Assembly (NCBI RefSeq): GCF_947494875.1
Contig: NZ_CANLWM010000007.1
Coordinates: 62,001-126,000 of the forward strand
Direction: 5' to 3'
From: an uncultured Williamsia sp.
Lineage (GTDB): Bacteria; Actinomycetota; Actinomycetes; Mycobacteriales; Mycobacteriaceae
DNA length: 64,000 nucleotides
The notes under the pieces: model-generated
What the model saw: only the letters and a program-made list of their open reading frames with translations
What the model was told of the DNA's origin: nothing
Database searches by the model: none
Position numbers and translations under genes: made by a program
In this document: positions 1 to 64,000 of the stretch, piece after piece
Position numbering within the stretch: position 1 is the first letter of the stretch
How the letters are laid out: the number at the start of each line of letters is the position of its first letter

Positions 1-43
1 AGTCCGGTACGGCGATGTTCGTGACGATCCCGGTGGGTCGCAT
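1..43 (-). CDS. VOC/glyoxalase-family protein, N-terminus only
   Basis: On the minus strand an ATG at 43 opens a frame that runs off the left edge of the window and reads MRPTGIVTNIAVPD. The hydrophobic strand followed by a PD pair resembles the first strand of vicinal-oxygen-chelate (glyoxalase/bleomycin resistance-like) proteins. Only 14 codons are visible, so the family is a guess. It is divergent from the PLP enzyme at 127. A second ATG at 48 in another frame gives an unconvincing peptide. Confidence 0.4.
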   Translation of the reverse strand, partial: MRPTGIVTNIAVPD

Positions 44-126
44 GGCATGTCCTCTCGACGAGCAGCGGTGTCCACACGACTCGTCGTCGTGGGCCGCGGC
101 AATCCGTCGGTCTAGGGTTGCGCTCG

Positions 127-1182
127 ATGGACACCCCCTACGTCGCGGTCGACCTCGCCGTGCTGCGAGCCAACATCGCCGCGATGACGGACGCCACCGG
201 CGCCGCGGGGTTGTCGCTCCGCCCGCACGCGAAGACGCACAAGTGCGCGCAGATCGCCGGGATGCAGCGGGACGCGGGTGCCGTCGGCCTGACCGTCGCG
301 ACGATCGGTGAGGCGGAGGCGTTCGCCGCCGCCGGATTCGACGACCTGTTCATCGCGTACCCGCTGTACCTGAGCGGAACCAAGGCCCGCCGACTCGCCG
401 ACGTCGCCGCGTCCGCCGCCGTGCGGGTGGCCGTCGACTCGGTCGAGGGTGCGGGCGCGATGGCGTCGGCACTCGGCGCCGACCGTGACCGTGTCGAGGT
501 GCTCGTCGAGATCGACAGCGGCCACCACCGCACCGGTGGCGAGCCGACGAGGGCCGGTGAGGTCGCGCAGGCCGCCCGCGACCACGGCCTGCGGGTGGTC
601 GGGGTGTTCACCTTCCCCGGCCACGGGTACTCCCCCGACGCACGTATGGCGGCGGCCCATCAGGAACGCGACGCGATCGCTGCCGCGGCCGATGCGCTCG
701 CCGCGCGGGACATCGAGCCGAGAGTCCGCAGCGGCGGATCCACCCCGACCGTGGAGGCCGCCACCGGTGACGTCCTCACCGAGGTGCGGCCGGGCGTCTA
801 CCCGTTCAACGACGCCCAGCAGTTCCACCTCGGTCGGATCGGCGTCGACGACATCGCGCTGAGCGCGACGGCGACGGTGGTCCGCCGGGCCGGGGACCGG
901 TTCGTCCTCGACGCCGGCAGCAAGGTCTTGGGGACCGAGAGGCCGGCCTACGTCGACGGTTTCGCGCTCCTCCCCGACCATCCCGGCGCCCGCGTCGTCG
1001 CCCTCTCCGAACACCATGCGACGGTCGAGACGACCGGGGACGTCCCCGATCTCGGCGCGCAGGTCCGTGTGGTGCCGAACCACGTGTGCATCACCGTCAA
1101 CCTCGTCGACGAGCTGGTGGTCACCGAGGGCGGGCGTGCGGTCGATCGGTGGCCGGTCATCGGCCGAGGGGCCAACGCGTGA
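127..1182 (+). CDS. D-threonine aldolase / D-serine dehydratase-like PLP enzyme
   Basis: Predicted 351-aa fold-type III PLP enzyme of the DSD1/D-threonine aldolase group (alanine-racemase-like N-terminal barrel plus D-Ser dehydratase C-terminal domain). The PLP lysine is in RPHAKTHKC near residue 40. A His-x-Cys pair in VPNHVCITVNL near the C-terminus matches the metal-binding pair of eukaryotic-type D-serine dehydratases. The family cleaves D-threo-3-hydroxy amino acids or deaminates D-serine; the substrate is not readable here. ATG 127 is chosen because a -10-like TAGGGT at 112-117 would put transcription start close to it; an upstream TTG at 118 is in frame but abuts that motif. The stop overlaps the next start (GTGA at 1179-1182), so it is translationally coupled to the serpin gene. 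Confidence 0.75.
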   Translation: MDTPYVAVDLAVLRANIAAMTDATGAAGLSLRPHAKTHKCAQIAGMQRDAGAVGLTVATIGEAEAFAAAGFDDLFIAYPLYLSGTKARRLADVAASAAVRVAVDSVEGAGAMASALGADRDRVEVLVEIDSGHHRTGGEPTRAGEVAQAARDHGLRVVGVFTFPGHGYSPDARMAAAHQERDAIAAAADALAARDIEPRVRSGGSTPTVEAATGDVLTEVRPGVYPFNDAQQFHLGRIGVDDIALSATATVVRRAGDRFVLDAGSKVLGTERPAYVDGFALLPDHPGARVVALSEHHATVETTGDVPDLGAQVRVVPNHVCITVNLVDELVVTEGGRAVDRWPVIGRGANA

Positions 1183-2462
1183 GGCGCATCCTGCGGTCGT
1201 TGACATTCCTCGTGGTGGTCGGTGTGTCCGGATGCGCTGTGGCGCAACCGCCTCCGGACACCGCGCAGCTCAGTCGGGCGCCGAGCGTCACGTTCACCCA
1301 ACGCGGCATCGACTCGGTGCGGGACGCGAGCGTCGTCGTGGTCGACGGCACCCGTCGCCTCGGCGTGGCACTCGCCCGCTCCGGCGGCTCGGCCGGACGG
1401 TCCCCCAACGTGCTCGTCGCACCGTTCAGCGCGATGACCGCCCTACAGACGGTGCGGGCCGGGGCGTCGGGCCGCGCGGCCGACGAGATCGACGCCGCCG
1501 TCGGCCCCTACCGTCCGGCCGCGGTCGCCGCACTGCTCGGCCAGTTGGCGGTCGTCGCGGGCGATCCCGGGACCGTCGACACCGGCAACCCGCCGCCGGT
1601 CCCGCTGTACCACCAGGGAACCGGTGTGTTCCTGCGCTCCGGGAACCCGCCGCGCCGTCCGTATCTCGACGAGTTGAGCCGCTACCTCGACACGGGCGTC
1701 TACCCGTTGGCGTTCGGGACCGAGCAGGCCGACCGCGCGCTCGACGAGTGGGCCACGGTGAACACCGGCAGCCAGCAGACACGGCCCCCGATCACGACCG
1801 ACCGCTCCACCGCGCTCGCCGTGGCCGCCACCGCGTTCCTGGCGGCGTCGTGGACACAGCCGTTCCTGCCGAACGACACCGAGGACGGCACCTTCACGAC
1901 CGACTCGGGACGCGCCGTGCAGACACCGATCATGCGGGGGTCCACGACGGCGCGCCTCGCCCGTGGTGACGGATGGTCGGCGCTGGAACTTCCCTTCGAG
2001 GGCGCCGACCTCGCCCTGCAGATCGTGCTCCCCGACCGTCCCGGTGACGTGACCACCGTGCTCGACGACGGCGTCCTCGCCGACGTCGCCACCGCGCTGC
2101 GCCGGGCGCCGAGCGGATCCGACGTCGCGGTGAGCCTGCCGCGGTGGACGACCTCGATGTCGACGAACATGCGACCGGCGCTCGCCGATCTCGGTGTGCG
2201 GTCGGTCTTCTCGGGGGGACTCGACGCGATCGCACGAGACGCGGATGTCAGCTCCATCGGGGTGTCGGGTGCACTGACCGTCGCCGAACGCGGGACCGCC
2301 GGGTTCGCCGACACGTCGACCACCGGTCCGTCGACCGCCCCGACCACGTCCGCCGCGGGCCCGGGGTTCACCGCCGATCGCCCGTTCGCCTACCAGGTGG
2401 TCGACACGTCGACGTCGTTGCCGTTGCTCGTCGGGGTCCTGCGCGACCCCACGGTGTCCTGA
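1179..2462 (+). CDS. serpin-family protease inhibitor, predicted lipoprotein
   Basis: A 427-aa protein from GTG 1179, overlapping the upstream stop by 4 bp. The N-terminus has a basic start, a hydrophobic stretch and a lipobox ending VSGC, so it is probably lipidated and outside the membrane. Serpin features: LVAPFSAMTALQTVRAGASG (helix region after NxxxSP-type sequence), a central FLAASWTQPF strand, GWSALELPFEG, and a C-terminal reactive-centre region LTVAERGTAGFADTSTTG followed by FTADRPFAYQVVD, matching the conserved F-x-A-D-x-PF segment. Serpins trap serine or cysteine proteases by a suicide conformational change. The Thr/Ser/Pro-rich loop between hinge and FTADRPF suggests the scissile bond lies among small residues. 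It ends 31 bp before convergent imuB. Confidence 0.8.
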   Translation: MRRILRSLTFLVVVGVSGCAVAQPPPDTAQLSRAPSVTFTQRGIDSVRDASVVVVDGTRRLGVALARSGGSAGRSPNVLVAPFSAMTALQTVRAGASGRAADEIDAAVGPYRPAAVAALLGQLAVVAGDPGTVDTGNPPPVPLYHQGTGVFLRSGNPPRRPYLDELSRYLDTGVYPLAFGTEQADRALDEWATVNTGSQQTRPPITTDRSTALAVAATAFLAASWTQPFLPNDTEDGTFTTDSGRAVQTPIMRGSTTARLARGDGWSALELPFEGADLALQIVLPDRPGDVTTVLDDGVLADVATALRRAPSGSDVAVSLPRWTTSMSTNMRPALADLGVRSVFSGGLDAIARDADVSSIGVSGALTVAERGTAGFADTSTTGPSTAPTTSAAGPGFTADRPFAYQVVDTSTSLPLLVGVLRDPTVS

Positions 2463-2493
2463 GCCCGCCCCGTCTCCCACCCGTGGTGACCTC

Positions 2494-4068
2494 TCACTCG
2501 TAGACGCCCTCGACCGTCCACCGCTGTCGGCTGTACCGCAGCAGCAGCGCCCGGGAGTCCTCGAGGAGCACCTGCGCGCGGGCGTGGGTGCCCACCTGTT
2601 CCTCCGCTGCGCCCCACCACCGTTCGTCGGCCGGCCACGGCCCGGCCCACCACCGCAGGACCCACCGTCGGGAACCCCAGGTCACGCTGGCCGGTTCAGC
2701 ACTGAAGCCACCCCGGGAGGTCACCTGCACCGGCTCCTCCTCGTCGTCGAGGACGGTGACGGGGGTGTCGAGCACGACGGCCGGCGCCGGGTCGGGGATG
2801 CGACCGGGCCAGGGCGCGGACGGGTCGGCGGCGGGGACGAGTTCGTCGCCGAGGGGCACCAGCGTGACCCGTTCGGCCACACCGCGTCCCCCGCTGGCCA
2901 CCGGCACCCGTACCGCGTCACCGCCGAGCAGACCCTGCACCCGCACCAGCGCGCGCCGCGCCCGCTCGGCCACCTCCCCGTCGCCACCGGGGATGCCCGC
3001 CCCGCGGAAACCGAACTGCAGCGCCCCCGAGTCGACGAGTTCCACCGGTTCCAGGCGCAGGGTCGCGATCGGTGAGTCCGGTCGTTCCCCGGCCCGCCCG
3101 GTGAGCCACCCGTCGAGCTGCCAGCGGATCCGGTCGGCGGTGGCCTCCGGGGTCAGCGGTTCGGCGCAGCGCCACGTCCGCGACGACTGCTGGCCACCGG
3201 TCGTGGTGGCGTGCACGGTCAGTCGGGTGCAGGCCACCGCCGCGGACATCAGCGCACGGTGCAGCTCGTCCGCGAGACGACGTCCGACGAACGCCGCCGC
3301 GTCCACACGGTCGATCGGGGGGTCGCACCGGTGCTCGATGACGACGTCGGTGGACTGCATACGCCCCGACGGGCGACGGCCGGGTTCGGCCCGGGCGGCC
3401 CGGTGTGCGATCACGGCGTCGGTGCCGAACCGGTTGGCGACGTCGGTCGGCGACAGTTGCGCGAACGCGCCGACGCTGCGGATCCCCAAGCGCCACAACA
3501 GGTCGACGAGTTGCTCGCGGTCGTCGGTGACGAGGCTCGGCTCGGCGTTCAGCTCACCGACGGGCAGGGCGGCGAGGAACTCCGCGTCACCGCCGGGCGG
3601 CACGATTCGACCGTGCCGGGCCGCGGCCGCGCAGGTGAACAGCTCGTCGGCGATGCCCGTCTGCGACTCGACACCGTGCGCGGCGATCACGTCGATGAGC
3701 TTCTCCGCGGCCACCTCCTCCCCGCCGAAGTACCGGGCCGCACCGTCGGCCGGCAACACCATGAGCCCCGGTCGCAGCACCTCGACGGTGGGGATCACCT
3801 CGGCCACCGACGCCACGAGCGGCTCGAAGAAGCGGGCGTCGCGGCCGGGGTCGGCGACGACCACGTGCAGGTCGGGGCAGCGCGCCTGCGACTCCCGCTT
3901 CTTCATGCCGCGTCGGACACCGACGGCGCGGGCCGTCGCCGAACAGGTGACCACGCGGTTGGCCGAGATCACCGCGACCGGACGGTCCGGGGAGAGATCG
4001 GCGTCGGCCGCGGCGGCCGCGGCGGGCCAGTCGGGGCACCAGACACCGAGGGTGCGTCGAGCCGTCAT
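2494..4068 (-). CDS. imuB: ImuB-type Y-family DNA polymerase-like protein
   Basis: A 524-aa UmuC/DinB-fold protein. The N-terminal fold is visible (GVWCPDWPAAAAAADADL, then CSATARAVGVRRGMKKRESQ, palm and helix-hairpin-helix-like LLWRLGIRSVGAFAQL). The catalytic S-x-D-E motif expected near residue 105 is absent; the corresponding stretch is LRPGLMVLPADGAARYFGG. This is the signature of ImuB, a non-catalytic homolog that docks the error-prone polymerase DnaE2 to the beta clamp in the mycobacterial mutasome. It starts with ATG 10 bp after imuA' and is presumably cotranscribed with it. dnaE2 is not in the window. Matches Rv3394c in position next to imuA' and near guaA. Confidence 0.88.
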   Translation of the reverse strand: MTARRTLGVWCPDWPAAAAAADADLSPDRPVAVISANRVVTCSATARAVGVRRGMKKRESQARCPDLHVVVADPGRDARFFEPLVASVAEVIPTVEVLRPGLMVLPADGAARYFGGEEVAAEKLIDVIAAHGVESQTGIADELFTCAAAARHGRIVPPGGDAEFLAALPVGELNAEPSLVTDDREQLVDLLWRLGIRSVGAFAQLSPTDVANRFGTDAVIAHRAARAEPGRRPSGRMQSTDVVIEHRCDPPIDRVDAAAFVGRRLADELHRALMSAAVACTRLTVHATTTGGQQSSRTWRCAEPLTPEATADRIRWQLDGWLTGRAGERPDSPIATLRLEPVELVDSGALQFGFRGAGIPGGDGEVAERARRALVRVQGLLGGDAVRVPVASGGRGVAERVTLVPLGDELVPAADPSAPWPGRIPDPAPAVVLDTPVTVLDDEEEPVQVTSRGGFSAEPASVTWGSRRWVLRWWAGPWPADERWWGAAEEQVGTHARAQVLLEDSRALLLRYSRQRWTVEGVYE

Positions 4069-4078
4069 CGTCGCCGGC

Positions 4079-4909
4079 TCAGTTCGCGACCGACAGCGGC
4101 GACGTCCGCGACGGCGTCTCGGGCCTGGCCGCGGCGACCACCTGCACCCGTCCGTCGAGGTGGGTCACGTCGACACGCGTGTCGACGCCGGGGGCGCCGC
4201 GATCGCTCACGCGCACCGTCAGCGACAGCCCCGCGATGCGCCCGTGGCCCAGGTGCCGGAACGGGGTGTGGCGGTAGTCGTCGACGCGGGCCGTCACCGT
4301 CGCCCGGGATCCCGGCCACCGGCCGTCGGTGACGACGAGGGCCGACCCCTTGGCCCGCGCGCGGGCCGTCACCGCCCGCGACCGCGACGGTGGCACGCTG
4401 ACCCCGCCGAGTCCGACGATCACCAGGTCCAGTCCGTCCAACAGGACGGCCGCGACCTCCACCGGGTCGAACGTGGGTGTCCCTGTCCGGCCCGGCGTCG
4501 ACGGACCGGGCACCGTCGCGACGCGCGACAGGTCCGCACCCATCTCTGCCGCGGCGTGCAGGCTCAGGTGCGGGTGTCCGACCACCGCGACGTAGCCGCC
4601 GGCGGCGGTGACCGAGGCGATCATCGCCACCAGCACCGACCGCGCGCCGTCGACCGTCGTCACCGCCCCACGCGCGATCCCGCCGCCCGGCATCACCCCG
4701 GCGAGCGCCTGCGGCACGGGCAGCACCTCCCGCTGCCGCTGCTGGGAGGCCACCACCGCTACCGACTGCTGATCGTCGGGGACGACAGATGCCGTCCGCT
4801 TCGCCGAGACCGTCGCCAGACGGGCCCGCAACCGCGCGACGGTGTCGGCCACATCCGCCCGGTCGTGCCCGTCCGGGTTCATCGGGTCCTGCGATCCCAC
4901 CGACGTCAT
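4079..4909 (-). CDS. imuA': ImuA' (RecA-like accessory protein of the DnaE2 mutasome)
   Basis: A 276-aa protein with a RecA/SulA-like core: MPGGGIARGAVTTVDGARSV replaces a normal Walker A, and LLDGLDLVIVGLGG resembles Walker B. ImuA' recruits ImuB and DnaE2 in damage-induced mutagenesis. The ATG at 4909 is chosen over an in-frame upstream start at 4996 because AGGAGG lies 5 bases upstream and the LexA box at 5008-5023 leaves no room for a leader to 4996. It is the first gene of the imuA'-imuB operon. Homologous in context to Rv3395c. Confidence 0.88.
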   Translation of the reverse strand: MTSVGSQDPMNPDGHDRADVADTVARLRARLATVSAKRTASVVPDDQQSVAVVASQQRQREVLPVPQALAGVMPGGGIARGAVTTVDGARSVLVAMIASVTAAGGYVAVVGHPHLSLHAAAEMGADLSRVATVPGPSTPGRTGTPTFDPVEVAAVLLDGLDLVIVGLGGVSVPPSRSRAVTARARAKGSALVVTDGRWPGSRATVTARVDDYRHTPFRHLGHGRIAGLSLTVRVSDRGAPGVDTRVDVTHLDGRVQVVAAARPETPSRTSPLSVAN

Positions 4910-5007
4910 GACGCCTCCTCGCCCAACCCGCGTCCGCACACGGGTCGGCAGCTCTCGGGCCGCGGGGAAGGTGCCCACACCCGGGGGTGTGACCACGCAC
5001 GACGTTG

Positions 5008-5023
5008 TCGAACATGCTTTCGA
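5008..5023. promoter_or_regulatory. LexA (SOS) box upstream of imuA'
   Basis: TCGAAC-ATGC-TTTCGA matches the actinobacterial LexA operator TCGAAC-N4-GTTCGA at 11 of 12 arm positions. It is about 100 bp upstream of the imuA' start and about 100 bp upstream of the divergent kinase gene, but SOS control of imuA'-imuB is the established pattern in mycobacteria. Confidence 0.88.
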
Positions 5024-5117
5024 AAACCGATGCTAGGGCGGGGGTCCGACAGCCGTCAATCGCCACGTCGGGGCACCGGACAGACATGCGAACCACTGGG
5101 GCAGGAGTCCACTAACC

Positions 5118-6392
5118 TTGCTCACTGTGACATCTCCCCACCGCCCCCGACACGTCCCCGGACCGGGCTCGCTGGTCGCCGGACGCTATCGGCTGACGTC
5201 GAAACTGGGCGGTGGCGGCATGGGTGCCGTGTGGCTCGCCAACGACCAACTGCTCGACCGCGAGGTCGCGGTGAAGCAGGTCGTCTCCACCGACGGCCTG
5301 TCCGACGAGGGCGCCGACGACGTGCGCACCCGCGCCCTGCGCGAGGGCCGCATGGCCGCGCGTCTCTCCCACCCCAACGCGATCGCCATGCACGACATCG
5401 CGGTCGACGGCGGCGAGCCGTGGCTGGTGATGGAGTACGTGCCCTCCCGCAGCGTCGCGCAGATCCTGCACTCCACCGGCACGCTGCCGGTCGTGCACTC
5501 GGCGCAGATCGGCGCCCAGGTGGCCGCGGCGATGGCCGCCGCGCACGACGAGGGCATCGTCCACCGCGACATCAAGCCCGGCAACATCCTCGTCGCCACC
5601 ACCGGTCGCGACGCCGGCCTGGTCAAGATCTCCGACTTCGGCATCTCCCGCGCCAAGGACGAGGTCCAGGTCGCGGAGAACGGCGTCATCACCGGCACCC
5701 CGGCGTACTTCGCACCGGAGGTGGCCCGGGGCGCCGAGCCGACGGAGGCGTCGGACGTGTACTCGCTGGGCGCGACGGTCTACACCGCCGTCGAGGGCGC
5801 ACCGCCGTTCGGCGTCGACGAGGACTCGCTGGTGCTCCTGCACCGGGTCGCCCGCGGCGAGATCACCCCGCCGACCCGCGCGGGCGACCTGTCCCCCGCG
5901 CTGCTGGCCATGCTGGAGCCGAGTCCCACCCGTCGCCCCACCATGGCGCAGGCCCGCGACATGCTCGCCCGTGTCGCCGCCGGGCCGGGCGGCAACCCCG
6001 CGACCGTCCTGACCGCACCGCTGCCCCGCAGCGAGGGCGGCATGCCCATCTGGGGTGGGCGTCCCGCGGCCCGCGGCCGCGACCGCACCGGTGTGTCGGC
6101 CCGCACCGAGACCGGTCTCCCCGCCGCCCGGGTGCGTCCGACGACGACCCACGCCGATCAGTCCTCGCCCACACCCCGGCCGACGCCCGACCCCGCGCCG
6201 GCACAGCCCGCCCCGCCCCGGGCCGAACCGGAGGCGACGGGTTCACCGATCCACTCCGCGGCGGCGCAGATACGGCCGGGGGCGCCGACCCCACCGGACT
6301 CCGCCGATCGCACCGTGCCCCTGCGAGCCCTGCTTCTCGGACTGGGCCTCGTCGTCCTCGTCGTCGTGCTGCTCCTCCTGCTGTTCCTCTGA
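5118..6392 (+). CDS. serine/threonine protein kinase, C-terminal membrane anchor
   Basis: A 424-aa Hanks-type kinase. Glycine loop GGGGMGAVWLA at 31-41, catalytic Lys53 in VAVKQV, HRDIKPGNIL with Asp151 and Asn156, DFGISR with Asp173, and an activation loop ITGTPAYFAPE with candidate phospho-Thr. A Pro/Thr-rich linker of about 110 residues follows, then a single hydrophobic segment (residues about 402-424) that ends the protein, so no extracellular sensor such as PASTA is present. The TTG at 5118 has AGGAG at 5103-5107 with 10-nt spacing; GTG 5127 is an alternative. It ends 1 bp before the convergent MerR gene. Confidence 0.9.
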   Translation: MLTVTSPHRPRHVPGPGSLVAGRYRLTSKLGGGGMGAVWLANDQLLDREVAVKQVVSTDGLSDEGADDVRTRALREGRMAARLSHPNAIAMHDIAVDGGEPWLVMEYVPSRSVAQILHSTGTLPVVHSAQIGAQVAAAMAAAHDEGIVHRDIKPGNILVATTGRDAGLVKISDFGISRAKDEVQVAENGVITGTPAYFAPEVARGAEPTEASDVYSLGATVYTAVEGAPPFGVDEDSLVLLHRVARGEITPPTRAGDLSPALLAMLEPSPTRRPTMAQARDMLARVAAGPGGNPATVLTAPLPRSEGGMPIWGGRPAARGRDRTGVSARTETGLPAARVRPTTTHADQSSPTPRPTPDPAPAQPAPPRAEPEATGSPIHSAAAQIRPGAPTPPDSADRTVPLRALLLGLGLVVLVVVLLLLLFL

Positions 6393-6393
6393 C

Positions 6394-7398
6394 TCAGCCG
6401 TCGGATCCGACGACCAGCAGGTGGCGCGCGGTGAGGGCCACCTCCGGCTGCGGGTCGTCCACCAGCCCGGCCAGCACGGTCGACACCAACGACGGGGGCA
6501 GTTCCCCGAGCGCCTGCACGAGACGTCCACGCGCACCGCTCCCGGAAGCGCCGTCGAGTTCCTGCCGCACGACGGCCACGACGACGTCACCGGCGCCGTG
6601 ATCTCTCGCGAGATGGCCGAGTGTCTCCGCGGCGACGACGTCGTCCTCGCCGCGGACCACCATCGACACGAGCTGCTCGACGACGTCCGCCACACCCAGG
6701 CCGCCGAGGGCTACAGCGGCTCGGTCGCGGACGGCGCGGTCCGGATGGGTCGATGCCTCGCGCAAGAGCGGGAGCACGGCTGCGGGATCAGACCGTGCAC
6801 CGGCCGCGGCGACCGCGATCGCCCGGCGGCGAGCGACTGCGTCGTCCGATCGCAGCGCCGCGGCCAGGTGACCGGCCGCGTCGCCGATCGATCGGATCAC
6901 CGCCCACTGCAGGGCACCCGCCACGTTCACGTCGTCCTCGGCGAGCAGGGCCGCGACCGCTGCCCCGACCGGCACGGGGCGGTCCGTGGACAACGCGACC
7001 TGGTTGCGCCGCAGCGGGTCCGGCGACTGCAGTTCCTGCAGCAGTGCGATGACGTCGACGACGTCCCGCCAGGATCCGGCACCACTCGCCCGGACGTCGG
7101 TCAACCGCTCGAGGAGCCGCTGCTCACGCGCGATCCGATCCCGCGAACGGTCCATCAGCTCGTCCATCAACGCCGTCGGAGGAGTGTCCGGCCCCGACAA
7201 CGCGTCACGGATGGCCTGCAACGGCATACCGAGGGAGCGCAACCCCTCCACACGGAACAGCCGTTCGATGTCCGCGTCGGTGTAGTCGCGATAGTCGTTG
7301 CCAGGGCGACGCTCCGGAGAGACAAGCCCCATCGCGTCGTAGTGACGCAACATGCGCGTGCTGATGCCGCTGATCCGCGACAGCTCACCGATGCGCAT
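6394..7398 (-). CDS. MerR-family regulator fused to HEAT repeats
   Basis: A 334-aa protein. Residues 1-70 are a MerR helix-turn-helix (MRIGELSRISGISTRMLRHY, with wing residues RDYTDADIERL). Residues about 75-120 form a coiled dimerisation region. The rest is a run of HEAT/PBS-lyase-like helical repeats (RRRAIAVAAAGARSDPAAVL, DRAVRDRAAVALGGLG, VVAAETLGHLARDHG), presumably replacing the usual effector domain. ATG 7398 is chosen because the MerR fold starts there; the first 14 bp overlap the 3' end of the upstream HEAT gene, which implies coupled translation. Probably autoregulates through the palindrome at 8071-8093. Confidence 0.85.
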   Translation of the reverse strand: MRIGELSRISGISTRMLRHYDAMGLVSPERRPGNDYRDYTDADIERLFRVEGLRSLGMPLQAIRDALSGPDTPPTALMDELMDRSRDRIAREQRLLERLTDVRASGAGSWRDVVDVIALLQELQSPDPLRRNQVALSTDRPVPVGAAVAALLAEDDVNVAGALQWAVIRSIGDAAGHLAAALRSDDAVARRRAIAVAAAGARSDPAAVLPLLREASTHPDRAVRDRAAVALGGLGVADVVEQLVSMVVRGEDDVVAAETLGHLARDHGAGDVVVAVVRQELDGASGSGARGRLVQALGELPPSLVSTVLAGLVDDPQPEVALTARHLLVVGSDG

Positions 7399-8041
7399 CG
7401 GGACCCATCGCCGCCACCCGGCGGGCCTCGTCGACGGCGTCGTCGAGAGCCGCGTCGGGATCGTCGAGCACCCGGACCGTCCGCGCGGCATGCCGTGCGA
7501 CATCCTCGTCGGCGGACGAGACCGCCCCGCGCACAGCGTCGTCGGCTACCCAGGCCAGGGCGACAAGGGCGCGGGTGAGACGCCGCTGCCGTTCGAGGTC
7601 GCCGCGACCGAGGTGGCGGAGCAGAGCGTCCACGAGGGCCCGCTCATGACCCTCCGGCACCAACGCCACCGCTGCGCGCCAGGCGGTCGTCGCGACCTCG
7701 TCGTCCGGGTCGTCGACGAGATGGAGCACGCGCGGCCAGAGTCCGGGCGTCGCGGACGACCCGGGGATCTTGGTCAGCGTGTGCAACGCCTGGCTGCGCG
7801 CCTGCGGCAGGTCGTCGTCGAGTTCGGTGATCAGACGGGGAACCGTCACCGACGCAGGGTGCCGGGTCACCGCCCACGTGAGCATGTCCCGCACGAAGAA
7901 GTCCGGCTCCACGGCACAGCGTCGGACGATCGCGTCGAGGGTCGACGGATCGGGGTTCGCCCCCAGGTGCATCGCGGCACGCAGGCGTGCCGACGGGTCG
8001 CGGTGCTGTAGAGCGGTGATCACGGGCAGGGTGGGTGTCAT
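7385..8041 (-). CDS. HEAT-repeat protein paired with MerR-HEAT regulator
   Basis: A 218-aa all-helical protein of HEAT-like units (DPSARLRAAMHLGANPD, PQARSQALHTLTKIPGSS, DEVATTAWRAAVALVPEG, EDVARHAARTVRVLDD). No enzymatic motif is visible, so a protein-binding scaffold is likely; it may modulate the MerR-HEAT partner encoded downstream with a 14-bp overlap. The start at 8041 has GAGGAGG 6 bases upstream; an in-frame start at 8092 would cut through the operator palindrome. Confidence 0.8.
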   Translation of the reverse strand: MTPTLPVITALQHRDPSARLRAAMHLGANPDPSTLDAIVRRCAVEPDFFVRDMLTWAVTRHPASVTVPRLITELDDDLPQARSQALHTLTKIPGSSATPGLWPRVLHLVDDPDDEVATTAWRAAVALVPEGHERALVDALLRHLGRGDLERQRRLTRALVALAWVADDAVRGAVSSADEDVARHAARTVRVLDDPDAALDDAVDEARRVAAMGPDAHR

Positions 8042-8070
8042 GGTCGTCCTCCTCGGCTCCCACCGAAGAC

Positions 8071-8093
8071 CTTGACACTGTGTCACGGTCAAG
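8071..8093. promoter_or_regulatory. palindromic operator upstream of HEAT/MerR pair
   Basis: A perfect 13-bp palindrome TGACACTGTGTCA (8073-8085) lies inside a wider CTTGAC-N11-GTCAAG dyad (8071-8093). On the minus strand the outer arm gives a -35-like TTGACC. MerR regulators typically bind a dyad in the spacer between -35 and -10, so this is the probable autoregulatory site of the HEAT/MerR genes. No clear -10 was found at standard spacing. Confidence 0.6.
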
Positions 8094-8096
8094 AAC

Positions 8097-8786
8097 TCAC
8101 CCGATGTGGCGCGTCGCGGCCCATCGGGTCAGGGCGTTGCGGTTCGACTGCTGGGTCTTGCGGAGCACGTTGGACGCGTGGGTCTCGACCGTCTTCACCG
8201 AGATGAACAGCTCCTCGGCGATCTCGCGGTAGGTGTAGCCGCGCGCCAGCAATCGCAGCACCTCGAGTTCCCGAGGGGTGAGCGAGTCGAGGTCGGGATC
8301 GAGATGCGGCTCGGGCATCGGCGACCGGCCGGTGAAGGAGTCGAGCACGAAACCGGCCAGCCTCGGGCTGAACACGGCGTCCCCGTCGGCGACACGTCGC
8401 ACGGCGTCGGCGAGATCGGGACCGGCGATGGTCTTGGTGACGTATCCGCGTGCACCGGCGCGGATGGTCGCGATGACGTCCTCGGCGGCGTCGGAGACGC
8501 TGAGCGCCAGGTATACCGGCTCGACGCCGCGTCGGGTGTCGGCCACCCCGCGGATCACCGCGACACCTCCCCCGGACGGCATGTGCACGTCGAGCAGCAC
8601 CACGTCGGGTGCGGTGTCGACGATCCCGGCGACCGCCTCGGCGACACCGCCTGCCTCGCCGACGATCTCGAGACCGTCCTCACGCGACAACTCGGCGCGC
8701 ACCCCGGAGCGGAAGACGGCGTGATCGTCGACGAGGTAGACAGTGCGGGCGGTCCCGGTGCTCGCGGTCCCCGCGTTCGTCGTCAC
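8097..8786 (-). CDS. NarL/LuxR-type response regulator
   Basis: A 229-aa two-component regulator. Receiver: YLVDDHAVFRSGV, phosphoacceptor Asp in DVVLLDVHMPSGGG, and switch Lys in GYVTKTIAG. C-terminal LuxR-type helix-turn-helix: LTPRELEVLRLLARGYTYRE followed by ISVKTVETHASNVLRKT. The GTG start at 8786 overlaps the kinase stop (8783-8786), so the two are coupled. Likely target: the divergent PspC gene at 10136 and its own operon. Resembles envelope-stress PspC/LiaRS-like systems. Confidence 0.92.
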   Translation of the reverse strand: MTTNAGTASTGTARTVYLVDDHAVFRSGVRAELSREDGLEIVGEAGGVAEAVAGIVDTAPDVVLLDVHMPSGGGVAVIRGVADTRRGVEPVYLALSVSDAAEDVIATIRAGARGYVTKTIAGPDLADAVRRVADGDAVFSPRLAGFVLDSFTGRSPMPEPHLDPDLDSLTPRELEVLRLLARGYTYREIAEELFISVKTVETHASNVLRKTQQSNRNALTRWAATRHIG

Positions 8787-10006
8787 TGTGTGGTCCCTTC
8801 CTCTGTGTCGGATCCCGGTGCGGGGGTGTCGAAGTGGACGCGCAACGCCACCTCCGTGCCCCGCTCGGCGCTCGATCGGATGTCGACGGTGCCGCCGTGC
8901 CGTTCGATGCGACCGCGGATCGACCGGGCGATCCCCTGCCGGTCGGCGGCCACTGTGGACGGGTCGAAGCCACGGCCCCGGTCACGCACGAACACCTCTG
9001 CGCCGTCGTCGGACAACTCGGCGTAGACGTCGACACGTCTCTGGCCGGAGTGTTTGGCCGCGTTGACGAGTGCTTCGCGGGTGGCGCCCACGAGTGCGTC
9101 GCAGCGGCGATCGGTCTCGCCGACGGTGACGAGATCGATCTCGATGCCGTAGCCGTCCTCCACTTCTGCGGCGACCGTCGCGAGCGCGGCGGTCACCGAT
9201 GTCTCCTGGCCGCGCGGTCCGTCGAAGAGCCACCGGCGCAGTTCCCGTTCCTGGCTGCGGGCCAGTCGGGCGACCTCGTCGGGGCTGTCGGATCGCTTCT
9301 GGATGAGAGCGAGGGTCTGCAGCACCGAATCGTGCAGGTGTGCCGCGATCTCCTCGCGTTCGGCGGTGCGGATCCGCGCCGACCGTTCGGCGTCGATGGT
9401 GCGCACCAGGCGCATCCACAGCGGGATGGTCAGCACGACGACGCCGACGAGCGTCGCCGCGACCGCGAGCAGCGTCGAGTTCAGGCCTCCGAACGACCGG
9501 TTACCGGCGACCACGACGACGACCAGGCCCACCACCACGAGCGCCGCGCCGCCGACGAGACGTGCCCACGTGAGGACCGAGGTGCGTCGTCGGTCGCCGA
9601 GGTCGACCTCACGCCACACCACCGCCGCGCCGATCGCGATCACCGCTATCGGGATGAGATACCCGGCGGGCGTCCCCGAGGCCGTCGATCCGACGACCAC
9701 CAGTCCGACGGCGCCGATGACCGCGAGACCCAGTGCCTGCGAACGCTCTCCGGGCGCGGGCGGTTCGGTGTCATGGCCGGGTGGGCAGAAGAACCACAGG
9801 AGCGCGTAGGCCATCACGCCGGCGCCCGCCAACACGGTGAGGGCGACGAACACCAGGCGCACGACGACCGGGCGCAGGCCGAGGTGGTCGGCGACACCCC
9901 CGGCGACGCCGCCGACGACGCGACCGCCGTTGCGCCGCAGGATGCGGGCCGGGGCGCCGCCACCCCGCGGCGACGACGCGTCCGCACGCGTGTACCGGGT
10001 GGTCAT
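8783..10006 (-). CDS. PspC-domain sensor histidine kinase
   Basis: A 407-aa membrane kinase. A PspC domain at the N-terminus (GGRVVGGVAGGVADHLGLRP then a transmembrane helix ending LLWFFCPPG), further membrane segments (about residues 90-195), a HisKA_3 box ERE EIAAHLHDSVLQTL with the phospho-His, and an HATPase domain (REALVNAAKHSGQRRVDVYA, VRDRGRGFDP). The ATG at 10006 is taken because the PspC domain follows; an upstream in-frame GTG-type extension lacks domain support. PspC domains sense or stabilise the membrane; the fused kinase suggests envelope-stress input. Confidence 0.92.
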   Translation of the reverse strand: MTTRYTRADASSPRGGGAPARILRRNGGRVVGGVAGGVADHLGLRPVVVRLVFVALTVLAGAGVMAYALLWFFCPPGHDTEPPAPGERSQALGLAVIGAVGLVVVGSTASGTPAGYLIPIAVIAIGAAVVWREVDLGDRRRTSVLTWARLVGGAALVVVGLVVVVVAGNRSFGGLNSTLLAVAATLVGVVVLTIPLWMRLVRTIDAERSARIRTAEREEIAAHLHDSVLQTLALIQKRSDSPDEVARLARSQERELRRWLFDGPRGQETSVTAALATVAAEVEDGYGIEIDLVTVGETDRRCDALVGATREALVNAAKHSGQRRVDVYAELSDDGAEVFVRDRGRGFDPSTVAADRQGIARSIRGRIERHGGTVDIRSSAERGTEVALRVHFDTPAPGSDTEEGTTQ

Positions 10007-10135
10007 GCACCGATCGTGGCACGGCGAGGGCGGGTGCGGCATCGGGGAGCACCCCGACACGGACACGGTCTCCGCGGTCGAATATCAGGGTTGATCCCGA
10101 TTCACCTCGCCGTCGCCACACCCGACGATGGGTGC

Positions 10136-11344
10136 ATGAGTCCGACAGTGGCACCCCCGACGACCGACGAACTGCATGACATCTGGCGCACCCGGCCCGT
10201 GCGCTCGGGCGGGGACGCCATGATCGCCGGCGTGTGCAGTGGCATCGCCCGCCGGTACGACGTCGACCCGACCCTGGTGCGTGTCGCGCTGGTGGTGGCC
10301 GCGACGTTCGGCGGCAGCGGCGTGCTCGCGTACATCGCGTGCTGGTTCGCGCTCCCGTCCGACGGCGTCGAGAACCCCCGTCGCCGTGGTCCGCTCGGTC
10401 GACACGGGATGCCGCGGGATCTCCACCGGCCCGGGACGGTGGGTCTCGTCGTGGTGGCGATCATCGCGCTGGCGATACTGCCGAGCCCCGCGTGGGGGTC
10501 CAGCGGACTCGTCGGCGCCGCGTTGCTGGTGGTCGGTGTGTGGGCGCTGCACCGCCGGACACCGGAACCCCCGCCCGGGACGTCCGCCGACACCGTCACC
10601 ACGGTGTCGTTGACCAAGCCGGCCGCGCCGACCGGCGCCCCGGCCGACGCGGACGCGACGACAGAGCGCGTCGTCCCGCCCGCGTGGGATCCGCTGGGAG
10701 CGGCCCCGTTCGCGTGGGACCTCCCCGACCCCCCGACCACACAGACCCCCGCCCCACGTCCGGCGCGCGACACGGCGCTCGCGGCGGTCGTCGTCGGTGT
10801 CGCTCTGCTCGTCGCGGCTGTCGGGGTGGCGCTCTGGTCGGCGGTCGGCGTCGCGGCCGTCACACCGGTGCGGATCGCCGGCGCCGTGCTCGCGGTGCTG
10901 GCGGTCGGGGTGATCGCCGGGGCGCTCCGCGGGCGCCGTACCGGTTTGACCGGTCTGGCGGTGCTGGTCGGGGTGGTGGTCGTCGTGCTCGGCGTGGCCG
11001 ACCGGAGTCCGCAATTCCCGTCCGGCGGTGTGGGGGAACGGAACTGGAAGCCGCTCAGCGAAGGTGACCTCGCGCCGGAGTACACGGTCACCGTCGGCTC
11101 GGGGACGCTCGACCTCCGGTCGGTAACCCTGACGGGCGATCGCACCGTGCGGGTCGAGGCCGGTGTCGGACAGGTCGTCATCGAGGTACCGCGGGACATG
11201 AACGTCCGGGCCGTCTGTCACACGACCGTCGGCAAGCAGGACTGTGCGTCAGGCGTCCAGGGTGGGGACGACGGGGCAGCCGGTCCCGTGCTGACCGTCG
11301 ACGCCTCCACCGTCGCCGGGGACATCGAGGTGCGGCGTGGCTGA
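10136..11344 (+). CDS. PspC-domain membrane protein
   Basis: A 402-aa protein divergent from the PspC kinase, 129 bp apart. PspC domain at about residues 20-75 (AMIAGVCSGIARRYDVDPTL, then a membrane helix ending ACWFALPSDG), then two further membrane clusters (about 105-140 and 215-290) separated by a Pro/Thr-rich linker, and a C-terminal exported-looking segment with a Cys pair (CHTTVGKQDC) resembling a beta-structured LiaF/DUF2154-like tail. The neighbourhood suggests it is regulated by, or feeds, the adjacent two-component system. Confidence 0.8.
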   Translation: MSPTVAPPTTDELHDIWRTRPVRSGGDAMIAGVCSGIARRYDVDPTLVRVALVVAATFGGSGVLAYIACWFALPSDGVENPRRRGPLGRHGMPRDLHRPGTVGLVVVAIIALAILPSPAWGSSGLVGAALLVVGVWALHRRTPEPPPGTSADTVTTVSLTKPAAPTGAPADADATTERVVPPAWDPLGAAPFAWDLPDPPTTQTPAPRPARDTALAAVVVGVALLVAAVGVALWSAVGVAAVTPVRIAGAVLAVLAVGVIAGALRGRRTGLTGLAVLVGVVVVVLGVADRSPQFPSGGVGERNWKPLSEGDLAPEYTVTVGSGTLDLRSVTLTGDRTVRVEAGVGQVVIEVPRDMNVRAVCHTTVGKQDCASGVQGGDDGAAGPVLTVDASTVAGDIEVRRG

Positions 11345-11540
11345 CCGAGGCGTTCGTGGCCCGGTGGACTTCGGTCAGGTGGTGGTCGGCGTGATCGCGT
11401 TCGTGGTGGCGGTGTGGGGACTGCTCGGCGCCCCGTCCCTCGACGATGTCTCGGTGCTCCCGTGGATCGCGGTCGGTGTCGCCGGGGCGGTCGGTGTCAG
11501 CCTGATCGTCGGCGGCGGCATCCGCTCCCGCAAGCGCTGA
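11337..11540 (+). CDS. small two-helix membrane protein
   Basis: A 67-aa protein starting with GTG 11337, overlapping the PspC gene end by 8 bp. Two predicted transmembrane helices (GQVVVGVIAFVVAVWGLLG and WIAVGVAGAVGVSLIVGGG) with a basic tail RSRKR. No known domain recognised. Tight coupling suggests that it works with the PspC protein. Confidence 0.65.
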   Translation: MADRGVRGPVDFGQVVVGVIAFVVAVWGLLGAPSLDDVSVLPWIAVGVAGAVGVSLIVGGGIRSRKR

Positions 11541-11550
11541 TCCCATCTCC

Positions 11551-11703
11551 CCGAGCGGGCAGAAACCCCTCGCCGAGCGGGCAGAAAATCCCGTCGATCG
11601 TGCAATGGATCCCGTCGATCGTGCAGAACTGTCACCTACGCGAGCTGATGTGCACGCTCGATGCGATCTGCCGCACGCTCGCGTGAATTAAGTGCCCGCT
11701 CGG
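11551..11703. repeat. intergenic array with CGAGCGGGCAG units and inverted copy
   Basis: The 207-bp gap between the small membrane protein and guaA contains CCGAGCGGGCAGAAA at 11551 and 11573 (22-bp spacing), TCCCGTCGATCGTGCA at 11589 and 11610 (21-bp spacing), and an inverted TGCCCGCTCGG at 11693-11703 that can pair with the first type. Degenerate inverted versions of the second type (TGCACGCTCGAT, GCACGCTCG) lie between. A large cruciform or RNA hairpin is possible at the convergent 3' ends. The core resembles the array at 30368-30500. Confidence 0.7.
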
Positions 11704-11747
11704 CGGGGGGTTTTAGCCCGGTCGGCGGGATCAGGTGAGCGCCGAGG

Positions 11748-13328
<1,581 letters not shown>

Positions 13329-13338
13329 CCGCGTGAGT

Positions 13339-15153
13339 CTAGGCGCTGACGTCGGCCCGACCCGCATCCGCGGCGACCGGCGGGAACAGCGACTGCGACG
13401 ACCCGTGGTTCACCGCGACGATCGGCAGGCGCAGCGCGCCCGGGGCATCGGCGGGGACCACCGGCTCGACGGGTGCGACGGGGTCCAGGCGGCGGTAGGG
13501 CTCCGCCTGCGAGGGCCGCAGATCGGCCTCACCCTTGTTCGGCCACAGCGCGATCGCCCGTTCGGCCTGTGCGCTGATGCTCAACGACGGATTGACGCCC
13601 AGGTTCGCGCTGATGGCCGCACCGTCGGTGATGTGCAGCGTCGGGTAGTTCCACACGCGGTGGTACGGGTCGATGACACCGGTCGACGGGTCGTCGGCGA
13701 TGACGCACCCGCCCAGGTAGTGGGCGGTCAGCGGCATGTTGAACACGTCGCCCCACGTGCCGCCGGCCAGACCGTTCAGCTTCTCGGCGGCACGCTGGGT
13801 GGCCTCGTTGCCGGCGGGGATCCACGTCGGGTTCGGCTCGCCGTGGCCCTGGCGGCTGTTGACGAAACGGTACTTGCCGATCTTCTGGACGAACGTGGTG
13901 AGCGAGTTGTCCTTGTTCTGCATCACCAGCATGATCACGGTCCGTTGCGACCAGTTCTTCACCCAGAACAGGCGGCGCAGCGCACCGGGGTTCTTGCGGA
14001 GCTCGTCGAGCCACTTGAGCACGCGCGGACGCCCGGGGGCACCGTCGGTGAGCAGCGTCTGCAGCAGCGCCATCGCGTTCGATCCCTTGCCGTAGCGGCA
14101 GGGCTCGATGTGGGTGTCCGGCGCGGGGTGGATGGACGACGTGATGGCCACGCCCTCGGAGAAGTCGTCCGACGGATCGACCTCGTGCCGCATCGCACCG
14201 AGGATCGACTCGGAGTTCGTCCGGGTGAGCCGGCCGATCGTGTCCGACAGCTCCGGCAGCGATCCGTCGTCCTTGGCCAGGTGCAGCAGTCGCTGAGTGT
14301 TGTAGGTACCCGCCGCGACGATGACGTGGGCGGCGGTGAGCGTGCGGGGCTTGCGGCCCAGGCGGGTCCACGCGCCGGTGCGGGCGGTCTCGACCCACCA
14401 GGTGTCCTTGGTGCGGTTGGTGCGCAGGCCGGTCACCGTCGTGCGGTCCAGGATGTCGGCACCGGCGCGCTCGGCCAGGCCGAGGTAGTTCTTCATCAGG
14501 GTGTTCTTCGCACCGACGCGGCAGCCGGTCATGCACGAGCCGCACTCGGTGCAGGCGACGCGGTCGGGGCCGACGCCACCGAAGTACGGGTCGGGGACGG
14601 TCTCCCCCGGTGCGCCCTGTCCTCCGGTCTTCGCGCCGAAGAACACCCCGACCGGCGTGGGACCGAACGTCTCGCCGACGCCCATGTCGTCGGCGATCTC
14701 CTTGAGGATGCGATCCGACGGCGTGAACGTGGGGTTCGACACCACGCCCAGCATCCGACGCGCCTGCTCGTAGTGCGGGGTGAGCTCGGCCTCCCAGTCG
14801 GTGATGTGCCCCCACTGCGGGTCGGTGAAGAACGGGGTCGGCGGCTTGTAGAGCGTGTTCGCGTAGTTGAGCGACCCTCCGCCCACGCCGGCGCCGGCGA
14901 GCACCATCACGTCACGCAGCATGTGGATGCGTTGAATGCCGAAGAGGTGCAGCTTGGGCGCCCACAGGAACTTGTTGAGACGCCAGCTGGTCTTCGCGAA
15001 GTCCTCGTCCTCGAACCGTCGACCTGCCTCGACGACGGCGACGCGGTACCCCTTCTCGACCAGACGCAGGGCGCTGACGCTGCCGCCGAAACCCGATCCG
15101 ATGATCAGGACGTCGTAGTCGTGACTGAGATTCCCGGACAGGGGTTCGGACAC
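13339..15153 (-). CDS. GMC-type FAD oxidoreductase (ChoD-like, putative cholesterol oxidase)
   Basis: A 604-aa FAD enzyme. Rossmann FAD motif [19 protein letters not shown] near residue 15, [14 protein letters not shown], a Cys-rich segment [17 protein letters not shown], and the C-terminal GMC block [20 protein letters not shown]. Position next to guaA/guaB3 matches Rv3409c (choD). Whether it oxidises cholesterol is not established even for that family, so substrate is left open. The GTG start at 15153 has GAGGTGG upstream. No signal peptide is visible, so cytosolic. Confidence 0.85.
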
Positions 15154-15240
15154 CGTGCCACCTCGCGTTCCGTGCTGGTCCACGTCACGGGGCTGCGACC
15201 GGGTCGCTGTGACGCGCGCCCCATCGTACAACGCGCGTTG

Positions 15241-16233
15241 TCAGATTCCAGCACTCGCCGACGACCGGGTCAGGAGCTGTTCGGAGAGCTCCCACAGTCG
15301 TTCGGCGTTCGCGGCGTCGAGCGCGAACGGGGCGACCCCGTGCCGGCCATCGGCCTCCGATCGCGCGTGGAGGACGGGCGCCGGCGCGCAGTCCTCGAGG
15401 TACACACCCCCGAGACCCGCGAGGTCGGGGTGCACAGCGGCGAGCACGGTCGTCGCCGCACCCTGCGCCACCGTCTTGAGGTCCTCCGGCGCACCGGCCG
15501 ACCGACGTGCCGCCGCCAACGCCTCGGGGTCGACGTGACGCTGCAGGCCCGTCGCGATGCCCCCGGGCATCACCGCGTTCACCCGGATCCCTTCGCTCGC
15601 CCATCGCCGGTCGGCCTCGACGGCGAACAGCGTCGTCGCGCTCTTCGACTGGCCGTAGGCGAGGAACGGGCTGTACTCCACGAACGAGAAGTCCAGGTCA
15701 TCGAACAGCACCGGGCACATCTGGTGTGCCGCCGACGTCACGACGACGACCCGTGCGCCGTGGGCCGCCACGAGAGCGTCGTGCAGGCCCGTCACGAGCC
15801 GGAAGTGACCGAGATGGTTGACGGCGAGATGCATCTCGACGCCGTCCGCGGTCAGGGTGCGCTCGGGCAGCGCCATGATGCCGGCGTTGGCGATCAGCAC
15901 GTGGAGTGATCCGGACCACGTCTCCAGGAATGCGTCGACGCTGCCGAGGTCGGCGAGGTCGAGGTGGCGGACCTCGATCCGGGCGCCGGGGTGCGCGGTC
16001 CGGATGTCGTCGGCGACCGATTCGCCCGCCGCGACGTCCCGCACCGCCATGACGACGTGTGCGCCCTTCGCGGCGAGGACGCGGGCGGTCTCCACGCCGA
16101 TCCCCGACGACGCGCCGGTGACGACGACGGTGCGACCGGTCAGGTCGAGACCGTCGGCGACCTCGTCGGCGCTGGTGGTGGCATCGAATCGGGTCGGGAA
16201 CGCGGCTGCGCCGGACTGTGTGCGGTTCGTCAT
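15241..16233 (-). CDS. SDR-family NAD(P)-dependent oxidoreductase
   Basis: A 330-aa classical-type short-chain dehydrogenase. Cofactor motif TGASSGIGVETARVLAAKG near residue 42, NAGIM motif, catalytic Ser in VVVTSAAHQ and YGQSKSA as the YxxxK pair. Closest in feel to retinol-dehydrogenase/WWOX-like SDRs, substrate unknown. ATG 16233 has GAGGAG 6 bases upstream. Divergent from the TetR gene, with twin operators between them, so it is probably the repressor's target. Confidence 0.88.
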   Translation of the reverse strand: MTNRTQSGAAAFPTRFDATTSADEVADGLDLTGRTVVVTGASSGIGVETARVLAAKGAHVVMAVRDVAAGESVADDIRTAHPGARIEVRHLDLADLGSVDAFLETWSGSLHVLIANAGIMALPERTLTADGVEMHLAVNHLGHFRLVTGLHDALVAAHGARVVVVTSAAHQMCPVLFDDLDFSFVEYSPFLAYGQSKSATTLFAVEADRRWASEGIRVNAVMPGGIATGLQRHVDPEALAAARRSAGAPEDLKTVAQGAATTVLAAVHPDLAGLGGVYLEDCAPAPVLHARSEADGRHGVAPFALDAANAERLWELSEQLLTRSSASAGI

Positions 16234-16254
16234 GGGATCTCCTCGGTCAGCAAA

Positions 16255-16309
16255 CGTAGGGTTCCTACGCTTGAAGGAGACTGTATCACCGAAACGAAGG
16301 GTGACTACG
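16255..16309. promoter_or_regulatory. twin TetR-type operators between SDR and regulator genes
   Basis: Site 1 at 16255-16269 is a perfect dyad CGTAGG-GTT-CCTACG. Site 2 at 16295-16309 is a degenerate copy CGAAGG-GTG-ACTACG. They share the same 15-bp layout and flanks (AAAC before) and are exactly 40 bp apart, nearly four helical turns. One lies close to the SDR start and the other close to the TetR start, consistent with one repressor controlling both directions. Confidence 0.78.
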
Positions 16310-16317
16310 GTTGTGGG

Positions 16318-16866
16318 ATGTCCCCTGCTCGGTCCGACGCCCGCGCCAACCGCGAGTCCCTCGTCACGGCGGCGGCGGAGTTGTTCGCCGAGGTCGGCCC
16401 CGCTGTACCCCTCGATGCGATCGCCCGCCGGGCCGGCGTGAGCATCGCGACGCTCTACCGCCACTTCCCGAGCCGAGAGGCGCTGGTGGTCGAGGTGTAC
16501 CGATCCGAGATCGAGCGACTCGGCGAGGCCGACGACCTCCTCGCGCACAGCGCCACCGCGGCCGAGGCGATGGGTGCGTGGACACGGCGATTCCTCGCCT
16601 ACGCCGACACGAAACAGGTTCTGGGAGAGGTGATCCACGCTCTGCCCGACGACGAGCGTCCGTCGGCACGGGCGACGGTGACCGGCGCGATCGACCGACT
16701 GCTCGACGCCGGCCGTCGCGACGGGTCGCTCCGGGCCGACCTCGACGCCGACGACGTGCTGTTGCTGTTCAGCGGTGTGTGGTCACTGCCCGACGACGAT
16801 CGTCGTCGCGAGCGCGTGGACCGTCTCGCTGCGTTCGTGATCGACGGGCTGCGCACCGATGGCTGA
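16318..16866 (+). CDS. TetR-family transcriptional regulator
   Basis: A 182-aa regulator. Helix-turn-helix at residues about 12-55 (RESLVTAAAELFAEVGPAVP, IARRAGVSIATLYRHFPSRE). The C-terminal ligand domain is all-helical without recognisable specificity. ATG 16318 fits the usual TetR N-terminus. It lies divergent from the SDR gene with two operator copies between them, the classic arrangement for a local repressor. Ends 15 bp before the convergent guaB3 gene. Confidence 0.9.
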   Translation: MSPARSDARANRESLVTAAAELFAEVGPAVPLDAIARRAGVSIATLYRHFPSREALVVEVYRSEIERLGEADDLLAHSATAAEAMGAWTRRFLAYADTKQVLGEVIHALPDDERPSARATVTGAIDRLLDAGRRDGSLRADLDADDVLLLFSGVWSLPDDDRRRERVDRLAAFVIDGLRTDG

Positions 16867-16881
16867 CCATCGGCGAATCCG

Positions 16882-18024
16882 TCAGGACCGCGCGGTGAGG
16901 CCCACCTTCTGGAACTCCTTGAGGTCGGAGTAGCCGGTCTTGGCCATCGACCGGCGGAGACCGCCGACGACGTTGCGGTCCCCGAACGGCACCGACGACG
17001 GGCCGTGCAGGACGCATTCGAGGCTGGGGTTCTCGCCCTCCACCGCGACCTGCATCAGCGCGCCGCGCGGCAGCGACGGATGGGCGGCGGCGGCCGTCCA
17101 GAACCATCCGCGGCCGGGCGCCTCGGCGGCCGCGGCGAGCGGGGTACCGAGCATCGCGGCGTCGGCGCCGCATGCGATGGCCTTCGCGAGGTCACCGGAC
17201 GTGTGGATGTCGCCGTCGGCGATGACGTGGACGTAGCGCCCACCGGTCTCGTCGAGGTACTCCCGGCGTGCGGCGGCGGCGTCGGCGATGGCCGTGGCCA
17301 TGGGCACACCGATGCCGAGCACCTCCCCCGTCGTCGTGGAGCCCTCGGTGGAGCCGTACCCGACGATCACGCCGGCCGCACCGGTGCGCATGAGATGCAG
17401 GGCCGTGCGGTGGTCGTGCACACCGCCGGCGACGACGGGGATGTCGAGGTCGGCGATGAAGGTCTTCAGGTTGAGCGGTTCGCGGTCGTTCTTGCTCACG
17501 TGCTCGGCCGAGATGATCGTGCCGTGCACCACCAGCAGGTCGATTCCCGCCGACAGCAGGGTGGGGGTCAGCTCCTGCGCGTGCTGTGGACTGACCCGGA
17601 CCGCGGTGGTGACGCCGGCGTCGCGGATGCGGGCGACGGCCTCGCCGAGCAGCGCCGCGTCGAGCGGGGCGGCGTGCAACTCCTGCAGTCGCGCGATGGC
17701 GGCGGCAGGATCGGGGTCGTTCGTGGCGATCTCGGCGACCTCGGCCAGACGCGCATCGGCGTCACGATGCCGCGACCAGAGCCCTTCGCCGTTGAGCACA
17801 CCGAGCGCACCGGCCCGACCGAGCGCGATGGCGGTCTCCGGGGAGACCACCGCGTCGGTCGGGTGCGTCAGGATCGGGGTGTCGAAGCGGTAGGCGTCGA
17901 GCTGCCAGGCGGTCGACACCTCGCTCGACGACCGGGTCCGCCGGGACGGGACGATCGTGATGTCGTCGAGTTCGAACGTCTGCCGGGCAGTTCTGCCCAT
18001 GCCGATGTCCACCAGGTCACGCAC
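16882..18024 (-). CDS. guaB3: GuaB3-family IMP dehydrogenase-like protein
   Basis: A 380-aa IMPDH/GMPR-family barrel without CBS domains (LDDITIVPSRRTRSSSEVST at the start, VVHGTIISAEHVSK, VVAGGVHDHRTALHLM). The canonical IMPDH catalytic loop GSICTT is absent; GYGSTEGSTTTGEVLG occupies that region, as in actinobacterial GuaB3 proteins whose function has long been ambiguous (Rv3410c). GTG start at 18024, 63 bp downstream of guaB and probably in the same operon. Confidence 0.88.
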   Translation of the reverse strand: MRDLVDIGMGRTARQTFELDDITIVPSRRTRSSSEVSTAWQLDAYRFDTPILTHPTDAVVSPETAIALGRAGALGVLNGEGLWSRHRDADARLAEVAEIATNDPDPAAAIARLQELHAAPLDAALLGEAVARIRDAGVTTAVRVSPQHAQELTPTLLSAGIDLLVVHGTIISAEHVSKNDREPLNLKTFIADLDIPVVAGGVHDHRTALHLMRTGAAGVIVGYGSTEGSTTTGEVLGIGVPMATAIADAAAARREYLDETGGRYVHVIADGDIHTSGDLAKAIACGADAAMLGTPLAAAAEAPGRGWFWTAAAAHPSLPRGALMQVAVEGENPSLECVLHGPSSVPFGDRNVVGGLRRSMAKTGYSDLKEFQKVGLTARS

Positions 18025-18087
18025 CGGTGCGCCTTTCGTCGGATTCCGCCCCCGTCACCGCCCCCGGGGACTTCACCGGGGAGACGG

Positions 18088-20233
<2,146 letters not shown>

Positions 20234-20259
20234 TCGCCGTACGCCGGCGACGGCGAGTC

Positions 20260-21126
20260 TCAGCCTGCCGGCGTCGTCGTCGTGGTCGTGGTCTCCGAGT
20301 CCGACGGTGCGGGCGACCCGGTCTGCGGAGGTGCCTGCCTCGGAGTGGTCGTCGGCGGCGTCACCGGGGCCCGCAGCAACATCCGTGGGTCGACCGACGT
20401 GGTGGGCGGGCTCGGGATCGATGTGATCTCGCTGGGCACAGAGATCGACGGCAGCGTCGACGGGATCGGCACCGATGTGATCGCCGTCAGCGGATTCTGC
20501 GGGATGGGCCCGACCTGCTCGGCGAGACGCTGCGCCCAGTCCTGCATCCGCTGCTTGGCGTCGGTGCCGGACATCTTGCCGACGTCCTTCTGAGCGGCGA
20601 CGAGGTACTCGGCGGCCGCACGCTTGTCACCGCCGGCGAGGGCCTGCTCGGCCTTCTCCATGTTCGACTGCACGTTCGACGAGGCGATGGTGGCGCTGGC
20701 CTCCGAGCCGAACATCGTCTCCTTGACGTTCCACAGCGGATCGCCGGGCTCGGCGTTCTGCGCGAGCACGGTCACCGCACCGAAGGCGACGACGGCGACC
20801 GCGGCCGCACCGGCGACATAACGCAGGCGGCGGAAGGCCCCCCGATGGGTCGTGGCACGGTCGATCCGCGTGATCTCCGCCTCGACCTCGTCGACGGTCG
20901 GGTGCAACGGCATCGGCCGCGCCTCGACGTCGTGCCGCCACCCGGCGAGCATCGAGGCGAGCTGGTGGTCGGCGTCGGTGAGTTCCCATCCGCCGGGCAG
21001 TCGGTCGCGGGCGAGGGCGTCGAGCAGCGCGTCGTCGGCGCGCACGGCTGCGACGTCGAGGGGTTCGGCGTCCATCGACCCGTGGTCGCGGCCGGGGAAG
21101 GCCGAAGTGCGATCGTCGTCGGTCAT
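20260..21126 (-). CDS. rsdA: anti-sigma-D factor
   Basis: A 288-aa single-pass membrane protein. N-terminal about 100 residues cytoplasmic, containing VRADDALLDALARDRLPGG, the likely sigma-binding segment; transmembrane helix at about 103-122; an extracellular part with a short helix bundle and a Ser/Thr/Pro-rich tail. In M. tuberculosis RsdA (Rv3413c) binds SigD and is removed by proteolysis. The ATG overlaps the sigD stop (21123-21126), the typical sigma/anti-sigma coupling. Confidence 0.88.
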   Translation of the reverse strand: MTDDDRTSAFPGRDHGSMDAEPLDVAAVRADDALLDALARDRLPGGWELTDADHQLASMLAGWRHDVEARPMPLHPTVDEVEAEITRIDRATTHRGAFRRLRYVAGAAAVAVVAFGAVTVLAQNAEPGDPLWNVKETMFGSEASATIASSNVQSNMEKAEQALAGGDKRAAAEYLVAAQKDVGKMSGTDAKQRMQDWAQRLAEQVGPIPQNPLTAITSVPIPSTLPSISVPSEITSIPSPPTTSVDPRMLLRAPVTPPTTTPRQAPPQTGSPAPSDSETTTTTTTPAG

Positions 21127-21698
21127 CGACCCTCACCTGCTCTCATCATCTCGTTCTTCAGCTTGTTCAGGGCCCGGTGCTGGGCCACGCGGACCGCACC
21201 GGGAGTGCTCCCGACCGCCTCGGCGGTCTCCTCGGCGGACATCCCCACCACCAGTCGCAACACGAGGATCTCGCGCTGTTTCTCGGGTAGGCGGCCGAGC
21301 AGTTCGCCCATCCGGCGGCTGGCGTCGGAGTTCAGGGCCAGTTGTTCGGGCCCGTCGTCGACGTCCATCGCCTCGGGGATGGTCTCCACCGGATCGGACT
21401 TGATCCGTGCGGCCCCCCGGTGCGCGTCGGCGACCTTGTGCGCCGCGATGCCGTACACGAAGGCCATGAACGGCCGCCCCTGGTCGGAATACCTGGGCAG
21501 CGCGGTCATCACGGCCATGCAGACCTCCTGCGCCACATCGTCGGCGGACAGCGTGTGCCGTTCGCCTGCCCCCACCCTGGCCCTGCAATAGCGCACGACC
21601 AGCGGACGGACTGTCTCCAGTACGTCGGCGAGAGCTGACCGATCGCCCCGCCCTGCGGCGGCGACAGCACGGTCGAGCTCGTCACCTGTGAGATTCAT
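21123..21698 (-). CDS. sigD: ECF sigma factor SigD
   Basis: A 191-aa ECF sigma factor. Region 2 has SADDVAQEVCMAVMTALPRY and FMAFVYGIAAHKVADAHR; region 4 has LPEKQREILVLRLVVGMSAE and STPGAVRVAQHRALNKLK. SigD in mycobacteria responds to nutrient limitation. It overlaps rsdA by 4 bp. The 178 bp upstream (to 21876) probably hold its promoter; I found no convincing autoregulatory element there. Confidence 0.92.
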   Translation of the reverse strand: MNLTGDELDRAVAAAGRGDRSALADVLETVRPLVVRYCRARVGAGERHTLSADDVAQEVCMAVMTALPRYSDQGRPFMAFVYGIAAHKVADAHRGAARIKSDPVETIPEAMDVDDGPEQLALNSDASRRMGELLGRLPEKQREILVLRLVVGMSAEETAEAVGSTPGAVRVAQHRALNKLKNEMMRAGEGR

Positions 21699-21876
21699 CG
21701 TCGCGTCGGGGTTCCTGCGTTACATCGCGGTCGGGGACTGTGGTCGGCTCGGCGCAGCTGCGCTACGGGGATCCACGCCATGGCGTGATGGTCAGCTTAG
21801 CCACCGTCACCATCTGCCTCGGGGGTTCCTCCCGGACGCGCGAACGGAATCCGGCGAACTCGTGTCTCCCCGGCCG

Positions 21877-22731
21877 TCAGGTGGCCGACGAGGCGAACCC
21901 GCCGCCCTGACGCCGTAACCACCGTCCGAGGTCCTCGTGCCGAGAGCCTGCGGCCGCGCGCTCGTCGGGATCAGGGGCCAGATCGATGAGCAGACCCCAT
22001 GCCGCCCACGCCAGTGGCCGCTGGTCCAACGCATCCGCACGGGACGCGACGTCGGTGGCGTCGTCTCGGGCGCGGTCAATGTCCCCGGACGCGGCGGAAC
22101 ACGCGGCGAGCAGGAGGTCCGTCTTGAGCCGGTGCCGCGCCGAGGGGCAGTCGGCGGCGAGGTCGGCGGCAAACACGGCGACCCGGTACGCCTCGGTGCC
22201 GCGGCCCGAGTAGAGATGCCACTCGGCGCGTACCCACGCGGTGCGGAGAACAGGACGACCACCACGGACCCAGTCGACGTCCGGCCTCATGTCGTCGGCG
22301 ATCGCCTCGGCACGGCCGAGCAGGCGGTCGGAGCCGGCGAGGTCCCCGACCCCGAGACGATCGGCGGCGAGCCCGGTGAGCGCATCGACGAGCGCGGCTC
22401 GCCGACCGGCACCGTCCGGCGCGGCTACGGCCGACGCGACGGCGGCCCCGTCGTCGACCAGGGCCCGTCGATGCCCACCCGCCTGACGACGGTGCGACGC
22501 CACGGCGCAGCGTGCCGCGGACCGGAGGAGCAGCCCGTCGGTGCTCCGAGCGTCCCGCAGGACGCGCTGCAGATCGGCGGCCGCTCGCGCGTACCTCCCC
22601 TGCGCGGCGAGGGCGATCGCCCGGAGCAGCAGGTCGTCCGGATCCTGCGCCGTGACGACCTCCGTCGGATCATCGACGTGTGCATTCACCAATTCGCCAA
22701 ATGCGATTTCGTGCAGCGACACGAGTGCCAT
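21877..22731 (-). CDS. TPR-like helical protein of unknown function (Rv3415c-like)
   Basis: A 284-aa Ala/Arg/Asp-rich helical protein. Helix-pair patterns such as DPDDLLLRAIALAAQGRYAR, LRSAARCAVASHRRQAGG and RHRLKTDLLLAACSAASGDI resemble tetratricopeptide repeats, although no canonical TPR was proved. The ATG at 22731 is preferred over TTG 22737; GAGAAG lies about 11 bases upstream. Position between sigD and whiB3 matches Rv3415c. No function can be assigned. Confidence 0.7.
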   Translation of the reverse strand: MALVSLHEIAFGELVNAHVDDPTEVVTAQDPDDLLLRAIALAAQGRYARAAADLQRVLRDARSTDGLLLRSAARCAVASHRRQAGGHRRALVDDGAAVASAVAAPDGAGRRAALVDALTGLAADRLGVGDLAGSDRLLGRAEAIADDMRPDVDWVRGGRPVLRTAWVRAEWHLYSGRGTEAYRVAVFAADLAADCPSARHRLKTDLLLAACSAASGDIDRARDDATDVASRADALDQRPLAWAAWGLLIDLAPDPDERAAAGSRHEDLGRWLRRQGGGFASSAT

Positions 22732-23192
22732 CGGCAACCAATCTTCTCAATTAGCCAGAATTTAACCTGAGCGACACATCTTTTTTCACCCGCCGACGTC
22801 ACCTCCGCGTCACGCGGTCATGTCATGGATGTGTCGTGAGTGCCCTCCTGTGATGTCGCGATTTCCGGTCTCGGACGGTCGGTGGAGAAGACCCACGATC
22901 GACAAGGCCGCTGTTCAGGGGATGTTTTCGAATGCAGGTCGACCCCATTTGTCCGTCATCCGAACGACGCATTCCGCACGCGTTTCGGAGAAACGCAGAG
23001 TTAACACCGGTCGGGCTTGGGCACATTTCCGGTCGCGCTGGTGCTTTGTTGACTCGTTTTCCGGCGTTGTCCTACCGTGATCTCGACGGGCGGGACAACG
23101 AGGTTCCCGAACCCCGACGCTTGTTTCTTCGGAGCACGAGGGCGCCTCTCATCGGGGCGCACACCGGTCTCCCGGCATCTCAAGGAGAGCCC
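22732..23192. other. 461-bp intergenic region upstream of whiB3
   Basis: No gene was recognised here. It contains the divergent upstream regions of the Rv3415c-like gene (an AT-rich stretch at 22738-22785) and of whiB3. The right part is noticeably less G+C-rich than the genes and holds the candidate whiB3 promoter listed separately. A long leader of about 108 nt precedes whiB3. Redox-linked regulation of whiB3 is known from mycobacteria, so regulator sites may lie here, but none was identified with certainty. Confidence 0.5.
23049..23078 (+). promoter_or_regulatory. candidate whiB3 promoter
   Basis: TTGACT (23049-23054) and TACCGT (23073-23078) are separated by 18 bp, a good sigma-A-type match. 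Transcription would begin near 23085, giving an untranslated leader of about 108 nt before the strong AAGGAG ribosome site of whiB3. Confidence 0.55.
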
Positions 23193-23489
23193 ATGCCTCA
23201 GCCGAATCACCTCCCCGGTCCGAACGCCGACATCTGGGACTGGCAGATGAAGGGATTGTGCCGCGGGGTGGACTCGTCGATGTTCTTCCACCCCGACGGT
23301 GAGCGTGGCCGCGCCCGGGCGCACCGTGAGCGCCGAGCCAAGGAGCTGTGCAACGCCTGCCCGGTGATCGCGCAGTGCCGCGAGCACGCCTTGGCCGTCG
23401 CCGAGCCGTACGGGATCTGGGGCGGACTCTCCGAGTCCGAGCGCGGCATGTTGATGAAGCGCGGTCTCGGTCGCCGGATGGCCGGCTGA
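23193..23489 (+). CDS. whiB3: WhiB-family iron-sulfur transcriptional regulator
   Basis: A 98-aa WhiB protein. The four cluster cysteines are C23, C53, C56 and C62 (LCRG, then LCNACPVIAQC), the turn GIWGG is at 74-78, and a basic tail KRGLGRRMAG follows. WhiB3 carries a redox-responsive [4Fe-4S] cluster, binds region 4 of the principal sigma factor and in mycobacteria controls lipid anabolism and redox balance. AAGGAG lies 6 bases before ATG 23193. Assignment to WhiB3 rather than another WhiB rests on position next to sigD/rsdA and groEL1, as for Rv3416. Confidence 0.9.
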   Translation: MPQPNHLPGPNADIWDWQMKGLCRGVDSSMFFHPDGERGRARAHRERRAKELCNACPVIAQCREHALAVAEPYGIWGGLSESERGMLMKRGLGRRMAG

Positions 23490-23503
23490 GGGGCCCACTC
23501 ACA

Positions 23504-23569
23504 TCCCTGGTCTCCGACCAGGGACCCACGACACGCAGAAGGGGCACCCGGGATTCCCGGGTGCCCCTT
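23504..23569. terminator. two hairpins between convergent whiB3 and groEL1
   Basis: First hairpin 23504-23524: TCCCTGGTC-TCC-GACCAGGGA, a perfect 9-bp stem. Second hairpin 23539-23569: AAGGGGCACCCGGG-ATT-CCCGGGTGCCCCTT, a perfect 14-bp stem. The second is flanked by A and T runs on its arms so it could work in both directions. Confidence 0.85.
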
Positions 23570-23586
23570 CACGTGTCCGCGGTCGG

Positions 23587-25251
<1,665 letters not shown>

Positions 25252-25280
25252 TCAGGACCGGGGCGGAACGTACAGGGGTC

Positions 25281-25580
25281 TTACTTGCCGACGACGGCGA
25301 GGACGTCGCGCGCCGACAGGATCAGGTACTCCTCACCGGCGTACTTGATCTCGGTGCCGCCGTACTTGGAGTAGATGACGGTGTCACCCTCCTTGACGTC
25401 GACCGGGACACGGTTGCCCTGCTCGGTCACGCGACCCTCGCCCACGGCGATGACGGTGCCCTCCTGGGGCTTCTCCTTGGCCGTGTCGGGGATGACCAGG
25501 CCGGAGGCGGTCGTCGTCTCGGCCTCGTTGGCCTGGACGAGGATCTTGTCCTCGAGCGGCTTGATGTTCACGCTCGCCAC
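25281..25580 (-). CDS. groES: co-chaperonin GroES (Cpn10)
   Basis: A 99-aa Cpn10: [20 protein letters not shown] at the start, mobile loop [17 protein letters not shown], and [20 protein letters not shown] at the end. It caps GroEL rings and is first in the groES-groEL1 operon, with a 77-bp gap to groEL1. GTG start at 25580. The leader of about 130 nt begins at the CIRCE-overlapped promoter. Confidence 0.97.
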
Positions 25581-25709
25581 GATGTGAGCCCTCCACTTTC
25601 AGCAGTCACGGGCAGGCATCCTGCCTGACCCGGTTGTCGATGAGTTCCACGCATGTGGCTCCGCGCTCGGTCCCGTCGTCGCGGGTGCCGGAACCGCACT
25701 CGGTGCCGA

Positions 25710-25736
25710 TTGGCACTCTATACATGAGAGTGCCAG
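25710..25736. promoter_or_regulatory. CIRCE operator (HrcA site) upstream of groES
   Basis: TTGGCACTC (25710-25718), nine-base loop, GAGTGCCAG (25728-25736). It matches the HrcA-binding consensus TTAGCACTC-N9-GAGTGCTAA at 15 of 18 arm positions with the exact 9-bp loop. It overlaps the predicted -10 and start point of groES, the expected place for repression. The right arm is part of the first 78-bp tandem repeat. Confidence 0.88.
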
Positions 25737-25744
25737 CACTCAAG
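25717..25744 (-). promoter_or_regulatory. predicted groES-groEL1 promoter
   Basis: On the minus strand CTTGAG (25744-25739) and TATAGA (25722-25717) are 16 bp apart. The -10 lies in the CIRCE loop and left arm. Transcription start would be near 25710. The same pair recurs 78 and 156 bp upstream with a weaker TATGAG or CATGAG -10 in the repeat copies. Confidence 0.6.
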
Positions 25745-25976
25745 TGTCGTCAATGCCAATCCTCGGCGGTCCCGAGAGCTGCGGGCTCAGCCGGCTCATA
25801 CATGAGACTGCCAGCACTCAAGTGTCGTCAATGCCAATCCTCGGCGGTCCCGAGAGCTGCGGGCTCAGCCGGCTCATGCATGAGAGTGCCAGCACTCAAG
25901 TGTCGTCAATGCCAATCCTCGGCCGTTCCCGGAGTTCCGGGCTCAGCCGGTCCATACACGTGAGCGCCGGCACTCG
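25723..25976. repeat. 78-bp tandem repeat array carrying CIRCE half-sites
   Basis: Three full copies begin at 25723, 25801 and 25879, with a partial fourth at 25957; spacing is exactly 78 bp. Copies 1 and 2 differ at only 2 of 78 positions; copy 3 is more diverged toward its end. Each copy begins with CATGAGA and carries a GAGTGCCAGCACTC palindrome (one base changed in copy 2), the CTTGAG -35 and a CTCAT-ATGAG junction. Only the first copy has the complete left CIRCE arm. The region lies between groES and the MFS gene and encodes no convincing protein. Confidence 0.92.
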
Positions 25977-25994
25977 AGTACTACCGAGTGCCGG
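25967..25994. terminator. hairpin at the 3' end of the MFS gene
   Basis: CCGGCACTCG-AGTACTAC-CGAGTGCCGG, a perfect 10-bp stem with 8-nt loop, 26 bp past the MFS stop on the minus strand. It could terminate the MFS transcript. Its arms contain GGCACTC and GAGTGCC, so an extra HrcA-type site (loop 10 rather than 9) is a second possibility. Confidence 0.55.
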
Positions 25995-26019
25995 CACCCG
26001 CATGTACGGAGCAGCCGCG

Positions 26020-27594
26020 TCAGGCGGCCTCGACCACCTCCCGTCGGCGCCGCTTCAGTGCGATCACGACGAGGCTGTAGACCATCGCGACGATCGACAG
26101 ACCCGAGATGACCATGATCGCGGTGTCGACGCCGCCGGGCAGGGCACCGGGCGCGACCGTGGCCCGCGAACTGGTGACGATCGCGGTGACCACGGCGAGC
26201 ATGATGGCCCCACCCACCTGCACCGACGTGTTCACCAGACCGGACGCCAGGCCCTGTTCGTGGTCGGCGACGCCCGACGTCGCCTGCGCGTTGACGGCCG
26301 GGAAGCACAGGGCGAAGCCCACGCCCAGAAGGACGATCGTGGGCAGCAGGAACTGGGCGTACCCCTGCCCCGGCTCGGTCCGCAGGAACAGCAGGTACCC
26401 GGCGACGAACGCCGTGAGCCCGACCGCGATGAGCACGGGCGTCGCGATGCGTGCCTGCACACGGTCCATGCCGGTCGCACTGATGGCGACCAGGAGCCCG
26501 GCGGGCAGGAAACCGAGCGCCATCGCGATCGGCGACCAGCCGAGGGTGTTCTGCAGGTAGATGGTCACCAGGAACTGGAAGGCGACGTACCCGCCGAACA
26601 TCGCGGCCGCCGCGACGTTGGCGTGGACCAGGGTCGTCGACCGCAGGATGCCGAGACGGAGCAGCGGTGCGCCGTGGCGTCGCTCGACGACGACGAACGC
26701 GCCGAACAGCACCGCGGCGGCGGCGAACAGCACGATCGTCTGCGTGCTGGCCCACCCCGAGGTCGGGGCCTGGACCACCGCGTAGACCAGCGCGAGCAAC
26801 GCGCCCGTGCTTGTCAGGGCACCGGCGAGGTCGAACTGGGCGAACCGCACCGGCGTGCGCCGCGTCCGCGGGATGACGCGCATGCCGGCGAGCAGCAGCG
26901 CGGCCGCGATCGGCCCGGGGAACAGCAGTGTCGCCTGCCATGAGACCTCGGTGAGCAGGCCGCCGAACACGAGCCCCAGCGAGAAGCCGCTGGCGCCGCA
27001 GACGGTGTAGATGCTCAGTGCCTTGTTGCGGGCCGGCCCCTCGGCGAACGTCGTCGTGATGATCGACAGGCCGGCCGGGACGGTGAACGCCGCGGCGATG
27101 CCCTTGACGAACCGCAGGGCGACGATCGCCTCGTCGACCTGCACCACGGCACTGACGACCGATGCCGCCGCGAAGACGGCCAGCGCCCAGAGGAAGACGC
27201 GCCGCCGGCCGAAGAGGTCGCTGGCGCGGCCGCCGAGCAGCAGGAAACCGCCGTACCCCAGGACGTATCCCGACACGATCCACTGCAGCTGCGACTGCGT
27301 CATGGACAGGTCGGCACCGATCGAGGGCAGGGCGACACCCACCATCGAGACGTCGAGGCCGTCGAGGAACAGGACGCCGGCCAACACCACCAGCAGGATC
27401 CACGTGCGGGCGGCCCATCCCCCGGCGGTGGTGACCGTCATGTGCGCCGGCGTCGCACCGGCTCCGTCGTACGTGGTGTCTTCTCGTCGTGTCCCCGCGT
27501 GTCGATCCCGCGCCGTCCGAGCGGCGGTGTCGTCCACCGCGTCCACGGTCGGCCAGGGTTCCCCCGGGCGGATGTCCTCGAGTCTCACAGTCAT
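26020..27594 (-). CDS. MFS drug exporter, DHA2 (14-TM) type
   Basis: A 524-aa transporter. After an unusual hydrophilic N-terminal extension of about 50 residues come 14 predicted membrane helices, with LDGLDVSMVGVALPSIGADL in helix 1 and GGRASDLFGRRRVFLWALAV (motif A) between helices 2 and 3, as in QacA/EmrB proton-coupled exporters. The start at 27594 is chosen because a -10 TATAGT at 27601-27606 places transcription start on this A; a later in-frame ATG at 27441 would remove the extension. Divergent from the MarR gene, its probable repressor. Confidence 0.88.
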   Translation of the reverse strand: MTVRLEDIRPGEPWPTVDAVDDTAARTARDRHAGTRREDTTYDGAGATPAHMTVTTAGGWAARTWILLVVLAGVLFLDGLDVSMVGVALPSIGADLSMTQSQLQWIVSGYVLGYGGFLLLGGRASDLFGRRRVFLWALAVFAAASVVSAVVQVDEAIVALRFVKGIAAAFTVPAGLSIITTTFAEGPARNKALSIYTVCGASGFSLGLVFGGLLTEVSWQATLLFPGPIAAALLLAGMRVIPRTRRTPVRFAQFDLAGALTSTGALLALVYAVVQAPTSGWASTQTIVLFAAAAVLFGAFVVVERRHGAPLLRLGILRSTTLVHANVAAAAMFGGYVAFQFLVTIYLQNTLGWSPIAMALGFLPAGLLVAISATGMDRVQARIATPVLIAVGLTAFVAGYLLFLRTEPGQGYAQFLLPTIVLLGVGFALCFPAVNAQATSGVADHEQGLASGLVNTSVQVGGAIMLAVVTAIVTSSRATVAPGALPGGVDTAIMVISGLSIVAMVYSLVVIALKRRRREVVEAA

Positions 27595-27600
27595 GCGGGG

Positions 27601-27672
27601 ACTATATGCACACGCATTGGATGTGTCTACAAATAATTTGTCTGCAACAAATGCAGGGACAAGGGGTATGAT
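27601..27672. promoter_or_regulatory. divergent leaderless promoters and MarR-type palindromes
   Basis: Minus strand: TAGACA, 17 bp, TATAGT (27606-27601), start point at 27594, which is the A of the MFS ATG. Plus strand: -10 TATGAT (27667-27672), start point at 27679, the A of the marR ATG. Between them are ACAAAT-A-ATTTGT (27629-27641, perfect 13-bp palindrome) and TTGTC-TGCA-n5-TGCA-GGGACAA (27638-27662). One regulator dimer at each could shut off both genes. Confidence 0.75.
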
Positions 27673-27678
27673 GCGGCC

Positions 27679-28134
27679 ATGACCGCAGATGTGTCCGCGT
27701 CGACGATGACGACGACGCCATGCGCCGACGACCGACTCGCCGCCGCCTGGCAGCAGCTCTCCGTCCGGTATCACCGGGTGTCGTGCGAGATCGATCGCAC
27801 GTTGCAGGCGGCGCACGGACTCACCGGCAGCGAGTTCGAGGTCCTCGAACTCCTCGCCGCCGCGGACGACCATTCACTGCGCATGAGCGAACTCGCCGCG
27901 CAGGTGCACCTGAGCCAGAGCGCACTGTCGCGGTTGGTCGCGGGCCTCGAGAAGGACGGGCTGGCGCAGCGATCGATGTGCGCGGCAGACCGCCGGTCGG
28001 TGTTCACCGCGCTGACGCCCCAGGGGCTGTCGCGCTACGAGGAGGCCAAGCCCGCCCACCGGGCCGTGCTCCGCGCCACCGCCGTCGACTCCGACGGTCG
28101 CACCCTGTGCGGCGCAACCGATCTCACGGACTGA
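27679..28134 (+). CDS. MarR-family transcriptional regulator
   Basis: A 151-aa winged-helix regulator. Core GLTGSEFEVLELLAAADDHS, recognition helix LRMSELAAQVHLSQSALSRL, wing EKDGLAQRSMCAADRRSVFT. Typical MarR length and topology. It is divergent from the MFS exporter across palindromic operators, the standard arrangement for ligand-relieved repression of an efflux pump. The transcript appears leaderless. This pair is not part of the conserved groES-tsaD neighbourhood and looks like an insertion. Stops 6 bp before convergent tsaD. Confidence 0.9.
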   Translation: MTADVSASTMTTTPCADDRLAAAWQQLSVRYHRVSCEIDRTLQAAHGLTGSEFEVLELLAAADDHSLRMSELAAQVHLSQSALSRLVAGLEKDGLAQRSMCAADRRSVFTALTPQGLSRYEEAKPAHRAVLRATAVDSDGRTLCGATDLTD

Positions 28135-28140
28135 CCGCGG

Positions 28141-29175
28141 TCAGCGGTACGCACTGATCTGGACGGACATGCCGGGGTCGGTCGCCACCGACAACGCCGA
28201 CGGCGGGGTGCCACCGGCGATGACGTGCGCACCGAGCGTCGCGATCATGACGCCGTTGTCGGTGCACAGTCGCGGTCGGGGGACGCGCAGGGTGACACCG
28301 GCGGCCGCGCACCGTTCCTGCGCCAACGACCGGATCCGGGAGTTGGCCGTCGCTCCCCCGCCGAGGACGAGGGTGTCGACGTCGAGGTCCTCGCAGGCCC
28401 GCATGGCCTTCAGCGTCAGCACGTCGGCGACGGACTCCTGGAACGACGCGGCGATGTCGGCGACGGGGATCGGATCGCCCGCCCGCGTGCACTTCTCGAC
28501 GAAGCGGGCGACGGCGGTCTTCACCCCGCTGAACGAGAAGTCGTAGCGGGCGTCCCGCGGGCCGGTCATGCCCCGCGGGAAGGCGATCGCAGTCGGATCA
28601 CCCTCGCGGGCGGCGGCATCGAGTGCGGGACCGCCGGGGTAACCGAGGTCGAGGAGGCGCGCCACCTTGTCGAAGGCCTCGCCGGCGGCGTCGTCGACGG
28701 TGGTCCCCAGCTCGCCGATCGGCGACCCGAGATCGTCGACGCGCAGGAGGTGGGTGTGACCACCGGACACCAGCAGCGCCACGCACGGCGGCATCGGGCC
28801 GTGTTCGAGGGTGTCCACGGCCACGTGCCCACCGAGGTGGTTCAGGGCGTAGAGCGGTACATCCCACGCCGCCGCATAGGCTTTCGCCGCCGAGACGCCC
28901 ACCAGGAGCGCGCCGGCCAGACCCGGGCCGATGGTGACGCACACCGCGTCGGGCCGGTCGATGTCGGCGGTCTGACGGGCGCGTCGCATCGTCGGCACGA
29001 TCGCCTCGAGGTGGGCACGTGAGGCAACCTCCGGCACCACCCCACCGAAGCGGGCGTGCTCGTCGACGCTGGAGGCGACCTCGTCGGCCAGCATGGTCAC
29101 GGTGCCGTCGTCGGCGAGGTCGACGATGCCGACACCGGTCTCGTCGCAGGAACTCTCGATGCCCATGACGATCAC
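28141..29175 (-). CDS. tsaD: tRNA N6-threonylcarbamoyladenosine transferase TsaD
   Basis: A 344-aa ASKHA-fold enzyme that with TsaB and TsaE transfers threonylcarbamoyl to A37 of ANN-decoding tRNAs. Signature [15 protein letters not shown] at the start, metal-binding HxxxH in [19 protein letters not shown], and [14 protein letters not shown] 29175 overlaps the rimI stop (29172-29175). Last gene of the long minus-strand cluster. Equivalent to Rv3419c. Confidence 0.95.
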
Positions 29176-29663
29176 CGGGCAACCCCCTCGCTTCGGGGGC
29201 CGGCCCCGAGCGGCGGCCGACGCATCGTGTACGCATCCGCGCCGATCGGCTGGTAGTAGCCCTTGCGTAATCCGAGACGTTCGAAACCCACGGACTCGTA
29301 CAGCGAGATCGCCGCGTCGTTGTCGGTGCGAACCTCGAGGAACGTCTCCGCCTGTCTGTCGTCGGCGACGTCGAGGAGCGAGCGGAGCAGTGCGCGACCG
29401 ACTCCCGACCCGCGATGGTCCGGATCGAGGGCGATGGTGTGGATCTCGCACTCGTAGCCGCCGACGCGGCCGAGGACGCTGATGCCGGCGTACCCCACGA
29501 GAACGCCCCTGTCGTCGCGGACACCGACGTACCGGTTCCTCGACGAGCCGATCTCGGCGACGAACGCCTCGACGGGCCAGGGTGATTCGTCGGCGAAGAT
29601 GGCGCGCTCGAGTTCGGCGCACCGCGGTGCGTCGTCGACGGTGAGGGGTGCGATCGTGGTCAC
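29172..29663 (-). CDS. rimI: ribosomal-protein-alanine N-acetyltransferase
   Basis: A 163-aa GNAT enzyme. Acetyl-CoA motif [20 protein letters not shown], then [20 protein letters not shown] typical of RimI. RimI acetylates protein N-termini (S18 in E. coli). It sits between tsaB and tsaD with 4-bp GTGA overlaps on both sides, the conserved actinobacterial order. Confidence 0.92.
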
Positions 29664-30310
29664 GGCCGTGCCCGTTCGACGGCGTCGGGGCGACGTAGGT
29701 ACAGCGGGACGAGAGGCTCCGGCTCGTGGTCGTCGACAAGGGCGTCCCGGGCGGCGGCGATGAGCCCGGCCACCGTGGGCGCCTCGGTGTCCGGCTCCGC
29801 GGTCAGGCCGATGAGCCCGGCGTGGTCAGGGGAACCGACCACGGTGTCCGGGTGGTCGAGGTCGTCGGCGAGCGTCGCGGGCGCCTGCACCGCCGGGCCG
29901 TCGGTCCGGACGCCGTCGACGTAGCGCGCCCAGTAGATCTCACGACGGCGGGCGTCGGTGACGGCGAGCGTGGTCCCACGCCGGGCGACGTCGGTCCCGG
30001 CGACGATCGCGTCGAGCGAGCAGACACCCACCGCACGGAGATCCAGCGCGTCGGCGAAGGCGGCGGCGCTCGCCATCCCGACCCGCAGTCCGGTGAACGG
30101 GCCGGGTCCGCATCCGACGACGACGGCGTCGAGATCGCTTCGCGCGACGTCGGCCTCAGCGAGGCAGTCGAGGGCGAGGCCGCTGAGGACCTCTGCGTGC
30201 CCGCGGGCGGTCGGGACACGGCGCTCGGCGAGCGTGCTCACGGTCCCGTCGACACGTCCGACGCCGACGACGAGGACCGGGGTCGCGGTGTCGATGGCCA
30301 GGACGAGCAC
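29660..30310 (-). CDS. tsaB: t6A biosynthesis protein TsaB
   Basis: A 216-aa partner of Tsa[20 protein letters not shown] at the start and [15 protein letters not shown] as the diagnostic motif. GTG 30310 is chosen because the conserved first strand starts there; the frame stays open far upstream only because of the 21-bp repeats. Weak ribosome site. Downstream it is coupled to rimI. A 217-bp repeat-filled gap separates it from tsaE. Confidence 0.92.
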
Positions 30311-30367
30311 GGTGACCCAGGGTAGTCGGCACCCGCACCCGACCCCGAATCCCGCCGTCTCCCACCC

Positions 30368-30500
30368 GTCGAGTGGGCGGTTGGCGGCGTCGAGTGGGCG
30401 ATTGGCGGCGTCGAGTGGGCGGTAGGGGTCACGCGGCGCGTCCGAACGCCCAGTCGACCTCGCCAACCGCCCAGTCGACGCGTCCAACCGCCCAGTCGAC
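30368..30500. repeat. symmetric 3+3 inverted array of 21-bp units
   Basis: GTCGAGTGGGCG occurs at 30368, 30389 and 30410 (21-bp spacing), and the near-inverse CGCCCAGTCGAC at 30447, 30468 and 30489 (again 21-bp spacing). The halves pair over long stretches (GTCGAGTGGGCGGTTGG against CCAACCGCCCAGTCGAC, one mismatch), so the RNA between tsaE and tsaB could form one long hairpin or several alternative ones. No gene is present in 30311-30527. Confidence 0.88.
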
Positions 30501-30527
30501 GGGGTGGTGGGGAGGGGCCGGGTCAGG

Positions 30528-30995
30528 TCAGGCGTGGGCGTCGATCCAATCCCAGGCGGCGGTGCGCTCGTCGGTGTCGTGCCCGCGGCGGAGGCGGACC
30601 AGCAGGTGGCGGTCGGCGAGACGTTCGACGACGCCGGCGCCCCACTCGACCACCACGACCCGTTCGGTGAGATCGGTGTCGAGGTCGAGGGCGTCGAGGT
30701 CGGCGAGGACGTCGCCGCCGGTCGACCCGAGCCGGTAGGCGTCGACGTGCACCATGCCGACCCCGCCGGGCCGCCCCGGACGGTGGTCGCGGGCCATGAT
30801 GAACGTGGGTGAGCTGATCCGGCCCTCCACGCCCAGGCCGGCACCGATCCCCCGGGCCAGCGCGGTCTTGCCCGCCCCCAGCGGGCCGTCCAGGACGACG
30901 AGGTCACCCGCGTGCAGGCCGGCGCCGAGTTCGGCCCCGAGCGCCTCGGTGTCGGCGACGGTGGGCAGCAGCCGTCGGTTGCCGAGGTCGGTCAT
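30528..30995 (-). CDS. tsaE: t6A biosynthesis ATPase TsaE
   Basis: A 155-aa P-loop ATPase with Walker A LDGPLGAGKTALARGIG, ISSPTFIMARDH and VHVDAYRLGS, the family signature. It drives the TsaB-TsaD cycle. The ATG overlaps the hydrolase stop (30992-30995). Equivalent to Rv3422c. Confidence 0.95.
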   Translation of the reverse strand: MTDLGNRRLLPTVADTEALGAELGAGLHAGDLVVLDGPLGAGKTALARGIGAGLGVEGRISSPTFIMARDHRPGRPGGVGMVHVDAYRLGSTGGDVLADLDALDLDTDLTERVVVVEWGAGVVERLADRHLLVRLRRGHDTDERTAAWDWIDAHA

Positions 30996-32041
30996 CGCCG
31001 CACGCTGTGGGCGACGAGCCGCTCGATCGCGTCGGAGACGACATCGGGTCTCTCCAACAGGACGAGATGCCCGCAATCGGGGATGCCGACGAGGTCGCAG
31101 TCACCGAGCTGTCCGTGCAGCTCGACCGAGCGCGCCAGCGGGGTGAGGCAGTCCTCGTAGCCGCACGCCACCATCGTCGGGATGCGGCGTAGCGCCTCGA
31201 GACCGGCTGTCTCGTCGTGGTTCTCGAGCGCCCGGAGGAACGGGACGACGGTGTCGACGGGGGTCTCGTGGATCATCGACGACGCGAACGCGCTCAGCGA
31301 CGGCGAGTGGAACGTCGACCCGAAGCTCGCCGCGGTGAGGACCGGCGCCAACAGCGCACGTGTCGCCCCACGACCGGTCGCGACGGTCTTCGGTGCGCGT
31401 CGCACTGAATACCGGACCGCGTTCAGCAGCGGGTTGCGCAGTCCCTGGCCGACGCCCATGTCGGCGATCCCGCGCGCCGCGGTCGCCACGAGTCCCGCTG
31501 CGATCACCTTGTCACCGAACAGCTCCGGCTCCCGCGCGGCGAGAGCCATGACGGCCATGCCGCCCATCGAGTGCCCGACGACCACGACGGGACCATGCGG
31601 GGCGACGGCCCGGATCACCGCGGCGGTGTCCGCCCCGGCCTGCGGGATGGTCAGCGTCTCGGCCGGCGCGTCCCCGGACTCACCGTGCCCCCGGTGGTCG
31701 AAGAAGACCAGGCGGGCGTTGTCGCCCCAGACCTGCTGGAGGCGCACCCGCTGGAAGTGCCAGCTCGACATGCGCAGGGCGAAGCCGTGGACGAACACGA
31801 CGGAGATCGGTGCCTCGGCGGGGCCGACCTCGCGGACCGCCAGCGGCACACCGTCGTCGGCGATGACGATGCTGGCGCGGTCGTCGTAGACGGCGTCGAA
31901 GTCGACGTCGACGTTCGGGTCCTCCCGCGACGACCCTCGGGTGAGGTCCCGCGCGAGTCCGCCGAGCGCGACCGCGCCCAGTGTCGCGACGCCGGCCGCG
32001 CCGGCCAGGACCCCGATCCTGCGCTGACGGTCCTGGCTCAT
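30992..32041 (-). CDS. alpha/beta hydrolase with N-terminal hydrophobic anchor
   Basis: A 349-aa hydrolase. N-terminal hydrophobic segment (IGVLAGAAGVATLGAVALGG) may act as a signal anchor. Oxyanion HGFALRMSSW, FFDHRGHGESG, nucleophile elbow VVVGHSMGGMAV, acid near CGYEDCLTPL, and catalytic His in GIPDCGHLVLLERP. Substrate unknown. Placed between alr and tsaE with 4-bp overlaps on both sides, so obligately co-expressed. Similar hydrolases occur here in many Mycobacteriales. Confidence 0.85.
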   Translation of the reverse strand: MSQDRQRRIGVLAGAAGVATLGAVALGGLARDLTRGSSREDPNVDVDFDAVYDDRASIVIADDGVPLAVREVGPAEAPISVVFVHGFALRMSSWHFQRVRLQQVWGDNARLVFFDHRGHGESGDAPAETLTIPQAGADTAAVIRAVAPHGPVVVVGHSMGGMAVMALAAREPELFGDKVIAAGLVATAARGIADMGVGQGLRNPLLNAVRYSVRRAPKTVATGRGATRALLAPVLTAASFGSTFHSPSLSAFASSMIHETPVDTVVPFLRALENHDETAGLEALRRIPTMVACGYEDCLTPLARSVELHGQLGDCDLVGIPDCGHLVLLERPDVVSDAIERLVAHSVRR

Positions 32042-33174
32042 CGGCCGAGCACCCGGGAGTCGACGTGGCGCCGCACCGCGCGACCGCGGATGCCCGAGAC
32101 GATCTCGTAGTCGATGGTGCCGACGGTGTCGGCCCATTCGGTGGCGGTGGGGCCACCGTCGGCGCCGGTCCCGAACAGCACTGCTCGATCACCCGGCCGC
32201 ACGTCGGTGACCGGTCCGAGATCGACGACCATCTGGTCCATGCACACCCGTCCCACACCCGGCACGATGCTGCCGTTCACGGCCACGCGCAACCGGTTCG
32301 AGAGGAGTCGTGGGACACCGTCGGCGTAGCCGGCGGGCAGCAGGCCCAGCGTGGTGTCGCGCGGGGCGACCCAGGTGTGGCCGTACGACACGCCCTGACC
32401 TGCGGACACCCTCTTCACGGCAGACACCTCTGCGGTGAGCGTCATGGCCGGGACCAGCCCGGGGTCGGCGTGGTCGCCGACGAGCGGGGAGAAGCCGTAG
32501 ATCGCGATGCCCGCACGCACCATGTCACGCGAGAGGTCCGGACGGGTCAGCGCCGCAGCACTGTTGGAGATGTGGACGACCTCGGGTGCCGCACCGGCCG
32601 CGGCCAGCTCGACGACGCAGGCGTCGAGGCGGGCCGCCTGCTCGTCGTTGAGGGGATGGTCGGGGATGTCGCCGTGGGCGAGGTGACACATCGCCGTCCC
32701 GAGCACGATCAGCCCGTCGGCGACGGCACGGACGAGGGCGTCGCGGACGCCGGGCCACTCGTGGATCCCGACACCGTTGCGACCCAGACCGGTGTCGATC
32801 TTGACCCCTGCCCGCACCGCACGCCCCGAGCTGCGGGCCACGTCCAGCAGCGAGTCCAGTTGAGCCTGCGAGGAGACGACGATCTCGACGTCGGCGGCGA
32901 CGGCCGGCGCGAAGTCGGTCGACGGGGTGTGCAGCCAGGCGATGAGCGGGGACGCGATCCCCCCGGCGCGGACCGCCAGCGCCTCCGCGACGGTGGCGAC
33001 ACCGAGGGCGACGGCTCCGGCGTCGAGCGCTGCACGCGCGACCTCCACCGCACCGTGGCCGTAGCCGTCTGCCTTGACGACGGCGAGCACGGGCGCCCCG
33101 GCTCGCCGTCCGACCACCCCGACGTTGTGGGCGATGGCCGAGAGGTCGACGCAGGCGTCGAGGGCAGCGGTCAC
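32038..33174 (-). CDS. alr: alanine racemase
   Basis: A 378-aa fold-III PLP enzyme making D-alanine for peptidoglycan. PLP Lys34 in LAVVKADGYGHG, catalytic Tyr in GQGVSYGHTW, and PLP phosphate-binding GIAIYGFSPL. GTG start at 33174 overlapping the nnr stop. Full length for the family. Confidence 0.96.
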   Translation of the reverse strand: MTAALDACVDLSAIAHNVGVVGRRAGAPVLAVVKADGYGHGAVEVARAALDAGAVALGVATVAEALAVRAGGIASPLIAWLHTPSTDFAPAVAADVEIVVSSQAQLDSLLDVARSSGRAVRAGVKIDTGLGRNGVGIHEWPGVRDALVRAVADGLIVLGTAMCHLAHGDIPDHPLNDEQAARLDACVVELAAAGAAPEVVHISNSAAALTRPDLSRDMVRAGIAIYGFSPLVGDHADPGLVPAMTLTAEVSAVKRVSAGQGVSYGHTWVAPRDTTLGLLPAGYADGVPRLLSNRLRVAVNGSIVPGVGRVCMDQMVVDLGPVTDVRPGDRAVLFGTGADGGPTATEWADTVGTIDYEIVSGIRGRAVRRHVDSRVLGR

Positions 33175-34634
33175 CGGCGTCCCGATACGGTTGCGGTGGA
33201 ACGGATCTCGCGGATCGCGGACGGCACCGCGGCCAGCAGGTCCGACGCACCGATGGGCGCGCCGGGCCCGTCTCCGTCGCTACCGGGCACACCATGGGCG
33301 GCGAGCAGGGCCGCGCGAGCGTGCACCCGAGCCGCGGCCGCCGCGGCGACGCGAGGGGCGAGGCCGGCCGCCAGGAGTGACCCGGCGATCCCCGACAACA
33401 CGTCCCCCGCACCGGCTGTCGCCGCCCACGAGGACCCGGCGTCGTTGGCGATGACCGGTCCGGCCGCGTCCGCGACGAGAGTGATGCGGCCCTTGAGCAG
33501 CACCGTGACGCCGAGGTCGGCGGCGAGATCGGTGGCGGCACCGACCCGATCGGCACCGACCTCGTGACCGGCCAGGCGCGCGAACTCACCGGCGTGCGGG
33601 GTGAGCAGGGTGGGCGCGGAACGACCGGCCAGCCAGTCGCGGTGGCGGGACAACACGGTCAACCCGTCGGCGTCCACGAGGACGGGGACGTCGGTGGCGA
33701 GGATCCGCTGCACCAGGTCCTCGGCGGTGTCGTCGGTCCCGGCGCCCGGCCCGACGACCCACGCCTGCACGCGACCGGCGGTGGCGAGATCGGGTGCGGC
33801 GACGATCTCGGGGTGCCGCGCCACCACCTGCCCGGCGGCCGAGCCGACGTAGCGGACCATGCCCGACGTCGCGGCGACGGCGGCACTGCTACACAGCACG
33901 GCGGCCCCGGGGTAGCGGTCGGAACCAGCGATCACCCCGACCACGCCCTGGGTGTACTTGTCGTCCGACGGCCCCGGGACAGGCCATTCCTGGGCGATGT
34001 CGGCGTCGGACAGGGAGACGAGTTCCGCTGTGCCCGGGTCGATCCCGATGTCGACGACCTCGACCCGGCCGCACTGCGGGGCCGCGAGGACGTGTGCGCG
34101 ACGCAGTGCGCCGAACGTCACGGTGACCGCGGCGTGCACCGCGGGTGCGTTGACGAGTCCGGTGTCGGCGTCGACACCGGACGGTAGGTCGACGGCGACG
34201 ATCGGGGCGCGGACCCGGCTGAACACGGCGGCCGCGGCCGGACGCAGCGGCCCGGTGCCCCCGAGTCCCACCACACCGTCGACGACGAGGTCGAGATCGG
34301 CGGGAAGCGTTGTCGCCCAACGGCCACCCGCGGCGTCGAAGGCCGCGGACCCGCCGGGGTGGACGCGGTCGGGGTCGAGGGCGAGCGCGACGACGAACAC
34401 GCCGCGCCGGGCCAGCCGTGCTCCCGCGTGCAACGCGTCGCCGCCGTTGTCACCGGAGCCGACGACGATCCCGACCCTGGTTCCGTAGACGGCCCCGCAC
34501 CGGTCGCGGAGTTCGTTCAGCAGCACCGCGGCCAGACCGCCCGACGCGCGGCGCATCAGCACCCCGTCGGTCAGCAGCGAGCCCGTCGCCTCCTCGGCGG
34601 CGCGGATCGACGACACCGTGTGGTGGCTCCGCAT
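33171..34634 (-). CDS. nnr: bifunctional NAD(P)H-hydrate epimerase/dehydratase
   Basis: A 487-aa metabolite-repair enzyme. The N-terminal YjeF/NAXE domain (VVGSGDNGGDALHAGARLAR) interconverts R and S forms of NAD(P)HX; the C-terminal ribokinase-like NAXD domain (LLTPHAGEFARLAG, TAGAGDVLSGIAGSLLAAGL) dehydrates it back. Separated from glmS by 3 bp and overlapping alr by 4 bp, so in the same operon. Equivalent to Rv3433c. Confidence 0.93.
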   Translation of the reverse strand: MRSHHTVSSIRAAEEATGSLLTDGVLMRRASGGLAAVLLNELRDRCGAVYGTRVGIVVGSGDNGGDALHAGARLARRGVFVVALALDPDRVHPGGSAAFDAAGGRWATTLPADLDLVVDGVVGLGGTGPLRPAAAAVFSRVRAPIVAVDLPSGVDADTGLVNAPAVHAAVTVTFGALRRAHVLAAPQCGRVEVVDIGIDPGTAELVSLSDADIAQEWPVPGPSDDKYTQGVVGVIAGSDRYPGAAVLCSSAAVAATSGMVRYVGSAAGQVVARHPEIVAAPDLATAGRVQAWVVGPGAGTDDTAEDLVQRILATDVPVLVDADGLTVLSRHRDWLAGRSAPTLLTPHAGEFARLAGHEVGADRVGAATDLAADLGVTVLLKGRITLVADAAGPVIANDAGSSWAATAGAGDVLSGIAGSLLAAGLAPRVAAAAAARVHARAALLAAHGVPGSDGDGPGAPIGASDLLAAVPSAIREIRSTATVSGRR

Positions 34635-34637
34635 CGT

Positions 34638-36500
34638 CTACTCGACCGTGACGGACTTGGCCAGGTTGCGAGGCTTGTCGACGTCGTAGCCCCGGGCCTG
34701 TGCCACCGCGGCGGCGAAGACCTGCAACGGCACCGTCGAGACGAGTGGTTGCAGGAGGGTGGTCGTCGCGGGGATCTCCACGAGGTGGTCGGCGAACTCG
34801 GCGGCGACACCGTCGCCCTCTTCGGCGATGACGATGGTGCGGGCACCGCGGGCCTGGATCTCCCGGATGTTGCTCACCATCTTCGAGTGCAGCAGCGGGC
34901 GGCCCTGCTGGGACGGCATCACGACGATCACCGGTACGCCGTCCTCGATGAGCGCGATCGGTCCGTGCTTGAGCTCACCCGCCGCGAAACCCTCGGCGTG
35001 CATGTACGCCAGTTCCTTCAGCTTCAGCGCGCCCTCGAGGGCGACCGGGTAGCCGACGTGACGGCCCAGGAACAGCACGGTGCGGCTGTCGGCCAGGCCC
35101 CGCGCGAGCTCACGCACGGGTTCGACGGTGGTGAGGACCTTCTCGACCGCCTCCGGCATCCGCTCGAGCTCACGGAACTCCCGTGCGACCTCGTCGGGGT
35201 ACTTGGTCCCGCGGGCCTGGGCCAGCGCGAGACCCACGAGGTAGGCGGCGGCGATCTGGGCGAGGAAGCACTTCGTCGACGCGACACCGATCTCCGGACC
35301 GGCGTGGGTGTAGAGCACGGCGTCGGACTCGCGGGGGATCTGCGCGCCGTTGGTGTTGCAGATCGCCAGCACCCGCGCCTTCTGCTCCTTGGCGTGGCGG
35401 ACGGCCTCCAGCGTGTCGGCGGTCTCCCCCGACTGCGAGATCGCCACCACCAGCGTCGACCGGTCCAGCACGGGGTCGCGGTAGCGGAACTCGCTGGCCA
35501 GCTCCACCTCGACCGGCAGCCGCGTCCAGTGCTCGATCGCGTACTTCGCCAGCAACCCCGCGTGATACGCGGTGCCACACGCGACGACGAAGACCTTGTC
35601 GGTGTCACGCAGGTCCTGGTCGGTGATCCGCTGCTCGTCGAGGATCACGCGGCCGTTCTCGAAGTGGCCCACGAGGGTGTCGGCGAGGGCCTGCGGCTGC
35701 TCGGCGATCTCCTTGAGCATGAAGTAGTCGTGGCCGCCCTTCTCGGCGGCGGCGAGATCCCAGTCGATGTGGAACGGCGTACCCGTCCGCGGCGACCCGT
35801 CGAACCCGGTGATCGTGTAGCCGTCGGTGGTGATCACGACGACCTCGTCGTGCCCGAGCTCCACCGCGTCGCGGGTGTGGTCGATGAAGGCGGCGACGTC
35901 GGACCCGACGAACATCTCCCCGTCGCCGACGCCCACGACCAGCGGCGTCGACCTGCGCGCGGCGACGATGGTGTCCGGGTGGTCGGAGTGGGTGAAGACC
36001 AGGGTGAACGCGCCCTCCAGCCGGGCGAGGACGGCGTAGGCGGAGGCGATGAAGTCACCGGCGTGGGGACCCTTGGTGTACTCGAGGTCGAGCAGGTGCA
36101 CCGCGACCTCGGTGTCGGTGTCGGAACTGAACTCGACGCCGGCCGCCTCGACCTCGGCGCGCAGCGGCGCGTAGTTCTCGATGATGCCGTTGTGCACCAC
36201 CGCGACCTTGCCGTCGCGCGAGGTGTGCGGGTGCGCGTTGCGGTCGGTGGGCCGGCCGTGCGTCGCCCAGCGGGTGTGGCCCATGCCGGTGGTCCCGGCG
36301 AAGGCCTCACGCCCGACGGTCGCGAGCTGCTTGTCGAGGTTCTCGAGCCGTCCGGCCCGCTTCTCGACGGCGGTTCCGCCGTGCCCGTCGAGGATGGCCA
36401 CCCCGGCCGAGTCGTAGCCGCGGTACTCCATCCGGCGCAGCGCCTCGACGACGATCTCCAGCGCATCGCGCCGACCGACGTATCCGACGATTCCACACAT
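34638..36500 (-). CDS. glmS: glutamine-fructose-6-phosphate aminotransferase
   Basis: A 620-aa enzyme making glucosamine-6-phosphate, the first step to UDP-GlcNAc. Cys1 nucleophile after the initiator Met (MCGIVGYVG), NTN glutaminase domain with HTRWATHGRPTDRNAHPH, and two SIS domains (ACGTAYHAGLLAKY, SQSGETADTLEA), ending AKSVTVE as expected. The ATG at 36500 is fixed by the need for an N-terminal Cys. First gene of the minus run glmS-nnr-alr-hydrolase-tsaE. Confidence 0.97.
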   Translation of the reverse strand: MCGIVGYVGRRDALEIVVEALRRMEYRGYDSAGVAILDGHGGTAVEKRAGRLENLDKQLATVGREAFAGTTGMGHTRWATHGRPTDRNAHPHTSRDGKVAVVHNGIIENYAPLRAEVEAAGVEFSSDTDTEVAVHLLDLEYTKGPHAGDFIASAYAVLARLEGAFTLVFTHSDHPDTIVAARRSTPLVVGVGDGEMFVGSDVAAFIDHTRDAVELGHDEVVVITTDGYTITGFDGSPRTGTPFHIDWDLAAAEKGGHDYFMLKEIAEQPQALADTLVGHFENGRVILDEQRITDQDLRDTDKVFVVACGTAYHAGLLAKYAIEHWTRLPVEVELASEFRYRDPVLDRSTLVVAISQSGETADTLEAVRHAKEQKARVLAICNTNGAQIPRESDAVLYTHAGPEIGVASTKCFLAQIAAAYLVGLALAQARGTKYPDEVAREFRELERMPEAVEKVLTTVEPVRELARGLADSRTVLFLGRHVGYPVALEGALKLKELAYMHAEGFAAGELKHGPIALIEDGVPVIVVMPSQQGRPLLHSKMVSNIREIQARGARTIVIAEEGDGVAAEFADHLVEIPATTTLLQPLVSTVPLQVFAAAVAQARGYDVDKPRNLAKSVTVE

Positions 36501-36595
36501 TCGTGACAGGGTACTGCGACGGCCCATACGCTCGCGAAACCGTGTCCGGCGCCGTCGCGTGACCCGCGGCACGTCGCCTGTCATAGGGTCGACGC

Positions 36596-37468
36596 GTGGC
36601 CTCGGTGAAGAAGCTCGTCTCCCAGTTGTCCCGACGCGGTCCGCACCGCGTCCTGCGGGGCGACATGGCCGTCGTCGGCCTGCCCGGCATCGTCTACACC
36701 CCCGAGGCCGGGTCCGACCTGCCCGGCATCGCGTTTGGGCACGGCTGGCTGACCCACAGCAGGCAGTACATCGGCACCCTGGAGCATCTCGCGTCCTGGG
36801 GCATCGTCGTCGCCGTCCCCGACACCGAGCGCGGACCGCTGGCGTCCGACCGGGCCCTGGCCGCCGACCTGGGCACCGCCCTGCAGGTGATCTCGTCGGT
36901 CCGGTTGGGTCCGGGCCGTATCACCGTCCACCCCGAGCGTCTCGGAGTCGCGGGCCACGGGTTGGGCGCCTCCGCCGCGGTCCTCGCCGCCGGTGACTCC
37001 GACCGCGCCCGCGCACTGGCCGCGCTGTTCCCGGCCCCGACGTCACCGGCCGTGTTGCCGGCGGCACACCGCGCCCGCGTCCCCGCGCTGGTCCTCGCCG
37101 CGCCCGACGACCTCGACGGCGTCACGTCCAACGCGCTCGCGCTGCGGCGCTCGCTGCAGGGTGACCAGGTCGCCCTGCGCACGGTCCCGAAGTCGTCGAA
37201 CCGCGGGCTGGCCGAGGGTTTCAGCATCCGCAAGCGTCTCGGCGACGACTCCGACCAGAAGAAGACCCAGCGCGCCACCCGCGCCGTGCTGACCGGCTTC
37301 CTGCTCGCGACCCTCGGTGACCCCGGCCGGCGCCGCGGCGTCCAGGGCGACGCGACCTACGCGGCGTTCGCCGACCCGTCGGAGGAGATCGGCACGCTCG
37401 TCACGGTGGACCCGGAGACCGTCGAGGACCCCGACGCCGACCAGCTCACCCGCCTGCTGCGTCGCTGA
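36596..37468 (+). CDS. alpha/beta-hydrolase-fold protein lacking the nucleophile Ser (Rv3438-like)
   Basis: A 290-aa protein related to chlorophyllase/dienelactone-hydrolase folds: LPGIAFGHGWLTHSRQYIG, a strand plus elbow RLGVAGHGLGASAAVLAAG, and ALVLAAPDDLDGV. The nucleophile elbow reads G-H-G-L-G where G-H-S-x-G is expected, so classical serine hydrolysis seems lost or the fold is used otherwise. Divergent from glmS across 95 bp; GTG start. Context matches Rv3438. Confidence 0.75.
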   Translation: MASVKKLVSQLSRRGPHRVLRGDMAVVGLPGIVYTPEAGSDLPGIAFGHGWLTHSRQYIGTLEHLASWGIVVAVPDTERGPLASDRALAADLGTALQVISSVRLGPGRITVHPERLGVAGHGLGASAAVLAAGDSDRARALAALFPAPTSPAVLPAAHRARVPALVLAAPDDLDGVTSNALALRRSLQGDQVALRTVPKSSNRGLAEGFSIRKRLGDDSDQKKTQRATRAVLTGFLLATLGDPGRRRGVQGDATYAAFADPSEEIGTLVTVDPETVEDPDADQLTRLLRR

Positions 37469-37682
37469 GCGCAGCGATCTCCGCTGGTCCCAGCACGGGC
37501 CGGTTCCTCTCGTCGACGCTGTCCTCGTCGGGATCCTGCGTCGTCTCGTCCTCGTCGTCGACGGCGGGGTCGCGCCACCGGGCCGCCGCGACGTCCTGGT
37601 CCGCGCGGTGCCGTCGCTCCACCGACCGCAGCGTGGCGACGGCGCGCGCGACGATCGCCTCGATCTGATCCGCGGGGTTCAC
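37446..37682 (-). CDS. small acidic protein of unknown function
   Basis: A 78-aa frame starting GTG 37682: helix VNPADQIEAIVARAVATLRS followed by an acidic, Asp/Glu-rich segment and a C-terminal LGPAEIAALSDAAG. It is 19 bp downstream of the Ala/Pro-rich gene and overlaps the convergent hydrolase gene by 23 bp at its 3' end. No family recognised. Coding status rests on operon position and sensible composition. Confidence 0.5.
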   Translation of the reverse strand: MNPADQIEAIVARAVATLRSVERRHRADQDVAAARWRDPAVDDEDETTQDPDEDSVDERNRPVLGPAEIAALSDAAGG

Positions 37683-37701
37683 GACCGCACTCTCGTCGTC
37701 G

Positions 37702-38880
37702 TCACCGGTCCCCCGCCAACGCCAGCCCCCCGCCGTCGTCGGGGTCCGGTGTGGCCACGGGCCCGGGACGCGTGGCGACGGCGGGCGCCTCGTGTTTCTC
37801 CGGAGGCGCCACCGGTGTCTCCCGATCGTCGTCGACCGGCGCCGGCGGCCTGTCGGGGACGGGATCCGACGTGGCCGGGTCACGAAGCGCCGGCGCCGCC
37901 GGCTCCTCGTCGTCGTATCGGAGGTTGAGCTGTGGGCGCGTCCCGGTGGCAGGGGCGTTCGGCGTCTCCGCTCGATCCTTGCCCGGGTCGCCCTGCGGGT
38001 GCGGGGGCGCCGCGATGTCCGGTGGTGGCACAGGGGTGTCGGAGGGCGCGGTCGGCGACGGCCGGGGCTCGTCGGGTTCTGCGGGTGTGTCGGGTTCTGC
38101 GGGTGTGTCGGGTTCTGCGGGTGTGTCGAGAGCGGTCTCGACGAGCTGCGCGACGACCCCGGCGGCCCCGACAGCCGCCATCCCCACGGCGGCGGCGGTC
38201 GCCGCGCCCGCCCCGGCGAGTGCTCCCACGACGCCTGTCAGGGCCACCGTCGGTCGCCGATCGTGGACGACGTCGGTGCGGTCGACGCCCGGGTCGGGCG
38301 TCTGCGCCAGTCGGCCGCTGCAGTCGGCGAGGACGGTGAGGACCTCGGTGATCGCGGATTCCGTGACGGCCAACGCGGTCTCGACTGTGGTGACCGCGGT
38401 CTGCAGCAGGGCCGCGATCACCGCGCGGTTGGTCTGCAGGTCAAGCCGGGTCAGTTCGGCGATCGCCCGCCCGGCGAGGACGGGGCCGGGGACCACGGCG
38501 AGGGTCGAGTGCAGTGCGGCACGCAGGTCCGTGACACCGCGTGCCGCGGCAGCCGTGGCACCGGCCGCGACGCGTAGTCGGTGGCCGGTCTCCCCGCAGG
38601 AGCGGTGGATCTCCGCGACGGCGGTGTGGGCGTTCTGTCCGGCGATGCCGTGCCAGGCGGCAGGCAGGTCGTCCGCGACGGCCCCGACGGCGTCGGCGAC
38701 TGCGGTCACGGAATCCGCGAGGGATCGCAGCCGCCGGGACTCCTCGACCAGCACGTCGACGTCGACGCCGTCGATCGCGGCGAGTCGATCCGTCCACGCC
38801 TGCGAGGACGGGAGCGTCACACCGACCTCGCGGGCGACCGGGGTGAGGGCGGCCACGAATGCCGCGACCGGCACGGTCAC
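37702..38880 (-). CDS. Ala/Pro-rich protein with WXG100-like segment (Rv3439c-like)
   Basis: A 392-aa protein. The N-terminal half (to about 190) is helical and contains LPAAWHGIAGQNAHTAVAEI, a W-x-G turn reminiscent of WXG100/ESX-associated helical hairpins. A hydrophobic glycine/alanine-rich segment (VALTGVVGALAGAGAATAAA) at about 210-245 may be a membrane helix. The rest is Pro/Asp-rich and disordered, including three TPAEPD units encoded by 18-bp direct repeats near 38078-38135. Starts with a 4-bp overlap with the next gene upstream. Position and composition match Rv3439c. Confidence 0.72.
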   Translation of the reverse strand: MTVPVAAFVAALTPVAREVGVTLPSSQAWTDRLAAIDGVDVDVLVEESRRLRSLADSVTAVADAVGAVADDLPAAWHGIAGQNAHTAVAEIHRSCGETGHRLRVAAGATAAAARGVTDLRAALHSTLAVVPGPVLAGRAIAELTRLDLQTNRAVIAALLQTAVTTVETALAVTESAITEVLTVLADCSGRLAQTPDPGVDRTDVVHDRRPTVALTGVVGALAGAGAATAAAVGMAAVGAAGVVAQLVETALDTPAEPDTPAEPDTPAEPDEPRPSPTAPSDTPVPPPDIAAPPHPQGDPGKDRAETPNAPATGTRPQLNLRYDDEEPAAPALRDPATSDPVPDRPPAPVDDDRETPVAPPEKHEAPAVATRPGPVATPDPDDGGGLALAGDR

Positions 38881-39191
38881 GACCGCTCCCCCGATGCGTC
38901 GGCGATGGACCGCGCGGTCTGTGCGTCCTGGGCCCGGGTGGCCCCGACCGCGGCGACGAGCGCGTCCGCGACGGTCGCGGCGCGGTCGGCGAGGACACCG
39001 AGCGTGTCCGCGACGGCCGCGAGTCCCGCGTCGTGTCGCGCCGCGGCGTCGGCCCAGGCCGTCGGCGACGGGCCGAGCGGCGGGACGTCCGCGGCGGTGC
39101 GTGCGGCCGCGGACAGGCCGTCGGCAGCGTCGGCGAGGACACGTGCGAGTGACCGCACCCGGTCGGTGTCGATCTCCATCCGCCCGCTCAT
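38877..39191 (-). CDS. ESX-associated small helical protein (Rv3440c-like)
   Basis: A 104-aa protein: MEIDTDRVRSLARVLADAADG, then helices with SPTAWADAAARHDAGLAAVA and a final helix. The pattern of two long helices with a mid-chain Trp is like type VII secretion targets (EspC/WXG100-like), and the protein is encoded with the WXG-like partner at 37702. The ATG at 39191 has GAGGGGAGG just upstream. Position matches Rv3440c. Secretion is inferred, not shown. Confidence 0.72.
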   Translation of the reverse strand: MSGRMEIDTDRVRSLARVLADAADGLSAAARTAADVPPLGPSPTAWADAAARHDAGLAAVADTLGVLADRAATVADALVAAVGATRAQDAQTARSIADASGERS

Positions 39192-39222
39192 CACGCCTCC
39201 CCTCTGCGGCACGGCCGGGCGA

Positions 39223-39255
39223 CCGTGTCTCCTGCGTTGGACGCAGGAGACACGG
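39223..39255. terminator. hairpin after the HAD gene
   Basis: CCGTGTCTCCTGCGT-TGG-ACGCAGGAGACACGG, a perfect 15-bp stem and 3-nt loop. It lies 47 bp past the HAD stop on the minus strand and upstream of the 39191 start, so it probably ends the rplM-rpsI-glmM-HAD transcript. Confidence 0.82.
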
Positions 39256-39302
39256 ATCCGGTTCCGATGCGGGTCAGGGTAGCGGCCGCCGGGCCGCGCC
39301 GG

Positions 39303-40016
39303 TCATCCGTTCAGCAGGCCGTGTGCACGGACGGCGTCGAGCAGTGCGTGCGGGCGGTCCGGGATGGGATCCGGCGCGACCAGCGCGAACCGGCAACCCA
39401 GGGCCCGCGCGCCGCCGTCGGCCTCGTCGCTGTCGCCGACCATGAGCGTCCGATCGGCGGGGACGCCGAGTGCGTCGAGTGCGGCGGCGAAGATCCCCGC
39501 GTCGGGCTTGATCCGCCCGACCTCGTGCGAGAGCGCCCAGGCCCCCACCAGCCCGTCGAGGTCGAACCGGGCCAGGACACGCCGCAGGTCGAAGGCGATG
39601 TTGCTGACGATGCCGATGCCGACGCCGTCCGCGTGCAGTCGCGTGAGCACCTCGACGGTGTCGGGGTAGGGATCCCACGACCGTGGGTCGAGCACACGCT
39701 CGTACAACGACTCCGCGTGCCCGGGCACGCTGAGTCCGCTCGAGCGCAGGACGGCGAGGTAGGCCCGTCGGTGCAGCTCGGGATCGAGGTCTCGCCGCTC
39801 CCACGCTGCGCGCTCGTCGTGTCCGAGGTCGGCCGGGATCCCTGTCGGGGCGGTCATGCGCCGGATCAGCTCGGCCTGCAGACCGACGTCGATCGGGGCG
39901 CCGTCCGCGTCGTGGAGATCGGCGAACCACTCCGCTCGTTCGGTGAAGCGGAACAGCGTGCCGGAGAAGTCGAACAGGACCGCCTCCAGGGCGGGACCCG
40001 CGGCGCCCGCGGTCAT
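39303..40016 (-). CDS. HAD-superfamily hydrolase
   Basis: A 237-aa HAD protein. Motif I is LFDFSGTLF (Ser in place of the usual second Asp), motif II VSNIAF, motif III Lys in [12 protein letters not shown], motif [14 protein letters not shown]. The fold and helical cap fit phosphatase or dehalogenase-like members; the DxS motif I argues against a standard phosphatase. ATG overlaps glmM by 4 bp (40013-40016). Confidence 0.82.
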
Positions 40017-41371
40017 CGACCGACCCCGCCGACGACCTCGGCGATCCGCCCGGCGACCTGCTGGGCATGGGACTGCGTGGACGCCTCGACCATCACGCGG
40101 ACGAGTTGTTCCGTCCCCGAGGGCCGCAACAGCACCCGCCCGGCGTCGCCGAGCTCGGCCTCCGCCCCGGCGACGGCCGCTCGGACGACGTCGGCCTCGG
40201 CGACGGAACGCTTGTCGACGACGGGCACGTTGATGAGCACCTGCGGCAGCGCCGAGACGACCGAGGCGAGGTCGGCGAGACTGCGTCCCGTCGTGGTCAT
40301 CCGGGACATCAGCAGCAGTGCGGTGAGGATGCCGTCACCGGTCGTCGCGTGGTCGGGGACGACGACGTGGCCCGACTGCTCGCCACCGAGCGAGAACGCC
40401 CCCGATCGCAACTCCTCGACGACGTAGCGGTCGCCGACGGCCGTCGTGCGGACGGTGACTCCCGCTGCGCGCATGGCGATGTGGAGTCCGAGATTGCTCA
40501 TGACGGTCGCGACGAGCGTGTCCTCGCGCAGCGTTCCCGCGTCTTTCATCGCCAGGGCCAGCACGGCGAGGATCGCGTCACCGTCGACCGGTGTCCCCGT
40601 GTGATCGACGGCGAGGCAGCGGTCGGCGTCACCGTCGTGGGCGATGCCGAGATCGGCGCCGTGCTCGCGCACGGCCGCGGCGACGACATCGATGTGGGTC
40701 GAGCCGCACCCGTCGTTGATCGAGTACCCGTCGGTGTCGGCGTTGATCGCGACGACCCGGGCACCGGCGGTCTCATATGCCTGCGGCGCAACGGAGCTCG
40801 CGGCGCCGTTGGCACAGTCGACCACGACCGTCAGCCCCGTGGCCGCGCTCGGGGCCACGTCCGCGAGGTGTGCGAGGTAGACCCCTGCCGCATCCGCGCC
40901 GGCGTCGAGAACCCGTCCGATACGGTCACCGGTGGGTGGTTCGACGACCTCGCCCTCGCCGTCCATGCGGGCCTCGATCGCGTCCTCGACGTCGTCGGCG
41001 AGCTTGTGGCCGCCGGCTGCGAAGAGCTTGATCCCGTTGTCCGGCATGGGATTGTGCGAGGCGGAGATCATGACGCCGAACGCGGCGCGGTGGTGGGCGG
41101 TGAGATGCGCGACCGCCGGGGTCGGCAGCACGCCCACACGCAGCGCGTCGACGCCGGCCGCCGTCAGTCCCGCGCAGACCGCCGCCTCCAGCATCTCGCC
41201 GGAGGCACGGGGGTCGCGACCGACCACGGCCACCGCTCGGGACCCGTCGCCCGCGGCGGCCTGACCGCCGAGCACCTGCGCTGCCGACCGCGCGATCCTC
41301 AGCGCGAGTTCGGGACCCAGCTCGGCGTTCGCCAGTCCACGGACACCGTCGGTGCCGAAATACCGTCCCAC
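40013..41371 (-). CDS. glmM: phosphoglucosamine mutase
   Basis: A 452-aa enzyme converting glucosamine-6-phosphate to glucosamine-1-phosphate, the step after GlmS. N-terminus [20 protein letters not shown], phospho-Ser in [17 protein letters not shown], metal loop [12 protein letters not shown] and C-terminal [18 protein letters not shown] start at 41371. Downstream of rpsI past a hairpin, upstream-coupled to the HAD gene. Equivalent to Rv3441c (mrsA). Confidence 0.97.
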
Positions 41372-41423
41372 AGTTGATCTCCCACCCGTCGTCGTCGCGA
41401 TGCGGCTCGTCGTGAACGCACAC

Positions 41424-41489
41424 GAGCAGGTGTCCGGTGTTGCGTGGACACCTGCTCGGTGTGGTCGTGATGCACCGGTCGCCCGGTGC
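41424..41489. terminator. hairpins between rpsI and glmM
   Basis: GAGCAGGTGTCC-n10-GGACACCTGCTC at 41424-41457 (perfect 12-bp stem), and GCACCGG-TCGC-CCGGTGC at 41472-41489 (7-bp stem), 7 bp past the rpsI stop. They may terminate or attenuate the ribosomal-protein transcript before glmM. Confidence 0.7.
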
Positions 41490-41495
41490 GGCGCG

Positions 41496-42023
41496 TCAGC
41501 GCTTGGAGTACTGCGACGCCTTACGGGCCTTCTTCAGGCCGTACTTCTTGCGCTCGACAGCACGCGGGTCGCGGGTCAGGAAGCCCGCCTTCTTCAGCGC
41601 CGGGCGATCGTCGGGCGCGGCCTCGATGAGGGCGCGGGCGATGGCCAGACGCAGCGCGCCGGCCTGGCCCGAGGGGCCGCCGCCGACGAGCTTGGCGTGG
41701 ATGTCGAACGACTCGGTGCGCTCGACGGTGACCAGCGGCGCCTTGATGAGCTGCTGGTGCACCTTGTTCGGGAAGTACGCCTCCAGCGACCGGCCGTTGA
41801 GGGTGAACTCACCGCTGCCGGGGGCCATGCGGACACGGACGACGGCCTCCTTGCGGCGGCCGACGGTCTGGATCGGGCGGTCGAAGAGGACCGGGGCCGG
41901 GGTGGCGACGGCCTCGGCGAGGTCGGCGCCGGTCACCTCGGTGCCGGTGGTCTCGTCCACGACGTAGTCGTCGGTGGCGACCTCGACGTTCTCGGCGGTT
42001 GCGTTCTCGAGGGGCTCGGTCAC
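41496..42023 (-). CDS. rpsI: 30S ribosomal protein S9 (uS9)
   Basis: A 175-aa S9 with an acidic N-terminal extension of about 45 residues typical of Mycobacteriales, then the core [20 protein letters not shown] and the basic end [20 protein letters not shown] start at 42023 overlaps the rplM stop by 3 bp. Confidence 0.97.
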
Positions 42024-42463
42024 TGCGACACCTGCTTGATCTCGTAGGGGGCCGGGCGCTGCGCGGCGTGGGGATGGTCGGGGCCGGCGTAGACCTTGAG
42101 CTTGCTGATCATGGCGCGCCCCAGCTTGTTCTTGGGCAGCATGCCGTTCACGGCCTTCTCGATGACCCGCTCGGGGCGGGTCGCGAGCAGCTCGGCGGTG
42201 GTGCGCTTGGTGAGACCACCCGGGTGGCCGGAGTGCCGGTAGTGGAAGGTGCGCTCGGCCTTGTTGCTGGTGACCGCGACCTTCTCGGCGTTGATGATGA
42301 TGACGAAGTCGCCACCGTCCATGTGCGGGGCGTAGGTCGGCTTGTGCTTGCCGCGCAGCAGGTTCGCGGTCTGCACGGCGAGACGGCCGAGCACCACGTC
42401 GCTGGCGTCGATGACATGCCACGTGCGCGTGACGTCACCGGCCTTCGGTGTGTACGTAGACAC
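42020..42463 (-). CDS. rplM: 50S ribosomal protein L13 (uL13)
   Basis: A 147-aa L13 of standard length: [39 protein letters not shown], and [22 protein letters not shown] start at 42463. Transcribed from the promoter at 42628-42656 with a structured leader of about 158 nt. Gene pair rplM-rpsI is universal. Confidence 0.98.
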
Positions 42464-42656
42464 AGATGTATCCGTTCCGTGTTCGGGTGGTCCGGTCCTC
42501 GAGGTGAGGATCGGGGCTGGTCAGGCGCGGACGGCGAGGCGATTCCCGGCGACCAGTGGGGACCCGGGGCCCGGTTACCCGACGAACCAGGACATGCCGG
42601 CTCGCGGGTGCCACGCACCAGCGGTCCAGAGTACGTCTGCAGAGGTAGGGGGTCAA
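42464..42656 (-). promoter_or_regulatory. rplM promoter and structured leader
   Basis: TTGACC (42656-42651), 17 bp, TACTCT (42633-42628) on the minus strand, an excellent sigma-A-type match. The start point near 42621 gives a leader of about 158 nt to the rplM GTG. The leader can form CCGATCCTC-n5-GAGGACCGG (42492-42514 region) and other hairpins; autogenous control by L13 is possible but unproven. Confidence 0.72.
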
Positions 42657-42671
42657 AACGCCCCGATGCGG

Positions 42672-43901
42672 TCAGAGGGGCGCGATCGTGACCGACCCGA
42701 CGGCGGCCGCGCAGGCGTCGTCGATCGACTCGCCCTGCGACCCCGGCTGACAGCCGACGCTCGCCTGCAGGGCCGACGAGACGACGACGTACCAGCGGAT
42801 CGGCGCGCCGGACCCGGGCGTCTCCCGATAACTGATGACGCGTCGGCCGGCGAACGTGGTGTCGGCGGAGAACTCGGCGACGGCGTCGGTACCGCGCTGA
42901 CCCAGCCGGTTGCGGAGGCTGGTGGCGACGGAGTCGAGGGTCGAGTCGACCCGGACGGCGTTCTGGACGAGCAGGAGCCGTCGGTCGTCCGCCGGGGAGG
43001 CGATGCTGGTGAAGCCGATCGCCCCGGTGGCGTCGGGCGGGTCCGACGTGCGACGCCATCCCTGCGGCACGGTGAGGGACACCCGCCCGATCTGGGCGGT
43101 CTCCGTCGCCGCACGCGGAGCGGGGTCATCACCCCCGCCCCGCCAGACGACCAGACCGACCACCACGGCGACGGCCATCACGAACACTCCTGCCGCGACG
43201 AGGATGCGTGCCGGACCCGGCTTTCCCAGCCTCGGCGAGGGAGGAGGTGACGGCCGCGGGGCGCGCGGCGGACCGAATCGGTGCAGCAGGGCGCGGTCGA
43301 CGGCGGCGATCCGTCCTGTGGGTGTGGCGTCGGCGACGAGGTCCACGACGGTGTCGACTCGATCGGCACGGTCGCCGTCGACGAGGACCACCTCGACCGC
43401 GTCGTCGACGAGGTCGGCGAGCTCGTCGGGGGTGCAGTCGGCGTCGAGCACGACGGTCCGGCCGATGCGCCAGCCGTCGGCGGATCGCTGCAGCCGGTGC
43501 ACGTCGACCCGGTCGTCGTGCGCCTCGAGCAGGACACACGCCAGCACCGACGACTCGAGATTCGTCGCGGCCAGCAGCGTGGCGCGGGGCTGCGCAGTCA
43601 CCGTCGCGGTGCCCCCGACCACCGCCTCGACGGCATCCAGGAGAACCCCGACGCGGCGACGACCCCAGGTGCTCGGGTGCGCGAGGATCACCCTCGTGGG
43701 CAGGTCACGTCCGACGGCCTCGGCGACCGCCGACGCCCATGCGTCCCGCGGATGCCGCCGACGGCCACCGACCACGACGGAACCCGCGTCGATGGCGGAG
43801 ACCAGAGCACCGACGCGCAGGCCCGTACCCGCCGAGCTCTCCAACCGGCCGTAGGCGACGTCGAGCACGGTCGCACCGCGTGCGGCGACCGCGGGGACCA
43901 C
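42672..43901 (-). CDS. type VII secretion-associated protein (Rv3446c-like)
   Basis: A 409-aa single-pass membrane protein. The N-terminal about 230 residues are an actin/Hsp70-like fold remnant (ILAHPSTWGRRRVGVLLDAV), then a Pro-rich linker, one membrane helix (ILVAAGVFVMAVAVVVGLVV), and an extracellular domain IGRVSLTVPQGWRRTSDPP to the C-terminus. This matches the type VII secretion-associated family (TIGR03931) normally encoded in the ESX-4 locus near rplM-rpsI. Here no other ESX-4 gene is present in the window. GTG start 6 bp after the ispH stop. Confidence 0.8.
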   Translation of the reverse strand: MVPAVAARGATVLDVAYGRLESSAGTGLRVGALVSAIDAGSVVVGGRRRHPRDAWASAVAEAVGRDLPTRVILAHPSTWGRRRVGVLLDAVEAVVGGTATVTAQPRATLLAATNLESSVLACVLLEAHDDRVDVHRLQRSADGWRIGRTVVLDADCTPDELADLVDDAVEVVLVDGDRADRVDTVVDLVADATPTGRIAAVDRALLHRFGPPRAPRPSPPPSPRLGKPGPARILVAAGVFVMAVAVVVGLVVWRGGGDDPAPRAATETAQIGRVSLTVPQGWRRTSDPPDATGAIGFTSIASPADDRRLLLVQNAVRVDSTLDSVATSLRNRLGQRGTDAVAEFSADTTFAGRRVISYRETPGSGAPIRWYVVVSSALQASVGCQPGSQGESIDDACAAAVGSVTIAPL

Positions 43902-43907
43902 CGTGGA

Positions 43908-44864
43908 TCAGCCCGCGGTGCGGGCGGGGCGCAGTTCGCGCGGCAGCGCGAAGGTGAGGGTCTCGTTGGCGGTGGTGACGGTCTCGACCGAGTCGTAGCC
44001 GTGCTCGGCCAGACGGTCGAGCACGCCGCGCACCAGCACCTCGGGCACCGAGGCACCCGACGTGACGCCGACGGTGGTGACGTCCTCGAGCCACGCCGCG
44101 TCGATGTCGCGCGCGTAGTCGACCAGGTGGGACGCACGAGCGCCGGCCTGCAGGGCCACCTCCACGAGTCGCACCGAGTTCGAGGAGTTCCGTGACCCGA
44201 CCACGATGACGAGATCGCAGTCCGGCGCCATCGCCTTCACCGCGACCTGACGGTTCTGGGTGGCGTAGCAGATGTCGTCGCTGGGCGGGTCCTGCAACTG
44301 CGGGAACCGCTCGCGCAGTCGGGACACGGTCTCCATGGTCTCGTCGACCGAGAGCGTCGTCTGCGACAGCCACACCAACTTCGACTCGTCCCGCACCTCC
44401 AGGGAGGCGACGCTGCCGGGGCCGTCGACGAGCTGGATGTGCTCCGGCGCCTCGCCGGCGGTGCCCTCGACCTCCTCGTGCCCCTCGTGGCCGATCAGCA
44501 GGATCTCGTAGTCGTCCCGGGCGAAGCGCTTGGCCTCCTGGTGCACCTTGGTGACCAGCGGGCAGGCCGCGTCGATGGTGCGCAGGCCACGCTCGGCGGC
44601 CGACGCGTGGACCGCCGGGGACACACCGTGCGCCGAGAAGACCACCAGGGCACCCTCGGGCACCTCGTCGGTCTCCTCCACGAAGACGACGCCGCGCTCG
44701 GTGAGGGTCTCCACGACGTGCTTGTTGTGGACGATCTCCTTGCGCACGTAGACGGGGGCACCGTGTTTCTCGAGGGCGCGCTCCACCGTCTCGATCGCGC
44801 GATCGACCCCCGCGCAGTACCCACGCGGCTCGGCCAGCAGGACACGTTTGCCGGAATCGCTCAT
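43908..44864 (-). CDS. ispH: 4-hydroxy-3-methylbut-2-enyl diphosphate reductase
   Basis: A 318-aa iron-sulfur enzyme, last step of the MEP pathway, yielding IPP and DMAPP. The three cluster cysteines are in [22 protein letters not shown] and [11 protein letters not shown]; the catalytic Glu lies in the usual later segment. ATG at 44864. Corresponds to LytB2 (Rv1110). Divergent from the Lys/Ala/Pro-rich gene. Confidence 0.96.
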
Positions 44865-44954
44865 GCCCACAGGGTACGGGCCGCCCGCGGCCGCGGGGAC
44901 GCGCCGGGCGTCCCCGCGCTGGTGACGTCGGTGACGATGAGGCAAGGTTGTGCC

Positions 44955-45797
44955 ATGGTCCGCCCACCTTTCGCCGCGCGCGTGATGACCGGTCTCCTCG
45001 TGACGGCCATCGAGGAGACGCGGAAGCTGCCCACCACTGCTGTGACGCTGCCGATGACCGCGGTGAGCACCACCGTCCAGGTGGCCATGCGGCTGCAGCA
45101 GAACATCGCGGAGCTGGCCATCAAGGGCGACGACGCGCTCGACCATTGGTTCCACCGGGCACAGGAGCAGCCGTCGTGGGCGACGTTCGACGACGACCTC
45201 GACGCCCTGCGCGTCGACGACGAGCCCGACGAGCCACCGACCCTGACCGCGGTCCCCGACGCCGAGCCCACCGGCACGGCGGACGCACCGGTCCCCGCCG
45301 ACCCGCCGACGCCGGCGGCCGCGGCGACGACCCCGGTCGCGAAGGCGCCCCCGAAGAAGTCGCCCGCCAAGGCCCCGGCGAAGAAGGCCGCGGTGACGAA
45401 GGCGCCCGACGCCACGGCGCCGACGAAGAAGTCTTCGGCGAAGAAAGCCCCTGCGAAGAAGGCCCCCGCCGCGACGACCGCGTCCGCCTCCGCGGGCGAC
45501 ACGTCGTCGGAGGACACCATGACCGCCAAGGGGCGGTTCGCGCTGTACAGCTCGGCACCCGACACCGTGCTGCAGTCGGAGGTCGAGGCCGCGCCGACGC
45601 CGACGCCCTCCGACGCGCCGGAGATCGTCGAGTACCTCGACTACGACTCGCTCACGTTGGCGCAGCTGCGCGCGAAGATCCGCAGCATCGACGTCGACGA
45701 CCTGCGGACGCTCGCGGAGTACGAGCGCAGCCACCGCGGTCGGGCCCCGTTCGCGACGATGCTCGACAACCGGATCACCGCCGCCGGCGCCAAGTGA
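44955..45797 (+). CDS. Lys/Ala/Pro-rich protein, lipid-droplet-associated type (Rv1109c-like)
   Basis: A 280-aa protein. N-terminal about 70 residues are an amphipathic helical segment ([20 protein letters not shown]), then an acidic linker, a histone-H1-like run of [15 protein letters not shown] units (about 125-190), and a conserved C-terminal domain [20 protein letters not shown] with [20 protein letters not shown]. The gene sits between ispH and xseA exactly as Rv1109c; proteins at this locus have been called lipid-droplet-associated, which I recall rather than derive. Its stop overlaps xseA GTG (45794-45797). Confidence 0.75.
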
Positions 45798-47074
45798 CGC
45801 CGGGTCCGGGGCCCTCGAGTCCCGACGCCCCGTGGCCGGTCCGGACGCTCAACGCGAAGATCGGTGACTGGATCCACCGGCTCGGTCAGGTGTGGGTCGA
45901 GGGGCAGATCACCCAGATCAGTCGACGTCCTGGCACCAAGACCGCATTCCTGCAGTTGCGGGACCCGTCGGCGGACATGTCGATCACGGTGACGTGCCAG
46001 CCGATCGTCCTCGACCGCGCCGAGGTGCCGCTCACCGAGGGCGCCCGCGTCGTCATGGCCGGTCGACCGTCCTTCTACCCCGGGCGCGCGTCGTTGTCGT
46101 TGCGCGTCACCGAGATCCGGCCTGTCGGGATCGGTGAGCTGCTCGCGCGGATCGAACGACTCCGTCGTCTCCTCGACGCGGAGGGCTTGTTCGACCCGCG
46201 CCTCAAACGCCCGATCCCCTTCCTGCCCCGGGGCGTCGGACTCATCACGGGTCGGGCCGGCGCTGCCGAGCGCGACGTGGTGTCGGTGGCGCGCAGTCGG
46301 TGGCCGGCCGTCCACGTGGAGATCCGCAACACCCCGGTGCAGGGTCCGACGGCCGTCCCGGCGATCCTGCGCGCGCTCGCCGAGCTCGACGCCGACGGAG
46401 GCGTCGACGTCATCGTCATCGCGCGCGGCGGCGGGTCGGTGGAGGACCTCCTTCCCTTCTCCGACGAGACACTTTGTCGCGCAGTCTCATCCGCGACCAC
46501 GCCGGTCGTCTCAGCGATCGGCCACGAACCCGACCACCCGCTTCTCGACCTGGTCGCCGACCTGCGCGCGGCCACCCCCACCGACGCCGCGAAGCGGATC
46601 GTCCCCGATGTTGCCGCGGAACTGGCGGGCCTGGCCGAGATGCGTGCCCGGAGCGCCGGTGCCCTGCGCAACTGGGTCGCCCGCGAGAAACATGCCCTCG
46701 ACGCCCTCCGCAACCGACCGGTCATCGCCGATCCGGTGCGCCTCGTCGACGCCCGTGTGGCCGAGGTGGAGCGGGCCGTCGTCTCGGCCCGGCGCGAGAT
46801 CGCCCGCTTCGTGGGTTTCGAGGAGCACCGCGTCGAGAACTATGCTGCGCGCCTGGCGACGTTGGGACCCGCGCAGACCCTCGCCCGCGGCTACGCGGTG
46901 GTGCAGCGACTGTCCGGGGACGATCCGCCGCACGTCGTGGGATCGGTGGAGGACATGCCGATCGGAACCCAGCTGCGTGTCCGCGTCGCCGACGGTGCGA
47001 TGCGCGCCGCGGTGATGCAGCCCGACGCGCCGCTCGCGGCGCCCTCGAGACGGAAGAAGACCGATGAGCGCTGA
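45794..47074 (+). CDS. xseA: exodeoxyribonuclease VII large subunit
   Basis: A 426-aa nuclease subunit: OB-fold N-terminus ([20 protein letters not shown]), then the catalytic domain with [20 protein letters not shown] and [20 protein letters not shown]. Degrades single-stranded DNA with XseB. GTG start overlaps the upstream stop; the 3' end overlaps xseB by 11 bp. Equivalent to Rv1108c. Confidence 0.96.
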
Positions 47075-47345
47075 GGAACCCACCCCCATCGAGGAACTGG
47101 GCTACGAGCAGGCCCGCGACGAACTCGTCTCGGTCGTCCGCACCCTCGAGCAGGGCGGTCTCGACCTCGATGCCTCGTTGGCGCTGTGGGAGCGCGGAGA
47201 GGCGTTGGCGCGGCGGTGCGAGGACCACCTGGAGGGTGCGCGTCGTCGTATAGAGACCGCGCTCGGCGAGGTCCCCGACGACGAGGACGGGGACCTCGAG
47301 GGCGAGGACGGGGACCTCGAGGGCGAGGACGACTCCGAGGACTGA
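47064..47345 (+). CDS. xseB: exodeoxyribonuclease VII small subunit
   Basis: A 93-aa subunit: [20 protein letters not shown] with [20 protein letters not shown] is the family core. The C-terminus is a short acidic repeat (GDLEGED twice). Overlaps xseA by 11 bp, stops 27 bp before the convergent DUF4245 gene. Confidence 0.94.
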
Positions 47346-47372
47346 TCGGCGTCGACGACCGGCGTGGGTCGG

Positions 47373-47981
47373 TCAGCCGACAGGGACGGGACGGGTGCCG
47401 CGCGGCAGCACCGGCGCCGCCAGGACCGCCTGGGCCAACGTCGTGAAGTCCTTCTCGCCGCCCTTGCTGTACAGCCCGATCCGCACGTCGCCGAGATCGA
47501 CGACCCAGATCGATCGGCTGTCGGAGGTGGAGTACTGCACCCACTGCTTCCCGCCGACCTGGGTGGTGCCGGCCCCGATCGGCCGGTTGTCGTCGAGGTA
47601 GCCGACGAGGCCGTCCTCGGTCGCGTCGGTCTGGCTCAACTGCATGTAGACGCCGTCGGCGGTGAGGTAGCCCGTGTTGGAGACGACACGTCCGTCGATC
47701 CCGGCGCGACTGCCCGAGTTGGGCTTCCAGCCGGCCGGGGTCTGCGGCAGGCGGACCGGGAACGGCATGGTCTGCGCGTCGGCGGTGAGACCGCCGCGGA
47801 CGTCGTAGGCGGGGGTGCGGTCGTCGCTCGCGCCGCCCGTGAGCCCCACCGAACAGTTGCCGGAGACCACCGCGATGATGAGGCAGATCACGATCAACGG
47901 GATCAGCGACCACACCATGTCCTTGTGGTCGGTGAGGATCCGTGGTTTGCCGGGCACCACACCAGTATCCACGCCGGTCAT
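47373..47981 (-). CDS. DUF4245-family membrane-anchored protein (Rv1100-like)
   Basis: A 202-aa protein with one N-terminal membrane helix (MVWSLIPLIVICLIIAVVSG), then an extracytoplasmic domain (VRLPQTPAGWKPNSGSRAGI and GYLTADGVYMQLSQTDA). Function unknown. Divergent from glpX with 74 bp between them, the same relation as Rv1100 and glpX in M. tuberculosis. The ATG at 47981 is chosen; an upstream in-frame start at 48029 would extend into the glpX promoter region. Confidence 0.8.
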   Translation of the reverse strand: MTGVDTGVVPGKPRILTDHKDMVWSLIPLIVICLIIAVVSGNCSVGLTGGASDDRTPAYDVRGGLTADAQTMPFPVRLPQTPAGWKPNSGSRAGIDGRVVSNTGYLTADGVYMQLSQTDATEDGLVGYLDDNRPIGAGTTQVGGKQWVQYSTSDSRSIWVVDLGDVRIGLYSKGGEKDFTTLAQAVLAAPVLPRGTRPVPVG

Positions 47982-48055
47982 GACAGGATCAGTGACGACC
48001 CCGAGCGGCCGCGCGCCTGTGTGGCGCACGCCGGTGCCCGTCCCAGGAGGAATCG

Positions 48056-49063
48056 ATGTCGCAGCCCGTCCGCAACCCGCAGGCCCCCGATCGCAACCTG
48101 GCGATGGAGTTGGTGCGGGTCACCGAGGCCGCGGCCCTGGCCGCCGGACGCTGGGTGGGACGGGGCGACAAGAACGGTGGCGACGGCGCCGCGGTCGACG
48201 CCATGCGCCAGCTGCTCTCGACGGTGTCGATGCGCGGTGTCGTCGTGATCGGTGAGGGCGAGAAGGACGAGGCGCCGATGCTCTACAACGGCGAGGAGGT
48301 CGGCAACGGCGAGGGCCCCGAGGTCGACGTCGCCGTCGACCCGATCGACGGCACCACGCTGATGGCCGAGGGCCGCCCGAACTCCATCGCCGTGATCGCG
48401 GTCTCCGAGCGCGGCACCATGTTCGACCCGTCGGCCGTGTTCTACATGGAGAAGATCGCCGTGGGCCCGGAGGCCGCGGGGTCGATCGACATCACCAAGC
48501 CCGTCGAGTGGAACGTCCAGGCCGTCGCGAAGGCGAAGGGCATCGACGTGGGCGACGTGACCGTCGTCGTGCTCGACCGCCCTCGTCACGCCGACCTGAT
48601 CGGCGAGATCCGCGCCGCGGGCGCGAAGATCCGCCTCATCTCCGACGGTGACGTCGCCGGTGCGATCGCCGCGGCCGGCGAGTACAGCTCGGTCGACATG
48701 CTGCTCGGCATCGGCGGCACCCCCGAGGGCATCATCACCGCCGTCGCGATGAAGTGCATGGGCGGCGAGATCCAGGGCCGGCTGTGGCCCAAGGACGACG
48801 CCGAGCGGCAGAAGGCCATCGACGCCGGCCACGACCTCGACCGCGTGTTGAAGACCGACGACCTGGTCAGCGGCGAGAACATGTTCTTCTGCGCGACGGG
48901 CGTCACCAACGGCGACATGCTGCGCGGTGTCACCTACCGCTCCAACGGCGCCACCACCCGATCGCTGGTCATGCGCTCGAAGTCGGGCACGATCCGCCAC
49001 ATCGAAGGCACCCACAAGCTCACCAAACTGCGCGAGTTCGCCTCGGTCGACTTCGGCGGGTGA
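48056..49063 (+). CDS. glpX: fructose-1,6-bisphosphatase class II
   Basis: A 335-aa GlpX-type FBPase for gluconeogenesis: [38 protein letters not shown] (metal ligands), [19 protein letters not shown] lies 5 bases before ATG 48056. Equivalent to Rv1099c, and followed by fum in the same direction. Confidence 0.96.
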
Positions 49064-49127
49064 GCATCGGCGGGCCACCGCCGACCACACGTCACCTGCA
49101 CCGGACGCCCCCGTTAGGGTTGCCTGC

Positions 49128-50540
49128 ATGAGCAATGAGGCTGCTTCCGGCGAGTACCGCATCGAGCACGACACCATGGGTGAGGTCCGCGTCCCCGCGG
49201 CCGCGCTGTGGCGCGCGCAGACCCAGCGCGCGGTGGAGAACTTCCCCATCTCACACCGCCCGCTCGAGCGCACCCAGATCCGCGCGATGGGCCTGCTCAA
49301 GGCCGCGTGCGCGCAGGTGAACAAGGACCTCGGGCTGCTCGACGCCGAGAAGGCCGACGCCATCATCGCCGCCGCCACCGAGATCGCCGACGGCGCGCAC
49401 GACGACCAGTTCCCCATCGACGTGTTCCAGACCGGTTCGGGTACGAGCTCGAACATGAACGCCAACGAGGTCATCGCGTCGATCGCGAAGTCGAACGGCG
49501 TCGAGGTGCACCCGAACGACCACGTCAACATGTCGCAGTCGTCGAACGACACCTTCCCCACCGCCACGCACGTCGCGGCGACGGAAGCCGCTGCGACGGA
49601 CCTGATCCCGGCCCTGCAGCACCTCCACGAGTCCCTTGCGGGCAAGGCGTCGGAGTGGCGTGAGGTCGTCAAGTCCGGTCGCACTCACCTCATGGACGCC
49701 GTGCCCGTCACGCTCGGTCAGGAATTCGGCGGGTACGCGCGCCAGGTCGAGGCCGGCATCGAGCGCGTCGAGGCGTCCTTGTTGCGGGTGGGTGAGCTGC
49801 CCATCGGCGGCACCGCCGTCGGCACCGGCCTGAACGCTCCCGAGGGGTTCGGCACCAAGGTCGTCGCAGACCTGGTGTCGCGCACCGGCGTCGAGCAGCT
49901 CAGTCTCGCCAAGGACAACTTCGAGGCCCAGGCCGCGCGCGACGGTCTCGTCGAGCTGTCCGGGGTCCTCAAGACGATCGCGGTGTCGCTGACGAAGATC
50001 GCCAACGACGTCCGCTGGATGGGTTCGGGTCCGCTGACCGGCCTCGGTGAGATCCGCCTCCCCGACCTGCAACCAGGCAGCTCGATCATGCCCGGCAAGG
50101 TGAACCCCGTTCTGCCCGAGGCGGTCACGCAGGTCGCGGCGCAGGTCATCGGCAACGACGCCGCCGTCACCTGGGGCGGTGGCAACGGCGCGTTCGAGCT
50201 GAACGTCTACATCCCGATGATGGCGCGCAACGTGCTCGAGTCGCTCAAGCTGCTGGCCAACGTGTCCCGTCTGTTCGCCGATCGGTGCATCAGCGGACTC
50301 GAGGCCAACACCGATCGCCTGAAGACCCTCGCCGAGAGCTCGCCGTCGATCGTGACGCCGCTGAACTCGGCGATCGGTTACGAGGAGGCGGCGGCCGTCG
50401 CGAAGCAGGCTCTCAAGGAGGGCAAGACCATTCGCGAGACGGTGATCGACCGCGGGCTCATCGGCGACAAGCTCTCCGAGGCCGAACTCGACAAGCGCCT
50501 CGACGTGCTGAAGATGGCCAACCTCGACCACGAGCGCTGA
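49128..50540 (+). CDS. fum: fumarate hydratase class II
   Basis: A 470-aa class II (iron-independent) fumarase: [35 protein letters not shown], and the superfamily signature [18 protein letters not shown] at 49115-49120 is 7 bases before ATG 49128, suggesting a leaderless transcript; there is no Shine-Dalgarno. Ends before a strong bidirectional hairpin. Confidence 0.97.
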
Positions 50541-50561
50541 GCCAACCCCCTCCCGCGACGA

Positions 50562-50605
50562 GAAACGACTCCCGCGACTGTGATCACAGTCGCGGGAGTC
50601 GTTTC
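50562..50605. terminator. 44-bp perfect palindrome between fum and glycosidase gene
   Basis: From GAAACGACTCCCGCGACTG (50562) to CAGTCGCGGGAGTCGTTTC (ending 50605), the two 22-base arms are exact inverse complements with TGATCA at the centre and no spacer. Flanking CCCGCGAC and GTCGCGGG extend the symmetry. Convergent gene ends on both sides point to a bidirectional terminator. Confidence 0.88.
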
Positions 50606-50634
50606 ATGTCGCGGGTGCGTGGCGCCCGCGGGCG

Positions 50635-51675
50635 TCAGCGCTTGAGCAGGAAGAACGTCGGCTTCAGCTTGTAGTCGAACGTCAGCAGCGACCCGAAACG
50701 CGTCTCGCGGTTGTTCAGCGAGCCGGGATCGTTGGCGGTGTCCCGGATCGTGTAGATGAACGCCGGTCCGGCGAAGGGCATCTGGGCGAACGCCGCCAGC
50801 TGCGACGCGATGATGTCGCGCTGCTGCTCGGGGGTGTTGCCGCCGTTGCGGGGGCCGTTGGTCGGCGCACCGAACTCGGTGAACCAGACCTTCTTTCCGG
50901 CGTCCCCGTTGCGGACCATGAGCCCACGGACTGCCGCGATGTCGCTCCACGCGCCGTTCGGGTTGGCACCGATCCCGCCCGGGAACACGTACGGGTGCAG
51001 GGCGAGTGCGTCGAACGAGCCCTTCGCGCCGAAGCGGTAGAGGTCGTTGACGAACGCCACCGGCGAATCGGATCCCTGCATCGGGCTGAGGCCGGCGGCG
51101 ATCACCGTCGAGTTCGGCTGCACGCGCTTGATCGCGCCGTACGTGGCCTTGAGAAGACGCGAGTACGCCGCCGACTTGTTCGGGATGTTGCCGAAGAAGA
51201 TCGGCAGGTTCGGCTCGTTCCAGATCTCCCAGTTGTTCACCTGGCCGCCGTAGCGCTGGACGGCACGCTGGGCGAACGTCGCGAAGTCGTTCACGTTCGC
51301 CGGCGGGGCGGTCCGCAGGAGACCCCCACCCTGCAGGACCGGCGTGTAGGCGATGAGCGCCAACACCTTCAGACCACGCGCCCGGGCCGCGTTGATGACC
51401 CGGTCGGAGGTGCTCCAGTTGTAGACCCCCGGGCCCGTCTCGATCTGGCTGCGGTCGATGCCGAGGCGGATCCAGCCCGCGCTGGTCTGCCTTACCGTGT
51501 CGAGCGTCCGGTCGAGATCGGCCTGCGAGTACTGCAGGAACTCGGCACCGGTCGCGAACCCGTACCCCGCGGCGGGGGCGACCGGGGCGGCGTTCGCCGG
51601 TGTGGCGAGGCCGAGCACGAGCGCGACCGCCGCGACGGCACTGAGTACGGCGGCGCGCAGGGAGGGTCTGTTCAT
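50635..51675 (-). CDS. secreted glycoside hydrolase (cellulase-like fold)
   Basis: A 346-aa protein with a Sec signal peptide (cleavage near ANAAP), then a TIM-barrel: WIRLGIDRSQIETGPGVYNW, WEIWNEPNLPIF with the acid/base Glu154, DALALHPYVFPGG, and WFTEFGAPTNG with the nucleophile Glu267. This is clan GH-A (GH5/GH39-like). Substrate not readable; an actinobacterial cell-wall arabinan, galactan or storage glycan is possible. A GTG at 51681 is an alternative start. Confidence 0.85.
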   Translation of the reverse strand: MNRPSLRAAVLSAVAAVALVLGLATPANAAPVAPAAGYGFATGAEFLQYSQADLDRTLDTVRQTSAGWIRLGIDRSQIETGPGVYNWSTSDRVINAARARGLKVLALIAYTPVLQGGGLLRTAPPANVNDFATFAQRAVQRYGGQVNNWEIWNEPNLPIFFGNIPNKSAAYSRLLKATYGAIKRVQPNSTVIAAGLSPMQGSDSPVAFVNDLYRFGAKGSFDALALHPYVFPGGIGANPNGAWSDIAAVRGLMVRNGDAGKKVWFTEFGAPTNGPRNGGNTPEQQRDIIASQLAAFAQMPFAGPAFIYTIRDTANDPGSLNNRETRFGSLLTFDYKLKPTFFLLKR

Positions 51676-51748
51676 GCGCACATTGTTACATCGCCGATAT
51701 CGAAGTGACGCATCGAGAACGCTGATTCACAGGTTCCGCGATCCGCGG

Positions 51749-52450
51749 TCACGCCTGCTGCGACGCCAACCCGATCCGGATGACCGGATCGCGCCCGGGA
51801 TCCAGCCACTGCAGGACCCGCACCATCGTCGCCTTGTCGACCGCGACGCAACCCTGCGTGGGGTTCCCGTCCGTCACGTGCAGGAAGATCCCCGACGCGT
51901 AGCCGGGCCGCCGCTGCGGGTTGTGGGCGATGTTGACCGCGTAGTCGTACACCGGCCCGCTGTCGTAGAGGTTCTCGCTGTCGCCACCGGGGCTCGCGAC
52001 CTGACGGACGTGGGTGTTGTAGGTGGGCGAGTTGGGGTTCTCGTCCCACCAGTCCTGCTTGTCGGCCTGGAAGTACGGCAGTTTCGTGCCCGGGTTGGCC
52101 TGGCGACCGAAGGCCTGGTCGAACGCGAAGGTCCCCTCGGGTGTGCGCGGCACGTCGTCGCGCGGCGCACCGATGCCCTGCGACCCGACGAACGCCTTCA
52201 CCGGCCCGATGACGGGCTTCCACGCTCCGTCGACCTTGTCGAACGCCGTCAGCGTTCCCGTCGTGTCCGAGCGGGAGTTCACCGTCACGGTGACCATCTG
52301 CGTGGTCGTCGGGAAGTCCGCGGGTCCGGCGACGGTGTCACCGGGAGCAGCCGACGCCGGCGCGGCGGCCAACGTCATCCCCACGGCGACCGCCACGGCC
52401 GGTACCGACACCATCGCGACCGCAGACCTCAGTCGCCTCATCAACCACAT
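51749..52450 (-). CDS. secreted L,D-transpeptidase-like protein (YkuD fold)
   Basis: A 233-aa exported protein. Signal peptide (residues 4-33, ending ASAAPG), then a YkuD-type domain: TPEGTFAFDQAFGRQANPGT, and catalytic LHVTDGNPTQGCVAVDK with Cys201 and its His seven to ten residues before. These enzymes form 3-3 peptidoglycan cross-links or attach proteins. The domain lacks an adjacent Ig-like or LysM part. ATG 52450 has GAGAGA upstream; ATG 52441 is an alternative. Encoded upstream of the glycosidase with 73 bp between. Confidence 0.82.
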   Translation of the reverse strand: MWLMRRLRSAVAMVSVPAVAVAVGMTLAAAPASAAPGDTVAGPADFPTTTQMVTVTVNSRSDTTGTLTAFDKVDGAWKPVIGPVKAFVGSQGIGAPRDDVPRTPEGTFAFDQAFGRQANPGTKLPYFQADKQDWWDENPNSPTYNTHVRQVASPGGDSENLYDSGPVYDYAVNIAHNPQRRPGYASGIFLHVTDGNPTQGCVAVDKATMVRVLQWLDPGRDPVIRIGLASQQA

Positions 52451-52585
52451 ACGTCTCTCAAGCACCAGAGAAGTATGCGAGCGGACACCCCCTCAGGCGA
52501 TATCCGTCCGGTCACAAGCAGGACGCCGATTCGTCACCACCGGCGTGTCGCGCCGACACGCGGTCACGCCGGTGGGTGACGCGTG

Positions 52586-53884
52586 TCACGCCCCGGGAGC
52601 GAACTCCTCGAGCATCTCCGTGACCAGCGCGGCGATCGGCGACCGCTCGCTGCGGGTGAGGGTGATGTGCGCGAAGAGCGGATGACCCTTGAGCTTCTCG
52701 ATCACCGCGGCGACGCCGTCGTGCCGTCCGACGCGGAGGTTGTCGCGCTGGGCGACGTCGTGGGTGAGCACGACGCGCGACCCGGCGCCGAGGCGGGAGA
52801 GCACCGTCAGCAGCACGTTGCGCTCCAACGACTGGGCCTCGTCGACGATGACGAAGGAGTCGTGCAGCGACCGCCCGCGGATGTGCGTGAGCGGCAGCAC
52901 CTCGAGCATCCCGCGCGAGAGGACCTCCTCGATCACCTCGGTGGACGCGAGGCCCTCGAGGGTGTCGAACACGGCCTGCGCCCAGGGGCCCATCTTGTCG
53001 GCCTCGCTGCCGGGCAGGTAGCCCAGTTGCTGCCCGCCGACGGCGTACAGCGGCCGGAACACGACGACCTTGCGGTGGGTGCGGCGCTCCAGGACGGCCT
53101 CGAGTCCGGCACACAGCGCGAGTGCCGACTTGCCGGTGCCGGCCTTGCCGCCCAGCGACACGATGCCGACGGACTCGTCGAGCAGGAGGTCGAGCGCCAC
53201 GCGCTGCTCGGCGGAGCGACCCCGGAGGCCGAACGCCTCCCGCTCCCCGCGGACCAGTTGCACCCGCTTCTCCGGGGTGACACGTCCGAGTGCACTCGAC
53301 GACCCGCCGAGCAGGCGGACACCGGTGTGGCAGGGCAGTTCTCGGGCATCGTCGATGTCGACGACCCCCTCGGAGAACAACGCGTCGATGCTGGAGCCGG
53401 CGACGTCGAGCTCGGTCATCCCGGACCATCCGGAGACGACGACGTCCTGGGCGCGGTACTCGTCGGCGGCGAGTCCGACCGCACCGGCCTTGACGCGCAA
53501 CGGGATGTCCTTGGACACCAACGTCACGTCCTTGCCCTCGGCGCGAAGGTTCAACGCGCAGGCCAGGATCCGCGAGTCGTTGGTCTCGGTCCGGAATCCG
53601 GCGGGCAGCACGCGGGGGTCGGTGTGGTTGAGCTCCACCTGCAGGGTGCCGCCCTCGGTGCCGATCGGTACCGGCAGATCGAGGCGGCCGTGTTCCAGAC
53701 GGAGGTCGTCGAGCATGCGCAACGACTCCCGGGCGAACCAGCCCAGTTCGTGATGGTGTCGTTTGCCCTCGAGTTCCCCGATCACGACCAGCGGGAGGAC
53801 CACGCTGTGCTCCGCGAAGCGCGACACCGCCCAGGGGTCGGACAGCAGCACGGAGGTGTCAAGGACGTAGGTGCGAGTGGTCAC
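52586..53884 (-). CDS. phoH2: PhoH2-type PIN-PhoH ATPase
   Basis: A 432-aa toxin-like helicase/RNase. N-terminal PIN nuclease ([18 protein letters not shown], with later acidic residues in [14 protein letters not shown]), C-terminal PhoH ATPase with Walker [21 protein letters not shown] and Walker [14 protein letters not shown]. PhoH2 unwinds and cleaves RNA in mycobacteria. GTG start has AGGAG 6 bases before. Equivalent to Rv1095. Confidence 0.95.
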
Positions 53885-54211
53885 GAGGGCTCCTCATGTC
53901 GACGCGGCGCCCGCGTTGACGGATGTCGACACCGACCGGCCGGTCCTCGGGACCGGGGCCGGTCCGCCTCGCGCTGGGTGACCAGCTCACGAATAGAACC
54001 TCCCGGACGAACCGCTTCCCCACGGCCCGTCAGACGTCAACGTACGCCCGCCGACGCGCCCGCCACGCGATCCGCGCACCGCGTGTTCGTGAACAACAGG
54101 TAACCGGGGGCGACGGCCGGGAGACGCCTGTGGTGACCCGTCACCGGATGGTCACCGCGGGGTCGTCGGCGCTCGACCTCGCCGTCGATCACGGCTGGTC
54201 GGCTGGGTGCC
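53885..54211. other. 327-bp intergenic region between phoH2 and phoD
   Basis: No gene recognised. Contains GGTGAC-CC-GTCACC at 54132-54145 followed by a third GTCACC at 54151, and GTTCGTGAAC (54084-54093), a 10-bp palindrome. These could be operator sites for the PhoD gene, for instance for phosphate control, but no PHO box consensus was proved. Confidence 0.4.
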
Positions 54212-55837
54212 ATGACGCACGCAGACGCCCCGATCGTGACCGTCGGCCCGGACAAGACACTGCGCACAGGGCTGTCCCGTCGGCGGTTCCTCACGTGGAC
54301 CGGCGTCGCCGGCGCGCTCGCCGTGACCCCCGGCCTGTTCGCCGACTCCTTCTCCGCCGCGGCACCGGCGTCGCCGGGCGACCATCTGTTCACCCTCGGC
54401 GTCGCCTCGGGTGACCCACTCCCCGACGGCGTCGTGCTCTGGACCCGGCTGGCATCGGCACCGCTGGCCCGCGGCGCCGGGATGGGCGTGGTGCCCGTCC
54501 GCGTCGACTGGCAGGTGGCGACCGACGAGGCCATGTCCCGGGTGGTCCGCTCCGGCAGCGAGATCGCCACCGCGGCCGACGGTTTCAGTGTCCACGCCGA
54601 CGTCCGGGGACTGCGAACCGACAGCGAGTACTTCTTCCGGTTCCGCGCGAACGGCCAGCTCTCCGACGTCGGTCGCACCCGGACCGCACCTCGACCCGGC
54701 GCCCCGCTGGCCGGACTCACATTCGCCTGGGCCTCCTGCCAGTCGTGGTCGGATGGGTACTTCCCCGCCTACGCCGACATGGCCTCCGCCGCACCTGATG
54801 TCGTGTTCTTCCTCGGCGACTACGTGTACGAGAAGAGCGTCGGCGCAACCGGTGGTCGGCGCAACACCGCCGCACTGCCGGCCTCGGCGCTGACCGAGAT
54901 GACGACACTGGACGACTACCGGGAGCGCTATGCGCTCTACAAGCTCGACCCACAACTGCAGGCGGCGCACCGGACCAGCCCGTTCATCACCGTCTTCGAC
55001 GACCACGAGGTCGAGAACAACTGGGCGGGGGCGATCTCCGAGGACGACGCCCCGATCCCGCAGTTCCTGGCGCGGCGGGCGCAGGCGTTCAAGGCGTGGT
55101 GGGAGAACACCCCGGTCCGTGCCACGCAGCGACCGCGCGGCGCGGACGTGCAGGCGTTCCGACGATTCGACTACGGCGACCTCGTGCGGTTCAGCGTGCT
55201 CGACACCCGGCAATACCGCAGCGATCAGGTCAACGGTGACACGGACTCCCCGCAGGACGCGCAGACCGCCGACCCGCGACGCACCATCACGGGTGCCCGC
55301 CAGGAACGATGGATTCTCGACGGATTCGCGTCGAGCCGTCAGCGGTGGAACGTGCTGGCGCACCAGACGACGATCGCCGACCTGGCGCGGGAGAAGAACG
55401 GGGCCCGCGCGGTGAGCATGGACGGGTGGAGCGGCTACGAGGCATCGCGCGCACGCATCCTCGACGGCGCACGCGAGCGCGGCACCCGCAACCTGGTGTC
55501 CATCGTCGGCGACATCCACCGCAACGTCGTGTCCGACCTGCGGTCGACCTACACGCGCGAATCCCCCACCGTCGGCGTCGAACTGGCGGGGACGTCGATC
55601 GCGTCGGGTAAGGACGGGGCCGACAGTGACAGCAGCGACCAGCAGCTCAAGGCGGCGTCACCGCACGTGCGGTTCGGCAACGCCCAGCGCGGCTACGTGC
55701 TCAACCGGGTGTCCCCCGACCGGTGGGAGGCGGAGTTCCGTGTCGCCGACTCCATCGCATCACCGTCCGAGAGGCTGCATCGACGCGCACTGGTGACCAT
55801 CCCCGACGGGCGGCCGCAGGTGGACGTGCAGGCGTGA
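54212..55837 (+). CDS. phoD: alkaline phosphatase D family protein (PhoD), Tat-exported
   Basis: A 541-aa secreted metallophosphatase. Tat signal LSRRRFLTWTG near residue 22. PhoD core: FTLGVASGDPLPDGVVLWTR, FLGDYVYEK (metal ligand Asp), FDDHEVENNW, SVLDTRQYRS, SIVGDIHRNVVSDL with the C-terminal metal Asp-x-His. It releases phosphate from monoesters or diesters outside the cell using Fe/Ca. No gene partner adjacent. Stops 1 bp before the convergent desaturase gene. Confidence 0.93.
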   Translation: MTHADAPIVTVGPDKTLRTGLSRRRFLTWTGVAGALAVTPGLFADSFSAAAPASPGDHLFTLGVASGDPLPDGVVLWTRLASAPLARGAGMGVVPVRVDWQVATDEAMSRVVRSGSEIATAADGFSVHADVRGLRTDSEYFFRFRANGQLSDVGRTRTAPRPGAPLAGLTFAWASCQSWSDGYFPAYADMASAAPDVVFFLGDYVYEKSVGATGGRRNTAALPASALTEMTTLDDYRERYALYKLDPQLQAAHRTSPFITVFDDHEVENNWAGAISEDDAPIPQFLARRAQAFKAWWENTPVRATQRPRGADVQAFRRFDYGDLVRFSVLDTRQYRSDQVNGDTDSPQDAQTADPRRTITGARQERWILDGFASSRQRWNVLAHQTTIADLAREKNGARAVSMDGWSGYEASRARILDGARERGTRNLVSIVGDIHRNVVSDLRSTYTRESPTVGVELAGTSIASGKDGADSDSSDQQLKAASPHVRFGNAQRGYVLNRVSPDRWEAEFRVADSIASPSERLHRRALVTIPDGRPQVDVQA

Positions 55838-55838
55838 A

Positions 55839-56705
55839 TCAGGCCTCGGTGCGCGCGAGGATCTTCTGGCGAGCCGCCTCGGCGTCGGCGCCGAGCCCGT
55901 CGAGCGTCCGCAGGCCCAGACCGTCGACGAGCGCCGTCGCCGCCGTGCGGAATGCCTCCGCCCCCGTGTAGCTCTCGGGGATGAGGTGGATCTTGTCGGC
56001 GAGGTCCGCGATGTCGCTGCCGATGGGCCGGTTCAGCGCGAAGGCCTCCTCGACGGCGATGACGGTGGCGTCCGGCTGCGCGGTCAGGGCGGCGTTGAGG
56101 AAGTTCGTGAACGTCGACGCCTGCACGGCGTCGTCGGTGGCGACGTTGCGCAGGATGCCCGAGAGGCTCTCGGACTCGACGTCCTCGGCCAACCGCGAGG
56201 CGAACCAGGTGCTCAGGTTCTCGTGCACCGCCATCACCGCGAGGCAGGCCGCCGGCGACAGCGACCGCGACTTCTCGTTCTGCTCGTACCCGTGCGTGAC
56301 ATGCGACAGCCGCAGCGCCTCGAGCCACTCGGGATCGACGGCGCGGGTGACGATGAGGTGGTCGCGCAGCGCGATCGAGTGACGGTTGTCCTCGGCTGTC
56401 CAGCGACCGACCAGTGCGCGCCACTCCGAGAAGGGCGGGAAGTTCACACCGAGGATGCGGTGGAACGACGGCAGGTTGTCCTTGGTGAGCACCAGGGCGA
56501 GCACCGCGACACCGGTGGCCTCGGGAACCGTCGAGTCCGACTCCTCCCAGTCGCTGCCGCCGAGGAACGCGTAGTTGCGGCCGTCGTCCCACGGGACGAG
56601 GTCATGCGGGTTCCAGGTGATGGCGGCGCGCTCGTGCTCCTCGGTGAGCTCGGGCAGCGCCTTCTCGAGCACCAGGATCAGGTCGTCGTCAGCGTTGTCC
56701 GTCAC
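55839..56705 (-). CDS. desA2: acyl-ACP desaturase-like protein (DesA2-like)
   Basis: A 288-aa soluble desaturase-fold protein: WNPHDLVPWDDGRNYAFLGG, RWTAEDNRHSIALRDHL (first EExRH diiron motif) and SLSPAACLAVMAVHENLSTW. The second DExRH-type motif expected in the C-terminal half is not seen, so only one half of the diiron site is visible. DesA2 (Rv1094) of M. tuberculosis is similarly divergent. GTG start at 56705. Confidence 0.8.
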   Translation of the reverse strand: MTDNADDDLILVLEKALPELTEEHERAAITWNPHDLVPWDDGRNYAFLGGSDWEESDSTVPEATGVAVLALVLTKDNLPSFHRILGVNFPPFSEWRALVGRWTAEDNRHSIALRDHLIVTRAVDPEWLEALRLSHVTHGYEQNEKSRSLSPAACLAVMAVHENLSTWFASRLAEDVESESLSGILRNVATDDAVQASTFTNFLNAALTAQPDATVIAVEEAFALNRPIGSDIADLADKIHLIPESYTGAEAFRTAATALVDGLGLRTLDGLGADAEAARQKILARTEA

Positions 56706-56811
56706 GAGTGACCAGGATAGGCATCGGAGCGCCGCGACTCGAATCCCCCGGCCGGTTCTTGGGCGAAGTCACGGGCAGAGGGTGACGTCGCTCACCCTCG
56801 GGCTCGGTGGG

Positions 56812-58122
56812 TCAGGCGCGCACCGGGGTGCTGAGCATCCCCCACTCCTCGAGACCCTCGTAGAGCGGGAAGTCGAGGGCCAGCTGCGACACCCGTCCGC
56901 GCAGTGCGGACACGTCGGCGCCGGCCCCACCCGCCAGGGCGGTCGCGATGATGTCGGCGACCTCGGTGAACTGCTCGGCCCCGAACCCGCGCGTGGCCAG
57001 CGCGGGCGTGCCGATGCGCAGTCCCGAGGTGACCATCGGCGGGCGCGGGTCGAACGGGACGGCGTTGCGGTTGACGGTGATGCCGACCTGGTGCAGCAGG
57101 TCCTCGGCCTGCTGACCGTCGAGTTCGCTGTTGCGCAGGTCGACGAGGACCAGGTGCACGTCGGTGCCGCCGGTCAGCACCGACACCCCGGACGAGGCCA
57201 CGTCGGAGCCGGTGAGGCGATCGGCCAGGATGCGGGCACCCTCGAGGGTGCGCTGCTGGCGGGCGACGAACTCGTCGCTCATGGCGATCTTGAACGTCAC
57301 CGCCTTGGCGGCGATGGCGTGCATGAGCGGACCACCCTGCTGACCCGGGAACACCGAGGAGTTGAGCTTCTTGGCCCACTCCTTCTTGGCCAGGATGAGT
57401 CCCGACCGCGGGCCACCGAGGGTCTTGTGGACGGTGGTGGAGACGACGTCGGCGTAGGGAACCGGCGACGGGTGCACGCCGGCCGCGACCAGCCCGGCGA
57501 AGTGCGCCATGTCGACCCAGAGGTGGGCGCCCACCTCGTCGGCGATGGAGCGGAACGCCGCGAAGTCGAGGGTGCGGGGGTACGCCGACCAGCCGGCCAC
57601 GATGACCTTCGGCTTCTCGGCCAGCGCGATCGACCGGACCTCGTCCATGTCGATGCGGTGGTCCTCCTTGCTCACCCCGTACGCGGCGGTCTCGTAGAGC
57701 TTGCCGGAGAAGTTGAGGCGCATGCCGTGCGTCAGGTGACCGCCGTGCGCGAGGTCGAGGCCGAGCAGCTTCTCGCCCGGCTCCATCAGCGTCATGAGGA
57801 CGGCGGCGTTGGCCGACGCTCCCGAATGCGGCTGGACGTTCGCGAACTCGGCGTCGAACAGCTCCTTGGCGCGGTCGCGTGCGATGTCCTCGACGACGTC
57901 GACGTACTCGCAGCCGCCGTAGTACCGCCGACCGGGGTAGCCCTCGGCGTACTTGTTGGTCAGGACGCTGCCCTGAGCCTGCAGCACCGCGCGCGGGACG
58001 AAGTTCTCCGAGGCGATCATCTCGAGGGTGTCGCGCTGGCGGCTCAGTTCGCCGTTCATCGCGGCGGCGACGTCGGGGTCGATCTCGGCCAGCGAGGCGG
58101 TGGTCAGGTCGTCAGCGCTCAT
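56812..58122 (-). CDS. glyA: serine hydroxymethyltransferase
   Basis: A 436-aa PLP enzyme interconverting serine and glycine with tetrahydrofolate. [40 protein letters not shown] and the PLP lysine in [18 protein letters not shown] are diagnostic. ATG 58122. Equivalent to GlyA1 (Rv1093). Confidence 0.97.
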
Positions 58123-58145
58123 GGGGTCAGTCTATGGCGACTCCG

Positions 58146-59348
58146 TCAGGACGCGAGTTCGGCCCTGAGTGCGGCAGGCGTGAGCGGCTCGTCGAGGAGA
58201 CGACCGAATCGGCGCAGGGCGTCGCCGTGCGGGTCGGCGTCCAGCCACGCACCGAGCAGCCGATACCCCTCGACGTAGGTGCTGATGTACGCGCGCCACA
58301 GCGGCGACGAGAGGAACCGCAGCATCTGGCGGGCTCGAGCCGGCGTGGCGAGCAGCCACCGTTGGAGGAACTCGGCGACGGTGTCGGCGTCGGCACCGCG
58401 GTCGTGCAGCAGCAGCGCTGCGTCCTGTCGGACCGCGAGCAGGCCGCCTGTCGCGCGGGAGATGCGTTCGGCGCGCTCGCCGTCGAAGCGCAGGCCGAGG
58501 TCGGCGTAGATCTCCTGCGCCCATCGGCCCCACCCGTCCCCGACCGCCGCGTGCAGGGCGTGGTCGGCGAGGCCCTCGGCCATGAGGCACTGCGGGGTGT
58601 TCACCAGGAAGATCGTCTGCTCGTCCTGTCCCCCACCGACGAGGATCTGCTCCTTGCGGCAGTGCTCGGTGTGATGACCGGGATAGGCCTCGTGGGCGAT
58701 CAGGTGCGGCAGCGACGACATGTACTGCGTCAGGTCACCGTTGATCGCGACCCGGGAGCGGAAGTCGCCGAGGTAGTAGTTGAAGCCCGACCACGGCTTG
58801 TCGGAGACGACCTCGATCTCGACCGTCTCGGCCTCGGGCAGCGGATACGTCGCCCGCACCCGATCGCGCAGCGCCGAGGTGAACGCGGCGACGCAATCGT
58901 CGAGTCGGTCGGCGGGGATCTCGTCGGAGGCCCGGTGCGCCTGGTAGCGCTCACCGATCGGTCCCGCGCCCGGGAGCAGCGCGTCGAGATCGGCGTGCGC
59001 GGCGCGGTAGACGTCGGGGTCCTCCAGGGCGATGTCGACCTCGAAATAGGCACGGACCTCGTCGACGAAGCCGATCTCCTCGCCCGCGAAGTGGCGGGCC
59101 GAGCACTCCATCGCCCGCAGGTGGGCGTCGACGAAGGCCCTGCGGTCCGCCGGCAGCGACGACCCCTCGACGTCGGTCCGCAGCCCGCGGATGCGGTCAC
59201 GCAGGGTCGCGGGGTCGGGTCGTGGGCCGTTCTCGCTCTCCGCGCGCAGGCGTGGGTCACCGGTGAACGCGTCGACGAATCCCTCTTCGAGGCGGTCGAA
59301 CGCGAGGCCGAGGCGGAGGTACTCGGTGACGAGGGCGTCGCGGGGCAT
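58146..59348 (-). CDS. DUF885-family predicted metallopeptidase-like protein
   Basis: A 400-aa protein with an HExxxGHH-type site (LIAHEAYPGHHTEHCRK) and a helix with MAEGLADHALHAAVGDG, a gluzincin-like arrangement (H-E-x3-H plus distal Glu). DUF885 proteins are thought to be carboxypeptidase-like, but the substrate is unknown. No signal peptide. ATG 59348, divergent from coaA. Confidence 0.82.
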   Translation of the reverse strand: MPRDALVTEYLRLGLAFDRLEEGFVDAFTGDPRLRAESENGPRPDPATLRDRIRGLRTDVEGSSLPADRRAFVDAHLRAMECSARHFAGEEIGFVDEVRAYFEVDIALEDPDVYRAAHADLDALLPGAGPIGERYQAHRASDEIPADRLDDCVAAFTSALRDRVRATYPLPEAETVEIEVVSDKPWSGFNYYLGDFRSRVAINGDLTQYMSSLPHLIAHEAYPGHHTEHCRKEQILVGGGQDEQTIFLVNTPQCLMAEGLADHALHAAVGDGWGRWAQEIYADLGLRFDGERAERISRATGGLLAVRQDAALLLHDRGADADTVAEFLQRWLLATPARARQMLRFLSSPLWRAYISTYVEGYRLLGAWLDADPHGDALRRFGRLLDEPLTPAALRAELAS

Positions 59349-59455
59349 ACGGCGACGGTATCGACCCCCGGGTTTCCCGGCGCGTCGGCATCGGTGACAC
59401 TGGTCGGCATGTCGCGTGACACCCCGACCGGCTGCGGCCTCGTGAACGGGGTCGC

Positions 59456-60388
59456 ATGTCACGCATGACCGAGCCGAGCCCGTACATCGAGCTCGACCGC
59501 CGACAGTGGCGCACGCTGCGCGAGTCGGTACCCCTCGCCATGAACGAGGAGGAGCTCGGCAGCTACCGCGGTCTCGGCGAGCAGATCGACCTGTCGGAGG
59601 TCGCCGACGTCTACCTGCCCCTCTCGCGTCTGATCCACCTCCAGGTCGCCGCCCGTCAGCGACTGTTCGCCGCGACGTCGACGTTCCTCGGCGAACGCAA
59701 CCCCGAGCGGCAGGTGCCGTTCGTGATCGGGGTGGCCGGCAGCGTGGCCGTGGGCAAGTCGACCACTGCTCGCGTCCTGCAGGCGCTGCTGTCGCGGTGG
59801 GACGCGCACCCACGTGTCGACCTGGTCACCACCGACGGCTTCCTCTACCCGACGCGTGAGCTCCGACGTCGAGGGATCATGCACCGCAAGGGTTTTCCCG
59901 AGTCCTACGACCGTCGTGCGCTGCTGCGATTCGTCACCGAGGTCAAGTCGGGATCACGCGACGTCAGCGCGCCGGTGTACTCGCACCTGTCCTACGACAT
60001 CGTCAAAGGTGTTCGGCACCACGTGCAACAGCCCGACATCCTCATCCTCGAGGGCCTCAACGTGCTGCAGACCGGTCCGCGGCTGATGGTGTCGGACCTG
60101 TTCGACTTCTCGGTCTACGTCGACGCCCGCATCGAGGACATCGAGGACTGGTACGTCAAGCGGTTCCTCGCGATGCGCTCGACCGCCTTCGCGAACCCGA
60201 ACTCGCACTTCCACGCCTACGCGTCGCTGAACGACGTCGACGCGACCGAGGCGGCCCGCGACATCTGGCACGGCATCAACCTGCCCAACCTCGTCCAGAA
60301 CATCCTGCCGACCCGTCCGCGGGCGACGCTGGTGCTGCGCAAGGACGCCGACCACTCCATCAACCGGGTGCGGCTCCGCAAGATCTGA
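59456..60388 (+). CDS. coaA: pantothenate kinase, type I
   Basis: A 310-aa P-loop kinase catalysing the first step of CoA synthesis. Start [20 protein letters not shown] agrees with the known mycobacterial N-terminus, so ATG 59456 rather than 59465. Walker [48 protein letters not shown]. Ends 3 bp before the convergent prenyltransferase gene. Equivalent to Rv1092c. Confidence 0.97.
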
Positions 60389-60391
60389 GGG

Positions 60392-61174
60392 TCAGCGACC
60401 GAAGCGCCGACTGCGTGCGGCGTAGTCACGCAGGGCACGTAGGAAGTCCACGCGCCGGAACTCCGGCCAGTAGGCGTCGGTGAACCAGATCTCCGAATAG
60501 GCGCTCTGCCACAACAGGAATCCCGACAGACGCTGCTCTCCCGACGTCCGGATGACGAGGTCGGGATCGGGCTGGCCGCGGGTGTAGAGGTGGGAGTCGA
60601 TCGCGTCGACGGTCACCGCGTCGACGAGATCGTGCGGGTCGGTGACCTCGGAGACCTTGTCGGACAGCAGCGACCGCACGGCGTCGACGATCTCCTGGCG
60701 ACCGCCGTACCCGACGGCCACGTTCACGTGCATCCCGGCGCGGTCGGCGGTGCGCTCCTCGGCGGTCTTGAGGCGCTGCGCCACCCGCTCGGGCAGCTGG
60801 TCGAGGGTGCCGACGATCTTCACCCGCCACCGCTCGTTCGGGGCGGCGATCTCGTCGACGATGTCGGGGACGATCTCCATCAGTGCGTCGAGTTCGTCCG
60901 ACGCCCGGCTGAGGTTCTCGGTCGACAGCAGGTAGATGGTCACGAGCTCGATGGACAGATCCGAGCACCATCGCAGCATCTCCGCGATCTTCTGCGCACC
61001 GACGCGGTGGCCGTGACTGACGTCCTCGAAACCCGCCTCGCGCGCCCACCGCCGGTTGCCGTCGCAGATGATGGCGATGTGCCGTGGGAGCCGCTCGGCA
61101 TCCATGAGCTGGACGAGCCGTCCCTCGTAGACCCGGTAGAGGGGTCCACGCACACCGGTGGGGATCAGCTTCAC
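60392..61174 (-). CDS. short-chain Z-isoprenyl diphosphate synthase (Rv1086-like)
   Basis: A 260-aa cis-prenyltransferase: HIAIICDGNRRWAREAGFED (catalytic Asp and Arg), GAQKIAEMLRWC, LVIRTSGEQRLSGFLLWQSA. The mycobacterial homolog makes omega,E,Z-farnesyl diphosphate, the precursor that the long-chain UppS extends to decaprenyl phosphate. GTG 61174 matches the homologs' start. Divergent from the hemolysin III gene. Confidence 0.92.
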   Translation of the reverse strand: MKLIPTGVRGPLYRVYEGRLVQLMDAERLPRHIAIICDGNRRWAREAGFEDVSHGHRVGAQKIAEMLRWCSDLSIELVTIYLLSTENLSRASDELDALMEIVPDIVDEIAAPNERWRVKIVGTLDQLPERVAQRLKTAEERTADRAGMHVNVAVGYGGRQEIVDAVRSLLSDKVSEVTDPHDLVDAVTVDAIDSHLYTRGQPDPDLVIRTSGEQRLSGFLLWQSAYSEIWFTDAYWPEFRRVDFLRALRDYAARSRRFGR

Positions 61175-61221
61175 GCCAGCAGAGACTACTCGCGGATCGA
61201 CGGGATATCGCCGCCCCGCGC

Positions 61222-61245
61222 CGAACCTACGGTAGCGTAGGTTCG
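61222..61245. promoter_or_regulatory. 10-bp dyad operator before hemolysin III gene
   Basis: CGAACCTACG-GTAG-CGTAGGTTCG, a perfect 10-bp inverted repeat with 4-bp spacer, 30 bp before the hemolysin III ATG and 47 bp upstream of the prenyltransferase GTG. The centre CTACGGTAGCGTAG resembles TetR-type operators of actinobacterial lipid genes and includes -10-like TACGGT/TAGCGT. Confidence 0.72.
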
Positions 61246-61275
61246 ATCCCACACATCGACCTGGGGAGGTTCTCG

Positions 61276-62004
61276 ATGTCGCTCACCTCGGGCGCGACCG
61301 ATCGCAGCCCCGAACCGACGCCACCGCTGTCGGACACCGTGGCGGATCTGCTCGCCGATCTGCGGCCGCGCATGCGTGGCTGGATTCATCTGTACGCCGG
61401 GTTCGTCGCCATCGCGACGGGCATCGCGCTGGTCGCCGTGTCGGCGGTCGTCGCCGGCGGCGCCGCGGCCGCGGCGTGTGCGATCTACGCCGTGACCGTC
61501 TGCGGCGTGTTCGGTGTCAGCGCCACGTATCACCGGGTGCAGTGGACGACTCAGTCCGCACGAACGTGGATGAAGCGCGCCGACCACTCGATGATCTTCC
61601 TGTTCATCGCGGGCAGTTACACACCGTTCTGCGTCCTGGGCCTGCCGTCGCCGACGCGGTGGATCGTGCTGGGCGTGGTGTGGGGTGGCGCGCTGGCGGG
61701 CGTCGCGCTCAAGACGGCGTGGCCGAGCGCACCCCGCTGGGTGGGTGTCCCCCTGTACATCCTGCTCGGCTGGACGATAGTGGTGGTCGCGCCGACCCTC
61801 GTCGACCACGTCGGCGTCGCCGTGCTGGTCCTGCTCGCCGTCGGCGGTGTGTTCTACAGCGGCGGCGCGATCCTCTACGCGACGCGCTGGCCGAACCCCT
61901 GGCCGACGACGTTCGGTCACCACGAGTTCTTCCACGCCGCAACGGTTGTCGCCGCGCTGGTGCACTACGTCGCGATCTGGCTGGTGGTCGCGAACGCCGC
62001 CTGA
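61276..62004 (+). CDS. hemolysin III / PAQR-family membrane protein (YqfA-like)
   Basis: A 242-aa seven-helix membrane protein. PAQR signatures: SATYHRVQWTTQSARTWMKR, ADHSMIFLFIAGSYTPFCVL (metal His/Asp), and FGHHEFFHAATVVAALVHYV. These are predicted zinc hydrolases of the membrane (ceramidase-like); bacterial roles are unsettled. GGGAGG is 6 bases before ATG. Equivalent to Rv1085c. Confidence 0.92.
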   Translation: MSLTSGATDRSPEPTPPLSDTVADLLADLRPRMRGWIHLYAGFVAIATGIALVAVSAVVAGGAAAAACAIYAVTVCGVFGVSATYHRVQWTTQSARTWMKRADHSMIFLFIAGSYTPFCVLGLPSPTRWIVLGVVWGGALAGVALKTAWPSAPRWVGVPLYILLGWTIVVVAPTLVDHVGVAVLVLLAVGGVFYSGGAILYATRWPNPWPTTFGHHEFFHAATVVAALVHYVAIWLVVANAA

Positions 62005-62007
62005 TGG

Positions 62008-62058
62008 CGTTCCGGTGTGCGTACGTGTCGCCGAGCGACACGTACGCACACCGGAACG
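62008..62058. terminator. bidirectional terminator with 24-bp stem
   Basis: CGTTCCGGTGTGCG... (62008-62031) pairs perfectly over 24 bp with ...CGCACACCGGAACG (62035-62058), loop CGA. Hemolysin III ends 4 bp upstream and convergent aroG ends at 62063, so it terminates both. Confidence 0.9.
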
Positions 62059-62062
62059 GCCG

Positions 62063-63157
62063 TCACACCTCGGCGGTCCGATCCGCGCGGCGCGCCCGAC
62101 CCGATCGTCGTGCGGTGGCGAGGTCGCGCAGGACGTCGACGGTCGTGTCGAAGTCCATGCAGGCGTCGGTCACCGACTGCCCGTAGACCAGCGGTCGCGC
62201 CGACGGAGACTGCGCACCTTCGACGAGGAAGCTCTCGAGCATCACGCCCGCGATCGACGCGCTGCCTCCCGCGACCTGGGCGGCGACGTCCGCCGCGACC
62301 ACCGGCTGTCGGCGGTGGTCCTTGCCCGAGTTCGCGTGGGAGCAGTCGACCATGACCCGAGCGGTGACCCCCGCCGTCGCGCACGCCGCGCTCGCCGCGG
62401 CGACCGATCCGGTGTCGGCGTTCGTCCCGGACCGCCCGCCGCGCAGGATGACGTGGCAGTCCTCGTTGCCCACGGTCTCGACCACGGCGGCACGACCGTC
62501 CTCGTCGACGCCGAAGAAGGTGTGGGCACCGGCCGCGGCCCGGACGCCGTCGATCGCCGCCTGCAGGTCGCCGTCGGTGCCGTTCTTGAAGCCGATCGGC
62601 ATCGACAGTCCCGACGCGAGCTGCCGATGCACCTGCGACTCGGTTGTCCGCGCGCCGATGGCACCCCACGCGACGGTGTCGGCGATGTACTGCGGACTCG
62701 TCGGTTCGAGGAACTCGCATCCGATGGGCAGGCCGCGGTCGACGATGTCGAGCAGCAACGACCGCGCGGTGCGCAGCCCGCGCTCGATGTCATGGCTGCC
62801 GTCCATGCCGGGGTCGTTGATGAGGCCCTTCCACCCCACCGTGGTGCGGGGCTTCTCGAAGTACACGCGCATCACGACGAGGAGGTCGTCCGCGAGATCC
62901 CGCGCCTGGACCGCGAGTCGATCCGCGTAGTCGAGCGCGGCGGCGGGGTCGTGGACGGAGCAGGGCCCGACCACCACGAGCAACCGGTCGTCGCGTCCGG
63001 CGAGCACGTCGGCGACCTCGCGACGGTGAGCCGCCACGCGCGCGGCGGACCCGGCCGGCAACGGCAGCTCGTCGAGCAGTTCTCGTGGCCCGGGCAACGG
63101 GCGGATCCGCGCGACGCGGGTGTCGGTGACCGGGGATCGGTCCGAGATGACGGTCAT
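62063..63157 (-). CDS. aroG: DAHP synthase, class I (AroG/AroF type)
   Basis: A 364-aa 3-deoxy-D-arabino-heptulosonate-7-phosphate synthase, first step of the shikimate pathway. LVVVGPCSVHDPAAALDYAD, MRVYFEKPRTTVGWKGLIND, SQVHRQLASGLSMPIGFKNG and CHVILRGGRSG are class I-alpha signatures as in E. coli AroF/G/H. Many Mycobacteriales carry a class II enzyme instead or as well. ATG 63157. Expression probably controlled by the leader described at 63160-63355. Confidence 0.95.
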   Translation of the reverse strand: MTVISDRSPVTDTRVARIRPLPGPRELLDELPLPAGSAARVAAHRREVADVLAGRDDRLLVVVGPCSVHDPAAALDYADRLAVQARDLADDLLVVMRVYFEKPRTTVGWKGLINDPGMDGSHDIERGLRTARSLLLDIVDRGLPIGCEFLEPTSPQYIADTVAWGAIGARTTESQVHRQLASGLSMPIGFKNGTDGDLQAAIDGVRAAAGAHTFFGVDEDGRAAVVETVGNEDCHVILRGGRSGTNADTGSVAAASAACATAGVTARVMVDCSHANSGKDHRRQPVVAADVAAQVAGGSASIAGVMLESFLVEGAQSPSARPLVYGQSVTDACMDFDTTVDVLRDLATARRSGRARRADRTAEV

Positions 63158-63159
63158 GA

Positions 63160-63185
63160 GAGTGCCTTTCGTGGGGCGGGCACTC
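63160..63185 (-). promoter_or_regulatory. hairpin sequestering the aroG ribosome site
   Basis: On the minus strand GAGTGCC-n12-GGCACTC (63185-63160) pairs perfectly over 7 bp. The GG of the SD-like AAAGG lies in the 3' arm, 2 nt before the aroG ATG, so the closed form would block initiation. Confidence 0.62.
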
Positions 63186-63217
63186 GTCGTCTCACATCCG
63201 GTGCCCTGATGACAGGA

Positions 63218-63246
63218 AGAGCAGCGACCAAATCGGTCACTGCTCT
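63218..63246 (-). terminator. attenuator hairpin in the aroG leader
   Basis: AGAGCAGTGACC-GATTT-GGTCGCTGCTCT on the minus strand, a 12-bp stem with one G-U wobble, 25 nt after the leader-peptide stop and 60 nt before aroG. The stem is followed by TCCTGTC rather than a T-run, which is common for terminators in this group. Confidence 0.68.
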
Positions 63247-63271
63247 CGGGGCTCCGGGGAAGGTGTGGCGG

Positions 63272-63355
63272 CTACGTCCGGCGGGACGCTCCATCGTCGG
63301 CTCCACCCGGAGCCTCGATAAAGCGCCAGCGATAGGCGCAGCCGGTGGTGATCAC
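63272..63355 (-). CDS. aroG leader peptide with Tyr-Trp-Phe block
   Basis: A 27-codon frame: GTG at 63355, reading V-I-T-T-G-C-A-Y-R-W-R-F-I-E-A-P-G-G and on to a TAG at 63274-63272. Codons 8, 10 and 12 are Tyr, Trp and Phe, one each of the three end products of the shikimate pathway. A TAGCGT motif 6 nt upstream of the GTG suggests leaderless initiation. Just after codon 14, GGCTCC can pair with GGAGCC (codons 18-19) or GGCTCCGGG with a later CCCGGAGCC, so ribosome position would choose the fold. Typical transcription-attenuation design. Confidence 0.72.
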   Translation of the reverse strand: MITTGCAYRWRFIEAPGGADDGASRRT

Positions 63356-63529
63356 GCACCCACGCTAACAGATGGCGACATGTCCATTTTTCGCGAAACC
63401 GAACTGTGGGTTCTCACCAAGTTGTTGAGGCGAACGAGTTTTCTCCCGCGAACCGCCCTACCGTTCCGATTCGGAAGTGACCGACATCACGGTCCTTCGT
63501 CACGAATCCACCCAGGAGGATCGCCCGTC

Positions 63530-64000
63530 ATGCGCACTCTCTCGTCCCGTTCGCGTTCGCTGACCACCGCTGTCGGCTCGATGGCCGCCGCTGTCGCCGT
63601 CGTCGGTGTGACCCTGGGAGCGGGGGTCGCCGGTGCGGCGACCATCTCACCCGCCAACACCACCTTCACCGCGCCCGGCACGATCACGGTGACCACACCG
63701 GCGTCCTTCAACGTGCCCGTCACCTGCAACATCGTGTTCTCGGGGTCGGTGAACGCCGACGGGTCGGCGGCCACCATCACCGACGCGAAGGTCAGCGGCA
63801 GCAACTTCCTCTGCACCGTGCCGAAGATCCAGAACCTCCCCTGGACCCTGACGCCCACCAGCGCGACCACAGGCACTGTCTCGAACGTCGCGTTCTCGGT
63901 GCTGTCGAGCAACTGCGGACCGGCCACGCTGTCCGGCTCCTTCGACAACATGACGAACACGCTGTCGTCGTCGAACCAGTCGCTGTCGGGGAACTGCACC
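63530..64000 (+). CDS. secreted PraB-like protein, truncated by window end
   Basis: An open frame of 157 codons running off the right edge. Signal peptide with basic start (MRTLSSRSRSL), hydrophobic core and cleavage near GVAGAA; then ISPANTTFTAPGTITVTTPA, SFNVPVTCNIVFSGSV, QNLPWTLTPTSATTGTVSN, FSVLSSNCGPATLSG. Several Cys residues suggest disulfides. It resembles PraB-type proteins linked to alkane use and biofilm in Pseudomonas and found as a family in Gordonia/Rhodococcus; recognition is from memory. AGGAGG at 63514-63519 precedes the ATG by 10 nt. Confidence 0.72.
   Translation, partial: MRTLSSRSRSLTTAVGSMAAAVAVVGVTLGAGVAGAATISPANTTFTAPGTITVTTPASFNVPVTCNIVFSGSVNADGSAATITDAKVSGSNFLCTVPKIQNLPWTLTPTSATTGTVSNVAFSVLSSNCGPATLSGSFDNMTNTLSSSNQSLSGNCT

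Follow-up and report, generated by a model that had tools for sequence, protein, structure and literature searches.

In Mycobacterium tuberculosis, HrcA directly regulates groEL2, groES-groEL1 and rv0991c-rv0990c according to the available part of one report (PMC8557902), and the CIRCE consensus is quoted as TTAGCACTC-N9-GAGTGCTAA in the accessible text of another (PMC7464140). For M. tuberculosis, the available portion of PMC3207917 reports a groES transcript that includes CIRCE and infers CIRCE-dependent and CIRCE-independent starts, with a 267-nt groES leader. The available part of PMC5335608 describes two groES start sites and, downstream of tsaD, a hairpin without a U-trail by which the expression of a reporter was reduced.

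Here we analyse the region upstream of groES in a window of 64,000 nucleotides from an uncultured Williamsia sp. (contig NZ_CANLWM010000007.1), hereafter the focal genome. The locus resembles the CIRCE/HrcA groES promoters of its family in the operator, in its position over the predicted -10 and in a -35/-10 spacing that is that of most relatives compared, but its upstream part has been copied in tandem, and these additional copies have no -10. It also resembles double-CIRCE promoters such as that of groEL2 in the focal genome, where two CIRCE sites precede one chaperonin gene; the groEL2 sites do not overlap, whereas those at groES adjoin each other, with a degenerate second site that is itself repeated. 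An example of tandem-repeat variation in a promoter is the TR34 repeat of Aspergillus cyp51A. As in TR34-type promoters, an upstream regulatory stretch is tandemly duplicated here and its copy number is changeable; on the other hand, the units of the present array are incomplete, and any effect on expression is hypothetical. Finally, a U-less hairpin stands between the upstream gene and groES, as does the I-shaped hairpin between tsaD and groES in the available account of M. tuberculosis (PMC5335608), although the focal hairpin has a CIRCE-like palindrome as its basis and stands behind an MFS gene instead of tsaD.

A 78-bp tandem array upstream of groES

The array lies between the MFS gene and groES, the order along the minus strand being MFS gene, array, leader, groES and Cpn60 gene (Table 1). 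TRF delimits it to 25720-25979, with a period of 78, 3.3 copies, 91% matches and a score of 420, compared to a top score of 52 in 300 dinucleotide-preserving shuffles of 25400-26300 (901 bases). The three 78-bp copies and partial fourth that a first-pass annotation had described upstream of groES are therefore real, with the end of the array at 25979 rather than 25976, and with one base of 78, not two, differing between copies 1 and 2.

Copies 2 and 3 differ at 10/78 positions, and the partial copy 4 differs from copy 1 at 5/26. Eight of the nine differences between copies 1 and 3 fall within the 36-bp spacer part and one within the 42-bp operator part (hypergeometric P 0.0075, for a part boundary picked after looking), so that weak constraint on the CIRCE1 part is possible. 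The proposal that the duplication is recent stands for copies 1 and 2 but not for the array as a whole, given the 9/78 differences between copies 1 and 3 and a unit-like upstream border in W. serinedens.

Across the whole genome, the array unit has long matches at its own locus alone, all others being at E 0.17 or worse, and a search for an origin of the spacer outside the array likewise gave nothing better than E 0.17. Derivation of the spacer from the groES leader or from the 3' end of the MFS gene was rejected, its similarity to them being not above that of shuffles; the sole clear match of the spacer is a piece common to W. serinedens (0/500 shuffles). Two plus-strand frames of 109 and 399 aa that run across the array were set aside as open by repeat arithmetic, because 78 is a multiple of 3.

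In the focal genome the MFS gene and a divergent MarR-type regulator (26020-28134) stand between the tsaD gene and groES, and another Williamsia congener has an apparent tsaD end directly upstream of groES.

Table 1 Features of the groES locus, in window coordinates.
Feature	Position	Strand	Remarks
Cpn60 gene (name groEL1 assigned here)	23587-25203	-	downstream of groES
groES (Cpn10), 99 aa	25281..25580	-	GTG start at 25580; PF00166 E 4.5e-37
Conserved groES-leader hairpin	25661..25699	-	10-bp stem, 13-nt loop GCACCCGCGACGA; outside the array
Main CIRCE (27 bp, HrcA operator)	25710..25736	-	CTGGCACTC-N9-GAGTGCCAA, arm score 29.6
Predicted -10 TAGAGT	25715..25720	-	inside CIRCE; array boundary at 25720
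Copy 1 (proximal)	25720..25797	-	-35, left CIRCE arm, CIRCE1-like site, spacer
Degenerate CIRCE1-like site	25733..25759	-	TTGGCATTG-N9-GAGTGCTGG, arm score 15.5
Predicted -35 TTGAGT	25738..25743	-	belongs to the sole copy with a -10
Copy 2	25798..25875	-	1/78 differences from copy 1; mutated left half-site of CIRCE (CTGGCAGTC); -10 position TGAGCC
CIRCE1-like repeats	25811-25837, 25889-25915	-	15.5 each, same sequence as 25733-25759
Copy 3	25876..25953	-	9/78 differences from copy 1, 8 in the spacer part; -10 position TGAGCC
Long inverted repeat, terminator-like hairpin without T-run	25937..26024	-	spans MFS stop codon and start of copy 3 spacer
Partial copy 4 (26 bp)	25954..25979	-	diverged; -10 position TGGACC
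Distal CIRCE-like palindrome	25967..25994	-	CCGGCACTC-N10-GAGTGCCGG, arm score 17.5, exact core match
MFS transporter gene	26020..27873	-	directly upstream; longest-ORF start; PF07690 E 6.5e-46

Operator sites and the predicted proximal promoter

We compared 130 groES upstream regions including the focal one, namely 30 loci (the best 30 of 61 genomes; 28 from the family and 2 from the order) and 100 further family genomes drawn from the matches listed; a groES match was found in 190/191 genomes. A CIRCE core that deviates at one position or none, with a spacer of 9 or 10 nt, is present in 130/130 regions. CIRCE sites were scored by a weight model for which the 129 other loci supplied 33 distinct sites; the scores of these model sites range over 18.1-32.8. 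The main CIRCE fits the consensus inverted repeat or comes close to it, and the earlier assignment of the site as a CIRCE/groES promoter region is supported. Copy 1 begins inside the spacer of this operator.

The CIRCE1-like sites have an intact right arm and two core mismatches in the left arm; they score under the lowest model site but over the window background, no further CIRCE site with a score >=8 being found in the window when both strands were scanned with an N9 spacer only. The distal CIRCE-like palindrome matches in position that of W. deligens, and what had been called a partial copy is part of this spacer-10 CIRCE, which is embedded in a long palindrome next to the stop codon of the MFS gene. 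The left half-sites of the lost main CIRCE are mutated in their core in copies 2 and 4 and intact in copy 3; mutation of two out of three is as expected if these half-sites are dispensable.

The predicted focal promoter is TTGAGT-17-TAGAGT, with its -10 within the right arm of CIRCE. The pattern TTGAG[TC]-17-TANNNT occurs in 110/130 groES upstream regions, the focal one included, while 20/130 do not fit it, and the 126 distinct regions, when aligned on CIRCE, have CTTGAGtGCTGGCACTCgCaTGTATAGAGTGC in common. The boundary of the array is the first base of the predicted -10. Because the repeat unit starts at this boundary, copies 2, 3 and 4 have neither the -10 nor the right arm of the main CIRCE, and hence no complete main CIRCE; other bases occupy the -10 position in each of them (Table 1). 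The -35 is kept as TTGAGT in copies 2 and 3 and reads TCGAGT in copy 4. A promoter-like pair had been claimed for each further copy, which is not supported, since the -10 motif is gone from copies 2-4, and duplication of a full promoter (-35 and -10 separated by 16-18 bp in each copy) was rejected for the same loss. As judged by these motifs the extra copies are not promoters, and groES would be transcribed solely from the proximal copy. Scanning 25560-26060 for the sigma-70 consensus returned no promoter; this says little by itself, because the proximal promoter was missed as well.

By the same motif assignment, the palindrome GAGTGC-TG-GCACTC is made up of the conserved -35 box and the left arm of CIRCE directly next to it. 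This back-to-back junction is found in 103/130 regions, and more than once in the focal region only, so that the palindrome is not in itself the newly amplified feature that it had been taken for. An HspR/HAIR element (CTTGAGT-N7-ACTCAAG) was rejected as the repeated element, no site in the array lying within 3 mismatches of it. In the genome this pattern has, at <=3 mismatches, 44 matches per strand versus 197 for a reversed control, and the best site, with 1 mismatch, precedes an ORF read as ClpB-like.

An hrcA gene was to be expected from the first-pass annotation, and one match is indeed present in the genome (PF01628 E 1.9e-55), an ORF of 359 aa after which comes an ORF read as DnaJ-like. 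Sites of the form GCACTC-N8..11-GAGTGC number six in the genome, compared to two for the reversed control pattern: groEL2 is preceded by two of them and a Zn-ribbon gene (Zn_ribbon_8) by one, a further two lie at groES and the last beside an Hsp20-like gene, groEL2 and the Hsp20-like gene being named by reading of the DNA. The two CIRCE sites upstream of groEL2 are 35 bp apart.

The distal long palindrome

The stretch 25937-26024 folds as a single hairpin with an MFE of -59.8 kcal/mol (z -7.06, 0/200 shuffles). Its inner part is common to W. deligens, whose version is shorter; the outer arms alone were equalled in stability by 31/1000 shuffles, and extension of the palindrome is therefore only suggestive. 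Centred on the spacer-10 CIRCE, this structure is possibly a U-less terminator or a cruciform. No intrinsic terminator with a GC-rich stem and a T-run was found in 25560-26060. The repeat units were rejected as structured RNA, since two of the three copies fold no better than shuffles (z 0.14, 0.72 and -2.26). The M. tuberculosis transcript with CIRCE in the available part of PMC3207917 makes transcription across the array possible.

Copy number and history in relatives

TRF (score >=50, last 460 nt) is positive in 3/130 regions: the focal array, a 24-bp two-copy repeat on the two CIRCEs of one locus, and an 18-bp repeat elsewhere in another region. Within the last 460 nt, ungapped self-similarity reaches 139.5 at the focal locus, compared to 16.5 for the runner-up and 15 for the top of 40 shuffles. 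A pattern specific for the array was found in 1/401 family genomes, the focal one; this pattern was built on Williamsia sequence, and other arrays are therefore possible. The anticipated variation in copy number is borne out between species, with 3.3 copies in the focal genome versus one in each of seven congeners (one genome per species).

In the genome collection, the nearest relatives of the MFS protein are those of Williamsia serinedens (94%) and W. deligens (94%). Both species have one copy; the upstream border in W. deligens is like the focal distal end, and that in W. serinedens (TTGGCATTGA) is like the focal proximal unit. This fits a two-copy ancestor, loss in W. serinedens and then the recent duplication of copies 1 and 2. 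On the other hand, the focal genome differs from W. serinedens at 1/131 leader sites and at 154/616 (25%) MFS third positions, and from W. deligens at 13/131 and 156/618, respectively. Divergence from the two relatives is similar over most of the MFS region and becomes lower from W. serinedens downstream, the profile shifting at the array, which is suggestive of a recombination junction there as an alternative history. Since groES is conserved in all three species, constraint explains part of this contrast; the near-identical W. serinedens leader beside a divergent MFS gene (25581-26100) is thus suggestive of either constraint or local recombination.

In one Williamsia congener an additional CTGGCACTC..TACTT stretch is located about 240-160 bases before groES, at a distance of 56 bp upstream from the congener's own CIRCE1. 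By its sequence this is perhaps an independent, diverged and partial duplication, and upstream partial duplication may therefore extend beyond the focal lineage.

Interpretation of the extra copies

We consider it probable that the array arose by a lineage-specific duplication of the upstream part of an HrcA-type groES promoter, the extra copies being nearly neutral or weak HrcA sites. The promoter of the genus consists of two adjoining CIRCE-like palindromes whose junction is formed by the -35 box, with the predicted -10 inside the right arm of the gene-proximal palindrome. The repeat unit runs from the -10 boundary upstream via the -35, the left CIRCE arm and the degenerate second CIRCE to a spacer of about 36 bp, leaving the gene-distal copies with a -35-like box and operator fragments, and without a -10 or a complete main CIRCE. 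These copies would be nearly neutral, or would bind HrcA weakly and slightly tighten repression. Copies 1 and 2 probably originated recently, via slippage or unequal recombination, and the split from copy 3 is older. The anatomy, the single-copy state of the compared congeners, the loss of the -10 motif and the presence of hrcA can be read directly from the DNA. Against neutrality, the operator part of the copies and the three identical CIRCE1-like sites hint at constraint, and a modest role of the extra copies as weak operators is possible.

A stronger functional claim would be that the three CIRCE1 sites, the distal spacer-10 site and the main CIRCE form an operator cluster that binds HrcA jointly, which we hold to be unlikely, and we give as little credence to its supposed outcome, tighter groES repression, sharper heat induction or an HrcA reserve, with copy number tuning the output. 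Five CIRCE-like sites do lie in 285 bp, with none scoring >=8 elsewhere in the window, and all three copies share the same CIRCE1-like site, whereas the spacer has diverged. In the accessible text of PMC7464140, the Campylobacter jejuni repressor HspR occupies several sites at each chaperone promoter and acts in cooperation with HrcA, but HrcA itself protects a compact single-site region. Moreover, the two core mismatches in the left arm of CIRCE1 bring its score to 15.5, under the 18.1 of the lowest model site; adjoining sites overlap by 4 bp; and 78 bp correspond to 7.4 helical turns (10.5 bp per turn assumed), so that successive copies lie on nearly opposite sides of the helix. The seven compared congeners also manage without an array. 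A selected, copy-number-adjustable HrcA operator cluster is in our opinion quite unlikely: degenerate CIRCE1 sites would be multiplied upstream of one intact promoter, each extra copy being promoter-dead, and slippage would alter repression without adding start sites.

The array and the distal palindrome could instead act mainly as a transcription barrier or leader structure, in which a U-less hairpin ends MFS transcripts before groES. The fold of 25937-26024 (z -7.06), the shorter version of the hairpin in W. deligens and the reduction of reporter expression in M. smegmatis by a U-less hairpin downstream of tsaD, as given in the available part of PMC5335608, agree with such a role. That text, however, holds contradictory evidence on U-less terminators, no T-run terminator was found in 25560-26060, two of the three repeat units fold like shuffles, and a barrier accounts for the distal palindrome but not for the repeats; we regard it as very improbable. 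It is hardly credible, too, that the array is an assembly artefact with a wrongly resolved number of repeats. The genome is a draft of 17 contigs and the array (260 bp) exceeds many short reads, but copies 3 and 4 have their own differences and copy 2 has one, therefore at least three distinct copies exist, and an assembly error is easily conceivable for the duplication of copies 1 and 2 only.

Should the extra sites of the duplicated promoter part bind HrcA, the locus would offer a natural example of an essential chaperonin tuned through the copy number of its operator, for which the single-copy sister species are controls. Should they not, it would be an ordinary promoter-region duplication, of use mainly as a caution that repetition of an operator palindrome does not amount to repetition of a promoter.

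A conserved hairpin in the groES leader and other repeats

Just downstream of the predicted start, the groES leader contains a hairpin whose loop core CCCGCGACG is present with at most one mismatch in 130/130 groES leaders. Covariation was assessed on 38 distinct 39-mers picked from 92, a choice favouring intact loops. The 10-bp stem pairs in 85.0% of cells compared to 65.7% in shuffles (0/500), and double-sided cells number 86 versus 32 (0/500), while the stem pairs with any double-sided change, 8 in number, are not above shuffles (7.2; 208/500). Pairing is far worse when the stem partners are slid. A search of the focal genome with a model of the hairpin gave a single strong match (E 1.3e-8), located at groES, the second best being at 0.25. 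With stricter filters, 8 of 149 phylum genomes match at E <=0.001 and 141 do not, and the three matches from outside the family belong to one genus of a second actinobacterial family, where they precede groES (two by ORF, the third by reading of the DNA).

Rfam gave no convincing family on 25200-26100, two miRNA models under their gathering scores being taken as chance; a different groES motif, from Pseudomonas, is in Rfam according to the available part of PMC2864571. Among the literature matches listed, no title or abstract opening concerned a groES-leader hairpin. The leader hairpin could be a regulatory RNA element of groES in actinobacteria that has so far gone undescribed, and this covarying element may be a more general lead than the array. 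The groEL2 leader contains CGTCGCGGG, complementary to the loop CCCGCGACG of the groES leader, which could be chance.

Other repeats were observed in the window. Between tsaE-like and tsaB-like genes (named by reading), 30360-30510 holds two tandem 21-bp arrays in opposite orientation; this stretch has 55 match rows in the focal genome (both strands, with overlaps and itself counted) and resembles a dispersed REP-type palindromic repeat family. Two perfect tandem repeats with periods divisible by 3 lie at 38071-38128 (18 bp x 3.2) and at 47282-47331 (21 bp x 2.4).
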